Assembly: GCA_015178975.1 (NCBI GenBank)
Contig: WHVD01000188.1
Coordinates: 1-64,000 of the forward strand
DNA from: Hysterangium stoloniferum
Lineage: Eukaryota > Basidiomycota > Agaricomycetes > Hysterangiales > Hysterangiaceae
Reading direction: 5' to 3'
Length of the DNA stretch: 64,000 nt
Shown in pieces: positions 1-64,000 of the stretch. Made by a program: the position numbers and the translations under genes. The first letter of the stretch is position 1. The number at the start of each line of letters is the position of its first letter. The notes under the pieces are model-generated. The model ran no database searches, had not been told where the DNA came from, and saw only the letters and a list, made by a program, of their open reading frames with translations.

Positions 1-467
1 GTTGACAAATATTTTGGTGATTTTCACTATTTTATTTACTGAGGTATAAGGTATATACATAAGTTGAAACTGCAAAACATTGGATACATTTTGTGAGTCA
101 CTGTATATAGATAGCAAATTGTGCATAAGAAGGAACAGATTAGGACATAGTAAACAAATACATGTTCACCTTGATGATATACATAGGTACATATGTACAT
201 ACATGCAGATCAGCTTGCTATGGTTGCGTAAATTTAGAATGTACTGTCAATTGAGTCAGAAACTACTCGGAGCATGTAAGTCATCATTCCCAAAAAGTCT
301 GTTCATGAGGAACAGGTTCAATTTGAGGGAGAGGAACCCTGCCGAGAAAAGGGATCATGAATGCACAAGGCGTCCGCAAGAAGTATTCAGAACTCGTACT
401 ACTCCAAGTAATGGGCTTTGTCACATGTTAATACATATTACATGCTTCGCACTTATTGTTGATACTT

Positions 468-1037
468 TCATTCAAGCTCTGAACACATTGTTTTCACATC
501 TTCAATGATCTGTCGGAACTTGGCTGCACCCTCCACTTCCAGAATATCCCAGCACCACCACTCCCGAGGGCTGTATCCGTCAAAGTCTCCACATTGGGGG
601 TAATCCTCCTTGGCTCTATCACATTCGCACCTTTATGTACTTGTAAAATGCCATCTTTGTGCCATATACAGACACCCCATGAAGGACCGGGATAAGTAGT
701 TCAGAGGCTATGTCCAGAAGCGCTGTCGCATTTGGCTGTCAGCCTCCTGCCGTTTCGAGTTGCGAGTAAATTCGGAAGGTTGTTTGACTTCAACGATGAA
801 GACAGGCGACAAGTCGACAGATATAAGGAGAAGAATGACAAAATCGACTGAATCATGTGCACTGATGGTTGGGGGAAAGCATTGAGGGACAACTTCGAAT
901 ATGGTGTCGACAGGAAACATGGTGTTGAGTAGACGGTTCCAGGATCCGTAGAAAGGCTTCTCAGAAGTCGAGCTCGATGCTACAAAGAAAGAACGCATGA
1001 TAATATCAGACCAGGGTCCCGTCGAAGTTAGCTCCAT
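468..1037 (-). pseudogene. PD-(D/E)XK nuclease-like protein of a basidiomycete family, frame-shifted
   Basis: The ATG at 1037 opens a frame that starts MELTSTGPWSD and contains an Asp followed about 20 residues later by VEVK (residues about 60-85). This D...ExK pattern on a hydrophobic beta-strand is typical of the PD-(D/E)XK fold. The N-terminal phrase PFYGSWNRLLNTMFP and the later LIPVLHGVSVYGTKMAFYKY resemble a small protein family I recall as common in agaricomycetes. The first frame ends near 708; the similarity continues in a shifted frame and shifts again near 610, ending with WCWDILEVEGAAKFRQII and a stop at 468-470. No intron of plausible length explains the two shifts, so I call it a decayed copy unless they are sequence errors. 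The family's biochemical role is unknown to me. Confidence 0.55.
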
Positions 1038-2762
1038 TGTAAAGGGCTAGAGATTTACGTGAGTATAAAAGCTGTTGGGGAGGGTGTGACAGGTCACGCT
1101 GAGTCATGACTTGAGGGCATGGGAAAGTGTCACACAGGCTGCCACAAACACCTCAAAATGCTTCAAAACACATTTGATTAGTATAAAATATTAATGCCCC
1201 ATCTATTTTTATAATAAATCAATATATGTACTTGGGACCTGTTAATTCACTTTTATAATAGTTATGAAGTCTTTTGGATGTGTATGTGCATTTGACTATA
1301 ATGAATATGTGATATTCAAAACATACCTCAGTTGACACAAGATAGGGAATCTGTTGGATAACACTGTAAAAACCCTATAGCTATATTAGAATCACTTGGT
1401 CATACAATACAACAGTATTATCATTAGTATATATGTATACTGTACATAAATACAACCTCACACCTCAGTCCATTATACATATATACAAGACTGAGTTTTG
1501 ATATTTAAAATGGAGAATTAGCCTCTTTTCTAATAGCAAATACTATTTGAAATGGTACTGTATATTGAGTATTCATATTCAAAGTATGACTATTCTAGTC
1601 TAAAGTCAATACAGCAATTATCAACTTTTTGCAACAGCAGTGGGCAGCACCCACACTGTGTGATTCAATGTCAGAGTTTGAAAAAATTTGGAGTCTCTGA
1701 CAGTCAACATCTGCAATTCCTGACCCAAACCACATTATATCTTTTGGTAACACTCTGATTAGCCTCTCTATCCATCCATTGTTATTGGACATATGTATTC
1801 TGCACTTCTATAAGAGTTTTGAGAATCTATTGCTTTGAAAAGCTAATATCCTTTCTCTTGGGTAGCTATATCTTTTCTGTTTTATAGCTTGCTCTTTGAT
1901 TAGGGTGGGGGTACCTGACAGGTAGATTAGGACTATTAAGTGAGAAGTACAAGGTCCCTAGTTTTCTATAGTCTAGTACCTGTAAGGAGGATATCTGAAA
2001 ACTATTAAGTGTATCAAATTCTAATATAATCTAAAGGTCATTTAAACATCTGGGATTTGTGTTAAGTGTGGAGGTCAAAGGAGGGTCTCTGGGGGAAACC
2101 TGTGGGTTCTGAGAATACACTAAGTGTTAAGATCTAGGCTGAAAAGGAGAAGGGAGGCTCTAATTTGGGGGGTCCAATGGTCAGAAATGAGCTAATCGGA
2201 AGGCTGACAATAGAGACAAAGTTCAACACTTAGCTCAATTGACCCAGGGGGCTGAAATACTAAGAGTTGTATGGTAAGAGTATATGGCTTCCCAAGAACA
2301 TCTTTGGGGTACTGAGAGGGGGAGAATGAGACTGGGAACTAGTAGAGGTTAATCTAAGTCGATTTTCAGACTGAAGAACTGTAGTATACATGAAGAAGAT
2401 TTTTACTACAATGAGACAGATGACTGGAGGGCCAATCAAGGAAGCAAAGGGTGAAATGGATCATGAGAAAATGATGACAAGGTGGGGAGACTAAATGTAA
2501 TATACTAAACAATATTAAAGCGGATTGAGGTGATCATTGAGACATGTAAATGGAGATGGTGACAGGGGAGAGAATGGAATGGAGATAGAGATGGAATACT
2601 AGGAAGTCAACTATTATAATTATTATGACCCATTCCCAGATACTTCAATATCCGATATCATCCAAAACATCTGATCTCTGCCTCAAGTCTCTGATCCAAC
2701 TTCCCACCTCAATATCTGATCCTGACTTCTGACTATGGAACATTCATAGTTCCCTTACCTCC
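1038..2762. other. AT-rich non-coding stretch, no gene seen
   Basis: No coding pattern is visible on either strand. Around 1463-1495 there is CCTCAGTC...GACTGAG, the same inverted motif that sits in the Copia LTRs at 31588 and 42075, so part of this stretch is probably LTR debris. The part from about 2000 to 2620 is purine-rich on the plus strand and not recognised. Confidence 0.5.
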
Positions 2763-3407
2763 TGTGAGAGGTACTGCGAAATATACTCTGAAATATAGTC
2801 CAGATGAGCCCACACTATATTTCCATTATCATTTCTATTTTTCTCTCTATCTTATTATACACATATATGTAGTTCGATGACCTATGCATTCAGTACATAG
2901 ACTCTTGTGGGTGCATATGTGCCAGACCTATGTACTCTAGCACCTATAGTTAGAACTCAGACACTTTTTACCCTGTAACCACAACTTGCCCAGACACCCA
3001 CTTAGTGTCCCACAAGTTGTGATTGGGGTATCATCTCAACTGTCACAGATGGGCTTAAACTATCAGCACAATCACTGTTTTGAACTATATTAGTTGAAAC
3101 CTGAACTGCCATCTCAATTTGTGTGGATTACATCCACGCTACTCTGCTTTGTTCGACTCTCTTATTACTTCTTTAACTATTAGAGCAGTCGCTCAGAATC
3201 ATACTGTATAGTCAATTCTCTTTCCAGTCATCTTAGTTATCTATTTGGTACTTAATATAACTAATCCTCTCAGTTGTATTGAACTTAGACAGTCAATACG
3301 TGTTTTGATCTGTATTAGACTTAGATAGTCAATACATCGTAGTGTCATACCTAAATGGTCAATATTCTTCATATATAGAACAGTTAGAACTTCCACCACT
3401 CTTCACA
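2763..3407 (+). repeat. 5' LTR of the Gypsy element at 3.4-9.0 kb
   Basis: It begins TGTGAGAGGTAC and ends CTTCACA, and is followed by GTGGTGATCTGAGC, which would serve as a primer-binding site. The boundaries are supported by a second, inverted copy of similar length at 58771-59418. The two share the blocks around the ACAACTTGC repeats (2980-3030) and the terminal TTCTTCATATAT block. Confidence 0.6.
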
Positions 3408-6400
3408 GTGGTGATCTGAGCTGGACTGCTCTTTCCCTACAAAGAAAAATCTATTAAAAGTAACTAACTCCTTTACAAACAATGACTACAGGCAAGGAAC
3501 AGGCTGTGAAACCTTCAGTGGGATCAAGCAGTTCATTTCCACAATGAAGGCCCACTAGTCTTGAACCACCTGGAAATGTTACAATGAGAAAGCCCTCACT
3601 GACCTTCCCAAAACAAACCTCAGTCGGAGGTTCTCCCATAATTGAAGTTGAACCAGCAACAGCCAGCCAATCAGGACCATCTGCACTCCAGGAACTATTG
3701 GTAGCACCAGAAAGAGACTTCACCTGTCTGGGATGTGACTCTGAATTTTCCACTGCGTCAAGTAATGCTTCAACGTACTTACCACAGACTATTGGTTTAT
3801 GACAAACCTATGGATGACAAATGGGATATGTACTATGCCTGTCAGATTTCGCAGGAGGAAGTTATGGCAATTACACAGGATTACTGAACCAGATACCCCA
3901 CCATGCCTCCATCAATAATGGCCTGGTTAGGTAGATACCATGGGATCCTATCAGCTCAAACCCTTTTTACATGATCAAGGACTCTGGGAGAGGTCACTCA
4001 ATCGATCCCCAAGTGGTCAGAGGAGCTCACGATCCCGATGGAGAAGGGAAGAACAGCAATAAAAAGGGAATTGTTTATCCAACGTGTGGATTTGCTTATA
4101 GTACATGACAATATGTTGCAGATCTTGCATGTATTGATCAGACGTCTCCACCCTGTCCCCAAAGTTGACTATCAATACATATACATTCAGATTTTAGAAC
4201 ATTCCCTCTATGAAAGATCACCCGAGATATCCTTTGCGTATTTCAGTCTCCAGTCTAGGCTCTTGCACGTCCAGCAAAAATGTGACAAGATGATGATGGA
4301 ATTATTGAATGAATTTGATGTGACAATGCAAATACCCCCTTCTCCGGTTTTGACAGTGGACTTATTTATATGAGATCTCAAGGGTTCCCCTGACACTTTT
4401 TTTCTACATTTGGTCAATCACCCTCTAATCCTAGAAGGCTTTCCAATGGATATGAGAATTGAAGTGACGGAACATCTACAGGAAAAGAATATTCCCATCA
4501 AACTTTCCCTTTATCAGCCACAACCACTTCACCTTCTTAGCATGGCTGAATTGGAAATGGAAGCCTTGAAGGAATGACGAGCAACTCCTAACAAAGAAAC
4601 TCCACATGCCAGAGTAACCTTCAACACCCCCTCTACGACCCCGAACCCTTTTGACGACTCCCACCAGCATCTAGACAGACCAGCCGCCAATAAAGGTTGA
4701 CCGTCCTTCTCAACCATGTTCATTGAAGGAATAGCAGGTCAGGTGTTTGGTCGAGGATCACAAGACCTGGACAAAACTCGCTGACCCCTGCCTATCAAAG
4801 CCAATCCTTTCATTGCACCTGGAGGAGAGCCCAGCAACTCATCTGGGAGTTCAGATAGCTCCTATAGTAACCAGCACCAGGGATGTGGGGGGCAAAACCC
4901 CAGGACTCCTAGACTCTCAAACTGATCCAGCCTTGAAGATGAAACCAGTACGCTCCTTAAATTTACAGCTGAAATGTACATTGTCCGAGGTATGACCATG
5001 CCAATTCTTCTTGGGGAGGACTTCTAGGTGAACTACAAGATCAGGACACTACAAGATCAGCCATTGGACTCCAGATTGATTCTACCAGGGAGAGTGGGGT
5101 CTATCCCAGCCAGTTCCTCCAAAGAGCTGCAGCCTTTAGCCTTCTCAATTAGCAAGATTTCCCTTGAGGAACGAACCAGTGACTCACCTGAATTGACTTC
5201 CAAACCAGACAAAGGGGTGCATACTGAAAGAGTCACATGAGCCCTACCAGATTGTACTATAGAACCAGAATCAGCTTGATTAGTACCAATCTATGTCAGA
5301 GATCTTATCGGTGACCAATGGATAGTTGAGGGAATCATTTTGCAGAATGACGATGGAAGTATACTAGCTGCCCCCACCACTGCCATCTCCAAGGAATGTG
5401 CTGCGATACCTCTCACTAACCCCTCTCTGATACCACGAATAATTAGGTGAGGGGAAACAGTTGGATTAATTCACGATGCAAAGAAATGGGCCCAGATGCC
5501 TAGATCTTCGACCAAGAAGGAATTGATGCACTCAATGGCAACCAAGATCGCTCACCTCGTAGAGAGCCTATCAAGAATGGAAGAAGAGCGTGTTCCCAAC
5601 CCTCGATCATCCAGACCGTCCCCAGAATGGGAACTCACGGATGACTTCAACCCACCAGGCCCTAAAACATCAGAGGTCACCACTATGGAAACATTTCATT
5701 CGGAAGACTTACATAAATTGGTTAACTTAGGACCTGACATTCCTACTGACATCTCCCCTCACTTGGGGTCGGTCTTGACTAAGAATGTCCAAGCTTTCAG
5801 AGTGGATGGGGGTTTAGGGCAAGTAGACATTAAGGCCAGTGTCCCACTAAAAGAAGGTGCACAACCTATTTCAATGCCAATGTTTCACAATTCCCCAGCC
5901 AACAGGAAGGTCATTGATGAACAAATGGATACCTGGTCTCAACAGGGAGTAATCAAACTGTCGAAGAGTCCTTGGGGGTGCCAGCCTTTGTAGTCTATTG
6001 CAATGGGAAACTGCGAGTAGTGATAGACTACCTGAAGTTGAACAGCCTAACAGTTCCCAATGAATTCCCATTACCATGTCAGTCTGAGATCATGCAAGTG
6101 CTTTCCAGATCCAACATCCTATCTTCCTTTGATGCATTAGCTGGCTTTACCCAACTTGAAATGCTAGAAGAAGACAAACCAAAGACCAGCTTCAGATCCC
6201 ACTGAGGACTGTGGCAATTCAGGAGAATGCCATTCGGACTCTGTAATGGACCCTCTATCTTCCAGAGGGTTATGCAAACCATACTTGCACCCTACTTATG
6301 GATATTCTACCTAGTTTATATTGACGACATTGTGATCTTTTCTAAGACCTGGGACAATCATCTAGAGCATTTAGACCACGTCCTACAGGCCATAATTGCA

Positions 6401-9030
6401 GTGGGAATCACTCTCTTGCCCAAAAAGTGCTATGTTGGATATAACTCGATTCTATTACTAGGACATAAGGTGTCTAGACTTGGTTTTTCAACCCATCAAG
6501 AAAAGGTCACTGCCATACTAGAACTAGCTATGCCTACCAAGATAGCAGATCTTCAATGTTTCCTTGGGATGGTTTTGTATTTCTCCGCTTACATACCATT
6601 TTATTCCTGGATGGTTGCTCCATTCTTCAACCTCTTAAAGAAAGGAGTTTGTTGGACTTGGGGATTCCGAACATGCCAGGGCTTTTGATGACATCAAAGT
6701 CACGCTGAGCTCTGCTCCAGTACTCGGACACCCCGTGAGTGGCATGCCTTATCGGCTATACACGGATGCTTCAGACTTCACATTGGGATTTTGTCTCCAA
6801 CAAGTACAGAAAATGACGCTTTGGGATCTAAAGGACACCAAAATCTATGCCCAAGCAAGATCAGCCTTCAATCAATCTTGAGACGTGCCCATTTTCATCA
6901 CTCATTATAAAACCAAGGAGCCAGAATTCACTTGGACAGATTCCTGGGCTTCAGATTTTGATGGCACTAGTGTCACCATTGAGTGTGTCATCGCCTATTG
7001 GAGCCACACACTCAAGAAAGCCAAATGTAGCTACTCAGTCATGTAGTGAGAAGCATTAGCTGCTAAGGAGGGACTAGTCCATTTCCAGCCCTTTATCAAA
7101 GGAGAACATATACACCTGATCACTGACCATGTGGCATCACAATGGGCCAGATCTTACAAGAACACCAATCACCAACTGGCCACATGGGGGTGGTATACAC
7201 TGCATACCCCAGTCTGGAAATCCTACACCGAGTGGGATGAATACACAGCAACGTCGACCACTGTCTAGACTCCCTCAAGTACCTGACTGCACTAGTCCCA
7301 CAATAGATGACCTCTTCCCAATTGTAGCAGATTCTTCCAACAGGAATGACAACGAGACATTATTGGAGAATAAACCAGCAGAAAAGCCATCTTTCTCACG
7401 CACCGCGAGTTAGTTGAACCTATTGGAAACAATGGAAGAGGTCCCCCAAACAAAATGGGATCTTCACAACCTCCCCAGAAATGATGAAATTGACAAGGCA
7501 AATTTTACTCTCTCAAATCCCCAATTGCTTATAGAAATTGACGAGAATTACGCTAAGGAACCTTGCAATGGATACCAGAAAGATCCCACTTTCAGAAATC
7601 ATTACACTGCCAATCCCATTTCCCCAAACATAGTAGCTACCCTTCCCACTATTTCATCAGCAAGAATAAGTTATTGTTTTTTCGAGATTCAGACTGGAAA
7701 AGTTGAATCTGCGTACCTAACAGTATGATGTCAACCATACCCAAATTGATACATGACAATCCCTTCAAAGGAGCTCATGTGGGCGGTCACAGGCTCTTTC
7801 AGCTAATGAAGGACTGGTTTTTCTGGCCGAGGATGTTGCAAGACTGCATGGTGTATGCTCGCAGCTGTGGCATATGTCAGAAAACTACGGTTGATCATTC
7901 CACTTGACAAGGAGCTCTTCGACCCGCAGAAGTGCCCTTAAGGCCATTTGATGTTGTCTCAATGGACCTGATTACTGGACTGCCACCTTCTGCAGAGGGT
8001 GCTTACTCCGCCATCTTTGTCACTGTGGATAAACTTACATGTTTCTTAATTTGTGAGCCCACAACCTCGGATTTATCTGCAGAAGGATTTGCATGAATCT
8101 TTGTGAATAAAGTAGCCACTCCCTTTGGCCTACCCTCAAGGATAATCTGTGATTGAGACAAGAGATGGACCTGTAGGTTTTGGAGAGAGGTCTGCAAGGT
8201 ATATGGAAGTGCCCTCACGGTATCCTTGTCCCACCATCCTCAAACTGATGGTTAAATGGAGAACGCCAATGCTATCATTGAGCAAATGCTCAGAGCATAC
8301 TGTGCTTCTTTGAAAGATGAATGGTCTAAATGGACTCAAGTAGTGGCCCATACCTACAATTCAACGAGCTATGCACCGGCCTTTTTGCTGATGGGATACT
8401 TACTGAGGGGAATGTCTCTCTGCCTGGGAGGGGATGACCCTGTGGTTCCCAGAGAATTATCGGACAGCCCCTTGGCCGACCAATGGATCTTGGAACTGGA
8501 GAACCATCGACAGGTGGCATGAGATTCGATCACACAAGTGCAAGAAATGTAAGCTTGCAGCTACAATAAGAAAAGGAGATCAGTAGAAGATATCTCAGAG
8601 GGAGATTATGTTCTAATCAATCCTCATTCTCTCAAACTCGTTGAAGCCAAAGGACCCAGGAGGAAACTCATAAAAAGACAGATAGGACCATTTGAAGTCT
8701 TGGAGAAAATCAATCCTCAAGTCTTTTGACTCTGCATTCCCTCGGAATATCAAATACATCCAGTGATCAACCGAGACCATCTTAAATGGTACCATTTCTC
8801 CCCCAAGGAATTCGGATCAAGGGCACTACTTGAAAACCCTTGGGAACTAGACCATAATGATGAGGAGTATGAAGTAGAGGCTATAGTGGGACACAAAAAG
8901 CATTGAAATTGACTACTTTTTCAAGTTCAATGGAAAGGATATGGACCAGAAGAGGACACTTGGTTAAATGGCAATGACCTTCATAATGCCCCCACTCTTT
9001 TCAGAGCTTACAAAACTATCTATCGAATCT
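2763..9030 (+). mobile_element. Old Ty3/Gypsy chromovirus, broken, 3' LTR not found
   Basis: Parts in order: LTR 2763-3407; gag-like region about 3450-5000; N-terminal RT region about 5500-6000; RT core with PFGLCN and YIDD about 6000-6680; RNase H region to about 7400; integrase zinc region with HDNPF, GH and CGICQ at 7725-7907; integrase core to about 8520; a chromodomain-like tail with WKGYGPEEDTW near 8930-8970. This is the order of a chromovirus. The element is broken many times and is an old fossil. The LTR expected after 9030 is not visible, so the 3' end is probably truncated. Confidence 0.75.
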
Positions 9031-9850
9031 AATGACTATTTCATCTTTTCACAACAAGAACACTGCTTATTACTTTTCAACTCTACCCTCCCTTATTCAT
9101 TCCCCCTTGGCCTTTCACCTCGATAACTGAGTGGAGTTTAAAATTAATAGAAAAACATGTAAATTTGCTAAGGAAATTTTCATCCCCCTTTCTCTTCCCT
9201 CCACAACAATCTCATGAGCCAGTACACTATGTCACAGGAACAACAAACTGAACCCAGGCTCCCCAACTTCAAAAGAATACCTCAACCCCAAACCATTAAT
9301 ACTGCTACCATGTCATCTTGAACTGAAAATGTCAAGCACTGTGAGGGTAATTCTGGGATGCCATAATCAATGCATTGCACTTTGCAGGACAACACTGGAG
9401 GAATTTCCACCAGTTTGGGGAATGGAACTGTTTTTACTCTATATACTCCTCTCCCCAGGCCCACAACTCCCCAACTTCAAAAGGATACCTTGGCCCCAAA
9501 CAATGGTTCCTCCTTCCCCACCACCTTGAACAGAGATTGTCAAGCACTTGGGGGAGGCCTCTTCGTCCACATATCCTACATGGACGGACCCCATCCAAAA
9601 GGCTGCACCCCTGTCCTCTGACACTTGGGATGCTCCCAGACCTCCCTCCCAACGTGGACCTCAGGAACAAACCTATCGGATGGGGCCCATCAATTTCTCA
9701 TCTGATTCGGAGGACCTACGATGACAAGTACCTCGGCACTGACTGCCACAAAGGTTTTTTACTTCCTGACAATGTTCACTTCTTCACGAGTGACCCTAAC
9801 CAGCAAAGAAAATTACCAACTTCCTTCAGGGTTTGAAGGGGGTATTATCC
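9031..9850. repeat. Degenerate direct duplication downstream of the Gypsy element
   Basis: A block containing CTCCCCAACTTCAAAAG, CCCCAAAC and CTTGAAC...TGTCAAGCACT occurs at 9259-9345 and again, diverged, at 9465-9552. No coding sequence is supported. It may be the untranslated tail of the preceding element, which would normally end in a polypurine tract such as the GAAGGGGG at about 9834. Confidence 0.4.
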
Positions 9851-11966
9851 GGCCAACCCCACGATGTCATCCAGCTCCACCCACCTCTCTCCGCCTCCAT
9901 CTGTTTCCTCTGCACCCCCACTGCATCACTTCATACCCTTTTCAGAGCAGGCAGGAAGTCTTGAGCCACCCCCCACTGGTCCACCTCCTTTCCCCTCTAT
10001 ACCATTACCTCTCCCCTCCGCAGGACCTTCCCTCATACCACCACCCTCGTCTGTTAAAATTCAAGACCCATATTATTAGGGAGTCATGGATAAGTATAAT
10101 AGACTACCTGTAACTATACAGTAGTTGCCTCATTTATATATGTTTTCTCGATTATGTAGGCGCTGGGGGAGTCGGGGTGAAATGCCCGAGAACAAAGGGC
10201 GGAAGAACCTTTATGTCTCAGCTCATATTGCCCATAGCCAACGAACCAATCATATCTTGTCTCACATTACCCCAATTTATTCGGTTGCGTGTTTCCTTTT
10301 TAGGTCTCCGGCAGGGAACTACGTAACAGGAGCAGTAGAGCGGTGAGGGGGAGCATTGAGAGTTAAGACACCGCACAATAGGAAGGAGGCGCTCCCTATG
10401 TTTATGTTCGATGCACTGATCGTGGCTGCCTTCATATCTTCCATTCTTTAGAGCGGCGAGGAGGAGTATTGAGAAGAGAACACCGCACTATGGAAAGAAG
10501 TGGCCCCTCCTTTGTTTAGAGGAGGAGTGTTGAGCATCAAGACACCACATAGTCACGTCGGCCATCCTTATCAGCTCAGCACTGTCCCTAATCGCTCTCC
10601 ATCACATTGGTTCCTATCATGTAATGGTCACGACACTTATCTTATCCGTCCCTTTGCATGGCTGTGGTGGCAACAGGAAGAGTAGCGCGGTGAGGAGGAG
10701 TGAGAAGAGAACACCGCACCATGGAAGGAAGCGGCGCCCCTTTGTTTAGGTTACGACGCTCAGCAATCATCTATTCAGCATACCATGGAGCCTGAGCCGT
10801 TCATGGACTTACTATTATTAGCCTGGCACGTAGTCACATCCGCTTCATTGTCTCATTGTCACCACATGTTTTGACAGCGTCTGTAATGTATTCAGGGGAT
10901 TCTCTTAGATAGCTCAATATATGCTATAGTGTCACAGAGCTTCAACAATAAAACAAGCAAAGGTCCAGTAATTTAAATACTGATAGATTAATGAGCTGCG
11001 CTATGAAGCTTAAACAACTCAAATCAATGCTTATTTTGATTATTGAAAGGTTCAATAGAACTGTGTATGACTCTTTTAGCAAATACAAGAACTATTCCTT
11101 GAGAATAGGGGCTGGAAGCTGAATATATGCGCAGTAACTTGGCAGAGACTTGATATAAGAGCTTCGGATTCTTGTATGCTTATTTGTAACTATTAATAGT
11201 TATTTAACAAGGTGTTAAATAATTTATTAATAGAGAAAATAATATGTATTGGATTATCTGAGTGCTTGTACTTGATTAATTCAATAAACTTAGGGCTGGG
11301 CCTTGAGTAATCTAGTATTGGCAGGGATTTCAGTAAGGATACTTAGATACTTATTAGGTTTATTATCTAATTAATAAGCCTAAGGGGTAGCTGTGAGGCT
11401 GGGGAACTTAGATGATTAGCTAAGTCCAAGAGTTGCTGACAAAGATTCAAGATGCTGCAAGTGTAGGTGCTTGCAGTGAGTGTATCAGACTAAGGCTATT
11501 ATTGTCCTTAGGACGATTAGATAAGCTGGTGCTGTGCTGCAAATGTGAGAGAGATAGATTTGTTTTATTGGAAACTTGGCCCTCCTTATATACATTTTGA
11601 TAACTCAATGATTAGCTAACTATTTAGTTTATGAGGTCATTAGTGAGATCATAATGACCTCATATTCTACTCATTATTTACCCTTTGTCTATCATGTGAT
11701 TCTCTTCTCTGAGACAAGGGTTGTAACCTCTTGCTTGAACATGAAGGTTCAAGGCCGCGGTCCCGGGATGGAAGCAAACGATGAGTCGGCGGAACCTAAT
11801 AATGACTCGGGTAGTCACGTTCGTGACTTGTGTGACATCCCGACACCGGACTGTGACTTGTGTGACATCTTGTAATTGTCACCTGCTGACAAATCATTCC
11901 CTCAATCCCAAATTTGAAGCGCTGGGCATGAATGATGACATAATGTGTTCCTGTGCTTCCACTGGA
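9851..11966. other. Copia-derived fragments and AT-rich spacer
   Basis: The block 10240-10400 (GTTGCGTGTTTCCTTTTTAGG onward) is repeated at 32480-32640 inside the Copia element. Several short phrases of the form GAGGAGGAGTGTTGAG or GGAGTATTGAG (10330-10710) look like repeated polypurine-tract/LTR-start junctions. From 10920 to 11700 the sequence is AT-rich with no coding pattern that I can support. Confidence 0.4.
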
Positions 11967-12262
11967 GGCTTATCTAATAAGTCACATGACTCCAAAAATG
12001 CGCAAACTAGGCTGCAGCAAGGTGCCGAAAAGGTAATAACTAAGTAAATAAAATATAAATAATTAGTTAAAAATTATAATAAATTAACTAAGATATAATA
12101 GCATAATATGAGTTCATATATGCTATTATTATGCGAAGTTAAAAGGAATAGAGCCTATATTTCACAATAAAAATATAATAAAAAATACAATAAATTCGAG
12201 AAAATATTAATAAATTCAAAGAAAATTAAGAGAAAATTATGAGATAAAGCCGATACCTCACA
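11967..12262 (-). repeat. Left arm of a ~300-base inverted repeat
   Basis: Read on the minus strand, this segment matches 13817-14120 on the plus strand over nearly its whole length. The match runs from AGGTATC, through AACTTC(G/A)CATAATAATAGCATAT and the TTTAACTAATTATTTATATT block, to TTTTTGGAGTCATGTGAC and AAGCCTC. The arms are about 1.55 kb apart. Opposed LTRs of two related Copia elements are the simplest explanation. Confidence 0.65.
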
Positions 12263-12394
12263 GCGTCTGCGCTCAACGTGCTCAACTTTGTCACCTTATC
12301 TGGCCTATCCAATTGGCAATGCAAGGACGTCTGCTATCACGACAGCGTCCATTTCAAACACTGCCCACAACATTACGATGCATAAACGTCATTT

Positions 12395-12580
12395 TATTAT
12401 CGCCTCTGTGCGAATTTTTACTGTGCCAATACGCACCATCATCTTACATCGCCTCTGAGCGCAATTTTACAAACATTACAATGGATAAACATCGCTTCAT
12501 TATCGCCTCTGTGCGAATTTTTAGTGTGCTAATACACACCATCATCTTATATCGCCTCTGAGCGCAATTTTCGCTGTACA
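12395..12580 (+). repeat. Imperfect repeats with core CGCCTCTGAGCG
   Basis: The phrase (A/T)TCGCCTCTG(T/A)GCG(A/C)AATTTT recurs at about 12403, 12449, 12504 and 12549, with (C/A)ACCATCATCTTA between copies. The same core organises the 44-base minisatellite at 33603-33870, so both come from one internal region of a Copia family. Confidence 0.6.
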
Positions 12581-13002
12581 TTCTGTGTCGGCACCATTTT
12601 TTTCAGATCGCCTCTTTCCAATGTCTGCTGTTGGCGACAAAAATATTGGCACATTTATAAGGTATCTCAAGCACATTTATAATGGCACAGATTAAACCTT
12701 TTCTGGGAACCACCTGTTCCACAGTCTACCTTTTAGGGACAAAATCTATGGCACAGATTATTTTTTTTTGGAACTGCCTGTTCCAGGTTGACTGTGACCA
12801 CCTCTGTCTGGCCGGTGACGAAACGTAGGGCAATAACTCGAATCTTATGGAACCGCTTGTTCCAAGTCCACTGCACCCACCTCTGAGTGGCCAATTCGGG
12901 GACAAAATTTACAGCACAATTATTTTTTTTCTGGCCAAATCCGACTCTGGAATATCCTCAATAATCTACTACTTTTTATTACTTGTCTGAGGAGAATTTT
13001 GG

Positions 13003-13092
13003 ACCTACGTTATACGACCCAGCAAGCTCTATTTTGGACCTACGATATACGACCCAGAAAGCTTTATTTTGGACCTACATTATACGACCCAA
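13003..13092 (+). repeat. Tandem ~35-base repeat, three copies
   Basis: The unit is TTTTGGACCTAC followed by (G/A)(T/A)TATACGACCCA(G/A)(C/A)AAGCT. Three consecutive near-copies are seen, and one further copy lies in the Copia element at about 41938-41973. Confidence 0.75.
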
Positions 13093-13740
13093 AATTCACT
13101 TCCTATTTTGTACCCTCGTCGGTGCACCAAAGCTATGCAATTCGAGGAGGAGAATTTCAGTCCTGTCATTATGTCGACGTTCGTACAGGCCTATGCCAGT
13201 CGAGGAGGAGAATCTAGTCCTACATTATGCGACTCAGAAAGCTTGTCTGGCCGATGACTACTACAGCTTTCATGACCCAACAAAGCAGATAAAAAAGGGG
13301 AAAACTCGACTTTTATTATCACGACTATTTCATGGCATATCAAGTCCTACAACTAAAGTTATCATTTTTTTTGGGGGGCAGCATTCAGGCTTACTAGTTT
13401 CGAAAAAGAATGGACTGGAGAGTTCGAAGTGGATCATGGCCAGCTACCATTCACGACTCGAATTCACTTTCAATTCCGATCACAACCACCCCCGCAGCAC
13501 ATTGGATCCTATGTATCACAATCTCACTTTCCAAAGTGTGGTGGCAATTTTCCCAAATTTATTATCATCCATTCCATTATCTCGACTTCCTTTGACATTC
13601 ACATCTCACTCAATATACTGCAGCAAACCATCCATGACCGACATATTCACAAAGGCCCTGGAAGGTCCACAATCTGTGGGACTACGAAGACTACTTGGTC
13701 TACAATAAGACAGCGGTAGAAAAGCATCGGTGAGGAGGAG

Positions 13741-13771
13741 TGTTGGAAGGTGAAGAAAACACCTTCCAACA
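13741..13771 (+). repeat. Perfect 12-base hairpin at the start of a Copia LTR
   Basis: TGTTGGAAGGTG (13741-13752) and CACCTTCCAACA (13760-13771) are exact reverse complements around a 7-base loop. It directly follows GGTGAGGAGGAG, so the first 31 bases of the LTR form a stem-loop ending in ACA. It could instead be a very short remnant carrying both LTR termini. Confidence 0.7.
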
Positions 13772-13816
13772 TCGTCCACACCCAAGCCCCCTCCTGCACC
13801 ATGGACCACACCACCC

Positions 13817-14120
13817 TCCTGCACATGTAAGGTATCAGCATTATCTCATAAAGTTCTCTTAATTTTCTTTGAATTATTTGATATTTTCTCAAATTTATTG
13901 TATTTTTATTATATTCTATTGTGAAATATAAAGCCTAGTTCCTTTTAACTTCACATAATAATAGCATATATGAGCTCATATAATGCTATTATATCTTAGT
14001 TAATTTATTATAATTTTTAACTAATTATTTATATTTTATTTACTTAGTTATTGCTTTTTGGCACATTGTTTGCTCTAATGTATGCATTTTTGGAGTCATG
14101 TGACCTATTAGATAAGCCTC
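13817..14120 (+). repeat. Right arm of the ~300-base inverted repeat
   Basis: Partner of 11967-12262. It lies inside the LTR that begins at 13741, which supports an LTR origin for both arms. Similarity stops at AAGCCTCTG on this side. Confidence 0.65.
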
Positions 14121-14159
14121 TGACCTCAGGATATCATTCAGTCACTGTAATGTATTCAG

Positions 14160-14290
14160 TACAGTTCAAGGAAAAGGCATAAGAAGTTTTTCTTTGAGAA
14201 GAGTGATAAAAGGAGTGCCATCAAGCCATCTAAGGAGTGCTGGATTTGTGGAAGTCTAGAACATTTTAAGATTGATTGTCCACTGTAAGA
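14160..14290 (+). mobile_element. Gag zinc-knuckle remnant
   Basis: The segment 14238-14279 reads CWICGSLEHFKIDC, a C-x2-C-x4-H-x4-C retroviral-type knuckle, preceded by a lysine- and serine-rich stretch. It is a small isolated piece of an LTR element gag, and a fossil. Confidence 0.6.
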
Positions 14291-14435
14291 CTAGTATCTG
14301 CCACATGTACAGACAGACACTAGAATGAGTGATGGGGAGTAAAACCACTACTGTATTGAAATACACATGTATGTATATAATATATATGTACTAGTGGAGA
14401 ACAATGGGATGTAAGCAACAATGGGATGTGGACAA

Positions 14436-15170
14436 CTGTTACGACCGGAATTCCAGCGGGACTCCTGGGCACTAACTTATATGCACCCACACCCTATACA
14501 CACCAATTGTCAGTTTACTGGAATTCCTGCCGGACTCCATATGTCAGACTTGTCCACATTTGACTTCATTCCTTCATGTATCAGTCACTGGAATACCTGC
14601 CAGACTCCATCCCTGTCTATCTCCGACCCTGTCCCACACATCAGTCACCAAACCCCACTCGGAAAACCTGTCAGCCCTCTAACTGAGCCCCATTCCCAGT
14701 ATAGTCAAATGTGTAAGAATATGCAACAGGATTTCATGTGGGTGAGGGGATGACAAAGTCCCTACTGAAATACATGTGATGACTAAGCTACTGTACAGTA
14801 CTAAATACCCAAGTGTAGTCAGACTGTACATGAGCACTCTCAACAGCTTGCAATATTCTAACAAAATGACCTGTCACAATTCAGACTCCGCTCCCGCTCC
14901 ATTCCCATTATGGTTTTATGACCTGTCATGATTCGGACTCCACTCCATTCCATCCTGTTCCTAACACCAAGTTTGGTGTTTATTTATCTCATTTTATGTT
15001 TGTTAGTTTTGTTTTCATTTTTACTGGATTTGGTATGTTATTCATTCCAGAGTCTATATAGTCTGGCAGATGTTGTACATACAATCCAGTCAGAAAATCA
15101 GCTTTGATTCTCCCCAGTAATCTAGTATATTTTCTGCTCTAAATTCCTCTTTGAATCACGCTGCTTTTAC
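14436..15170 (+). repeat. Probable LTR of a Gypsy fragment, with internal 72-base repeats
   Basis: It starts TGTTACGACCGG. Three copies of (G)GAAT(T/A)CC(A/T)GC(G/C)(G/A)GACTCC lie at about 14449, 14520 and 14590, about 70 bases apart. Further on, GACCTGTCA(C/T)(A/G)ATTC(A/G)GACTCC occurs twice (about 14869 and 14920). The right boundary is a guess based on the gag-like region that follows. Confidence 0.35.
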
Positions 15171-15372
15171 TAGTCAGAGGCCACAGGCTCCGATGCATCT
15201 ATCACTCAACCTCTGACTTATCTATCTCGACTCCCCGACCTCTCGACCCACGAGCCCTGCCCAGACTCCCCAGGATTCCCATCTGCCCATTTGAAATTGC
15301 ACAAGACAATCTCATGAGGGTGCAGCCTATAAGCTGAAGCCAAGTCCTACTGGGTTTCTCTGGAAACCCTCC

Positions 15373-16515
15373 GTGTATGCACCCTTAACAACAACAATGG
15401 ACCTAACTATTACCAAATTGCAGTGTAGGGTCTTTACACTGCACATGGGCAAGATTTCTCACTATGTCTCAATCAACAAGTGCACTGCACAGACTCCTAA
15501 CAAAGAGGCAGCCAATCAAAGGTTGTATGAAGCAGTTCACAGACTAAGCATACAAGGTCAAGTAAATAACATTGATAACAAATCAATTTTTGTTCTCACC
15601 TATACATACTTCTTGACCAGAGAACTACCTTACACTGAAACAAAGAGAAATTCAGATTAAACAATGCATTCAGAGGTGTATATATCTATAACCTATGAGG
15701 ACTTCATTGAGAAAGGAGATTGGTAAGAACCTCATTGTCAGTACCACAAAGGTCTGACTGACACCCAAGAACCTCTAGGGATCAGGTTTCCTATCAAGGA
15801 CATTGCCAATGAAAGTATATTTTTTAACCAATCCAGACCTGCAGACAAGAAATATTCAGCAGAAGGGATGAGAAATGGATCGGAGGAAGAGACTTTTCCC
15901 CTTTGACCTTAGACAACTTCCTACCATAATGTTTTGTGAGTATTCTGAACCAGAGAAGACAAGGAATCTCTCATGGACAGTCCCTTGCAGGTGTCAACCA
16001 GCAGGATAGGACATAGAAATGCTCAACTAGCTATGCAAAAGGAGGGGAAAGGGCCCAGAATTCAACACCCTCAGTGTAGCAAGTTGATGAATAATGATAC
16101 AACCATTGTACATTGGAAGTGAGAAACCATTGGTGTGATCCACAATGCTAACAAAAGGGCCCAAAAACCACGACCATGTGTTGAAAGAGAAACCATGCAG
16201 TCCACCACTACTAAAATTGCCCACTTGATAGAAAGCCTTTCTGAGTTGGAAGAGGAACAAATCCTCAGCCCTGAACCACCTCTCGTTCGTTCTGAAGATG
16301 AGCATGTCAATGACTTCCACCCTGCAGGTCTGAAAACCTCGAAGTCACTTTTATAGAAAAGCTATCTTTGGATGACTTACAAAACCTAGTCAATCTAGGA
16401 CCAGGTATCCCCCTCCAGATTGTGCCTTCTTAACCACTTAGACCAAGTACTACAAGCCATATCCTCTGCAGGCATCCCACTCAGACTCAGACTCAGACTC
16501 AGACTCAGATTGACC
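15373..16515 (+). mobile_element. Gypsy fragment related to the 3-9 kb element
   Basis: The piece at 16186-16350 (TKIAHLIESLSELEEE and DFHPAGLKTS) matches the region at 5530-5680 of the 3-9 kb element (TKIAHLVESLSRMEEE and DFNPPGPKTS). A following piece (LDQVLQAISSAGIPL) matches the RT region near 6370, so the fragment is internally deleted as well as broken. It is old. Confidence 0.6.
16479..16509 (+). repeat. Microsatellite (ACTCAG)n
   Basis: About five tandem copies of the hexamer ACTCAG, located where the preceding Gypsy fragment is broken off. Confidence 0.85.
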
Positions 16516-16559
16516 ACATCCAAAACTATGGATAAGGACTACTATGGATACATGTGGGT

Positions 16560-16890
16560 ACTTAGGGTTCCGAACGCCACAGCCAATATCTATAACTCAC
16601 GGCGACCACAAAATGCGCTGGCATAACTAAATTGTAAACATAAGATGAAGTTTAGGGACTATCCATCGATTCTGACCTATTGCAGAAGCTCGCGCGTGGC
16701 GTTCGCCCAAAAGCCACTAGTTCACCATTAACACAATCTAGTGAGCCTTCCTTATCACTAAATCTTCTGAAGGTTTTATTGATGCTGTGTCACCTGAGGC
16801 GTCATCAAAGGAAGATGATTACGCATTTCTTGCCACAGGTCTATATTCAAAGTGGCAAGTCCGATTTGGGCGACATACACTTTTTGTTGC
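16560..16890 (+). repeat. Block shared with 44466-44730: promoter and first codons of the next gene
   Basis: Shared phrases in the same order include GGCTATCCATCGATTC (here GGACTATCC), CGCGCGTGGCGTTC, AGCCACTA(G/A)TTCAC, GATTACGCATTTCTTGCCACAGGTC and ATTCAAAGTGG. The block spans the presumed promoter and start codon (16782) of the following gene, and then similarity ends. It is a direct repeat 28 kb apart. Confidence 0.7.
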
Positions 16891-19800
16891 CTATTATATT
16901 GTTACTCGTGCTATTGTATCATCCAGCTATGTTGCGGCGGCTCGCAAGCATTTCTTCTATCCCCCTATTACGCCTTGGTCGTCCCAAGCTTAGAAGCCGG
17001 TGAGTCATTTATTACAGCCACCTACAGTCGCATATCTGAAGAACAGTGACGTATTTATCTAGGCATGTAGCGGCGTTTAGAACACTTGTTGTGTATACAG
17101 GCTTGCTACTACTCATTGTGGGAGTCGTTGCCGTCATCCTGCTGTCTTGGCTTCGAAGACTGCTCTCAACCCTTGCCCCGTCCCCGAACTCACAATCACA
17201 CCCACCCTCTATTCCGTCATCTCCACTCCCAGCCTCGTCTGCCCCCATAACTGCACCCGCATCGTCCTCCGGGCTATGTCCCTTGGCGCGGCCCACCCCA
17301 CCCAGCTTCAGCCGGATGGATTTGGAAACCAAAGACCAAGATAGGCTCGCTCGGGATTTCATCATAGATGATGACGTCCAATCGAGTGTTCAAGCTGCAA
17401 CTGGTCGCGCACCCACTGTAGACGAGGGTGATGACCGCGGTGAGGCAATCCAAGTCGGTCACTCAGATGTGAAGAACCAGGAAGCGGAAGCGACGAAAGG
17501 TATTGACGGCACCGGGCAGGTAAGATCAGATGGTGGGGTGTTAGGTTCATTCAGGAACGCTTGTCTTGAATATATCTACTTACCTTACAGTAAAACAACA
17601 AGATATACCTCTCCCCACCCTTCCCCAGCGCTACATAATCGGTAACAACACGGCACATTCCGGTTTGTTTCCTATATTTATTAATGGTATTATTAAAATA
17701 CTCAATGCCAATATCGCTCCCACCCAAGAAGATGGTCCAGAGTTCAGTGACAGCAATCATCCCGCCACGCCCAAAAAGGTTCTTGTTGATATCAGCATAC
17801 AAACAGATCACCCCACATCCGCCCCAAGCCATCTGCACTTGGTAAACGACCTATTGCGAACATCCTCGACTTCATGGAACGTGCTGTACCGGAACAATCG
17901 CAACTTCCCAGTGATAAGGATCTCCATGTCATGGCCTTTGGTACGTTTTAAAGCATTCCTTTGTGAGATTTCTGGGATGAAAAGCTGAACGCATGCCCAA
18001 CGCAGGTACGTCTGAGACACTTCCGGAAATGCCCCCAACAGTTCCCTGCATTCACGATGTGCCATGTGAAGTCGATTCATCGTTTGCGAGCACTGATGCT
18101 ACCTTAGTGAACATTGAAGAGATGGATGATCAGACAGTCGGAGAAGGTGATGGGCTACTTATCTCTTAGCCTTTGTCATTGTGGAGATTAACCCTTATGA
18201 AATTTAGGATCAAAGTCTGTACCAGTTGGTATCACAGAGCATCCGACAACGTAAGTTATACTCTATTTATCCGAATAAAATGATATAACAGAGTATTTGT
18301 ACAGCGGTGACGATAAGGAAAAAGGTGAGCTAATGAAAATTTGCTTCATATATGAACTTGGAAACAAAATGCACCTCTTTTTAGACAAGTCCTTTCATGG
18401 AGACCTGCCTTCGCCCTGGACACCTCAGTATGCGTCTGGTCACTAGCTATCCTTGTAATCAGGTTTAAAATGTGTTGTGCAGATATCTGGATGAGGATTA
18501 ACTAGATGGAATTTTGCGTTACACCGGACGCACCGTTTATCGTGTCGTTGCCCTTCCGCCAATATTTACCTGGGGCGAAGGAAGTACATAGGACGACCAT
18601 GCCGCCATAGCGACAGAGATCTTCAACATTTTAGTTGGTTCTTAATATGTGAACAAAATCCCAGATATATGCCAATCACTTATGGATATGAGTCTGGGGC
18701 TCCAGTATTCACCACAGATCGCAACACGCCCACAGTTGTGAGTCCCATCTTATTAAAGTCTTAATTCTCATTGAATATTGGTTGCAGGCATCTCAGTCTC
18801 GAGCAGATATCTGCAATAAAAGTATGGAGGGAACGCCAACCGCGCCCTTATATCTTAGTGCTGCCCCCTTTGCCTGGTGATTTCATCTTCTCCGAAGAAA
18901 GTGGAATAAAACAGCCCGAGTTTCAATTCAAGACGATCACGGATGAATTTGGCGAGGTAATTACGACTAGAATGGGAAGCAAGTATCTTCCTGCTGTCGC
19001 TGAAAAGTTTCACGCTGCATGGAGGAACACCGATGACCGTATCACTCCCAAGCAAGTGACGTCGGAAGCTGGTTCATTTATTCCAGAATCGCCGGAGTCT
19101 GCTATTGATCTGATGGACAATTGCAATATCTCACTTGACAGTGCTAGAGACCCGTCGGAAGCCATGGATGTGTTGGCGGGAAATTCTGTAAGTGAAGGTT
19201 CATTGGACTGTAAGTCAACTTGAGACTAATTGACCGAACAATAGCTTGATTTACAGGTAGCTCCAACTACAAGGGAAGCAAGTCTTTCCATAGTCGAGCG
19301 AAAACAAGAGCAGCAAAGCCTTGATATGCTTCCAGAAGTTGATCTTAAGCCAGCCCACACTGAAGAAAAAGTCATTGTGTGAGTTCCCTTCGTATACAAA
19401 TCGTTTAGTTAGTGTCTTATGTCATTTAACAGCATTGAAGATGTGGTTCCAGCCGCGAACGTGTTCATAAATTGCTCTGTGAATTGTGTGAGTGAAGGCT
19501 TATATAATTCTTTGTTGATATGGCACAAATTGACGAATAACATATCGTTTTACAGGTTGGCTCGAATCTGACGAGCGAGGTGAATCTTCCGGCCAGCAAG
19601 GAAACCGAAGAACAGAGGGAAGTGGACATTCTTCAAAACGTCGTTCTTGAGCAAGCCGAGGGAGTAGATATGCTAAAAAACAACTATGCGCCTGTACCCG
19701 CCAAAGAAGGATCTATGACGGATTCGTTTGTGGGTGCGGCCGTGGCCTCGACCGTTTCCGCAAGTCCAACAGTGGGACATACCAACATAGGCCCAGAATT

Positions 19801-20692
19801 TGGGGGTGATGATGGATCTGTTGCGTAAATGTGATTTCTTTCTGAATCGTTCATCTAGCGCCTTATCGCATTTGGAAGTCTTAGAACGCTTCCTGGAGCC
19901 ATGAATGAGTTCATGGACATCATCGGGAGGAATGTTGTAAGTGTAGGTTCATCGGACTATAGGGTACCATAATAATAATAATCTGAAACATCCCTATAGG
20001 TGGCCCAAAACCCGCCGAGCGAACCAAGTCTTTCTGTAGTCGAACAAACAGAAGAGAAACAAAGCCGTGGGATGCCTCCAGAAAGTTATGATCCCATGCT
20101 GGAATATACCGCGGCGTGAGTGTTCCTTGTATTCGAGTCTTTAGATACAGTCCATATACTCATTGACAGCGTTCAAAATATGTGGGCAATGGTGAACATA
20201 TCAATGAATCGTTCTGGGGATTCGGTAAGTCATGGCTTATGGCATTGTCCGTTGATGGATTACTGATTGACGGGATAACAACTCACTTTACAGGTTGGCC
20301 CGGATCTTCCGGCAGGGAGGGACACTGAAGACCAGCAAGGCGCGGAGATCTCTCCTAGTGCCGTTCTCCGGCCAGCTGAAACTGAAGAGATCCCTGAAGA
20401 AGGGGAGAAGGCCGAGGAACAGTCGGGAGTCGATGAGCCAGTTTCCGAACAGGCAGCGGCTGAACCGGCGACGAGCGACGGCAAGAAGAAAAAGAAAAAG
20501 AAGAAGAAAAAGAAAGCTGCCGTTTCTGACGGAGGACCCGCGATGGATATTCCTGACAATGGAGAGCCCCACCCATTGGCTCAGGCTGTGGTCGCGCCGC
20601 CCCCATCCCCGCCGTGCCACTTGCGCCCGAGCGTTCTCGGGACGAAACCTCACCTATACAAACTCAGCGGAAAATTTTGCCGTTATCTATGA
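16782..20692 (+). CDS. Multi-exon gene: two-TM, acidic, repeat-containing protein (unrecognised; possibly decayed)
   Basis: I do not recognise the family. Exon 1 (16782-16999) carries a hydrophobic helix (IHFLLPIILLLVLLY). Intron 17000-17062 is GTGAGT..CTAG. Exon 2 (17063-17519) carries a second helix (VYTGLLLLIVGVVAVILL), then a Pro/Ser-rich and an acidic stretch, suggesting a membrane-anchored protein with a long disordered tail. About a dozen further GT..AG introns of 50-70 bases follow. A coherent domain-like part lies at 18780-19060 (ILVLPPLPGDFIF, EFQFKTITDEFGE). The last exon (from about 20294) is Glu-rich with a run of 11 Lys. Exon modules at 19.16-19.6 kb recur at 19.91-20.3 kb. Around 18480-18650 the best frame has in-frame stops and the join at 18770 does not keep phase, so this may be a pseudogene or mis-spliced in my model. 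Confidence 0.45.
19161..20300 (+). repeat. Intragenic tandem duplication of a multi-exon cassette (~750-base period)
   Basis: The donor GTAAGTGAAGGTTCATTGGA at 19188 recurs as GTAAGTGTAGGTTCATCGGA at 19937. The next exon (AGCAAGTCTTTCCATAGTCGA, then ATGCTTCCAGAAGTTGATC) recurs as AACCAAGTCTTTCTGTAGTCGA and ATGCCTCCAGAAAGTTATGATC. The exon that starts GTTGGCTCGAATCTGAC (about 19556) recurs as GTTGGCCCGGATCTTCC (about 20294). Exons, introns and their order are conserved between the two units. Confidence 0.75.
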
Positions 20693-20946
20693 GGAGGAAA
20701 GTGGGATGAGACGGGCCTGAACCTTTTTATTTTATTTTTTTATTCTCGTTTCCCCACTACTTTTTATATTTGTTCAACATTTTCATTTTTTTCGCATTTC
20801 TTTTTCTTTTTTGTAATTGCGGGGCTCTGAAGGCTGACATTGTCATCTTTGAGGATACGGTTAGCCTCTTTTCGCCATCGCGACTCCTTATTGCAACATT
20901 GACGCTGCATTGCCTAGCTTGGTGTGAAGTCGGTAAGTCTGATAGT

Positions 20947-22528
20947 ATGGGATCACATGTTGCGGACCGTATGGGCAACCATGGGGATGACGCGTTTACT
21001 GGACTCGCAAATGTAAGCCCCCAATACATTATCTTCATGCATTTCCTTGATCATGTTGCTCTTTATTTTTTCTTAGAAAGGTCAAATGCATGGAATGTTC
21101 GCAAAAGGAATCACAGCGCCAAGTGAAATAGTCCACACTGGCTGCTGTAGGTACAGAATTATGTTAATCGTACTAGTTCTAACACAGATTATTACTCCAG
21201 GCCAGAGGTTCACGACGACAGCGATTGTTCGCTATACAACATGTAGTCAAGGCGGCTGAAATACACCATTTAATACTATGTAAGTTTGTCCCCCACACGA
21301 CACATGTCATATGGACTAATAATCCTACACTCCCTGTATTTGACCGCAGTGCTCTAAAGGCTCCGGTCGTCCCGGTTCTAACTTCCTTCTTAGATTCTGT
21401 AGGTCTCGGCTTGGCATCTGCGACATATTTAGCATTCTTCGGCCAAGTCAATAGTGAGGCTACTCGGGTCTTACCTTGATGTGTATTATTCTGACATTTT
21501 ACATAGGTATCGACATCACTACACCTTATCAGCTCGGACGACATCGATTCCTTGAAACGATACAACTGTGAGTTGATGATTGTTAATTGTCACTGGGGCC
21601 GACTCTTGCTTACACTCACCGCTAGCCATCGCATCCGACCAAATTATTTGCCATCCAGTCTTGATTCCTCTATGGGTTCCCGGATGCTACGCTTCGGGAC
21701 TTTCTTGTGAGAAGCCATTGTTTTTTACTTTACCTGCCACTGAACTCCGTCCAGACTATCTGACGCAATTACTGATTTCATTACCCTTACAGCGTATACC
21801 TCAAAGAACTGACAACGTACTATCAACCAAAGTACCTCTCGCAGAGCCCAAGGAGCCCCTCATATCTTTCTTGTTCATGTGTCGTTTTATATGTTCTTTT
21901 TGGTCTCTAAGTTCTACGTTCTGCTTCTGCCGTTGCCTTTTGCCCCTTGTGTTTATTCTGCACTGTATAGTTTGTATATTACCAACATTAACGCTCCAGG
22001 CTCGACCTATCTCACTTATATTCAGCATACTAAGATATTCGGTTTTGAGCAGTTGCGAATCATTAATTCACTCTTCTAGTATTGACAGACCTTCGCTAAG
22101 CCCCCGTTAGTAGCTTCGCTATTGAAGCCGGATATCCTTTGGTCCTCTGCAGCGGAAAATATATTCATCGCCACTTTAGCGTGCACTACAAAATTCATAG
22201 CGCAACCAAACAATTCAATCTATTGCGTGCATATCGTCGTGCCCAATCGATAAGGGCGACTAGCAATAGTCGCCTTGGTTCGATCAGAGCGCATTCAAGG
22301 AACATGTAAGTATAGGTCTCTTGCGTGATGGCATGGCGTGCCCTTGGGGACAAAAAGCATTGCAACGCATACGGTGAATTCAAGTCCACAGTGACTTGCT
22401 ATGACCGCAACTTGAACTATCCCACCGTGCGAAGCGACCGCCGGAACCTGGACCGACATGTTCTCCGCGACGACGACGGCTACTCCTGCTTCATAGACCT
22501 TTCGTCCAGTAATACAATCAATTTCTAA
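20947..22528 (+). CDS. Probable multi-exon gene, unrecognised, exon joins uncertain
   Basis: From the ATG at 20947 a series of short exons is delimited by good splice signals: GTAAGC..TTAG (about 21014-21076), GTACAG..ACAG (about 21148-21187), GTAAGT..GCAG (about 21281-21349) and GTGAGT..CTAG (about 21569-21627). Coding-like pieces include SFLDSVGLGLASATYLAFFG (about 21390-21450), DITTPYQLGRHRFLETIQL (about 21510-21568) and VYLKELTTYYQPKYLSQ (about 21795). The last exon candidate (about 22371-22528) ends SCFIDLSSSNTINF and a stop. At least one join (about 21349) breaks phase, so the gene may be decayed or my exon borders wrong. No function is proposed. Confidence 0.35.
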
Positions 22529-22552
22529 TAATTAATCACCATCGAGAACATC

Positions 22553-23044
22553 ATGGAGCACACCACGAACAGCACGCGTACCGACAAAAATGATTGTTGT
22601 TATTCTGTACTTTCATACTTCTCTTATCGTGAAGAAGCTGAGCAGCACCGACGACAACAGCAGAACCCTATCAGCCTCTCATTTCAATCCTCAACAATCC
22701 CATCACATCCCCACAGCCAAAATCGAATCCAAAGCCGAAATCCAAATCTAACCCAAACTCAATATCAACATCAAACTCAAACTCAAACTCATAATGAAAA
22801 TCAGGCCCTCCCACCATTCTTAAACGACCTCCGCACAGAGCTCCTTTAATCCTGTCACAAACACGCAACTCAATGCGCTTCACTGCACCATGAAATAGAC
22901 AAACTACTCTCTGATGCTGCTGCGCTTCTTGTTCAGGTTGCGGAAGTGGAGGAGAGAATAGATGAAGTGAGGAGGGGGACGGGGACGAATAGGGACGTAA
23001 TTGAAAGGGCTAGGAATGCGATATGCGGGAAGACGAGTCGTTGA
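22553..23044 (+). pseudogene. Short coiled-coil protein with one in-frame stop
   Basis: From the ATG at 22553 a frame of 164 codons runs to a stop at 23042-23044 with one TAA inside (22847-22849). The N-terminal half is rich in Gln, Asn, Ser and His with QTQ repeats. The C-terminal half reads HHEIDKLLSDAAALLVQVAE and continues as an amphipathic, charged helix, a clear coiled-coil pattern. Because the frame after the TAA is so protein-like, the stop is either a recent lesion, an error, or skipped by an intron I cannot see. It resembles small coiled-coil subunits of organelle-positioning or kinetochore complexes, but I cannot assign a family. Confidence 0.45.
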
Positions 23045-23374
23045 CAGTAAAAGGTATTGGCTTCTGTGTTGTTCCCCGCTTGTCTCTGTCCCTGGTCAAA
23101 CACTCGTCACTTGCACCTTTCATATCAATGTGGACTTAAGCTTTACATTTTCATCTTAATACCTGACCGATTCTACTCTGCATGACTGGATTGTGTGTTC
23201 GTGTACAGGTATCTTCCTGTCAACAATAGTTCAATCCATCAAGTACTGCGATGTGAAAACCAGCTTTTCAATAGATCATACCGATTCTCTTATGTCTAAT
23301 CAAACATGTCCAATTAACCGTGTATATTCTCCCCATGCATCGGTATCGTTTCTTTTCTCCAACCTGCCGTTCTG

Positions 23375-25504
23375 TTACTTCGCCCCCGTTCCATACGCCT
23401 CCCACCCCTCTCCTTCGAGCTTCTTAATCTTTCCCTCTACCTCCTCTCTCATTGATTGCATATACGCTTCAACCCTATCCCCGATTTCTGGAATCCCTGT
23501 CCCGAGTATTCGAGCGGCAAGAAGGCCGCCGTTTTGCGCATTATTAATTGCGACTGTTGCGACTGGTATGCCGCGCTGTGATGAGAAGTCGTCGACGTAA
23601 CATATATTTGATAGATAGTGTAGTAGATAGCAGATAATAATCGAACAGCGTGAGTGTGGTTCGATTTAGGAAGAAAAAGGTAGGAGAATTAACGTACCGG
23701 CATTTGCACGATGCTGTGTAACGAATCGACCCCGTCCAAAATGCTCCCTTTGACTGGTACACCAATGACAGGTAACGATGTCAGGGCAGCTACCATCCCT
23801 GGTAAATGGGCTGCGCCACCCGCTCCTGCGATGATAACTCTAACGCCTGTTAAGGTGTCATAAAAAAATTAATAATCGAATCCCCAAGATAATAAAACAA
23901 CAGCGTAAATATGCGACCAACCTCTACCCCTTGCGCCCTTTGCAAATTCCACCATTCTCTCTGGCGTCCTATGCGCACTAACAATCGTGACTTCTGATGG
24001 GACTCGCAACTTGCGCAACACCTCCGCTGCGGCTTTCATAACTGGTAAATCCGAATCTGACCCCATGATGATGCTGACGAGCGGGAAAGGGTGCGGGTGG
24101 GAAGATGATGGGGGCATGGGTGTGTAGAGTGTTATATCGGAAGGAGTTTCTGAGTATGACTCTGATGTTGAACTTGAACACGAAAGGGCCTCAAGCAGTG
24201 GCCTCAACCTATCCCTCGTCTCCGCCTCACACAGTCCCACAATTGTCACATGGCCCATCTTTCTCCCCTTCCTGGTCCCTTTTTTCCCATACAAGTGGAC
24301 CGTCGCCCCAGGGACCTCTAAAGCATTTCTAGCAACCTTATTCACCGACGCGGGGTTTGTGCTGTCACCGATAAGATTAAGCATCACTGCGGAGGGGACT
24401 ATGAGGGATGTGCTGCCAAGGGGCAGGCCGAGAATGGCGCGAAGGTGGTTTTCATATTGGGAGGTGGTACATGCTTCGATGGTATAGTGTCCACTGTTGT
24501 GAGGGCGGGGGGCGATTTCGTTAATCGATATTGTGCCTGTTGTTTTGGAGGAGGAAAAGTGGGGTGGGGTATAAACGAGATATTGACAAAAAAAGTGATT
24601 ATATGTTATTATTAATGATATTGATGGTAATAATTTACGTACCATTTTCCATAATAAACATCTCGACACCAAATACACCTGCACCATCAAATGTCCGGAC
24701 AGCTTCCTTGGCGATGGCTCTTGCCTTCGCATCTACGCACTCACCGCCCTGCATCCTGAACGGTGCAAATACCAAGTGGCAGATATTCTCCTTATGCACT
24801 GTTTCTACAAGAGGATACGCCATCACTTCACCTTCCTTTGTTCTTACGACCATAACGGCCGCCTCCTTGACGAAAGGGACCCAACGCTCAGCATACAATG
24901 GACTCTCCTTTAGCGCATGCAACGCCTCCCGAATTGCTGCGTCATTTCCCTCCCTCAACACAAAATTTCCCCGGCCGTCATATGCACCTGTACGGCTCTT
25001 CAGCATCAATGGCAGGCCTAATTTCTCCACCGCGTGGTTTACGCCGTCTAGGGTCGAATCAACAGGCAGAAATTCAGCAAGAGGCAGTCCATGCTTCAAG
25101 AGATGTTCTTTTTGGACATACTTGTCCTGGATAATGCGCAATGTGCTTGGGGAAGGATGCACCTCCACTCCCGTTTGTTTTTGTATCTCCTCTAAGACAT
25201 CGACGTTAACATGCTCGATTTCAACGGTGATTATGTTGACTTGTGCAGCTAGCTCGCGTATTGCATCGGCAGATGTGAATGCGCCGTCGATGTGTGTGAG
25301 GGGTGCGATTGATGCCGGAGATATTATCTGCTTGGCGGGGCTGTCGTCTCCGATGTCGACATAGGAGATTGGGATGTTGAGGAGAGATGCGGAGGCAGCG
25401 AGCATTCGGCCGAGCTGACCACCACCTTTAACGGTATTTATTGCACAAAATTATTACATCACTATTGTTTACTTACCTAGAACACCGATTTTCTTCTCAT
25501 TCAT
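23375..25504 (-). CDS. ADE2: Phosphoribosylaminoimidazole carboxylase (fused PurK-PurE)
   Basis: This enzyme makes CAIR from AIR in purine synthesis in the cytosol. Five exons on the minus strand: 25504-25477, 25425-24643, 24536-23922, 23846-23698 and 23575-23375. They keep phase and give 591 residues, close to the usual 550-590. All four introns are GT..AG (51-122 bases). The start [17 protein letters not shown] carries the PurK nucleotide-binding motif. The ATP-grasp loop [12 protein letters not shown] is at about residues 152-163. After a Ser/Pro-rich linker (about 390-422) the PurE half begins with [13 protein letters not shown] (about 426) and SAHRTP, then [12 protein letters not shown] and GVPVKGS. 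No damage is seen. It is divergent from RSA3, with 109 bases between start codons. Loss in yeasts gives red adenine auxotrophs. Confidence 0.95.
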
Positions 25505-25613
25505 CGTGTAGTAGCTCAATGAGCGGCAAGCAAATCGTATGGCAAAAGTGCACGTGACGTGACAGAAATTCTGAAGTCACGCGTTTTTGAGGTCACGTAA
25601 GTAATCCTCGAAG
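25505..25613. promoter_or_regulatory. Divergent ADE2/RSA3 promoter with CACGTGAC
   Basis: Only 109 bases separate the two start codons. The segment holds CACGTGACGTGAC (25551-25563) and two more GTCACG copies (about 25576 and 25592), the second reading GTCACGTAAG. CACGTG is the classic E-box core bound by bHLH factors such as Cbf1 or Pho4 in yeast. Whether it controls both genes is inference. No TATA box is obvious. Confidence 0.65.
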
Positions 25614-26283
25614 ATGCCTCCTAGGAAAAGAGTTAGGAAGCGGAAACGGCGGAATGTTTCATCCTCAGAATCAGACTCTGATTCCTCGTCCTCGTCGTCT
25701 TCTGAGGATGAGCAGAAGAAAGTGCAAGTTAAAGGACAGCCAGTTATCCCTGCAAAGTTGAAGGACACAAGTTCAGACTCGGATCCAGATTCAGATTCAG
25801 ATTCAAGCACCTCCTCCAACTCTTCCTCTCCCTCAAATAGAACTAAACAGGCCAGTTCAAATCCGGGATTAACCTCGAAACCCTCCAAAGCCCCAATCCG
25901 CCGTCCTCCTCCTCAGCCTCCATCCCGCTCACCAACGCCCCCTTCTACAGCAATCCCTTCCCTGCTTCCACCCAGCGCAGCTAATGTCCCAAGTGAAAAT
26001 GAAAAAGCGCTTAAAGAGAAATTCAGAACATTCTGGATGAGTTCGGTAGCGGATGCATTTAAGGATGATTTGGAAGAGATCCGAAAAGTGGGTTGTATTG
26101 TGTGGTTGTTTGTCTCATGTGGATTTACTCTTATCCTCTTTCCGCTAGGAATCAAATATGACTACATCTCGACTATCACTCCTCATTGATTCGTTGGCTT
26201 CCGGCGCTGATGTCTTCTCTTCCACAATGCCAAGTGGGGAGACGGCCGTGAATGAGATGGAGGTTGTATTGGGTTCGACTTGA
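25614..26283 (+). CDS. RSA3: Ribosome assembly protein 3 (Rsa3-like)
   Basis: Two exons, 25614-26087 and 26149-26283, joined across a 61-base intron (GTGGGT..GCTAG), give 202 residues. The N-terminus is basic (PPRKRVRKRKRR), a likely nuclear/nucleolar signal. Long acidic Ser/Asp/Glu tracts follow (residues about 18-35 and 53-75), then a Pro-rich linker. The C-terminal part FRTFWMSSVADAFKDDLEEI, then RLSLLIDSLASGADVF after the intron, fits the Rsa3 domain, which acts in early 60S subunit assembly in the nucleolus. The domain is at the end, as expected. The start is the first ATG and lies 109 bases from ADE2. Confidence 0.8.
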
Positions 26284-26646
26284 TGGAATAATGGTTTACT
26301 ATGTTAATTGTCATCGACCTCGAGGTTACGCGAACCTACTCAATGACACCGACATTGGATCCACATGATATACTACTCAAGTGTTATGAAGTTTTCCGTA
26401 CACTTTAGGACTCGTCTCCTCGCTTTTACCTCTTAAAACTGCGTACTTAAAGTAGGAAAATACAAAGGGAAGGATAAATGAGTAGTGTTCTCAAATTTTA
26501 TGTGCTCGTTCATCATTATTTAGCGCGTGTAGTTGTATGGGTCTGTGAAACAACGAGTTGAGTGGAGATGGTATAAAGCCGACTGTATATAGCAGTATTA
26601 GAGCTCTAGGGTCACTATCACAAGGTGTGATGATTGCCTTCTGAGA
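26284..26646. other. RSA3 downstream region
   Basis: Non-coding. The 3' flank of RSA3 runs into AT-rich sequence with no recognisable gene up to the start of repeat R1. Confidence 0.4.
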
Positions 26647-29250
26647 CAATCATGTAGGTATGACCTCTTCTTCTCTGTTAGGCAGAAAGAATCCTGGGAA
26701 CTATCTAGAAGTGGAGGCACAATGATCGCATTTAACAACATAGCCCTCGGCAGGGATAAATGTCGCATCATGTTGCAAAGTTAATGGATATTCGTTACTA
26801 TAATATTGCATTTGTTGCATTTATTAGCTTGTTTGAGACCTATAGGGGCGTTATTGAATGCCCCCTTGACCATGGCAATTCATTAACAGGCATCTCAAAA
26901 ATGATCCTAAATATTTCAAGATTTCCTATCGTCAAGCCATGGAATCTGATTCAGGCTGGCGAGTCGTGAATATTGATCAGGATCAGCAAATATTAATTTT
27001 ATTTATTGAAGATCAAGGAACAAAAGAGAGAATAAAGGGTTAACCCGCAAGGAACTACTTGGTGGCTCCATAAGTGGATTATATACTCAGAACAAGAGCA
27101 GTAATGAATGTGGCCAATATGATTGCTTTCCAAAGACGAGTATAACTTGTTGTTGTTGGAAACTCGATCGTAAAAGCTCTCATAAACGTCTATAGGATTC
27201 CCACATAGATCTTGCTTGCCAATTTTTTGACTGAAGAACTGTGGATCAGTGTTAATGTGAAGAATGGTTTATATGTATGTACAAAACCTAGTCCAATTCG
27301 AGTGCGTGACTGCTCTAGAGGTTGATTCTTTTTAACGATAGATGAGCCAGAATGGGGGTAGAGGGAAAAAACATCGATAAATTCTTGCAATTATATAGGT
27401 CAAAAATGTCTCAGTGGCACTCCTAGATTGATCGACGACATTCAAAACAGCCGGGTTCGCCTATTAGAATAAAATATAGAAACTCCGAATGAACTATAAG
27501 AGCAGTATATAAATTTCGTTTGTGATATCTTGTAGTAAGATTAGGCAAATGAATAAGTAGATACATGAACACTGGGCTACTTATATATGTCTGCTAAACA
27601 ATAGGATATTAAATGGGGCAACAAAAGGGATGGAACAAAGGGAATAAAAAGACAAAAACAAAGGGATATGTGTTACAAGTTTATGTAATGCTCGTATTCC
27701 AACATGGCCACCTGTCAAAGAGGTCATCGAGTATGCATCACAACAAGGGGCAGGCATTGGGGAAATGTATGGGTGAGAATGTTTGCAACATACTTGAAAA
27801 CACAAAGCAGACGGGATGATGAATTCCACTCAAATATGATAAGCACCCAATTGTTGGCAGTTAGGAAACAGTTGGACAGGAAAGTTGGAGGCAGGAAAAT
27901 TGTGAGACTTGGTTGTGCAGGGGGACACATGAAAGACAATTGAGAAGGTCTCGGTGGATTAAGTCCTGGAACGGAATTCTACACATACAAGTCTTCTCAG
28001 TGGAGAGCTCCAACCAATAACTTGTTTGGGTGACTGGTTCATAGATACTAGAAAGGAAATTCATCCTTAGCGGAGAGGTAATAAAGCAGTTATGATATAT
28101 GTTGATGTTTTGCCAGTTCTCAATAGCACAAACACTAGTGAAGCATAAGGTGTGCCACAGATGTTGTACTTTCCTGTCTCCCATTTCAAAATAGCAGTGA
28201 GAGCAGTACATTTGCAATGACTGTTGAAACAGTTGAATAACACTTTGCAGAACACCCCTGTGAGTGTGATTGGAAAGTAAACATTAAGGAGACTTTCCCA
28301 CACCCCACAGTGGACTATACTACTAGGTGCTTATCTAAGCACCTATACAGGAGGTACCGACCTAAGGTAACTCAATACTGCACCTACAGTGCTGGGAAAA
28401 ATACTACAAATATCAGAAAAATATAAAGATCATAATAGACTATGTTAGAGCTGTAGTATCATACTCTAACAATGGCCACCCTATACAATCTTCATTTTAG
28501 CTTTGTGTTCTCAGCAATGGAGTTTTCCTACCTACTACCCCACAGGCTGAGCCTGTGAATAGCACAACAGGAACAACACCATAGACGAGCACTTCCCTTG
28601 TGGATCTAACCCCAAAGGGTGAGAAAAATGAAAATGTTGGGTGAGATGTATATACATTATTTTAATGGACCTCTAATCTCTAATGGAGGACGATGGATTC
28701 ACGGCACATGTCGTTGCGTCACAGAAGGCGGTTGTTTCAAACGTGTTAAGTTATCCGATTACAACTACGACGTAAACCAGAAACCCCCACCTGCAAGAAC
28801 TGCAAGTAGTGGTTTGGGTACAACTCTTGACTTCAACAAGTCAATCCTTTATTAGATTTGCTCTGAGGACTTCGTACAATCAATAGTCAAAGTCCCATTG
28901 TTCATTAACACTCATCGAAAATCAATATACTACTGAGACATTCGGGACGAGATGGCAGCGGGGAGCATGATGGTAGGCTAACTGGGGAGATCTTAGGCCA
29001 CCCATGCCTAAATTGGAGAATTTGGGCCATCAAAAGCCTCATTTTCGTCACAAATGTTACAAACGACAGCGTGTGTTCAGCTATTTTAGGGAAAATAAAT
29101 ATTCCTTACTTTCTGTAACGAACCTTTACCTGAAATTTTGGCCACGCCTCGCAGTTGGATATCGCTCTCGTTGTGCAATATCAAAAACGACTCCTCCAAC
29201 CATAATTGTTTCAATGTATTTACCAAGTGGCCCTGCAGGGTGGTACATAG
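26647..29250 (+). repeat. Interspersed repeat R1, copy A (~2.6 kb)
   Basis: This copy is the reverse complement of 45826-48420. Shared landmarks at one end are ATCATGTA(G/A)GTATGA and the GCAGAAAGAATCCT block. Shared landmarks at the other end are ACGACAGCGTGTGTTC, GGAACTTT-side blocks and CAAGTGGCCCTGCAGG. Copies differ by point changes and indels. A frame with EMYVHYFNGPLMEDD is preserved in the other two copies, but no domain that I recognise (transposase, RT, helicase) is visible. No terminal inverted repeat was found. It is probably a mobile element of unknown class. Confidence 0.7.
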
Positions 29251-30888
29251 TCTGCGCCTTACGTTGCTCCTTTGTTTGCATAATGTTTTCCTGCAAGCGG
29301 CGTGCTTATTCCCTGGGTATAGAGGTTGTTAATATAACCTGTATGTTTGATCACGGCAGTACTCCCATAAATTGGGAGAATGGGAAAATAAATTGGCCAC
29401 AGTCCCAGCGGTTACTTGAACGTAGTCGAGGTGTTATGTTTTGGTGGCGCTGTCCTTGGACTGTATAAATTTCCGCTTGTCTGAGTAAGTGACAGTTCAC
29501 TCGCTGTAAACCGATGAGTACTACAATAAACGACTCATCCTTATATACCCCGGTAACCGCTTACTAATATCCACTGTATGGTTCAATTTCCTCGCAGCTC
29601 GCATACCGAATTCCCAAAGTTCAACACGAGGTAGTGGCCGACGAGGATTGAAGAGCTTCGTTCCCGGCATCTTGACTATCGGTATCAGTCACGGCTAACG
29701 TGTAAATCTGACTACTGTACCATTGTGATTAGAGTGTATACTGCTGATGGTCCCTGCAGAGAACGTCGCGAAGGCTACATGAGGATCTGGCAAATGCCGA
29801 TGTCTTCCTCCAACACCATGAATTTCAGCAGTCACCGCATCGAATATAAGAGATTAGATCACTTCAGTCAATGTGTACTGTTATCAATATATATATCTAT
29901 AACGGACTTTGTGCGGAGTACTCAATTTTGACAAACAAAAACAAAAAGAGTTCGAATTGAAGTTCTTTACAAGAAAATCTTGTGTAAATAAAGAGTCCAG
30001 CTTATGAGCTCGATATTGATGTACCTTCCGAATAACGGTTTCAATTTAAAGAAATTATTATGGCGCACAGCCCACTAGTGTTGCTGACATAGGTAGGTCA
30101 GATTAAGCGTCACGATGACACAAGAAATGGGTTGATTACACATGAAGGCTTTGACAAGACAAAACTCAATGTCTGAAGGCTTACAGGGCGTGGGGTAAGT
30201 TATAGACCCGCGCTGTTTGCCTCGAGGGATGTTGTGCCATAGTGACGCCCTTTGTCAATCCACCAGGTGCCTAGCACGATTGGGATGAACTTTCCGAACA
30301 AAAACTGCTAGCGACATTATCTCAAATTCAAGTGTTTTTCCAACCATTCACATGCTACGCCCACGGACTTTGATCGATGCCTGTTCGGGAAGAATGTAAC
30401 ATTGCCGATCAATGGTCTGCGTGCTACCAGTGCAATACTAGTGCAACAACCAATACTACTGGATTCTCGGCACAAATTCAAACGCAAACTGAGGCTTCCG
30501 TTCCGCTCCAATATTAAACGATCAGTGGAGGCCAATAGATGTCATGAACTCACGTGTTCAACTGACAGGCATCCCCCGTACATTACTCTGCACGGAAACA
30601 CGACCTGAATATTGAATGACATGGACTATTTGGGATTGAATGTCACGGCAGTCAATACATCCTATTTCCCGGGGGCCAAGTTGAGTGGTATCATTAGAGG
30701 TTACCCCGCCACACAACCACCTCGACAAACTAACCTCCCAGAGACCGATTGTGATCACATAGATGGCTTCATCATCAAACAAAACGTTATCAGAGTTGAC
30801 TGTGCAAGATTTAAGGTGATTGTTGGCAGTTGTCATTGTTTCTCGATCTCCTGATCATGGCTGTAGTGACTTGCAATACAACAGAAAC
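29251..30888. other. Spacer with a possible small LTR or promoter, no supported gene
   Basis: The region 29430-29540 holds GTATAAATTT and CAATAAACG, resembling the TATA and polyadenylation signals of a short LTR, but ends cannot be fixed. ORFs near 30402-30850 exist on both strands and neither is clearly coding. They could hold an upstream exon of the next gene. Confidence 0.35.
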
Positions 30889-31587
30889 ATGGATTATCCA
30901 TCCATTCCGTACGATAGTAACGCATATGAGATTCCTAATCCTCCTAGTGCGACTGTTGAGGATGTCTCGTCGAGAGAGTGTTTTGAATACACAGGGTAGA
31001 GTCTGACCTCTTTTCTTGTATATTGATGGATTCATCTGTATCACCAGCACTACTAGCTCCACGCCATCATTTATGATCCCAAATGAACATGGGATGGCAA
31101 TGCCCTTATCTTCTCAAACCTGGCTCATAACCTCGAGATCCTCCACGGTGGCCGACGATCCTCTTTCGCTGGAAGCGGAACGATACGAACCGAGGAGACC
31201 AGCCTCCGGCCTATCAGCAGGCTTGGGATCAAATGGATTGCTATTCTCTCATAGCAGTTGGTGAGGCTGTGTCCCTTTAGGGATATTATACGTTCTTATT
31301 AAAATATACAGGCATAGCCAACCCGACGTAAACGTTGAGCGGCCATACGATGGACAATGGCTGAGTAGGAGAGAAGAACTTTCCTTTCAGGCATCGATTT
31401 CACCAGATGCTAGGGTTGTAAGTGGTATATTTTTCCCTCGATCAAGTAAAGCCAAGGCTAATATGCAACTCATCCATAACAGTTACGCACCCGCCAGCCC
31501 GAAAAATAAAATGCATTATCAAGATCGGGACACGGAGTATGTATGAGGAGACGTCTGTGTCCCAAACCATGAACACTGGTTTCACGG

Positions 31588-31885
31588 TGTTGGAATGTAT
31601 ACATCATGAACACTCGGGTATAGACACCCGACACCACCACCATATCGTTGATGGTGCCTGGTGATGGTTGGACCTGCAGCGTATATAAGCTAGTTGACCA
31701 TTGTAGTGTCACCTCAGTCCGTTATACATATACATGACTGAGGTGAGTCAAGATCCTAAGCTAATCACTGATATTGTAACTAATAGTTGCTTTATTAGCT
31801 ATATTACTATTGGGTACAAAATATATGAGTCCGTTATATATATACGTGACTGAGCTATATTACTATTAGGTCTTGCTTTTCAACA
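31588..31885 (+). repeat. Copia LTR, left
   Basis: Contains TATATAAGC (about 31681) and two copies of an inverted motif: CCTCAGTC...GACTGAGG (31707-31744) and GAGTC...GACTGAGC (about 31828-31857). The same motif occurs near 1463. Confidence 0.88.
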
Positions 31886-33602
31886 GGTTATGGGCCCCGG
31901 TCGTGCCAGATAACACAAATGATGAAACACCGTCCAATCGTGTTTTCAAGCCACAAGACCCTTTCATACATTCTCATACCTAATTGAAACAAACTTTCTG
32001 CACAGGCTGCAAATTCATCTTCAAAATGCTCTTCACCCCACATTCCCTTTAGGGGACGCAAAGTTCTGACACATGGTGTCAATCACCCATTCCTACCATG
32101 TCGCCACGACAATTATCATTTGAACATACGTCCATCACATCTACCACAATTCTATTCGAATATTAAACGGAACAAAATTTTACATTATCCTCTTCCAACG
32201 TCATCTCTTTGTACCCCACCAGCTTTTTTGAGATAGCAGTCTTGCTGAATCTATACCTCTCGATTGTCGCTACACTTACTCGACTACCTTGAGGATATCT
32301 CATGCATGATGACTCAACTCAAGGACTGGATGACCAATATGGCAACATCTTTGAATTAATTACATAAACTAGGATATATTTCATCCACAAGACTTTAAAC
32401 CCATTCTACAATCAACAACTTATATAATGTAACTTGTCACCATTAATTCGACAGGCAGCTAGGAGCTTTTCTTTGTGACAAACTGATCATATCTTGTCTC
32501 ACGTTACCCCAATTTATTTGGTTGCGTGTTTCCTTTTTAGGTCTCCGGCGGGGAACTACGTAACAGGAGGAGTAGAGCAGTGAGGAGGAGCATTGAGAGT
32601 TAAGACACTGCAAAATGGGAAGGAGAGCAGTGAGGAGGTGCATTGAGAAGAGAACACCGCACCACAATTGCGAAAGTGGCCCTCTTTGTTTAGGTTCACC
32701 ATGTAATGGTGTCTGTCCATTGTTCACCACACTTGTTGCGTGCGCATCATATCCAGCATCCTTCAACACCTCTTTCAACTCACTTTGGTGCATAAGCGCA
32801 TCCACCCCATTGTCTTATTGCCACCACATCTATTGCGTCTGCGCTCAACATTCTTGACACTGTCCCATTATTCCAAATTCTGCCCACGTATACTCATCAT
32901 TTCATCTATCGCCTCTGTGCAAATTTTTTAGTGTACTATTTGCACACATACAATACCACTTGTCGCCATTAATTTGCAAAGACCCAACCTATTCGATTTC
33001 GTGGCCGTCTAGGCTTACTTTAGGACACAATGTGACAGGAGGAGTAGAGTGGTGAGGAGGAGCATTGGGAATTGACACACCACACAAATGAAAGGAGGTG
33101 GCCCACGTATTTACATTCAGTGGACTTTCCACATTCATGTCTACCATCCTTTCAACATCTCTTTCCCCCTCTCTGACACAGAAGCCGAGGCACCAGGTTG
33201 TACACACCAATTTCCATAGGGTACGTCAGTATGGCATCTGAGCGAAGCAGCGGGGTGCTCCTCGTCCTTTCAATTAACAATGGAAAGCGCAAGTGGGATT
33301 CCCAAGGTTCAGTGGACCTACAGTTTATTTCATCCCCAGTCAAAAGGAGATCATTCTAGCTCCCTTGAAGTAATGCTGTCCCACTTGCTGCATACTGTTA
33401 CACTCATCCAAAGATGAGAACTACAGCAACTTGTTGAGAAATCTATCTTCCTCACATTGTTATATTTTATTTTATTTTCCTGACTCATGACGGACCCAGA
33501 CACAGAAGCCAGCGGCCGCCTTATCATGACATCTACACTCCCTGTTCCACTTCTCCAGACATCATTGACATATATTGAGACCAAGCTGGACAAGAACATT
33601 GT

Positions 33603-33870
33603 CTGTCATATGTACCCCATGGTACATTTTATCGCCTCTGAGTGAACTGTCACATGTGCCCCATGGTGCATTTTATTGCCTCCGAGCGAACTGTCATATG
33701 TACCCCATGGTACATTTTATCACCGAGAGAACTGTCACATGTGCCCCATGGTGCATTCTATCACCTCTGAGTGAACTATCATATGTACCCCATAGTACAT
33801 TTTATCGCCTCTGAGCGACCCATCATCATTGTCCCATGGCACAATCTATTGCTTCTGAGCAAACTGTTCC
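33603..33870 (+). repeat. 44-base minisatellite, about six copies
   Basis: The unit reads GTCA(T/C)ATGT(A/G)CCCCATGG, then T(A/G)CATTTTAT(C/T)GCCTC(T/C)GAG(T/C)GAACT, with one shorter copy of about 41 bases. Copies alternate between ATATGTACC and ACATGTGCC versions, which suggests that a pair of units was duplicated together. The core TCGCCTCTGAGCG is shared with 12395-12580. Confidence 0.8.
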
Positions 33871-33925
33871 GCCATCATTTCTCTGTCAGCTATGTCTTTT
33901 TTTTGGGATCACCTCTTTCCAATGT

Positions 33926-34494
33926 TGTTAAGTGCCATGTCGGGAACTTATCCCGGAACTATCGGAAAGTCACCGGGAAGTCGGAAACTCGTGGATAGGG
34001 TCAGGACGTCAGCTTCAGCTTATGTGCTGCGCCTCTACGCAAACGCTCAATGTCCTTAATTTCGGAAGTAAAACTTACAACAGAAGATATGGATATTCAG
34101 AGTTCCGAAGAGTTCCGAATATCGAGCATACAGAAAGATGGGAGGAGGAATAAGAAACTAAGTCGATATCAGATCTAAGGTAAAGTACAAATTCGCAGAA
34201 ACTAATATAAGTCTACTCGTTATTGTACATACTACAAACTAAGACCATAATAAGACGGAAACGGAAGTGTTCTTAAAACGGAAATACAATAAGACATATC
34301 AGGGAGACAATATTCCGAAATGGGAATACAACAAACAAACAAGTGAATACTTGTCAACGGACAAATTACCACATGCGGAACAAGGGAAGAATGCGGATGA
34401 TATGGTAACTGTGATGTTCCGTAGTCGGGGATTGGAAGTTGGAAGTCAGAGATCGGAAGTTGGATATTGAAACATCTGGGAACGGGTCGTAACA
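33926..34494 (-). repeat. 3' LTR of the nested chromovirus
   Basis: 569 bases, starts TGTTAAGTG and ends CGTAACA. It pairs with 40768-41332 (565 bases). About 26 substitutions and one 4-base indel separate them; nearly all are C/T or G/A, many at CG/TG/CA positions. Confidence 0.92.
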
Positions 34495-34680
34495 GTACCC
34501 CTCTGTTAGGCCGAAATCCCATAGAGGCGATTAGGTACTGAGTGATTGAAGCGATGGCTGATTATTATGTGTCATGAAATTTACGCAATTCTGGAGGTGA
34601 GAGTTTCGGCTGATGTGCTGAGTATAAAAACCTTCAAATATTCGAATTAACGTTTTTGTTTCTTTATCCACAACTTGTAT

Positions 34681-35788
34681 GTTGATTCGTCGGCCGTTAT
34701 TCATCACTACCCCGGAAGACTCAGATACCGAAATTGCCGTTCTACAAAAGATGTTGAAGGTCGCAGAACTTCAACAAAAACGACAAAGGATGGAGGAGTT
34801 GAAGCGATGACAAGAGGAGGAGGAGAAGGCATTGATGCAGGAGTTGAAAGATGCGGAAAAACAGGAGTTGGAGCGGGTGAAGACAGAGGCGGAGGCTCAG
34901 AAAAGGAAGGATGAGTTGGAAAGGTTACAGCGGGAAGCAGAGGTGGCAAAAAAACTCAAGGAGGTAAGGGAAGGAAAGGTAAGTTCCGTCCATAGATTCC
35001 ATGATTTCAACCGATAACTATTGGGTCCAGCGAAAAGCCATGGAGGTGGAGGTAGAGGGAGAAGCTGGACCTTCGAGTCCTAAAGTAAGTACATCTACAA
35101 AAGACCGGTAATTGGTTAACTTCCGAAACAGAAGCCAAAAGTCAAGGCTCCGGAACGGATGGAAGTGGTCCATGAAAATCCGTGTTATCGATGTTCCATA
35201 CGGAGTATGATGTGTTGGAAACAGAAGGTAAAATGGGGTGGAACTTGCTATCCCTGCACGGTCCTCAAACTTCCGTGCACTCTTGCTGCGAAAAGGGTTC
35301 CGAAAGGTGAGAAGGCTCAGAAGGCTAACGACGTGGAAGGTTCGGGAACAGCTAGGGCTGCAGAGACTGAGGTGCCGAAATCGGACAGTACGGGCATTGA
35401 GCTCCTCAAGGACACCGTCAACGCATTGGTTTTTATCGGGACGGAAGTCATGAAAATGCGGGACACAATGAATCGCCATAATGATATCCAGGAGAAAGGT
35501 TTCCGTTCGTTGATCCGGAACTTCTGGAGGCAAAATGAATTCCTGGAGAAGATAATGGTTAGCATCAGTGTGATTGCAGTATCCGAGAGATTTTCCGATA
35601 AGGCACGGGAAAAGCCTAATGATTTGTTGGTGGAATGTGTCGAACAGAGGTGGGAGTCAGGGAAAGGGCCGGAAGAATCGGAGAGTGAGGATGAAGAGGT
35701 GCAGGATATGGTGGAAAGTGCGGAAATTGCTGATGAGACGGAAGTCGGGATGGAAAGTGGATTTGGGGTATCGGAGACTTTAAGATAG
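34681..35788 (+). mobile_element. Antisense accessory ORF of the chromovirus with Zn2Cys6 spacing
   Basis: This region lies between the chromodomain and the 3' LTR and reads opposite to gag-pol. The longest frame, 35159-35788 (209 residues), opens with C-x2-C-x6-C-x10-C-x2-C-x6-C (residues 9-40), exactly the spacing of fungal Zn(II)2Cys6 clusters. Its C-terminal half is acidic. The sequence before it (34681-35150) has a strong charged coiled-coil pattern (EAEAQKRKDELERLQREAE). Two stretches there look like short GT..AG introns (about 34979-35031 and 35084-35131). The region shows at most a break or two. Whether it is expressed is unknown. Confidence 0.6.
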
Positions 35789-35890
35789 TCCTAATAATAT
35801 TTTTTTTTTGACTTGCAAAACCTAAAAACGAGTGTGATATCGGAAGTGTCGGGAGTGTCGGAAACTGAACAGAAAGAAAACAGAAAAGGA

Positions 35891-36181
35891 TTAAAGTGAT
35901 GATAAAGGTCCGGGTTTGTTTGGATAAGCTGTGTGGAAGTCAGTAACAATTTCCATAGCGTGTCCAAGTTCTGTGGCCAATATCCATGAAGTTTCCTCGT
36001 CGGTACCTTCATAGCCTGCCCATTTGACTAAATAGAGCAATTTATAAGTACGTCGGCGATTGTCGATTTTAGAATCCAAAATTTCGGAAACTTCAAATTC
36101 AGGTTCTCCGTCAATAATGACCGGAGGGGACGGAGGTTGAATATGTTCCGGGATTTTGTTAGGAACACAGGGTTCTAACAT
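35891..36181 (-). mobile_element. Chromodomain end of the chromovirus pol
   Basis: The frame contains EFEVSEILDSKIDNRRRTY, LYLVKWAGY and ETSW, the aromatic cage and strand pattern of a chromodomain. In chromoviruses this domain follows integrase and directs insertion to marked chromatin. Confidence 0.85.
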
Positions 36182-36208
36182 GGAAATGTGGAAAACGGGG
36201 TGAACTGC

Positions 36209-37532
36209 TCACATACTATCGGGAAGTCGGAGAGTCCATGAGAGTGAACCGGCTTGTGCTATAATTTCAAAAGGTCCTAAGAATTTCTCAGCGAGTTTTT
36301 TAGAAGGTCGGGTAGTACGGAAGAATTGAGCTTTTACAAAAACCTGATCACTGATTTTAAAGTTAGGAGGCGGGATCCTGTTTTTGTCTGTGGAACGTTG
36401 ATAATATTCCTGTGTGGAAGAAATAGCTTTCCGAAGTTCTTGATGTAATTCGTCGAGGTCGGTAATAAATTCTTGAGCACGGACAGAAGCCAAATCTCGT
36501 TCGGAATGTACAGTGAGATTCAGATTATAGCCTTTGTTGGCGAAGAAAGGAGATACGCCGGTAGTTGCATTCGGAGAGTTATTGTAGGTGAATTCCGCGA
36601 TCGGGAGAAGGGATTTCCAGTTGTCCTGTTGATAATTGCAATAGATGCGGAGATATTGTTCCAATGTTTGATTTACACATTCCGTTTGTCCATCACCTTC
36701 CGGGTGATATCCCGAGGTGAAGTGTAATTTCATGTCGAGGGCTTTTCCGAGGGCCTGGAAGAAATGGGAGACGAACTTGGAGCCTCGATCAGAAGTTACA
36801 TGAGACGGAACTCCGTGCTTGGAAAATACGGGAATAATGAAAAAGTTCCGCTAATTGTAGGGACGTGATTGATTCATGAGTGGGTATGAAAATGCCTTGT
36901 TTCGAGAATCGATCCACAACAACTAGAATGGATGTAAAGCCTTCAGAAGTCGGGAGTTGTTCGATAAAGTCCATGGAAATTGAATTCCAGGGTTTTTCCG
37001 GTATCGGGAGTTGCTTGAGAAGGCCGTACGGCTTATGCCTCTGGGTCTTAGAGCGTAAGCAGGTGGTGCATGACTTACAGAATTGGGTTACGAAATCTCG
37101 GAGGTTGGGCCAAGTATATTCTCTACGGATTAAACCAAGAGTATTGTTAATGCCGTAATGTCCGGAGATTGGATGATCGTGTTTATACTGAAGTACGCGG
37201 AGTCGGAGATTGTTGGAATCTGGAACGTAGATACGTCCATTGAGATGGATAAAACCTTGAGAGTCCTGTGACCATTGAGGTTGGTCCGGATTGTCAGGAA
37301 CTTCTAGGTGTGGCTTGAGAACCGGATCGGAAGTGAGTGCGGAAAAGATATCTTGATGTAACTGTTCAATGTCCATAATCATGACGCTACGCATAATTGG
37401 ATAGTAGAGGGAAGTTGCTCGGATAGATGCGGAAAGTTGTTGCGTTGTAAAAACTGGTTTCAAGTTATGCGGATTAACAACAGCATAATTACTTTCCCCC
37501 TCTCTAGGATAGACGTCCCATCGTCGAGTCAT
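36209..37532 (-). mobile_element. Integrase region of the chromovirus
   Basis: The zinc-binding part has H...HPISGHYG, then CKSCTTCLRSK. The catalytic core starts WNSISMDFIEQLPTSEG and ILVVVDRFSK, and continues with HPEGDGQTECVNQTLEQYLR at 36709-36650. It is part of a fossil pol. Confidence 0.88.
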
Positions 37533-37562
37533 GGCATCTGGTTTTCCACCAAGACGTCCGGG

Positions 37563-39170
37563 TCAGAAACGGATAATCATATTGAAAGCGGAAAGGAATT
37601 CAGACCAGCGGGCTTGCCGGCGGGGTAAAAGTTTAGTGGTAGAAAAATATTCGAGATTTTTGTGATCGGTAACAATGTCAACGGGAGTTGAGGAACCTTC
37701 GAGATAATGGCGCCAATGTTTAAAAGCTTCAAAAATTGCCAAAAGTTCCTTATCATGAACATCGTAGTTGAGTTCAGATACTGAAAGTGTCCGAGAAAGA
37801 AATGCGACCGGATGAATTTCACCGTCAGAATCTTGAATGGAAAGAATCGTGGCAATTGCATAATCGGAAGCATCGGTTTCCACAATAATCGGAACATCAG
37901 GTTTCCAATGGGAAAGGATCGGGGCAGAAGTGAAAGCATTTTTTAAAGTCTGAAAAGCGGAGTGGCATTTGTCATCAAAGACCCATGGTTGAGTTTTATG
38001 GGTCAGACGAGTGAGCGGTACTATAATATCCGAGTAGTTCCGAATAAAACGATGATAAAAGTTGGCGAAACCTAAAAAAGACTGAATATCCTTGACTTTC
38101 TGTGGTTCGGGCCAATCACGGACAACTTGAACTTTGGTTTCATCCATACGGAGACCATCAGGTCCGATAATGAAACCTAAGTATTCAATAGAATCCATGT
38201 CAAAGTAGCATTTTTTACCATTGGCGAAAAGACCGTTTTTACGGAGTCTTTGGAAAACTTCACGGACTTGTTCGTCGTGAAGAGCGGGATCTTCAGAAAA
38301 TACCAAAATGTCGTCCAAATAGACTATAACATATACATCAAGCATGTTGGAAAATATATCATTAACAAAACGTTGAAAAGCGGAAGGGGCATTGGTAAGG
38401 CCGAACGGCATAACCAACCATTCAAAGGATCCATAACGAGTCCGAAAAGCAGTTTTCCATTCATCGCCCTCAGCAATTTGGACCAAATGATAGGCGTGTT
38501 TGAGGTCTATTTTGGTGTAGATCCGAGCTTTCCGTGGGGCGTCAAGTAAATCGGTAACGAGTGGAAGTGGATACTTGTCTTTCCGTGTGATGGAATTTAA
38601 TCCTCTGAAATCGACACAGAGTCGAAGGGAGCCGTCCTTCTTTCTGACGAAAAGGACGGGTGCTCCATACGGAGACTTTGAGGGACGGATAAAACCTATC
38701 GACAAATGTTCATCCAGGAACTCCCGAATAGACGAAAGTTCTGATTGGGATAATGGGTAAATAGGTCCTAACGGAGGGTTTGAACCGGGCTCAATATTGA
38801 TTTTTAAGTCGTAAGGCCTATGTGATGCAAGCCGGTCAGCTTTTTGCTTACTGAAAATGTCCGCGAAATCATGGTATTTTTCGGGAACTCCTTCCAGATC
38901 GGCTTTTAGCTCGGATAATTCTGGAGTCCCAAAATGTCCAGATGCTTCATCAACTTTTAAGCTGATTGAAAAACACTGCGAACCATCCAGTTTACTCGCC
39001 CTAACAAATGCCGAAGCATTGATAAGAGAGATTTTTGGAGGTGCGGAGGTTTTGGTAGAAGCCAGAGGTCCCGTAGATGCCGAAAAGGCGTTGGCCGGAA
39101 GAGACGCTGCAGGAGGAACCGAAGTGTTGGGAATTCGGAAATTAATACTGCCCAATACCCAGTCAATCAA
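37563..39170 (-). mobile_element. Reverse transcriptase and RNase H region of the chromovirus
   Basis: A frame of 535 residues. RT motifs visible are LCVDFRGLN, KIDLKHAYH, PFGLTNAPSAFQRF and YLDDILVFSED; RNase H follows with VETDASDYAI and TDHKNLEYF. The start of the frame overlaps the end of the protease region. Confidence 0.93.
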
Positions 39171-39576
39171 CGGATTATATCGGGTGAGCCAGTTGTATCC
39201 AAGAACTACCGAAAGCTAGAGTCCAACTGTGTTACGAAAAAAGTAACCGTCTGGGATGTTCCACAAGGGAACCGGATAGACATGTCGCAGGCTTGAGTAA
39301 TTGCCGTATTGCTAGTGCCGTCAAACAGACGCAAGGAAATTGCGGGAACAGAATGGAGTTTCAGATTATGTTTCGTGGCAAAGGTGGTATCTACAAAACA
39401 GTGTGTGGAGCCGGAATCTATTAGAGCTCAGAACACTAAATTTCCAAGAAAGTCAGAAACGAGTTTTACAAATAATGAATCGGGATTAGAGAGAGCGGAC
39501 ACGTTGAGACGGATAACCTCGGAAACACAGAGAGAGTCAATGCAACCCTCTGTCCGTGCAGATTCCAGAGGGTTGC

Positions 39577-40733
39577 TTACTCTTTTTTCGGCTCCATGGC
39601 GGGTTTTTCCTTGGACGTTGTAGTCGTAGTGGAAGTTGCTGTGCGGGCCTTGGAAGAGTTAGATTCAACGGTACAGTCGGAAACCTTGTGTCCGCCTTTC
39701 CCGCAGAAAAGGCAGAGGTCGTTATCCATACATCGTTGTTTCTCCTTCGGGGTGAGTTTACCGTCGGTACCCAACAAATGGGAAATGTCGGGTTCGTCGG
39801 AAGTGGACTGTTTTTCCTTATTGGATTTCTTGTCTTTCTTCCGGTCGGAGTTTGATTTGCCAGTATTAGTGCCAGAGTTGCCAGTGTTATTGCCTGAGTT
39901 ATCGCCAGAAGACTTGCTAGTTGACGCCAGATGTTTGAGCTTTCATCTGCATGAGTTGGAGAGTTTTCGGCTTCCCATCTTTGCAGATTTTGTCTTTAAG
40001 GCGTGAAGGAAGTCCCATATAGAAATGGTGTCTGAGGGCGGAATCGTGTCCCATCCACATCGTGCGGCGAGGGTATTGAACTTGACGAGATAATCGGAAA
40101 CTCGTTGATTGTCCTTCATCTTGAGCGTCATTAATTCATTTTCCGCTTCGCCAGTTTGATCGTAAGGTCCAAAATTAGTTTCCAGTTCTTCCACAGTGTC
40201 CCAGTCGTCGAGCCATACGGGTGTCTCGTCGGATATTCCAGATAGTCCGGGTTCGAACCAATCTTGAGCGGTATCCTTGAGATAAGAGAGTGCAAAATTG
40301 ACTTTTCGACTGTCGGATTTAAATGCATTGGGTCGATCAGGAAACTGAAACAGCATTGAAGAAGGAAATTCTTCAATTTTTTCGGATCCTTGCCGGTAAA
40401 TGGTTCGGGTTCTTTGACTCCGGTGTGGGAAGATTCTTTACTATCCTCAGCGGATTTCAAATAGTCAGCGAATTTCACAATGGAGTTGATAAACAACATT
40501 TCAGTCGGTTTGTCGGAAGATTTCTTTTTCGATGTCTCCGGCTGATCTTCTGCTTTGTTGTTGGAAGTGTGGGGAACATTGGTGTCCTTTGTTACCTCGG
40601 TAACCTCCTCGGTAACTTCTTCGACTGAAGCTGATGTTGTCGGCTGAAAAGGGGTTTCGGATTGAGTGGTGTAAAGTTGCAACGGGGATTGAAGTTGGGA
40701 TGGTCCCTCGGCAGCTTTGCGTTTGGGACCCAT
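39577..40733 (-). mobile_element. Gag region of the chromovirus with CCHC knuckle
   Basis: The N-terminal part begins MGPKRKAAEGPSQLQ. The middle has the common gag phrases FALSYLKDTAQDWFEPGL and NFGPYDQTGEAENEL. The knuckle CLFCGKGGHKVSDC lies near the end. The same gag family is found, more decayed, at 57871-58308. Confidence 0.85.
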
Positions 40734-40767
40734 GATGAGCGAGCCGCAGAGTTGAGATCTGATATAC

Positions 40768-41332
40768 TGTTAAGTGCTGTGTCGGGAACTTATTCCGGAA
40801 CTATCAGAAAGTCACTGGGAAGTCGGAAACTTGTGGATAGGGTCAGGACGTCGGCTTCAGCTTATGTGCTGCGCCTCTACGCAAACACTCAATGTCCTTA
40901 ATTTCGGAAGTAAAACTTACAACGGAAGATATGGATATTCAGAGTTCCGAAGAGTTCCGAATATCGAGCGTACAGAAAGATGGGAGGAGGAATAAGAAAC
41001 TAAGTCGATATCAGATCTAAGGTAAAGTACAAATTCGTGGAAACTAATATAAGTCTACTTGTTATTGTACTACAAACTAAGACCATAATAAGACGGAAAC
41101 GGAAGTGTTCTTAAAACGGAAATACAATAAGACATATTAGGGAGACAATATTCCGAAACGGGAATACAACAAACAAATGAGTGAATACTTGTCAATGGAC
41201 AAATTACCAAATGTGGAACAAGGGAAGAATGCGGATGATATGGTAACTGTGATGTTCCGTAGTCGGGGATCGGAAGTCGGAAGTCGGAGATCGGAACTCG
41301 GATATTGAAACATCCGGGAACGGGTCGTAACA
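40768..41332 (-). repeat. 5' LTR of the nested chromovirus
   Basis: 565 bases with the same termini as 33926-34494. Going into the element on the minus strand, the next bases (TATATCAGATC) resemble a primer-binding site for initiator tRNA. Confidence 0.92.
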
Positions 41333-42074
41333 AATGTCTGCTATTGGCGACAAAAATATTGGCACATTTATAAGTCTACCTTTTTAGGGACAAAATTTAT
41401 GGCAGAAGATTTTTTTTTTTTTTGGAACTGCCTGTTCCAAGTTGACCGCGACCACCCCTGTCTGGCCAGTGATGAAACTTACGGCAATATATCGAGCAAA
41501 ACAAAAAACTCGAATTTTATGGAACCACTTGTTCCAAGTCCACCACACCACCTCTGAGTGGCCAATTCGGCGACAAAATTTATAGCACAATTTTTTTCTG
41601 ACCAAAGCTATGTGAGTTGAGGAGGAGAATCTCAGTCCTGTCTCACACAGCTTCGTTCCAGTTGACCCTGGCGGATCAGTATTTCAATTTCTCGAAGCTC
41701 CACATCATCTTTGTTCGACTTCGCCCGTTTCTTCATCACCCCCACTTCATTATCAATTCCCCATCTATTCATATTGAATTCATACCGGATTTTCACATCT
41801 AGCTTCTTATATCCAGACATAAGACTCTTATCTCGTGGCCCACTATTCGAGGCATCCTGCTGCCCTCATTGGCAAAAGTCACGAACCCCACATCTCCTGA
41901 AGCGGAATCTGCCATTTCCATCAGTTCTACGACCCAGCAAGCTTCATTTTGGACCTACATTATACGACCCAAAAATCCATCTCACTTTCACCTAGCACCT
42001 ACTGACTTTTGTCCAACTTCATGGTTTCCTCGATCACCAGTAGTGAAGACTCAGTTGTTCATGCTGAGGAGGAG

Positions 42075-42372
42075 TGTTGGAATGTATACATCATGAACAC
42101 TCGGGTATAGACACCCGACACCACCACCATATCGTTGATGGTGCCTGGTGATGGTTGGACCTGCAGCGTATATAAGCTAGTTGACCATTGTAGTGTCACC
42201 TCAGTCCATTATACATATACGTGACTGAGGTGAGTCAAGATCCTAAGCTAATCACTGATACTGTAACTAATAGTTGCTTTATTAGCTATATTACTATTAG
42301 GTACAAAATATATGAGTCCGTTATACATATACATGACTGAGCTATATTACTATTAGGTCTTGCTTTTCAACA
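42075..42372 (+). repeat. Copia LTR, right
   Basis: 298 bases, ends TTTTCAACA, then the target duplication CACGG. Preceded by GCTGAGGAGGAG, the purine tract for plus-strand priming. About 6 differences from the left LTR. Confidence 0.9.
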
Positions 42373-43090
42373 CACGGAGCAAGGCGGAAGCCGATCTGAA
42401 GCGGCGCCAAACCCTCGAATCCATCATTTTCTATCCTCATCCTCCCATCCATCCCGGCCATCCCCCCGATGTGAATTTGTCCAAGTCGACGGGTGGCCCT
42501 GCAACCCCCGCAACATCAAATACGGGAACCCAGAGTTTCACTGGGTGGTTGCTCACGTTGCTGCAGAGTGCCTGCAGATGCACCTCGGCCTCATGATGCG
42601 GGGAAGCGGGTATTACCTGAACACCATTGAAAGAGCGGAGATCGCATTCAAGTTCTTCACTGCCGACTGTCCCTTCCGTTACTCAAAGCAAACCCTCATG
42701 TGCCATCCCATGAAGCGTGTGCTCAAGACGCCGCTTTTTTCCTACATACCAATGCGGAGGCTCCTGCAGCATGTCGAGGCGTGCCATGATCCTTACCACA
42801 GGGGTAGGAGCGACCTGGGAAAAGAAGAGGAGCGCAAGAGGGAGCTGGACCTCAGAGAATTCCGGGTGTTACGAGAGGCATTGGGATACAGCGAGAACTT
42901 CGTCAGTATTCACAGATAGAGACCCCCCGGATACTGTATATGCACGGTGAAGACTCTCTGGCGTGTCGAAGGATAGATCGATGGGTCGCCACGTTCGTCG
43001 TTACACTTTGGTTATCGCGGTCGGGAGGAATCACGTGGGTCTAGGTCCGTTTCTCCATAAATAAGATACAAAATTTCTGCCTTGTATTTT

Positions 43091-43925
43091 TACGTCGGAT
43101 TTGTGATCGGATAATTAGACACGTTTGAAACAACCGCCTTCTGTGACGCAAGGACATGTGCCGTGAATTCATCGTCCTCCATTAGAGGTCCATTAAAATA
43201 ATGTACATACATCTCACACAACATTTTCATTGTTCTCACCCGTTGGCCGTTGGGTGAGTTAGACCTACAAGGGATGTGTTCGTCCATGGTGTTGTTCCCG
43301 ATGTGCCATTCACAGGCTCAACCTGTGCGATAGTGGATAAAAAAACTCCATTACTGAGGACACAAAGTCAAAACGAAGATTGGATAGGGTGGCCATTGCA
43401 AATGTACTGCTCTCACTGCTATTTTGGAGTGGGAGACAGGAAAGTACAACTTCCGTGGCCCACCTTATGCTTCCCTACTGTTTGTGCTATTGAGAAGTGG
43501 AAAAACATCAACATATATAATAACTGCTTTAATACATCTCCGCTAAGGACGAATATCCTTTCTAGTATCTATGAACCAGTCACCCAAACAAGTTATTGCT
43601 TGGATCTCTCCACTGAGAAGACTTGTATGCGTATGATTCCGTTCAAGGACTTAATCCGCCGATACCTTCTCAATTGTCTTTCATGTGTTCCCCTGCGCGA
43701 CCCGAGTCTCACCATTTTCCTCCCCCAAATTCACTGGTCCACTGTTTCCCAACTGCCAACAATTGAGCCATCTTACCACATTCGAGTCGAATTGATCATC
43801 CCGTGTGCCTTATGTTTTTCAAGTATGTTGCAAACATTTCACTCGCACGTTTCCCCAATGCCAGTCCCCTGTGTTGATGCATAATCGTTGATCTCTTTGT
43901 CAGGTGGCCAACCCGGCTGTTTTAA
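43091..43925 (-). repeat. Repeat R1, copy B (partial)
   Basis: In the orientation of copy C and matching its 46320-47340 part. It has the uninterrupted target sequence CACAACATTTTC near 43215, where copy C carries the TRIM. A frame reading MKMLCEMYVHYFNGPLMEDD is kept. Confidence 0.75.
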
Positions 43926-43949
43926 TCCTATCAGCCATCAGGTATTTGG

Positions 43950-44260
43950 CTAATGCGAGTGGATTCGCGCAGCTACAAGTATGTACTCGACTTGGGGGTG
44001 ATGAGCATTCCAAGCATCGGCGTGAATCCTGTGTAACAAACTGATAAGTCTGTGGGCTAGAGGGGAGTCGTACGACGAGATGGGTGTCAATTCAATATAG
44101 GTAAAATTCCTACAACAACCAATGATTATGTTTACTGCCTGTTGACCACGAAGAAAACTATCAGAATGTTCAGCGGCCCGACCGAAAAAGATGTTGCCAA
44201 GGACGCTCAACACCAAAAAAACAACTATTAGAAAGAGATTTTTCCTCTCGCATTATTTTA
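43950..44260 (-). pseudogene. Fragment of a membrane-protein gene, unrecognised
   Basis: Minus-strand frame with a hydrophobic segment (LIVVFLVLSVLGNIFFG) followed by RAAEHSDSFLRGQQAVNIII and then SPLAHRLISLLHRIHADAWN. The composition is protein-like, but no start, stop or flanking exons can be fixed and it lies between repeat copies. Probably a gene piece stranded by rearrangement. Confidence 0.3.
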
Positions 44261-44465
44261 TTAATTTTTATAGACTGAGCTAAAAGCCAGAAAGATAGTA
44301 AATTGTTGAAAATAGCATCTAAACCAGCACTATACAGGAGCAATCGCGCTCCTAGAGCTTGATTCACATCAAGGAGTTAGATATATGGTAAAATTGACAA
44401 TGCCCAAATCGACCCAAAATGTCGAAACAGGTTAAAGCGTGCCGCAGGGGATATTTTGGCGGTAG

Positions 44466-44730
44466 GACTCATGGCGACCCCAAAATGGCGCTAGCATAAC
44501 ATCAGGTTTAAGGTTTAAAGGCTATCCATCGATTCGGACAACGGCAGGAGCGCGCGCGTGGCGTTCACCAATAGCCACTAATTCACAATAAGACAATCAG
44601 TGAGCTTTATCACTAAGTCTTCTGAGAATTTTTATTCATGCTATGTCACCAGAGTCTTCATCAAGGGGAAGATTACGCATTTCTTGCCACAGGTCAATAT
44701 TCAAAGTGGGAAGTCCCATTTGGGTGACAT
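44466..44730 (+). repeat. Copy of the 16560-16890 block
   Basis: Shares GGCTATCCATCGATTCGGAC, CGCGCGTGGCGTTC, GATTACGCATTTCTTGCCACAGGTC and ATTCAAAGTGG in the same order. It holds the promoter and beginning of exon 1 of the 16.8-kb gene, but the frame is not kept and similarity ends before the second half of the exon. Confidence 0.7.
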
Positions 44731-44989
44731 ACACTTGGCTCCTTGTTCCAACACCTGTTTTAGTTATAACAAGTCTTAAAAAAGCGATGACGCTGTGAAT
44801 ATTGGAATCCATGGAATCAGCAAAAACCGTTTTTAACCCATAGTACCCACTGGTGGGACCTAAAGAATCGCCGATAGGAACCTCACAAGAGTCACGATGA
44901 ACTTGGATTTGATGAGACGAGAAATATTCAGCGAATGTTTGGGGGTGAGAAGTTGTGTAAATACTTGAAATCGGGGACGATTGTAATAC

Positions 44990-45237
44990 TTTGAAGTGAG
45001 TCTGAACTGGTGCAGAACAAGGCTACAACCGTGCCTGTACCCAAAGATGGCCGAGCACCATGGAATATTGCCCAAATCAGAACAAATGTCGAGATTTACG
45101 CCGGTATGGTTCCTTTGGTCCAGTACGTATATTCTCATTTTTCCCATGACCACCGCCACTCATACAAATTTCGTGACACAGCTTATTTCTTTTTTCGACT
45201 TGGGCTACATGACATCATCGGCGTGATCACGCCTTAA
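44990..45237 (+). other. Short protein-like frame, unrecognised
   Basis: A frame with ATTVPVPKDGRAPWNIAQIR and YVYSHFSHDHRHSYKFRDTA ends at a stop near 45237. The reverse strand is also open, so direction is uncertain. It may be a further gene scrap next to the duplicated block. Confidence 0.2.
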
Positions 45238-45644
45238 TTGTTTGGGAAGGTTTCCCACGATATACACATGCATCCATGAACAAGCAAGTCACAGTCGGTT
45301 CCCACGTTTTTGCAACAAATTATCATTCGGTGCTATCAGCGCATAAAAATCGCATTATAATTCATTCTCGTGTTATCAGCACGTTAAAAATTCGAGACGC
45401 CATCAGCGTACAATCAGCTTTTTTGGATATTCGGAGGTCTGCAGATATAAGCAGCTGTGTGCTCTGCTGGTAGTTGATGCTTGGATGCTCCTACGGCATT
45501 TATGTGCTCATCATTTTTTAGGTTGACAATTTTTCCTTTGGGTTTTATTCCCTGGTTATATTTCTTGATTTCATATTCCCTGTCATGATTCTTTTTCACA
45601 TTTATTACCGGATTATGTCTTGGAATGCTCAGTTTGAAGGGGAG

Positions 45645-45825
45645 TGTTGGTAGTCAACCTGACATCCCTAGAATATTATAAAATAACTTGGAATCTACTT
45701 AATATAGCTTTAGTAATATCTGTGTCATCCCTTCCAGAACCTTCTTCCCCATAGATATATATAATCCCCAGTAATTTACTCATAGATACAATCCAAGTTA
45801 TATTCTAATATCTACTGTGGTCTGC
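45645..45825 (+). repeat. Probable Copia LTR start after a purine tract
   Basis: TTTGAAGGGGAG is followed by TGTTGGTAGTCAACC, the usual purine-tract/LTR junction. TATATATAATCC lies at about 45758. The right end merges into R1 copy C, so the LTR is probably truncated or interrupted there. Confidence 0.45.
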
Positions 45826-46472
45826 GTACCATCCTGCAGGGCCACTTGGCAAATACGTTGAAACAATTATGGTTGGAGGAGTCATTTTTCATATTACACA
45901 ACGTTCAGCCCAGGAGCGATATCCAACTGTGAGGCGCGGCCAAAATTTCAGGTAAAGGTTCGTTACAGAAAGTAAGGAATATTTATTTTCCCTAAAATAG
46001 CCGAACACACGCTGTCGCTTGTAACATTTGTGACGAAAATAAGGATTCTGATGGCCCAAATTCTCCAATTTCGGCGTGGGCGACCTGAGATCTCTCCAGT
46101 TAGCCTACCATCATGCTCCCCGCTGCCATCTCGTCCCGAATGTCTCAGTAGTATATTGAATTTCGATGAGTGTTAATGAACAATGGGACTTTCAACTATT
46201 GATAGTACGAGTCCTAAGAGCAAATCTAATAAAGCATCGACTGGTTGAAGTCGAGAGTAGTCGACATGACACCCAAACCACTACTTGCAGTTCTTGCAGG
46301 TAGGGGTTTCTGGGTTACGTCGGAGTTGTGATCGGATAACTAGACACGTTTGAAGCAGCCGCCTTCTGTGACGCAAGGACATGTACCGTGAATCCATCGT
46401 CCTCCATTAGAGGTCCATTAAAATAATGTACATACATCTCATGCAACATTTGTTAAAAGTGTAGATAATGAA

Positions 46473-46544
46473 TGGCCAGACTGGGGATTGAACCCAGGGC
46501 TTCTGCATATATAGCAGGGGTGTTAACCATTACACCACCTGACC
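46473..46544 (-). ncRNA. tRNA-like segment in the TRIM LTR (first copy)
   Basis: 72 bases that fold as a cloverleaf: a 7-bp acceptor stem with wobble pairs (GGTCAGG/TCTGGCC), a 4-bp D stem (GTGT/ACAC), a T arm CTGGG-TTCAATC-CCCAG, and an anticodon stem with 4 of 5 pairs. A box TGGTGTAATGG and B box GGTTCAATCC both fit the pol III consensus. The anticodon loop is TATATAT, with A instead of T at position 33, so a working tRNA is doubtful. A promoter role is more likely. Confidence 0.6.
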
Positions 46545-46755
46545 CTGGGAAGCACTGCTAGCATTACTCAATCTAACACACTCCCTTAATGCTAGCACTC
46601 AACTATACTATAAGCAGATATAGGTCCTCTCTGGCTCTTTTGTCCAGACTTGTCCACTATACCACACACAAATATAGCTGTTCACTCTACACACAGGAAC
46701 CATGCCCTATAGCACACAGCGGGGCCCATAACCTGTTAAAAGTGTAGATAATGAA

Positions 46756-46827
46756 TGGCCAGACTGGGGATTGAACCCAGGGCTTCTGCATATATAGCAG
46801 GGGTGTTAACCATTACACCACCTGACC
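46756..46827 (-). ncRNA. tRNA-like segment in the TRIM LTR (second copy)
   Basis: Identical in sequence to 46473-46544, as the LTRs are identical. Confidence 0.6.
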
Positions 46828-48420
46828 CTGGGAAGCACTGCTAGCATTACTCAATCTAACAACATTTTTATTTTTCTTACCCTTTGGGTGAGTTGGACCC
46901 ACAAGGGAAGTGTTCGTCTATGGCGTTGTTCCCGATGTGCCATTCACAGGCTCAACCTGTGGGATAGTAGATAAAAAAAACCCCATACTGAGAACACAAA
47001 GTTAAAACGAAGATTGTATAGGGTGGCCATTGCAAATGTACTGCTTCCACTGCTATTTGTGAGTGGTAGACAAGAAAGTACAACTTCCGTGGCACACACT
47101 ATGCTTTCCCAGTGCTTGTGCTATAGAAAAGTGGAAAGACATCAACATGTGTAATAACTGCTCTATTACATCTCCGCCGCGGACGAATCCTTTCTAGTAT
47201 CTATGAACCAGTCACCCAAACACGTTATTGGCTGGAGCTCTACACTGAGAAGACTTGTATGCGTAGGATTCCGTTCAAGGACTTAATCCGCCGATACCTT
47301 CTCAGCCGGGTTGGCCACCTGTGAATGAGATCATCGATTATAACACATGAAGGCCATTGAACGTCGTTAACAGATTGCGATCAATCTAGGAGTGCCACTG
47401 AGATATTTTTTACCTATATAATTGCAAGAATTTAACGATGTTTTTTCTCTCTACCCGCATTCTGGCTTATCTATCGTTAAAAAGAATCAACTTCTAGAGC
47501 AGTCATGCACTCAAATTGGAATATATTTTGTACATATATAAACCATTCTTTACATTACATAACACTGATCCACAGTTCTTCAGTCAAAAAATTGGCAAGA
47601 AAGTATACTTTTGATACGAAAAGTGCACGCGAAGTTCGAATAAACAAAGTAACGCAAAAGTTCGTTATATATTTTGAGATACAACATCTGAGGTATATAT
47701 ATATATATACAATTATACAATACAGCTCCAATATATATGTCATGCGATGTATATGAGATAATTGGAGCGAATGACGAAACAAGCATAAATGGAAATACAT
47801 GTTCACACAACCTGTTTTGGTAATCGATTGACGGAATACGCGCAGGCTTGCAGTTCCAACAGCAAGATCTATGTTGCATGCCCAACTTGAATCCGAGAGA
47901 CGTTTATGAGACATTTACCATCGATTTTTCAACAATAACAAGTTATACTCGTTTCTGGAAAACAATCATATTGGCCACTCATGGATAGCACTGGGTGGAA
48001 GTCACGCGCGGCTAGCCTCCTTTCCGGGTTAACCCTTTATTCTCTCTCCTGTTTCTTGATCTTCAATAAATAAAATTGATCTTTGCGGATGCTGATCGAT
48101 ATTCACGACTCGCCAACCTGAAGCCGATTCAATGGCTTGACGATGATCATAAGAAATCCTGAAATATTGAGGATCATTTTGAGATGTCTGTTAATGAATT
48201 GCCATGGTCAAAGATGCATTCAATAACGCTCCTATAGGTCTCAAACAAGTTAATAAATGCAGCAAATGCAATACTACATAGTACCGAATATCCATTAATT
48301 TTGCAACATGATGCGACATTTATCCCTGCCGAGGGCTATCATGTTAAATGCGATCATTGTGATTCCACTAGGATTCTTTCTGCCTGACAGAGAAGAAGAG
48401 ATCATACTTACATGATTTGT

Positions 48421-49136
48421 TCGGTTTCTCTGGATGAGACGTGACACACGCATTCAGCAGCCTAGATAGAGCCCACAAGGCCACATATCTCGTCTCTTTG
48501 TTCCCCCTTTATTCTCCTTCCCTATTGTTCCACATTTACCATGTATATAGTTCCGTCCTATTAAAAATAGTATGAGTTGACTCTATTGCAATACACAATA
48601 TACAAGGGTTTAATAAGCTTGTAATAAAAGTACTTTGTGTCTCAATATCTTGTGTCAGTTAGTGTAGCACCTCCTGACAATATAGGTTGGATGCTCTGGG
48701 AGGTGTATAGTGGTTCTGACACACATTAACCTCCAAATGCATGGTCCACAATTAGCATCTTCATATGAAAAGTTGCAATAATTGGTGGACTCCCCCTATA
48801 AAAAGGTGTGTTTCATCATCAAATTTAACACGTCCTTCATCTCATGTCTTCTTTGTTAGAATTTGCGGGTTCGTAATACGCGTGACTCGGTTTGGGTACA
48901 AAGAACGCGTTGCAAACGTATGAAGTGTATAGTACAAGTACCTACCTACTGCCGGTAATACTATACTCGGTTACCCATCAATGACATGCTACATTGTTCG
49001 CAAACCCAAAAAATCTATTAGGATTTATAATACTAGGACAAAAGTGGCTAGGGGATACGGTTTCGAGCCGACGAAAGCTCTCATCAGGGGGATAGCGCTA
49101 CCCCGACCGCCCTCCTCAGTATTGCTGATTTTGTAA
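48421..49136. other. Spacer, possible LTR debris
   Basis: Non-coding. Around 48600-48720 there is GTAATAAAAGTACTTTGTG and then GGTTCTGACACAC, reminiscent of an LTR end and primer-binding site, but no partner is seen. No gene supported. Confidence 0.3.
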
Positions 49137-49505
49137 CCCAGAGAGCCAAGCGAAAGCAAAGTAAGTAAACTACAAACAATACCGTCAGTGAACGCATAAA
49201 AAATCTAAGTGATTCTTACCACACAGCGACCACGGAAGCAACTCAGCCAAGAGAAAGTAAGTGAAGGACTAAATATTGGGCTTGAACTGATTGACCTTGA
49301 TATAACACTTGACGACCTTGAAGGGCTTGATATAAGACTTGATGACGTTGAGGGACTTGATATAACGCTTGATGAACCAGAGAGCCAAGTAGCGAAAGCA
49401 AATTAAGTAAACTACAAACAATACCGTCAGTGAACGCATAAAAAATTTAAGTGATTCTTACCAGACAGCGACCACGGAAGCAACTCAGCCAAGATAAAGT
49501 AAGTA
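49137..49505 (+). repeat. 125-base direct repeat enclosing a 30-base tandem repeat
   Basis: CCAGAGAGCCAAG...GCGAAAGCAAA and the following block through GCGACCACGGAAGCAACTCAG occur at 49137-49260 and 49375-49502. Between them three 30-base units at about 49298-49387 encode LDITLDDLEG, LDIRLDDVEG and LDITLDEPES in the plus frame 49209-49406. Both long copies contain GTAAGTAAAC and GATTCTTACCA phrases, so they may be duplicated exon-intron pieces. Confidence 0.6.
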
Positions 49506-49757
49506 AACTAAAGCTACAGTTGATATGGCGTTTGGGGGAGGAGAGAGAGGGGGGAGGGCGGCCGTCGGTCTGAAGAGAGTGGTGGAACCAGGCAGGGATT
49601 TATACGCAGGAGATTGGGTTGCCGCACTAATATTCGCACTCCGACCGCAAACACACGAAACCCGCCGGTGAAATAATTTACTGACCTATATTAAGAACAA
49701 CCCAAATTAGGGGAATGCAGGGTTTTGAACTGAAGTCGGAGTTGAAACGCACGTGGT

Positions 49758-49961
49758 TTAGGCTGAGAGCCAAGAAACCCATCCTACAGCCACGCCGGCA
49801 AAAGCTGCATACCACACAGTCCCCTCTTCCTTAAAGTGAATATAAATATCCTTGTTAGTTCTCCTGAGGGGTGCTTTGTTACCTTGTCCGATAATACGAC
49901 CGACAGGCCAAGATAGCCCAATAGAAGGATGCTTCCGGGGGACCGGTCCTAACACGGTCAT
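49758..49961 (-). CDS. Small single-TM protein, 67 residues
   Basis: An intronless frame from the ATG at 49961 to a TAA at 49758. It begins MTVLGPVPRKHPSIGLSWP, has a basic middle (APLRRTNKDIYIHFKEEG) and ends with a hydrophobic helix (VWYAAFAGVAVGWVSWL) and SA. Such tail-anchored layouts are common in small subunits of mitochondrial inner-membrane complexes, but I cannot name the family. The frame is clean, codon use looks normal, and a GC-rich upstream region follows on the right (49965-50000). Confidence 0.5.
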   Translation of the reverse strand: MTVLGPVPRKHPSIGLSWPVGRIIGQGNKAPLRRTNKDIYIHFKEEGTVWYAAFAGVAVGWVSWLSA

Positions 49962-50199
49962 TTTGATGTCCGCCGGGCGGCCGGCGCCCCTCGCTAACCT
50001 CTAACTCAATTTCGATTTAATAAAGAGTAGCGATTGCATTCCGCCCTGTTTCCCCACACAATATATCTCTACATAGATTCCTGAATCTAATGTGGTTATG
50101 CATCAAACGGAACAAAGTGCCAGTCGATGTGAATTTGAAAAGCGAAATAGATACATGACCAGCGGCAAAAATCGCTAATAGATACAAAGAATTTTGCTG

Positions 50200-53100
50200 T
50201 CACTGGGCTTCCTCTACGTGCCACACCTTCACAACACCTGACGATACCGCCGCGGAAGGGTGAATCAATACACCCAAGGGCTGTTATACAGTCTTGGTGA
50301 GCCTCCAGCAGATGCTGCATGAGTAATAGTCTCGGAACCGATGGTGTCATTAGTCGCGCAAGAAGAAGTGGAGCGTGATCGTTAATACATACGGCAAATG
50401 AACCAAGGAGTTCCAAATAGATTTTCCTGAATGATGCCTTATCGCCATCGATATCAAATCCAGTCAATACAGCAGACCGCTCCCAAATCCCACAGCCGCA
50501 GTTTTCTCTCTTCCGAGCCTGTCACGATGAAACCGCTTCCCCTTGTTTTTAATACATGCATTCAATACCCGCATCAAATCGGGTGGAACCTGCAAGGCCT
50601 GAAAAATCCACACCCCCAACCATTGCTCATACACCAGGCTGTGTCCACACAGACGTCTATCGCGACGAATCCGTCTCACTAGCAGACGGAGTCGCACCGT
50701 CGGGGGATGAGAGCGCAGTGCGGGAGCACACAAGGACCGCAATAGCAGCCGCGGGAATCTTCTATTCCGGAGATGACCGAGGGAGCAGCCCCGATCTGCA
50801 CTGTGTCAGGGGAAGATTCCCGAGTTTCATATGTCGAAGCTTGTCCCCATGACTCAATACCATTCCCTCCGATTGAGGGGAAGGTCGGACCCCGGGAGCA
50901 ACCATTACCCACCGGCCACGGCCTTTCGTTGGGTGAATCATGCATTTATGTATTCTAAGGGGTTTGCCAGGCGACGCGACGCGAGTCTTCCAGCTCTTAA
51001 TAAGCAAGCCAAAACGTAGATCTCACGTTGTGAGAACTCCGGTGATGGATGCAACCACAATCCATGCTTCCGCTTATCAACGCAGAGGCCGTGATGCCGA
51101 AGATTCTCCATGGTCTGTAATATTCGCATAGTGCGAAGGTTGAGGACGACAATAGTAGCATGTGTAGTAGCATATATGATGTTGGAGGTAGTTTCTAAAC
51201 CACACGAGCTAGAAAGAGGTAGATGACTTGATTAAATAAATAAATCTTTACCTGTATTGTAATGCGCAAGAGATGTGATGTATTCCCTTGCACGATGCTC
51301 TCTCACTATCTGAAGTTTACTATACTTGGGCATAGACCCACTCGATGATACATGCACTGTCACAACATGGAGACTCCCATTGTCACTTGCACTTGCAAAA
51401 CAATGCGCACCCTCAAGCATACATACAGGTGTCACACGCGTATGATGCTGTGAATACGTCTGTCGCGGCTTACTAGTCACATTCCTTTCCAATCTCGCAG
51501 TATCTCACACCTTCACGGTCGTATCATCTGAACACGTCACAAAGAACGCATGGTCTGGCACGACAGCGATCCATTGACCGTTGCTAAAGACGTTTAAAAT
51601 ATCTCAGCGTAAAACGTTCCCTGTATTATACTATACTTAGAGACGTTTTGAATACTAAATACATGTAATAATTCCACTTCAGAATGAGGCAATAATCAAA
51701 GTACTTACTCTCAGCGTAAAACGTTCGGTGAATCAGAAAGGCTTGTGATCGACGGTAGAACCATATCGTCCTCCTCTCCCCCAATCCCCATCCGCGAAAT
51801 GGATGGGGCTTCCAACAGCTAGTCTAGTCACGTTAGCCTTCACCGAGCCCACCGCCACCGGCGCTTTCTAGTAGTGAGTGCTCCCCATGTGCAGGTCGAA
51901 CCTCGTTCGCGATGAGGAACCATCAATAGTGCTGGACATCATGGAATCGGAGGGGCTTGCAGGTCTATTTTCAGAAGGGTCAGGCGCCGGCGGCGGCATG
52001 ATACTGCTGGGGCGCACGGATGACATAGAGGCGGTATGCTCGCGACCGCCGTGGATAGTGAGGGAAGACGATCCATCTATGATGGCTAGTCTACGTCGTA
52101 AATCATCAAAGTGGTTCGTGTGCTCGAGGCTACCCACACGAGGTAGGCGTGGACTTTTGTACAATCCGTCACGTCCATGGCTATCGAGTGTTGACCGCCG
52201 TGACGATCCCTCTTTGGTGGAAACTTCGGAGGGCCTCCTCGCGATGAATATAGTTTGTGGGGCAACGCTGAGCTTCTGGAGCTCGACGCCAGACGTCGTT
52301 TGCGCCATTGCTCCTGGTTCTGGTTCTTTCGACCGTGTAGCAAACCTAGATCATGTCAGTCTCATATGTCGACCAGTTTCCTTGATATATCTCACCTTGA
52401 TAGCACATTGGAAAGTTTAATGATATAGTCACGAGGTGCTAAAAGTTTGATCTCGTCAGTAGAAGTCAGCCTAAGCTTTTGAAGCTTGGAGATATTGGCT
52501 TCATCCCTGTATTATCATTCAGAAATATAACAAATAGAATAACTGGTCACATACTCTTTTGTCCGGTTTGCAGCTGTACGAGTAGCTCCTGACTTTATAT
52601 TGCATATCAAAGTCTTCCTGGGTGTCTCAGCCTTCGGAACGGTCTTGCCTTTTGAGCTTTGAGCTTTCCAGAAAATAGTTTGATCGGCTTTCATCCCCCA
52701 AAGCACTGCCGCATCGAACACTCGGCGAGAAAGTTGTATGAAAGAAGGATATACTATACACCAGACATCTGTTGAGGGCAATCTCTTCTTTCCTCCTGCA
52801 ATAAATGGGGAGGCGCCTATATTTCCTTGAATGTTATTTGTATTCAACAAAATACTAGCAGGACACACCTTCTCTGATCCATATATTCAAATGATAAAGG
52901 AAGCCCAAAGTAGCACTCATGAGTTCCCACAGACGCATTCTTTGGAAAAGACCCAGTTCACAAAGACTTGTCAACGAAGTGAGAACACGAGCGACAACAG
53001 TTTCTTCATCGTCTTCAAAGAACAGCACTTGTCAATAAAAGACACTAAAGGAGGAAAATTGTTTTACCAGACAAAGCTTGGATCATCAATGGAAATAAGC

Positions 53101-53660
53101 TTTGACTGCCAACACACGCCGCAACATCGACAATCGTCTCGAAAAATGCATATCGCAGAAGCCACTCTCGATCATTGAGATATGTGATCATGTGCCCGAG
53201 CAATACATCATTCGTCTTCTGCCGTCCAAGGAAAACACAGAGCGAAGAGACGTTATGTAGTACGGTGCGTTTCACGAGACTATCAATAACGAAACTAATA
53301 AGTCTTGAATGAATGGTTACAGGTCTTGTAGACTGGCAGATAAAGACGCATCTGAGCATCAAAAAGGACAGAAATACTATTTCTCTCACCTCGTGAAGTG
53401 CATCGTCATATTCGTCCGTATGAGCCGGTTTGAGTGTCCCCTGAGCCTTCATCGCCTGGCCAATTTCTAAATACCGTACGTTCGTATCGGACAACGGTGC
53501 AACGCATTGGGCCAGAGTACATCGAACGAAAGAATCGGGGTCTTTATACAGGTGTCGAATGTTTGGGAAAATATACTCGGGAAAAATAGAAGCGTTGGGG
53601 GGAGTAATCCTTTGACGAGAATTAGCTAATAGGATCATGAGGACACAAAACCTAGATAAT
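50200..53660 (-). pseudogene. VPS15: VPS15 (PI3-kinase regulatory subunit) pseudogene, kinase end missing
   Basis: Vps15 is the regulatory kinase of the Vps34 complex in endosomal sorting and autophagy. Minus-strand pieces follow the family order: HEAT region (NASIFPEYIFPNIRHL, LGRQKTNDVLLGHMITYLND, SLTSLCELGLFQ) at 53650-52870; LPSTDVWCIVYPSF at about 52780; linker with VELQKLSVAPQTIF at about 52280; WD40 region (FVTCSDDTTVKV, FASASDNGSLHVVTVH, HPTKGRGRWVMVA) at 51580-50900; and the terminal repeat (HQDCITALGCIDSPFRGGIV) ending at a stop at 50200-50202. The N-terminal kinase half is absent. A conserved Trp in the first WD repeat is replaced by a stop (about 51505), and several pieces lie in different frames beyond what introns explain. 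It must be a dead copy if the species has an intact gene elsewhere. Confidence 0.8.
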
Positions 53661-54857
53661 AAATTAATAATGCCCATACCACTTTCATTAATGTTCGCAA
53701 CCCGCATTTCCAACAATATCACAGAGCAGACAGAAACATCATTTGAACCACACTTGTTTAAAGGATTGTAGCGGGTGGCAGTCAATAACATGGTCATGTG
53801 ATTGAACCGCGTATCATGCTCTAGCTTTACTTACACTCATTTCCTTCCTTGAACTGTCTCTTACAACTTTCTTTCTTACCACCATGTCAACTCAATATGA
53901 CTCAAGTTAATTCCGGGGGTTTCAGGCCGGGCCTTGCCAATCACTACCATTGACCGCCACCCGGACAGCTCTCAATGCCCCAAATTAATGAGCTTGACGT
54001 TCTGTGAGTGCATTCATCAGATTAATATTTGAAATATTGTTTCAAATGTGCTGTTTTTTCTAGAGGTATCCTTTTGTAGCAATATCCACCAACTCGTCAT
54101 TTCTCTTCATTCCACCACTCGTCCATTTTGGATGTATGATGGGGACATCTTAGTATTATAGGTGAATAATGAAATTATAAACCAAGCTCTCGTCTTCATT
54201 ATTGATATTAACCGGCATGTAGTGATCTCCTGCCATGTCTTGTGGTGTCTGCAGGCTGCAAGTCTTAACGTGAGTTCATGGCTTGCCAATATATCCCTAG
54301 CGAAGTGCTTGGTATCTTTACACCGTTGGTAAGGGACCCATTTGATTTGTCTCGCTCTATTGACTGTTTAAATTCCAGACATTAATCTTGTACTTTGGCA
54401 TAACTATGTCGAACGCTGAATTGCATACACATAGGCGCCCATGTGTCGACTTCCGTTGTCTACAATATGTTGAGGGTTGAATGTGATACCGGAAAAGGGT
54501 GCGGGTGTGACTAGCGGCATTGTAAGTGATGGGTCTCTGTCTGTGTCACCGCTGTTAGAGCTGTTGATCGTAGTTTGAAGGGTGTGGTGGGAACAAGATG
54601 ATTTGCGACGGTACGGTCATTCATGATGTCCATATATGTGCTACTATCTTATCTTACTTTATTCAAGGTTTGCGGTTATAGGCGATGAGATCGATTAGGT
54701 CAAACATCATGGTGGAAGTAAACATAAATAAGGTACTTACATCCTCTCTAGCTCCCCGCCTACCCATGTTGATCCCACATCGACCACTCAACTTTTGGTG
54801 CTCTAGCCATACCCATTCAAGAACTTACTATTACAATTCCCTAAAGCACGACGAATC
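53661..54857. other. Spacer without a supported gene
   Basis: A start-like ACCATGTCAACTCAATATGAC lies at about 53880 but its frame closes after a few codons. Splice-like signals occur further on, but no coherent protein was found. Confidence 0.35.
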
Positions 54858-54869
54858 TTATTCAATTTC

Positions 54870-55082
54870 CGGCCTCCAAGCAGTCATGGAGTCTATAAAT
54901 TCGCCGGATCCTGTGTTGGGGTGTCCTCCCTGATAGTACCGGTTGGTCACTTCACATTGCTTGGGATCCATATCCAGCGTCTTGTTGATATGTATAATAC
55001 GCTCACGGACGCTATCTTCCAGAATGTCGCTGGCAAAGGCTAAAAGAGTGTATCTGGGTGCTAAATATTCAACATTCAGCAA
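54870..55082 (-). pseudogene. Host gene fragment (copy 1), unrecognised
   Basis: Minus-strand frame reading RYTLLAFASDILEDSVRERI, then HINKTLDMDPKQCEVTNRYY and GGHPNTGSGEFIDSM. This is protein-like and seems to be the last exon of an unidentified gene. A diverged relative lies at 56170-56330. Confidence 0.4.
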
Positions 55083-56990
55083 ATTCCTTGGACCAACGAG
55101 GACTGCTTACCACGGGATGAATCGTCGTGGTAATAGCATCCTCATTGTTAATGAAGACGTCCGATGCTGTCACAAAGGAATAGATCCCTTTACACGGATC
55201 TAAATCATGCGAGTATAATATCGCACTGGGTCATAAACAACAGACAGGAATCAGCCGGTAGGATCCCATAGTCTGTACATTTCACTTGGCATAATCACCC
55301 ACAGAACTCCCTCGTCACATGCCTGTGTTGTTTCATTTTATATATCTACTCATACAACGATGTCGGTTAACTACATAGAAGTTCCTTTTTGATGAAAGTG
55401 GATGCGAACTGGTTCTAGAAGACAGGCGCTTAAAGACATAAAGTTATAGTTTTCCATCAAGTGTTCAAATCCACATTGTGCAGACATGCTTTCCTTCGTC
55501 TAGAGTGACGGGCGTTTTCGGCTATCAAATCATTCCTGTTCTCTGGTGACTGGTATATGAATGAACAAACGGTTTTCCGGGCCTTTCCGGGGTGAATGCT
55601 CACTTCGTTTCTATTTAAGTACGGAGCGTATTTCCCGGGTATAATGAATAGAGCAGTTTTTTGCATGGAAAGATGGAGCAGATGGGTTATTCATATTCTC
55701 CTGGATTATGGCATGGATTCAAACCGTCTGCAACAGGCTCCTCAAAGGCTCGTTTGAATCCATGGATTCGCTGCATCTTCTTGTGTTAATTTTGTTTTTA
55801 TTGTTCGCCGAGATGTTGTGTCTTCCTCCTTGGGAGATGGGTGCCATAGCCGTAAGGATATTGTTCTCTGTACTGCGGGTGCTTTTTCCTAGTATAAAAC
55901 TTTATCATCTGTTCCCTAGTCTGTCACCCTCTTGTCACTCACTGGCAATAACTTGACGTTGAAGTTTGGTGATTTAGAATAAACTATTGGTCATTCAAAT
56001 CTACATATTAACAACAGCTGTAACTACGTTCAGCGCGTCGGAATATCTTTGTCTTGCCAATAATCATACCATAGCTTCAAGGATAAGCTTCCTCCACCAA
56101 AAAACAGGATAAGTCGAAGAAGGGACTATTTCGTGAATCTATTCCTCTGCCAAGCCTCCGTGCGAGTGCAAGTCAGTTGCGTCATAGGCTTGACATAGAG
56201 CCTCTGGTTAATGTACCGCATTATATACTTCAGAACGCGGTCTTCCAGGACACCGCTGACAGAAAACAGGAAGGCCTATCTGGAATGCTCATTATTAATA
56301 AGGACCTCCTGAAAAGGGGCAGATTGTATGCTATTGGCTTCTGTGTTTATCTCCATTAAGATCCGACCCATGCAGAGTTTAATTTATGTCATATGCATAA
56401 AATGGTGAGAGTTCAAATTTGTGATAGATTATGGTGTTAAACTAGTTTCAACATGAAAGGTGTCTATGAGACTGTCATGTCTCCATGTTGAGGAAAAAAG
56501 ATAACCACATATGCATCAGCATTGACTTTTTCGGAACTAGGCAAACAACAGTGGCACAAGCACAAAATAGCGCAATCAGTGATTATGCATATTTATCTTT
56601 GATCCTATGTTTTACACTTGTGACACTTACCCCTCCATTGTTTGCATCACATGTGTAAACCATACACCCCTTGTTGCTTCACCTCTGTCCACTGTACTAC
56701 TATCAGACAAGACTAAGGTGAGTTAATTTATTATTATTTTTCCTATTTCCTTTATTAATGACACATGTGTGCTAGATTTTATATGCTAGGTATATGATAT
56801 TAGTCCATTGTACTGCTGTTATATGAGACTGACATCAGGAAAACCCCTCCCTCCAAAGGATTTTCAGATCTGTAGTAGAGCCTTATCTTATATAAACTCC
56901 AATAATCTCTATAGGATCCTTATAAGATTTAAAATTGGATCCAAAGGGTAAGTGGAGGGAGATCAGACATACATAGAATCTTTTAAGCAT
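55083..56990. other. Mostly non-coding, AT-rich
   Basis: Apart from the fragment at 56170-56330 nothing coding is supported. A hydrophobic frame at 55708-55956 has no family likeness and is probably chance. From about 56400 onward CG dinucleotides become rare, marking the start of methylation-decayed repeat sequence. Confidence 0.4.
56170..56330 (-). pseudogene. Host gene fragment (copy 2), diverged
   Basis: A minus-strand frame reads AFLFSVSGVLEDRVLKYIM and RYINQRLYVKP, aligning with AFASDILEDSVRERIIHIN in the 54.9-kb fragment (shared LED..V and helix pattern). Too short to assign. Confidence 0.3.
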
Positions 56991-57597
56991 TGTTAAGTTT
57001 TGGATCTCTGGGAAAATATTCTGGTGGATATTCTGGATACTTCCTGGAAATATGTCCACAGAGTTCCTGGGGATTAGTCTTGGGAGTATTGGAATACTTC
57101 CAGGTTATGAGATGGACTTGGCTTCAGCTTATGTGTTGTGCCCTTGTGTGCTCACTTGGGTGTCCATATTTCAGAGGGCAAATATACATATACCAAAGTG
57201 TTCATGGATATCCAGAGTTCTGGAGAATTATGGATGTCTGGAGTCCTGAGAGTTCCATATATTGAGTGTAAAGAACAAAGGAGCAGGTTAACTAAGTCAA
57301 GATTAAAACTGGAGAGCAAGTGCATGGCTATGGACGACTATATATGTAGTTGTTCCAATAATTGTACTACTAATCTAGGAGCATAATAAGACAGATTTGG
57401 AAATTTTTCCAAAACAAGCATACAATAACAAGTCAGATAAAGGAAAAACAAGGATGGGGACAGATCAGGGAATAAGTGCAAGAACAATAAACAAACAAAT
57501 GATGAACTGTCAACCAGTCAGTTACCAAATGCAGGACAAAGGATGGGAGTCAGAGTATCCATAGATATTGGATACTATCTGGAAATGGATCCTAACA
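56991..57597 (+). repeat. 5' LTR of an old Gypsy element, same family as 33.9-41.3 kb
   Basis: Starts TGTTAAGTTTTGG and ends GGATCCTAACA, 607 bases. It aligns with the LTR at 33926 (GGCTTCAGCTTATGTG(T/C)TG, GATAT(C/T)CAGAGTTC, ACTAAGTC), with almost every CG of that LTR replaced by TG or CA. Confidence 0.75.
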
Positions 57598-58770
57598 CTA
57601 TAATTATTAGGCAAGTGTATCTTCAGGAAAGCCACAGGGTCTGGGTAAGTTGGAACATTGGCATAAAGAAGGTCATGGGGTTGACAAGGATGATCAGGTG
57701 AAGGTTGGACCATGGACCAAAATATCTAGGACAAATGCCAGGAGTCTGATGGGTTTGATGGACAAATGCTGTATTAAAAAAGTACTGGACAATCCAGATG
57801 ATTCCAAGCATGAGGAAGAATCTGCAGCCCCCAATAAGGGTAAAGGTGTTACAAATCCCCCAGCCATGGAATGACTGCACCTACTTCTGAAACTCTAGCA
57901 GGGACTATAGATAAATTTATGACTCACCTGCAGGAAGAATTAAAGAAGAAAGAACAGGAACCTCCACAGTCCAAAGTCAATGCTCTGGAACCCTTCACAG
58001 GTTTCAACCCCAACAAACTGTCCACCTTTCTCATGCAGTGCCACTTCAACTTCTGTGATTGACCTGCTGCATTTTCCATGGACTCCTGAAAAGTCAACTA
58101 TGCACTCTCTTACCTCTTGGGATCCACATTGAAATGGTTCAAACAGGCTTTTAGCAGACTTACTGAGGAAGAGCCAATCTGGCTGGAAGATTGGAATGCA
58201 TTTGTTGAAGAACTGGAAACAAATTTTGGCCTGTACAACCCAACTGGAGAAACTGAGAACAGCCTCACAAGTCTTCACATAAAGGACAACCAGTGCATCA
58301 TGGACTAATCATCCAATTCAATAATCTTGTGGTGCATTGTCAATGGGGTGATTCCACACTCTGCCATTAGTTATACTCCAGTTTGCCTTCCTGCCTCAAG
58401 GATGAAGTCTCAAAAGGTGAGGATGGCAAACCTAAGACACTTTCCCATATGTTCCTGAAAGCTCGGAATGCAGATGTGGGAATGTTGAGTGGAAATTGCT
58501 GATGAGACACCTGTGGACAAAACCAATAAATTCATGGTGAACAAAACCAACAGCAAATAACCTGTCTACCAGCAATCAGAACTCCACACAATCTGACCAG
58601 AAGAATGAGAAGAAGTCTTCCAACAACAACAACAACTCTGGCAAGCATCAGCAATCCAGTAAAAACAATTGACTGGACAACTTGACCTCACAGGCAAACT
58701 TGGGCCCAATGTGGCCCAATGACAAACTGACCCACAGAAAAGACAGCATCACATGGACAACAACTTCTGT

Positions 58771-59418
58771 GTGATGAGTTGTAGAAGTTCTGACCATTTG
58801 ATATATGAAGAATATCAACCTTCTAGGTACAACAAGGTTATATTGACTATTGAAGTACAATATACCTACAAGGGGAATAATCATCATAAGCAACCATAAG
58901 GGAGCTGGAGGCAATTAAGACAATAAGTGGAATTTACCCTTATGGTACAATTCAGATGAAATACTCCAATGAAATGGAGTCAAGTAAGAATTATTCACAA
59001 GAAAGAAATAAGAAGATGTGAAGATGTGTGGGCATGATGAGTGAGTTTGAATAGATAATTCTGGGCATTGACAGTACATGAGTACAAAGCTCAGACCAGA
59101 TGTACCTAATAGCCATTAAAGATTGCTGAGATGAGACCTCAATCACAACTTGCAGGACACTTTAGATAATGTCTTGGGGCAAGTTGTGGTTATGGGGTAA
59201 AAGTGTCGAGTTCTGTGTTATGCCCACTAGTGTACATATGTAAGATGAAAGTAAGTATGCACCCACAAGAGTCTATGTACCCACAGGCATACATGGATCT
59301 TTGAACTAATGTAAATGCATGTAATGAGATTTTACTTAGTCAAAATATAGTAGAAAAATAAAGGAAAAATATAATGCTATAAAGCAGTTACATTCCCCAG
59401 AGAGGGGTACCCCTCACA
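58771..59418 (-). repeat. Solo LTR of the 3-9 kb Gypsy family, inserted in gag
   Basis: On the minus strand it begins TGTGAGGGGTACC and ends CTCATCACA, 648 bases. It matches the LTR at 2763-3407. It separates MDNNFC from the next codons of the zinc knuckle (LLCGKPGHH), which are contiguous in the related element at 39.7 kb. The target duplication is degenerate (only CTG is shared). Confidence 0.7.
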
Positions 59419-60589
59419 CTGTCTCTTGTGTGGAAAACCTGGTCATCACATCCTGGAATGCCTGATAGCAAAAGCTAATGCTGCTAAAGGTCATGCAGCC
59501 ACAACTTCCTCCATGGAATCCCCATCAAAGGAGAATTGGCTTCCAAGCCAAAAAAAGAGTAAGTGACCCTCTGGACTCTATCTGGGTTGAGGGTTGCATT
59601 ATCTCTCCATGCATTCATGAGTTTACCCACCTTAATGCATCTGCTCTTTTGATCTCTGACTCATTATTCTTAAAACTTACTTCTGATATGATCCTGAACT
59701 CCATTTCTTGTGCTTCTAGATTCTGCCTTGACCCATTGTTTTGTAGATATTGAATTCACTCACAAAAAAACATGTTGTCAACCTATTTGGTCACTTTCTA
59801 TGTGATGTAGTTGGACTCAAGTTGCTCAGTCATCCTGGGACATAACTGGCTTACCTGACACAATCCATTGATTGACTGGGTATCAGGCTGTATTACTTTC
59901 CAGACACTTGCACCACCCAATATAACTGTATTGTCCCTGGCCATTTCAGCACCCATGGCCTCTATGGCATCTTTGCTTCCCCTGAACCCACAGTAATCCC
60001 ACCCATTTCCCTTATTAACACAGCAGCTTTCATTAGGGCTACACAATTGGACAGATCCCAGGCATTCACAATCAATTTAAAAGTTGATGAAGCAACCAGA
60101 TGTTTCCCAACTCCTGAATCTGAGCACATTGTGGACCTAGAAGGCATCCTAGAGAAATGCCATGACTTCATGGATGTTTTTAGTAAGTGGAAAGCTGACT
60201 GGCTTCCACCCCACAGACAGTATGACCTAAAAATTGATCTTGAAGATGGCACCCAGCCTCCCCTTGGACATATTTACCTGATTTCCTCCACAGGACCTTC
60301 TGTGATCCAGGAGTTCCTGGACAAGCATTTGTCCATATGTTTTATCTAACGATCAGAATCTCCTTTTGGAGCACCTGTTTATTTTTTTAGAAAGAAGGAT
60401 GAATCCCTTAGATTTTGCATTGATTTCAGAGGACTCAAGGCTGTCACCTAGAAAGATAAGTATGTGCTCCCACTTATTTGCAATATACTTGACGCTCCAT
60501 GGAATGCCCTGGCCCAGATCCATTGTGCCTTCTCCTACATGAAGACTGGCCAAGCTGCTGTCTTTGCACAACATGTTGTTAGTGCCAAA

Positions 60590-63500
60590 GCTTCAGGAGC
60601 ACCCTATTTAGCTTGTGGGTGGATTTTGAGTATGAGTTTGGTCTGTGCTTTTGCCCTCAGGATGAGGAGACTATGGCCCTCACCAAATTGGAGGGAACAG
60701 GTTACTTCCAAGGCTGCCATCCCATTGATGATTACATTGATCAGTTTGAAGAGCTGATTACCAAAGTAAGGTACACAGAAGGATGAGCAATTGTCATGAA
60801 GTTCAGAAGAGGCCTAGACAAGCATATTCAGGACTGCATTGTTGAGTTGGGCTCTGACTGCGCCTCCAATGAAGATCCCTTGGCCTGGGATGAGGCAGCA
60901 CATCGCTTTGATGCCAATCAGGCTAACCAAGCATTAAACACTTCAGGGCACTCTTCAGTGCCATCAGGTCCTCCTGTGCAACATCCTATCCCTGCTCTGA
61001 GTAGCCCTGCACCAGTGACAGTCCCTCTCTATGCACCACCTCCAGGGCCTCCCCTTCCCCATTCTTGTGCAGAGCTATGTCAACCTCCCTGTACCCATGA
61101 AGGTAGACACCCTTAAGTGCAATAGGGGGGTACCAGGACCCTGTTAGTGCTGTAGCAGTCCAGAGCATCTAGTTAAAGACTGCCCATGTGCCTTTGATAT
61201 TCAGGCTATCCCAGTTGACGAACAGGTGTCCATGTTAGAGCAGTTGTTAGCTGCAGTGATGTGTATGCTGCAGAAATGGCACAGAAAGTGGATGCACAAG
61301 GTGTAGTAGCTAATGAGCATCAGTAAAGTGGTTTAGCCACTGGAGCTGCCGGCCATGCTCCGGTTTGCTCCGGTTTGCTCCCATCCCTTTTTTCGCATAT
61401 ACATTCAGAGGCTCTGAGAGAGCATACATACATTTGCATAGATTTAAATACTATGTATAACAAGAAATTGTATCTACAAAGAATGGCAAGATTAATATAG
61501 TTGTAATAGTGAACAAATATATGGCCATGTACCTCAGTTGACATGAAGTAAGAATCAACTGAGGTACAGCTCTTCGGCTCTGGTCATACTTATACAAAAA
61601 ATGTTAAGCTCTGATAGTGATCTGCCAGAAATTGAAACTCCGACAGTCTTACTGTATGAACCTAAATTTTTTTTCATCATTCCACATCACATCCCTTTCA
61701 TCATGGTCAAAGCCAAATGAACTATACCTAACTTTGCTCTATTAAACAAACTTCAAAATAACCAACAAGTAAGTTGTACATTTGCTCTCTTTTTTACTTA
61801 CTAACAAGATGTAATCAGATGTGTAAATTTCCTATTACAAGACCATCGCTATATCTATGGAAAACTTCAAATTGATGAAGACACAGGAGAGGTACATCTT
61901 TATTCTTAGGTTTAAGACTAAGGGTATCCTCCAGACAATTGATATGCATCAACATAGATGGGAACCGTACTTCATCGGCTTGATCCACACTGTGATCGCT
62001 GTAAATTGCCTCAGACGCCGCTGTGCTTTCAGGGACCTCAAAGATAAGGGTGCTGTCACAACTCAGTATCAAACGAGGTAGGTGTTGCTGCAGGCACCAC
62101 TGACACCGCACGAGAAGAAACCTGGGATGACTGGCATCACATGAGGAGGCGACAGACCATACTCCACCAGCGGCAGGTGAGAGGTAGTACAACAGTACAG
62201 GGAGACTGCATTTATGAACCTACATCGATTTACCAGTCAGATGCCGCCAAAGTGAAATAGTAAAAGAAATAGAAAGGGAGACAGGACGCACTCCATTCGA
62301 GGCGGCACTTCCCATGAACGCAACAGCTACATATTCTTCCTTTTTCGGATGGATCCGCACTGGATATTGAAAACCATGCCCTGAAACACCTTCATCACAT
62401 GCACATAACACCACACGCGGGACCCTGCTCATAATCACCACCTGGTCAACTACGCCATTGTGAATACACATCAAGCATACTCTTCATCGTTGCAACAGTG
62501 CACATGAGATTGATGGACCTGCGGCTGCCAGATTCAGACGGCGTGCAGAAGGCTGTTTAGAAGCTTGCACATGCAACGGTCGCGATCGCGCTTAGCGGGT
62601 GTTCTTGATTTTGGTTCTGCAGGATAGTGACAATAACCTGTACAGAAAGGCTCAGACTAACTATCCTGAGCATTTACTGTCTCTATAGTGCTCTGAGAGT
62701 ATTTGAAACCGGGCGATGTTCTCTGAATACTCCAATGCCGCTGGAGCCACCCCGAGGCTCCAGAGCACATACTCATTTTACTGATGAGGAAGTAGAAGAG
62801 GATTTTGGGCCTTGCAGTGGATGAGAAGTGCACCTCCACTCCATGTACATAATCATTTTGAGTGTTTGGCTGTAGAAGATAATACTCCTTTACAACAGCC
62901 CCCCCCTCATAATGGTGCCAGCCATACTTAACCCAACTTCCTAACTCTCAGCCAAGAAAACCTCGATCAGAAAACCTCATTGGGAGCAAAGATTACTAAT
63001 CCAATTTATTATCACAGCCACTCTGAGCCCCCACTCCCTATCTCTCAAAGTGGAGATCCAAACTACTAATACTGCCAAAGTCTTTGGAGTGTCTGCCCTT
63101 CTAGATTCTGGAGCAACTGTATCATTCATCGATTCTGGAAAGGAGAACCAACTCACCACTCTGAAGCTTCTCCCCCCTATCCCAGTGCACAATGGAGATA
63201 GAACCTTGAATGAGGAAAGATCCATCACTGAGCTGGTTGACCTGATTCTGCACTACAAGGATCATTGTCAGCACACTCTAATGGCTGTGACTAGTCTGGG
63301 TCACCAAAAGCTAATCCTGGGATATACCTTGCTGAAGGAACACAACCTAGAGATTGATTGGCCAACCAAAGAGGTCAAACTTAGCCATTTCCCAGAAAAA
63401 TGTTACACCTGCCAACAAGAGGTGAAGAGGGAGACATAGGGACACAAAAGAGGGACTCACAGGGCCTGACTTTGCAGGCAAGGGCCTTGACCACTCCTTG

Positions 63501-63895
63501 TAGAAGAGCTGTAAGATATAGAGGACTCTGAGAGTCAAGAAGAATCCATGGAGCATCAACCAGAGACCAAGGATTCTCAACTGACCACACCCTTGTACAC
63601 ACCAGGAGATCAAATCTTGTCTGTTATTCCCCCCTCAATAGAAACCATTGCAGCCAGCTCCACCACAGCATCTGGCAGAAGCTGCCCACCACAATTGCAG
63701 GACAGAGACCAAAGTCCCAGAGGACCTACAGGAATTCCATGATGTCTTCTCAAAGGAGTCCTTTGACACTCCCATAACATAAGATTTGGGACCATGCCAT
63801 TGAGCTGGAGCCTGGTGCTAAAACCACCAACTATAAGATCTACCCCTTGTCCCCATCTGAACAGGTGCAGCTAGACAAGTTCCTCAAGGTCTAGA
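60590..63895 (+). mobile_element. Another old Gypsy fragment (gag, protease, start of RT)
   Basis: The gag part at 60640-61110 reads DYIDQFEELITKVRY and FRRGLDKHIQDCIVELGSD, followed by a Pro-rich stretch and a knuckle CSSPEHLVKDC at about 61153-61186. Protease appears at 63050-63440 (LLDSGATVSFID). The pre-RT region at 63720-63890 reads DLQEFHDVFSKESFDT, then ELEPGAKTTN. The rest of pol is not visible before the window ends. Between gag and protease lies about 1.5 kb of different composition (61322-62900). The element is broken and old. Confidence 0.65.
61322..62900 (+). other. Island of different composition between gag and protease
   Basis: CG dinucleotides reappear here (for example around 62580-62600) after being nearly absent in the flanks. 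Plus-strand protein-like pieces are YGKLQIDEDTGEVHLYS (about 61860), WEPYFIGLIHTVIAVNCLRR (about 61960) and EETWDDWHHMRRRQTILHQR (about 62115), separated by possible short introns. It may be a host gene piece or another element that inserted into the Gypsy copy. Ends rich in CTGGAGC/GGCTCCAG are suggestive of terminal repeats but not proof. Confidence 0.35.
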
Positions 63896-64000
63896 TAGAG
63901 TAGAATAGGTGCTAGTGTTACTGGGGAAACTTAGTTGATTTTATGACTGGATTGTATGTACAAACATCAGCTAGATTATATGGACTGTGAAATGTATGCA

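Follow-up and report, generated by a model that had tools for sequence, protein, structure and literature searches.

A complete miniature LTR element of 411 bp lies on the minus strand at 46451–46861 of the 64,000-nucleotide stretch of Hysterangium stoloniferum DNA analysed here, which we refer to as the window. Its family, H1, with LTRs of 128 bp and an internal region of 155 bp, belongs to a kind already described, Helenus, within which it is new; the assignment is by structure, the published families having been compared by description only. H1 is probably a young Helenus-type TRIM family, with an RNA that would be made by RNA polymerase III (pol III) and moved by the machinery of Copia elements. 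In the following paragraphs we discuss the anatomy of the element, its copies in the genome, its connections with Copia-type elements and its relation to known systems.

In the orientation of the element the 5′ LTR (46734–46861) and the 3′ LTR (46451–46578) are both 128 bp long, begin and end as TGTTAGATTG...CTTTTAACA, and are 100% identical on repeat comparison. The pentanucleotide ACATT is duplicated at the two edges (46446–46450 and 46862–46866). The first internal bases on the minus strand, GGTTATGGGCCCCGC (46719–46733), form the primer-binding site, a perfect 15-nt match to the complement of the anticodon arm of host tRNA-iMet; the gene used for this comparison, locus L111, is one of three places matching the search pattern. 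The polypurine tract region, TTAAGGGAGTG, adjoins the 3′ LTR at 46579–46589 and is assigned purely by position and composition. No stop-to-stop frame longer than 56 amino acids was found overlapping 46451–46861. The preliminary description had already proposed a 411-base element with identical 128-base LTRs, a primer site, a purine tract and a 5-base duplication, and the analysis confirms it. Because the tRNA-like part described below, the primer site and the purine tract all occupy the minus strand, the whole element is assigned to that strand and the tRNA-like part is in sense orientation.

Two paralogous empty sites in the window were recognized by alignment with the joined flanks. The first (43146–43310, plus strand) has the same flanks, and both it and the second (28540–28720, minus strand) possess a single ACATT and no element, from which it follows that the 411 bp were inserted as a unit. 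The flanks of the element are part of a longer repeat, the direct and inverted window copies of which (43090–43672, 46271–47304, 28059–28819 and 45826–46192) are 81–95% alike. Elsewhere in the window, at 23869–25405 on the minus strand, are pieces of a phosphoribosylaminoimidazole carboxylase gene, with ATP-grasp, PurK_C and AIRC on one strand.

Each LTR carries a 72-base tRNA-like segment, at 46756–46827 in the 5′ LTR and 46473–46544 in the 3′ LTR, preceded by 34 bp of the LTR. ARAGORN called both segments tRNA-Ile(tat) on the minus strand, and Rfam matched the segment to RF00005 at 46.8 bits, the cut-off being 29. Folded alone, the 72-mer forms a cloverleaf of −26.7 kcal/mol (z −2.2; 7 of 200 shuffles were equally good) with near-perfect stems and a D arm that looks Gln-like. 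The pol III A box is characterized by the consensus TRGYNNANNGG and the B box by GGTTCRANNCC. Read against these, the A box of the element is TGGTGTAATGG at LTR positions 42–52 (46810–46820 in the 5′ LTR, 46527–46537 in the 3′ LTR), and the B box is GGTTCAATCCC at LTR positions 85–95 (46767–46777 and 46484–46494, respectively). The cloverleaf with its two boxes, noted at the outset in each LTR, is thus confirmed by gene calling, Rfam and folding. This anatomy agrees with the further proposal of a tRNA-type pol III promoter housed in the LTR of a TRIM, and from it we infer that the H1 LTR would be transcribed by pol III.

A search of the 111-Mb genome for copies of the LTR, as proposed in the preliminary description, gave 261 matches to a 23-nt LTR core at no more than three mismatches and none to the reversed pattern; the element is therefore neither a chance occurrence nor an isolated duplication. 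With the whole LTR as query, at least 41 matches at 99–100% were found, one of them a 37-base piece, when 40 of 541 first-look candidates were scored, and with the internal region 40 of 130 candidates were scored, all listed ones being 99–100% alike. Ninety loci were fetched, a biased set since it is composed of the best matches and those with an exact core, and yielded 62 insertion rows; these represent at most 61 H1 insertions, because the element at L052, cut by another copy, occupies two rows. Equal 5-bp flanks are present in 49 of the 62 rows (25 two-LTR elements, 19 solo LTRs, four three-LTR tandems and one with a truncated LTR), with 48 distinct duplications among them, and 7 of the 13 rows lacking such flanks are truncated. 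Gap-free LTRs could be compared in 26 two-LTR elements, and in 21 of these the pair is identical, which indicates that the family is young.

There is no sign that H1 targets tRNA genes: ARAGORN made four calls in 124 flanks of up to 1 kb, three of these being tRNA-Ile(tat) copies of H1 itself and the fourth having a 752-bp intron. Nor was self-priming apparent, the longest LTR complement among stretches that begin within the first 20 internal bases being 5 nt. Matches to tRNAs were clustered on contigs C112 (0.91–1.22 Mb), C68 (0.74–0.85 Mb), C526 (0.27–0.29 Mb) and C98 (0.13 Mb). Seven loci from these clusters (L091–L096 and L099) are intron-bearing tRNA-Lys(ctt), some paired approximately 420 bp apart, and the pattern of CA followed by the primer site is absent from all seven.

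The 95 full-length LTR copies available, from 59 of the 62 insertion rows, were fetched by similarity to the window LTR. The tRNA-like part, the absence of which from most copies had been named as a possible objection, is present in all 95, a weak test given how they were fetched. The B box is exact in 83 and altered at a free position only in 8 more; the A box is exact in 93, a count that is inflated because 30 of the 90 loci were found by a pattern spanning LTR positions 43–65, the listed rows of which were all exact. Positions 43–65 were for the same reason left out of the comparison of variants. Among the 49 tRNA-like sites, 4 are affected by variants occurring in at least two insertions, against 8 of the 56 remaining sites, a difference that is not significant (p = 0.37); singletons are evenly spread, at 13 of 49 and 13 of 56, respectively (p = 0.82). 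These counts neither favour nor contradict constraint on the boxes, since the copies are young and nearly identical, and box decay is not measurable among copies so alike.

Each of the 95 LTR copies has a T4 tract 5–15 nt past its tRNA-like part, at LTR positions 111–114 only in 4, at 121–124 only in 50 and at both in 41. In the window copy it occupies positions 121–124 (46738–46741 in the 5′ LTR and 46455–46458 in the 3′ LTR), and there is no other T4 on the sense strand. Since 819 of 2000 shuffles contained at least one T4 per unit, its presence is not unusual for the composition, and only its placement is suggestive. Some Copia-type LTRs, including those at window 31588–31885 and at L101, also have a T4 near their ends, so the tract in H1 may be no pol III signal. 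It is possibly a leaky pol III terminator. In the passages of PMC5356446 on termination, T4 is described as sufficient in humans, T5 in fission yeast and T6 in budding yeast; read-through is frequent, averaging approximately 10% in budding yeast and exceeding 40% at some genes, figures that come from yeasts other than the Hysterangium host. Because the T4 tract precedes the primer site in the 5′ LTR, the pol III model needs such read-through, and the question arises of how pol III could get past this tract in the 5′ LTR and still terminate at its counterpart in the 3′ LTR; a leaky T4 would allow both.

In the mechanism that we propose, the A and B boxes would recruit pol III, and transcription would start close to the 5′ boundary of the tRNA-like part, at about LTR base 25–34. 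Pol III would often stop at the T4 near the 3′ end of the LTR, giving a short RNA of approximately 80–100 nt, and some passes would read through to the same tract in the 3′ LTR; the resulting genomic RNA, approximately 360–380 nt long, would carry a repeated R of 80–100 nt. A Copia-type Gag would package this genomic RNA, the 5′ part of tRNA-iMet would serve as its primer, and Copia enzymes would carry out reverse transcription and integration.

The junction of CA with the primer site occurs 856 times in the genome (control, 0), and in 137 of these it is preceded by a B box. Of 100 junctions listed, 46 were compared, and nine of these are followed within 6 kb by a Copia reverse transcriptase that is one of the best 150 matches. 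In Copia-type loci L100–L110, all of which share the primer site, ARAGORN finds no tRNA-like part. The window itself contains a larger LTR element on the plus strand (31588–42372), with 298-bp LTRs that are 98% alike; its target duplication is CACGG, and it has the primer site, GGTTATGGGCCCCGG, in common with H1. Other repeats break it up, among them a Gypsy-type reverse transcriptase located between direct repeats at approximately 33926–34494 and 40768–41332, and it also encloses, at 33596–33853, a short array of tandem 85-nt units (spacing 44, 85, 44).

One locus, L009, joins the two kinds of element. Its order is GCCAT, a 120-bp Copia-type LTR, the primer site, the H1 internal region, an H1 LTR, the primer site once more, a 265-aa Copia-type gag frame, the same Copia-type LTR again and GCCAT. 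The gag frame matches PF14223 at 102 bits, together with a zinc knuckle barely above the cut-off. L009 alone, among 42 distinct places with an H1 internal region, has an upstream neighbour other than an H1-like LTR end; one further place, L050, is truncated at its upstream side. The two outer LTRs have diverged at 4 of their 120 bases, while the H1 internal region and LTR are 99.4% and 99.2% identical, respectively, to the window copy; an older element has thus probably received the H1 unit via its primer site. Another copy of the same Copia-type family, L106, is 96% identical over 425 bp. No polymerase frame was seen in L009, and its Copia-type element is thus probably not autonomous. The primer site and duplication length that H1 shares with Copia, and the one hybrid that it forms (L009), point to Copia as the mobiliser of H1.

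A second family, H2, is present at L097, where it is in tandem, and at L098. Its LTR is 251 bp, its internal region 67 bp and its primer site as in H1; the tRNA-like part was called tRNA-Tyr(ata). The LTRs of H1 and H2 can be aligned from the tRNA-like part onwards, the 11-nt B box being identical, and TTTTCTA follows the tRNA-like part in H2 and in 33 of 59 H1 rows, namely those with T at LTR position 113. No match to the H1 loci was found by blastn with the portion of H2 upstream of base 170. The genome contains 207 exact H2 A-box cores, and many of the 100 listed were seen by eye to lie on contigs with Copia reverse-transcriptase matches (for example C14, C35, C60, C137 and C182).

Hybrids of H2 were placed mostly by coordinates, on contigs crowded with H2 and Copia elements. 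At L098 a foreign LTR stands in front of the H2 internal region, and at 7 of the 40 scored places of this foreign LTR in the genome (247 candidates) the junction of the H2 purine tract and LTR comes 53–57 bases further on. Among the matches listed, 79 such purine-tract/LTR junctions follow a tRNA-bearing LTR in 55 cases, this foreign LTR in 7 and neither in 17. On C475 a Copia reverse-transcriptase match lies 2880 bp beyond the foreign LTR, and on C441 and C522 such a match precedes it by 868 bp; at three other places the gaps to such a match are 62, 4491 and 4593 bp. The reciprocal arrangement, an H2 LTR joined to the primer site with no H2 internal region behind it, accounts for 6 of 27 junctions. 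Four of these are followed, on their own strand, by a reverse-transcriptase match among those listed, at 2890 bp (C14), 2886 bp (C35), 4143 bp (C35) and 2300 bp (C256), and two (C2 and C113) have no listed match downstream on that strand. The frames are 1386 aa on C14 and 1385 aa on C35 (that with the 2886-bp gap), and on C13 a 1384-aa frame lies 2868 bp after its primer site. A chain on C2, from 477491 to L098 (481500–482400), reads H2 LTR, primer site, approximately 4 kb, foreign LTR, primer site, H2 internal region and H2 LTR.

We tentatively propose, with slightly more doubt than confidence, that Helenus and Copia-type elements exchange LTRs at their common initiator-tRNA primer site, and that on C14 and C35 a Copia frame stands behind an H2 LTR; as this last point rests on coordinates, we treat it as a lead and not as a result. 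If it is true, an autonomous Copia element on these two contigs stands behind an LTR with a tRNA-type pol III promoter. The route would be transfer, or recombination in which DNA copies of helper and parasite meet at the primer site. Chimeras might arise by intermolecular plus-strand transfer via the primer site within a shared particle or by later DNA recombination, and the age gap in L009 favours the latter for that copy. Kojima argued (PMC10886601) that TRIMp3 elements, the pol III-transcribed TRIMs, probably do not have long stretches of LTR in common with their autonomous partners. Chimeras joined at the primer site are physical evidence for which elements could mobilise Helenus.

The pol III model has to be weighed against a reading in which the tRNA-like part is a passenger: polymerase II would make the RNA, starting in neighbouring genes or at a cryptic promoter in the LTR, Copia would move it, and the tRNA-like part would persist only because the family is young. 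We think this unlikely. Conservation of boxes is reported for Helenus LTRs in Kojima's account (PMC10886601), and in this genome H1 and H2 both keep their A and B boxes despite having no detectable similarity in the upstream LTR; moreover, just 34 bp precede the tRNA-like part in the window LTR. What lends the passenger reading its weight is that the H1 copies are too alike for decay to be measured, that the sampled Copia-type loci with the same primer site (L100–L110) have no tRNA-like part detectable by ARAGORN, and that a T4 ahead of the primer site would hinder pol III.

It is far less probable that the LTRs carry working tRNA-Ile(UAU) genes and that the element spreads functional tRNAs. 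The ARAGORN call, the Rfam score of 46.8 bits and the near-perfect stems are what such genes would display, but a U at position 33 is nearly universal in tRNA anticodon loops and the loop here, UAUAUAU, has an A in its place. The loop is also changed in some insertions (LTR positions 67–72), and the tRNA-like part of H2 in the same genome, tRNA-Tyr(ata), has another anticodon; on these three grounds a working tRNA was rejected. The isotypes, furthermore, disagree in many Helenus families as presented by Kojima (PMC10886601). An assembly artefact or a local duplication of a tRNA gene, in place of a mobile element, is vanishingly improbable and is refuted by the equal 5-bp flanks in 49 of 62 rows, the two empty sites, and 261 cores on many contigs.

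Among known systems, tRNA-derived SINEs (SINE2) resemble H1 in their tRNA-derived pol III A and B boxes, but they have neither LTRs nor a primer site and use LINE machinery. Ajax, from nemerteans, is also a TRIM, duplicates 5 bp of target and has a small-RNA promoter within its LTR; it differs from H1 in that the promoter is a partial 5S rRNA and the primer the 3′ end of tRNA-Leu. Cassandra of plants, in the treatment of PMC7215508, is likewise a TRIM with a promoter and terminator derived from a pol III gene in its LTR, and forms tandem arrays. It has 5S rRNA where H1 has a tRNA, its transcripts have been reported, and its RNA-end repeat is 18 bp as quoted by Kojima (PMC10886601), against the 80–100 nt predicted for H1. 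An LTR derived from 5S rRNA was not detected in the window, where only RF00005 reached the Rfam cut-off.

The preliminary description suggested a possibly undescribed fungal counterpart of Cassandra, a suggestion that does not hold, since TRIMs with a tRNA-like LTR were named Helenus by Kojima in 2024 (PMC10886601). In that paper they are reported from Pucciniales (113 families), Agaricomycetes, animals and one plant (Selaginella); a later meeting report repeats the class in one sentence (PMC12859917). Within the main text of the former, the LTRs are not well conserved between families, and in fungi primer sites from the anticodon loop of tRNA-iMet are dominant, the duplications are 5 bp and Copia is the likely helper, as judged from the similarity of the primer sites, the length of the duplications and an internal region shared in one case. 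That main text uses "terminat" only about Cassandra and lacks "TTTT", and neither primer-site chimeras with Copia nor a Helenus T4 tract were seen in it. H1 possesses every Helenus structural feature tested (size, a tRNA-like LTR with boxes, primer site and purine tract), having two LTRs, no coding frame and a length of 411 bp in a range of 311–1263 bp, and it agrees with the fungal type in its anticodon-loop tRNA primer and 5-bp duplications. The likeness to fungal Helenus as characterized there (PMC10886601) comprises a TRIM of 311–1263 bp, an LTR with a tRNA-like part bearing A and B boxes, a 5-bp duplication, Copia as likely helper, solo LTRs, and a tRNA mostly judged non-functional. As a young, high-copy Helenus family, H1 makes pol III transcription and dependence on Copia testable in one organism.
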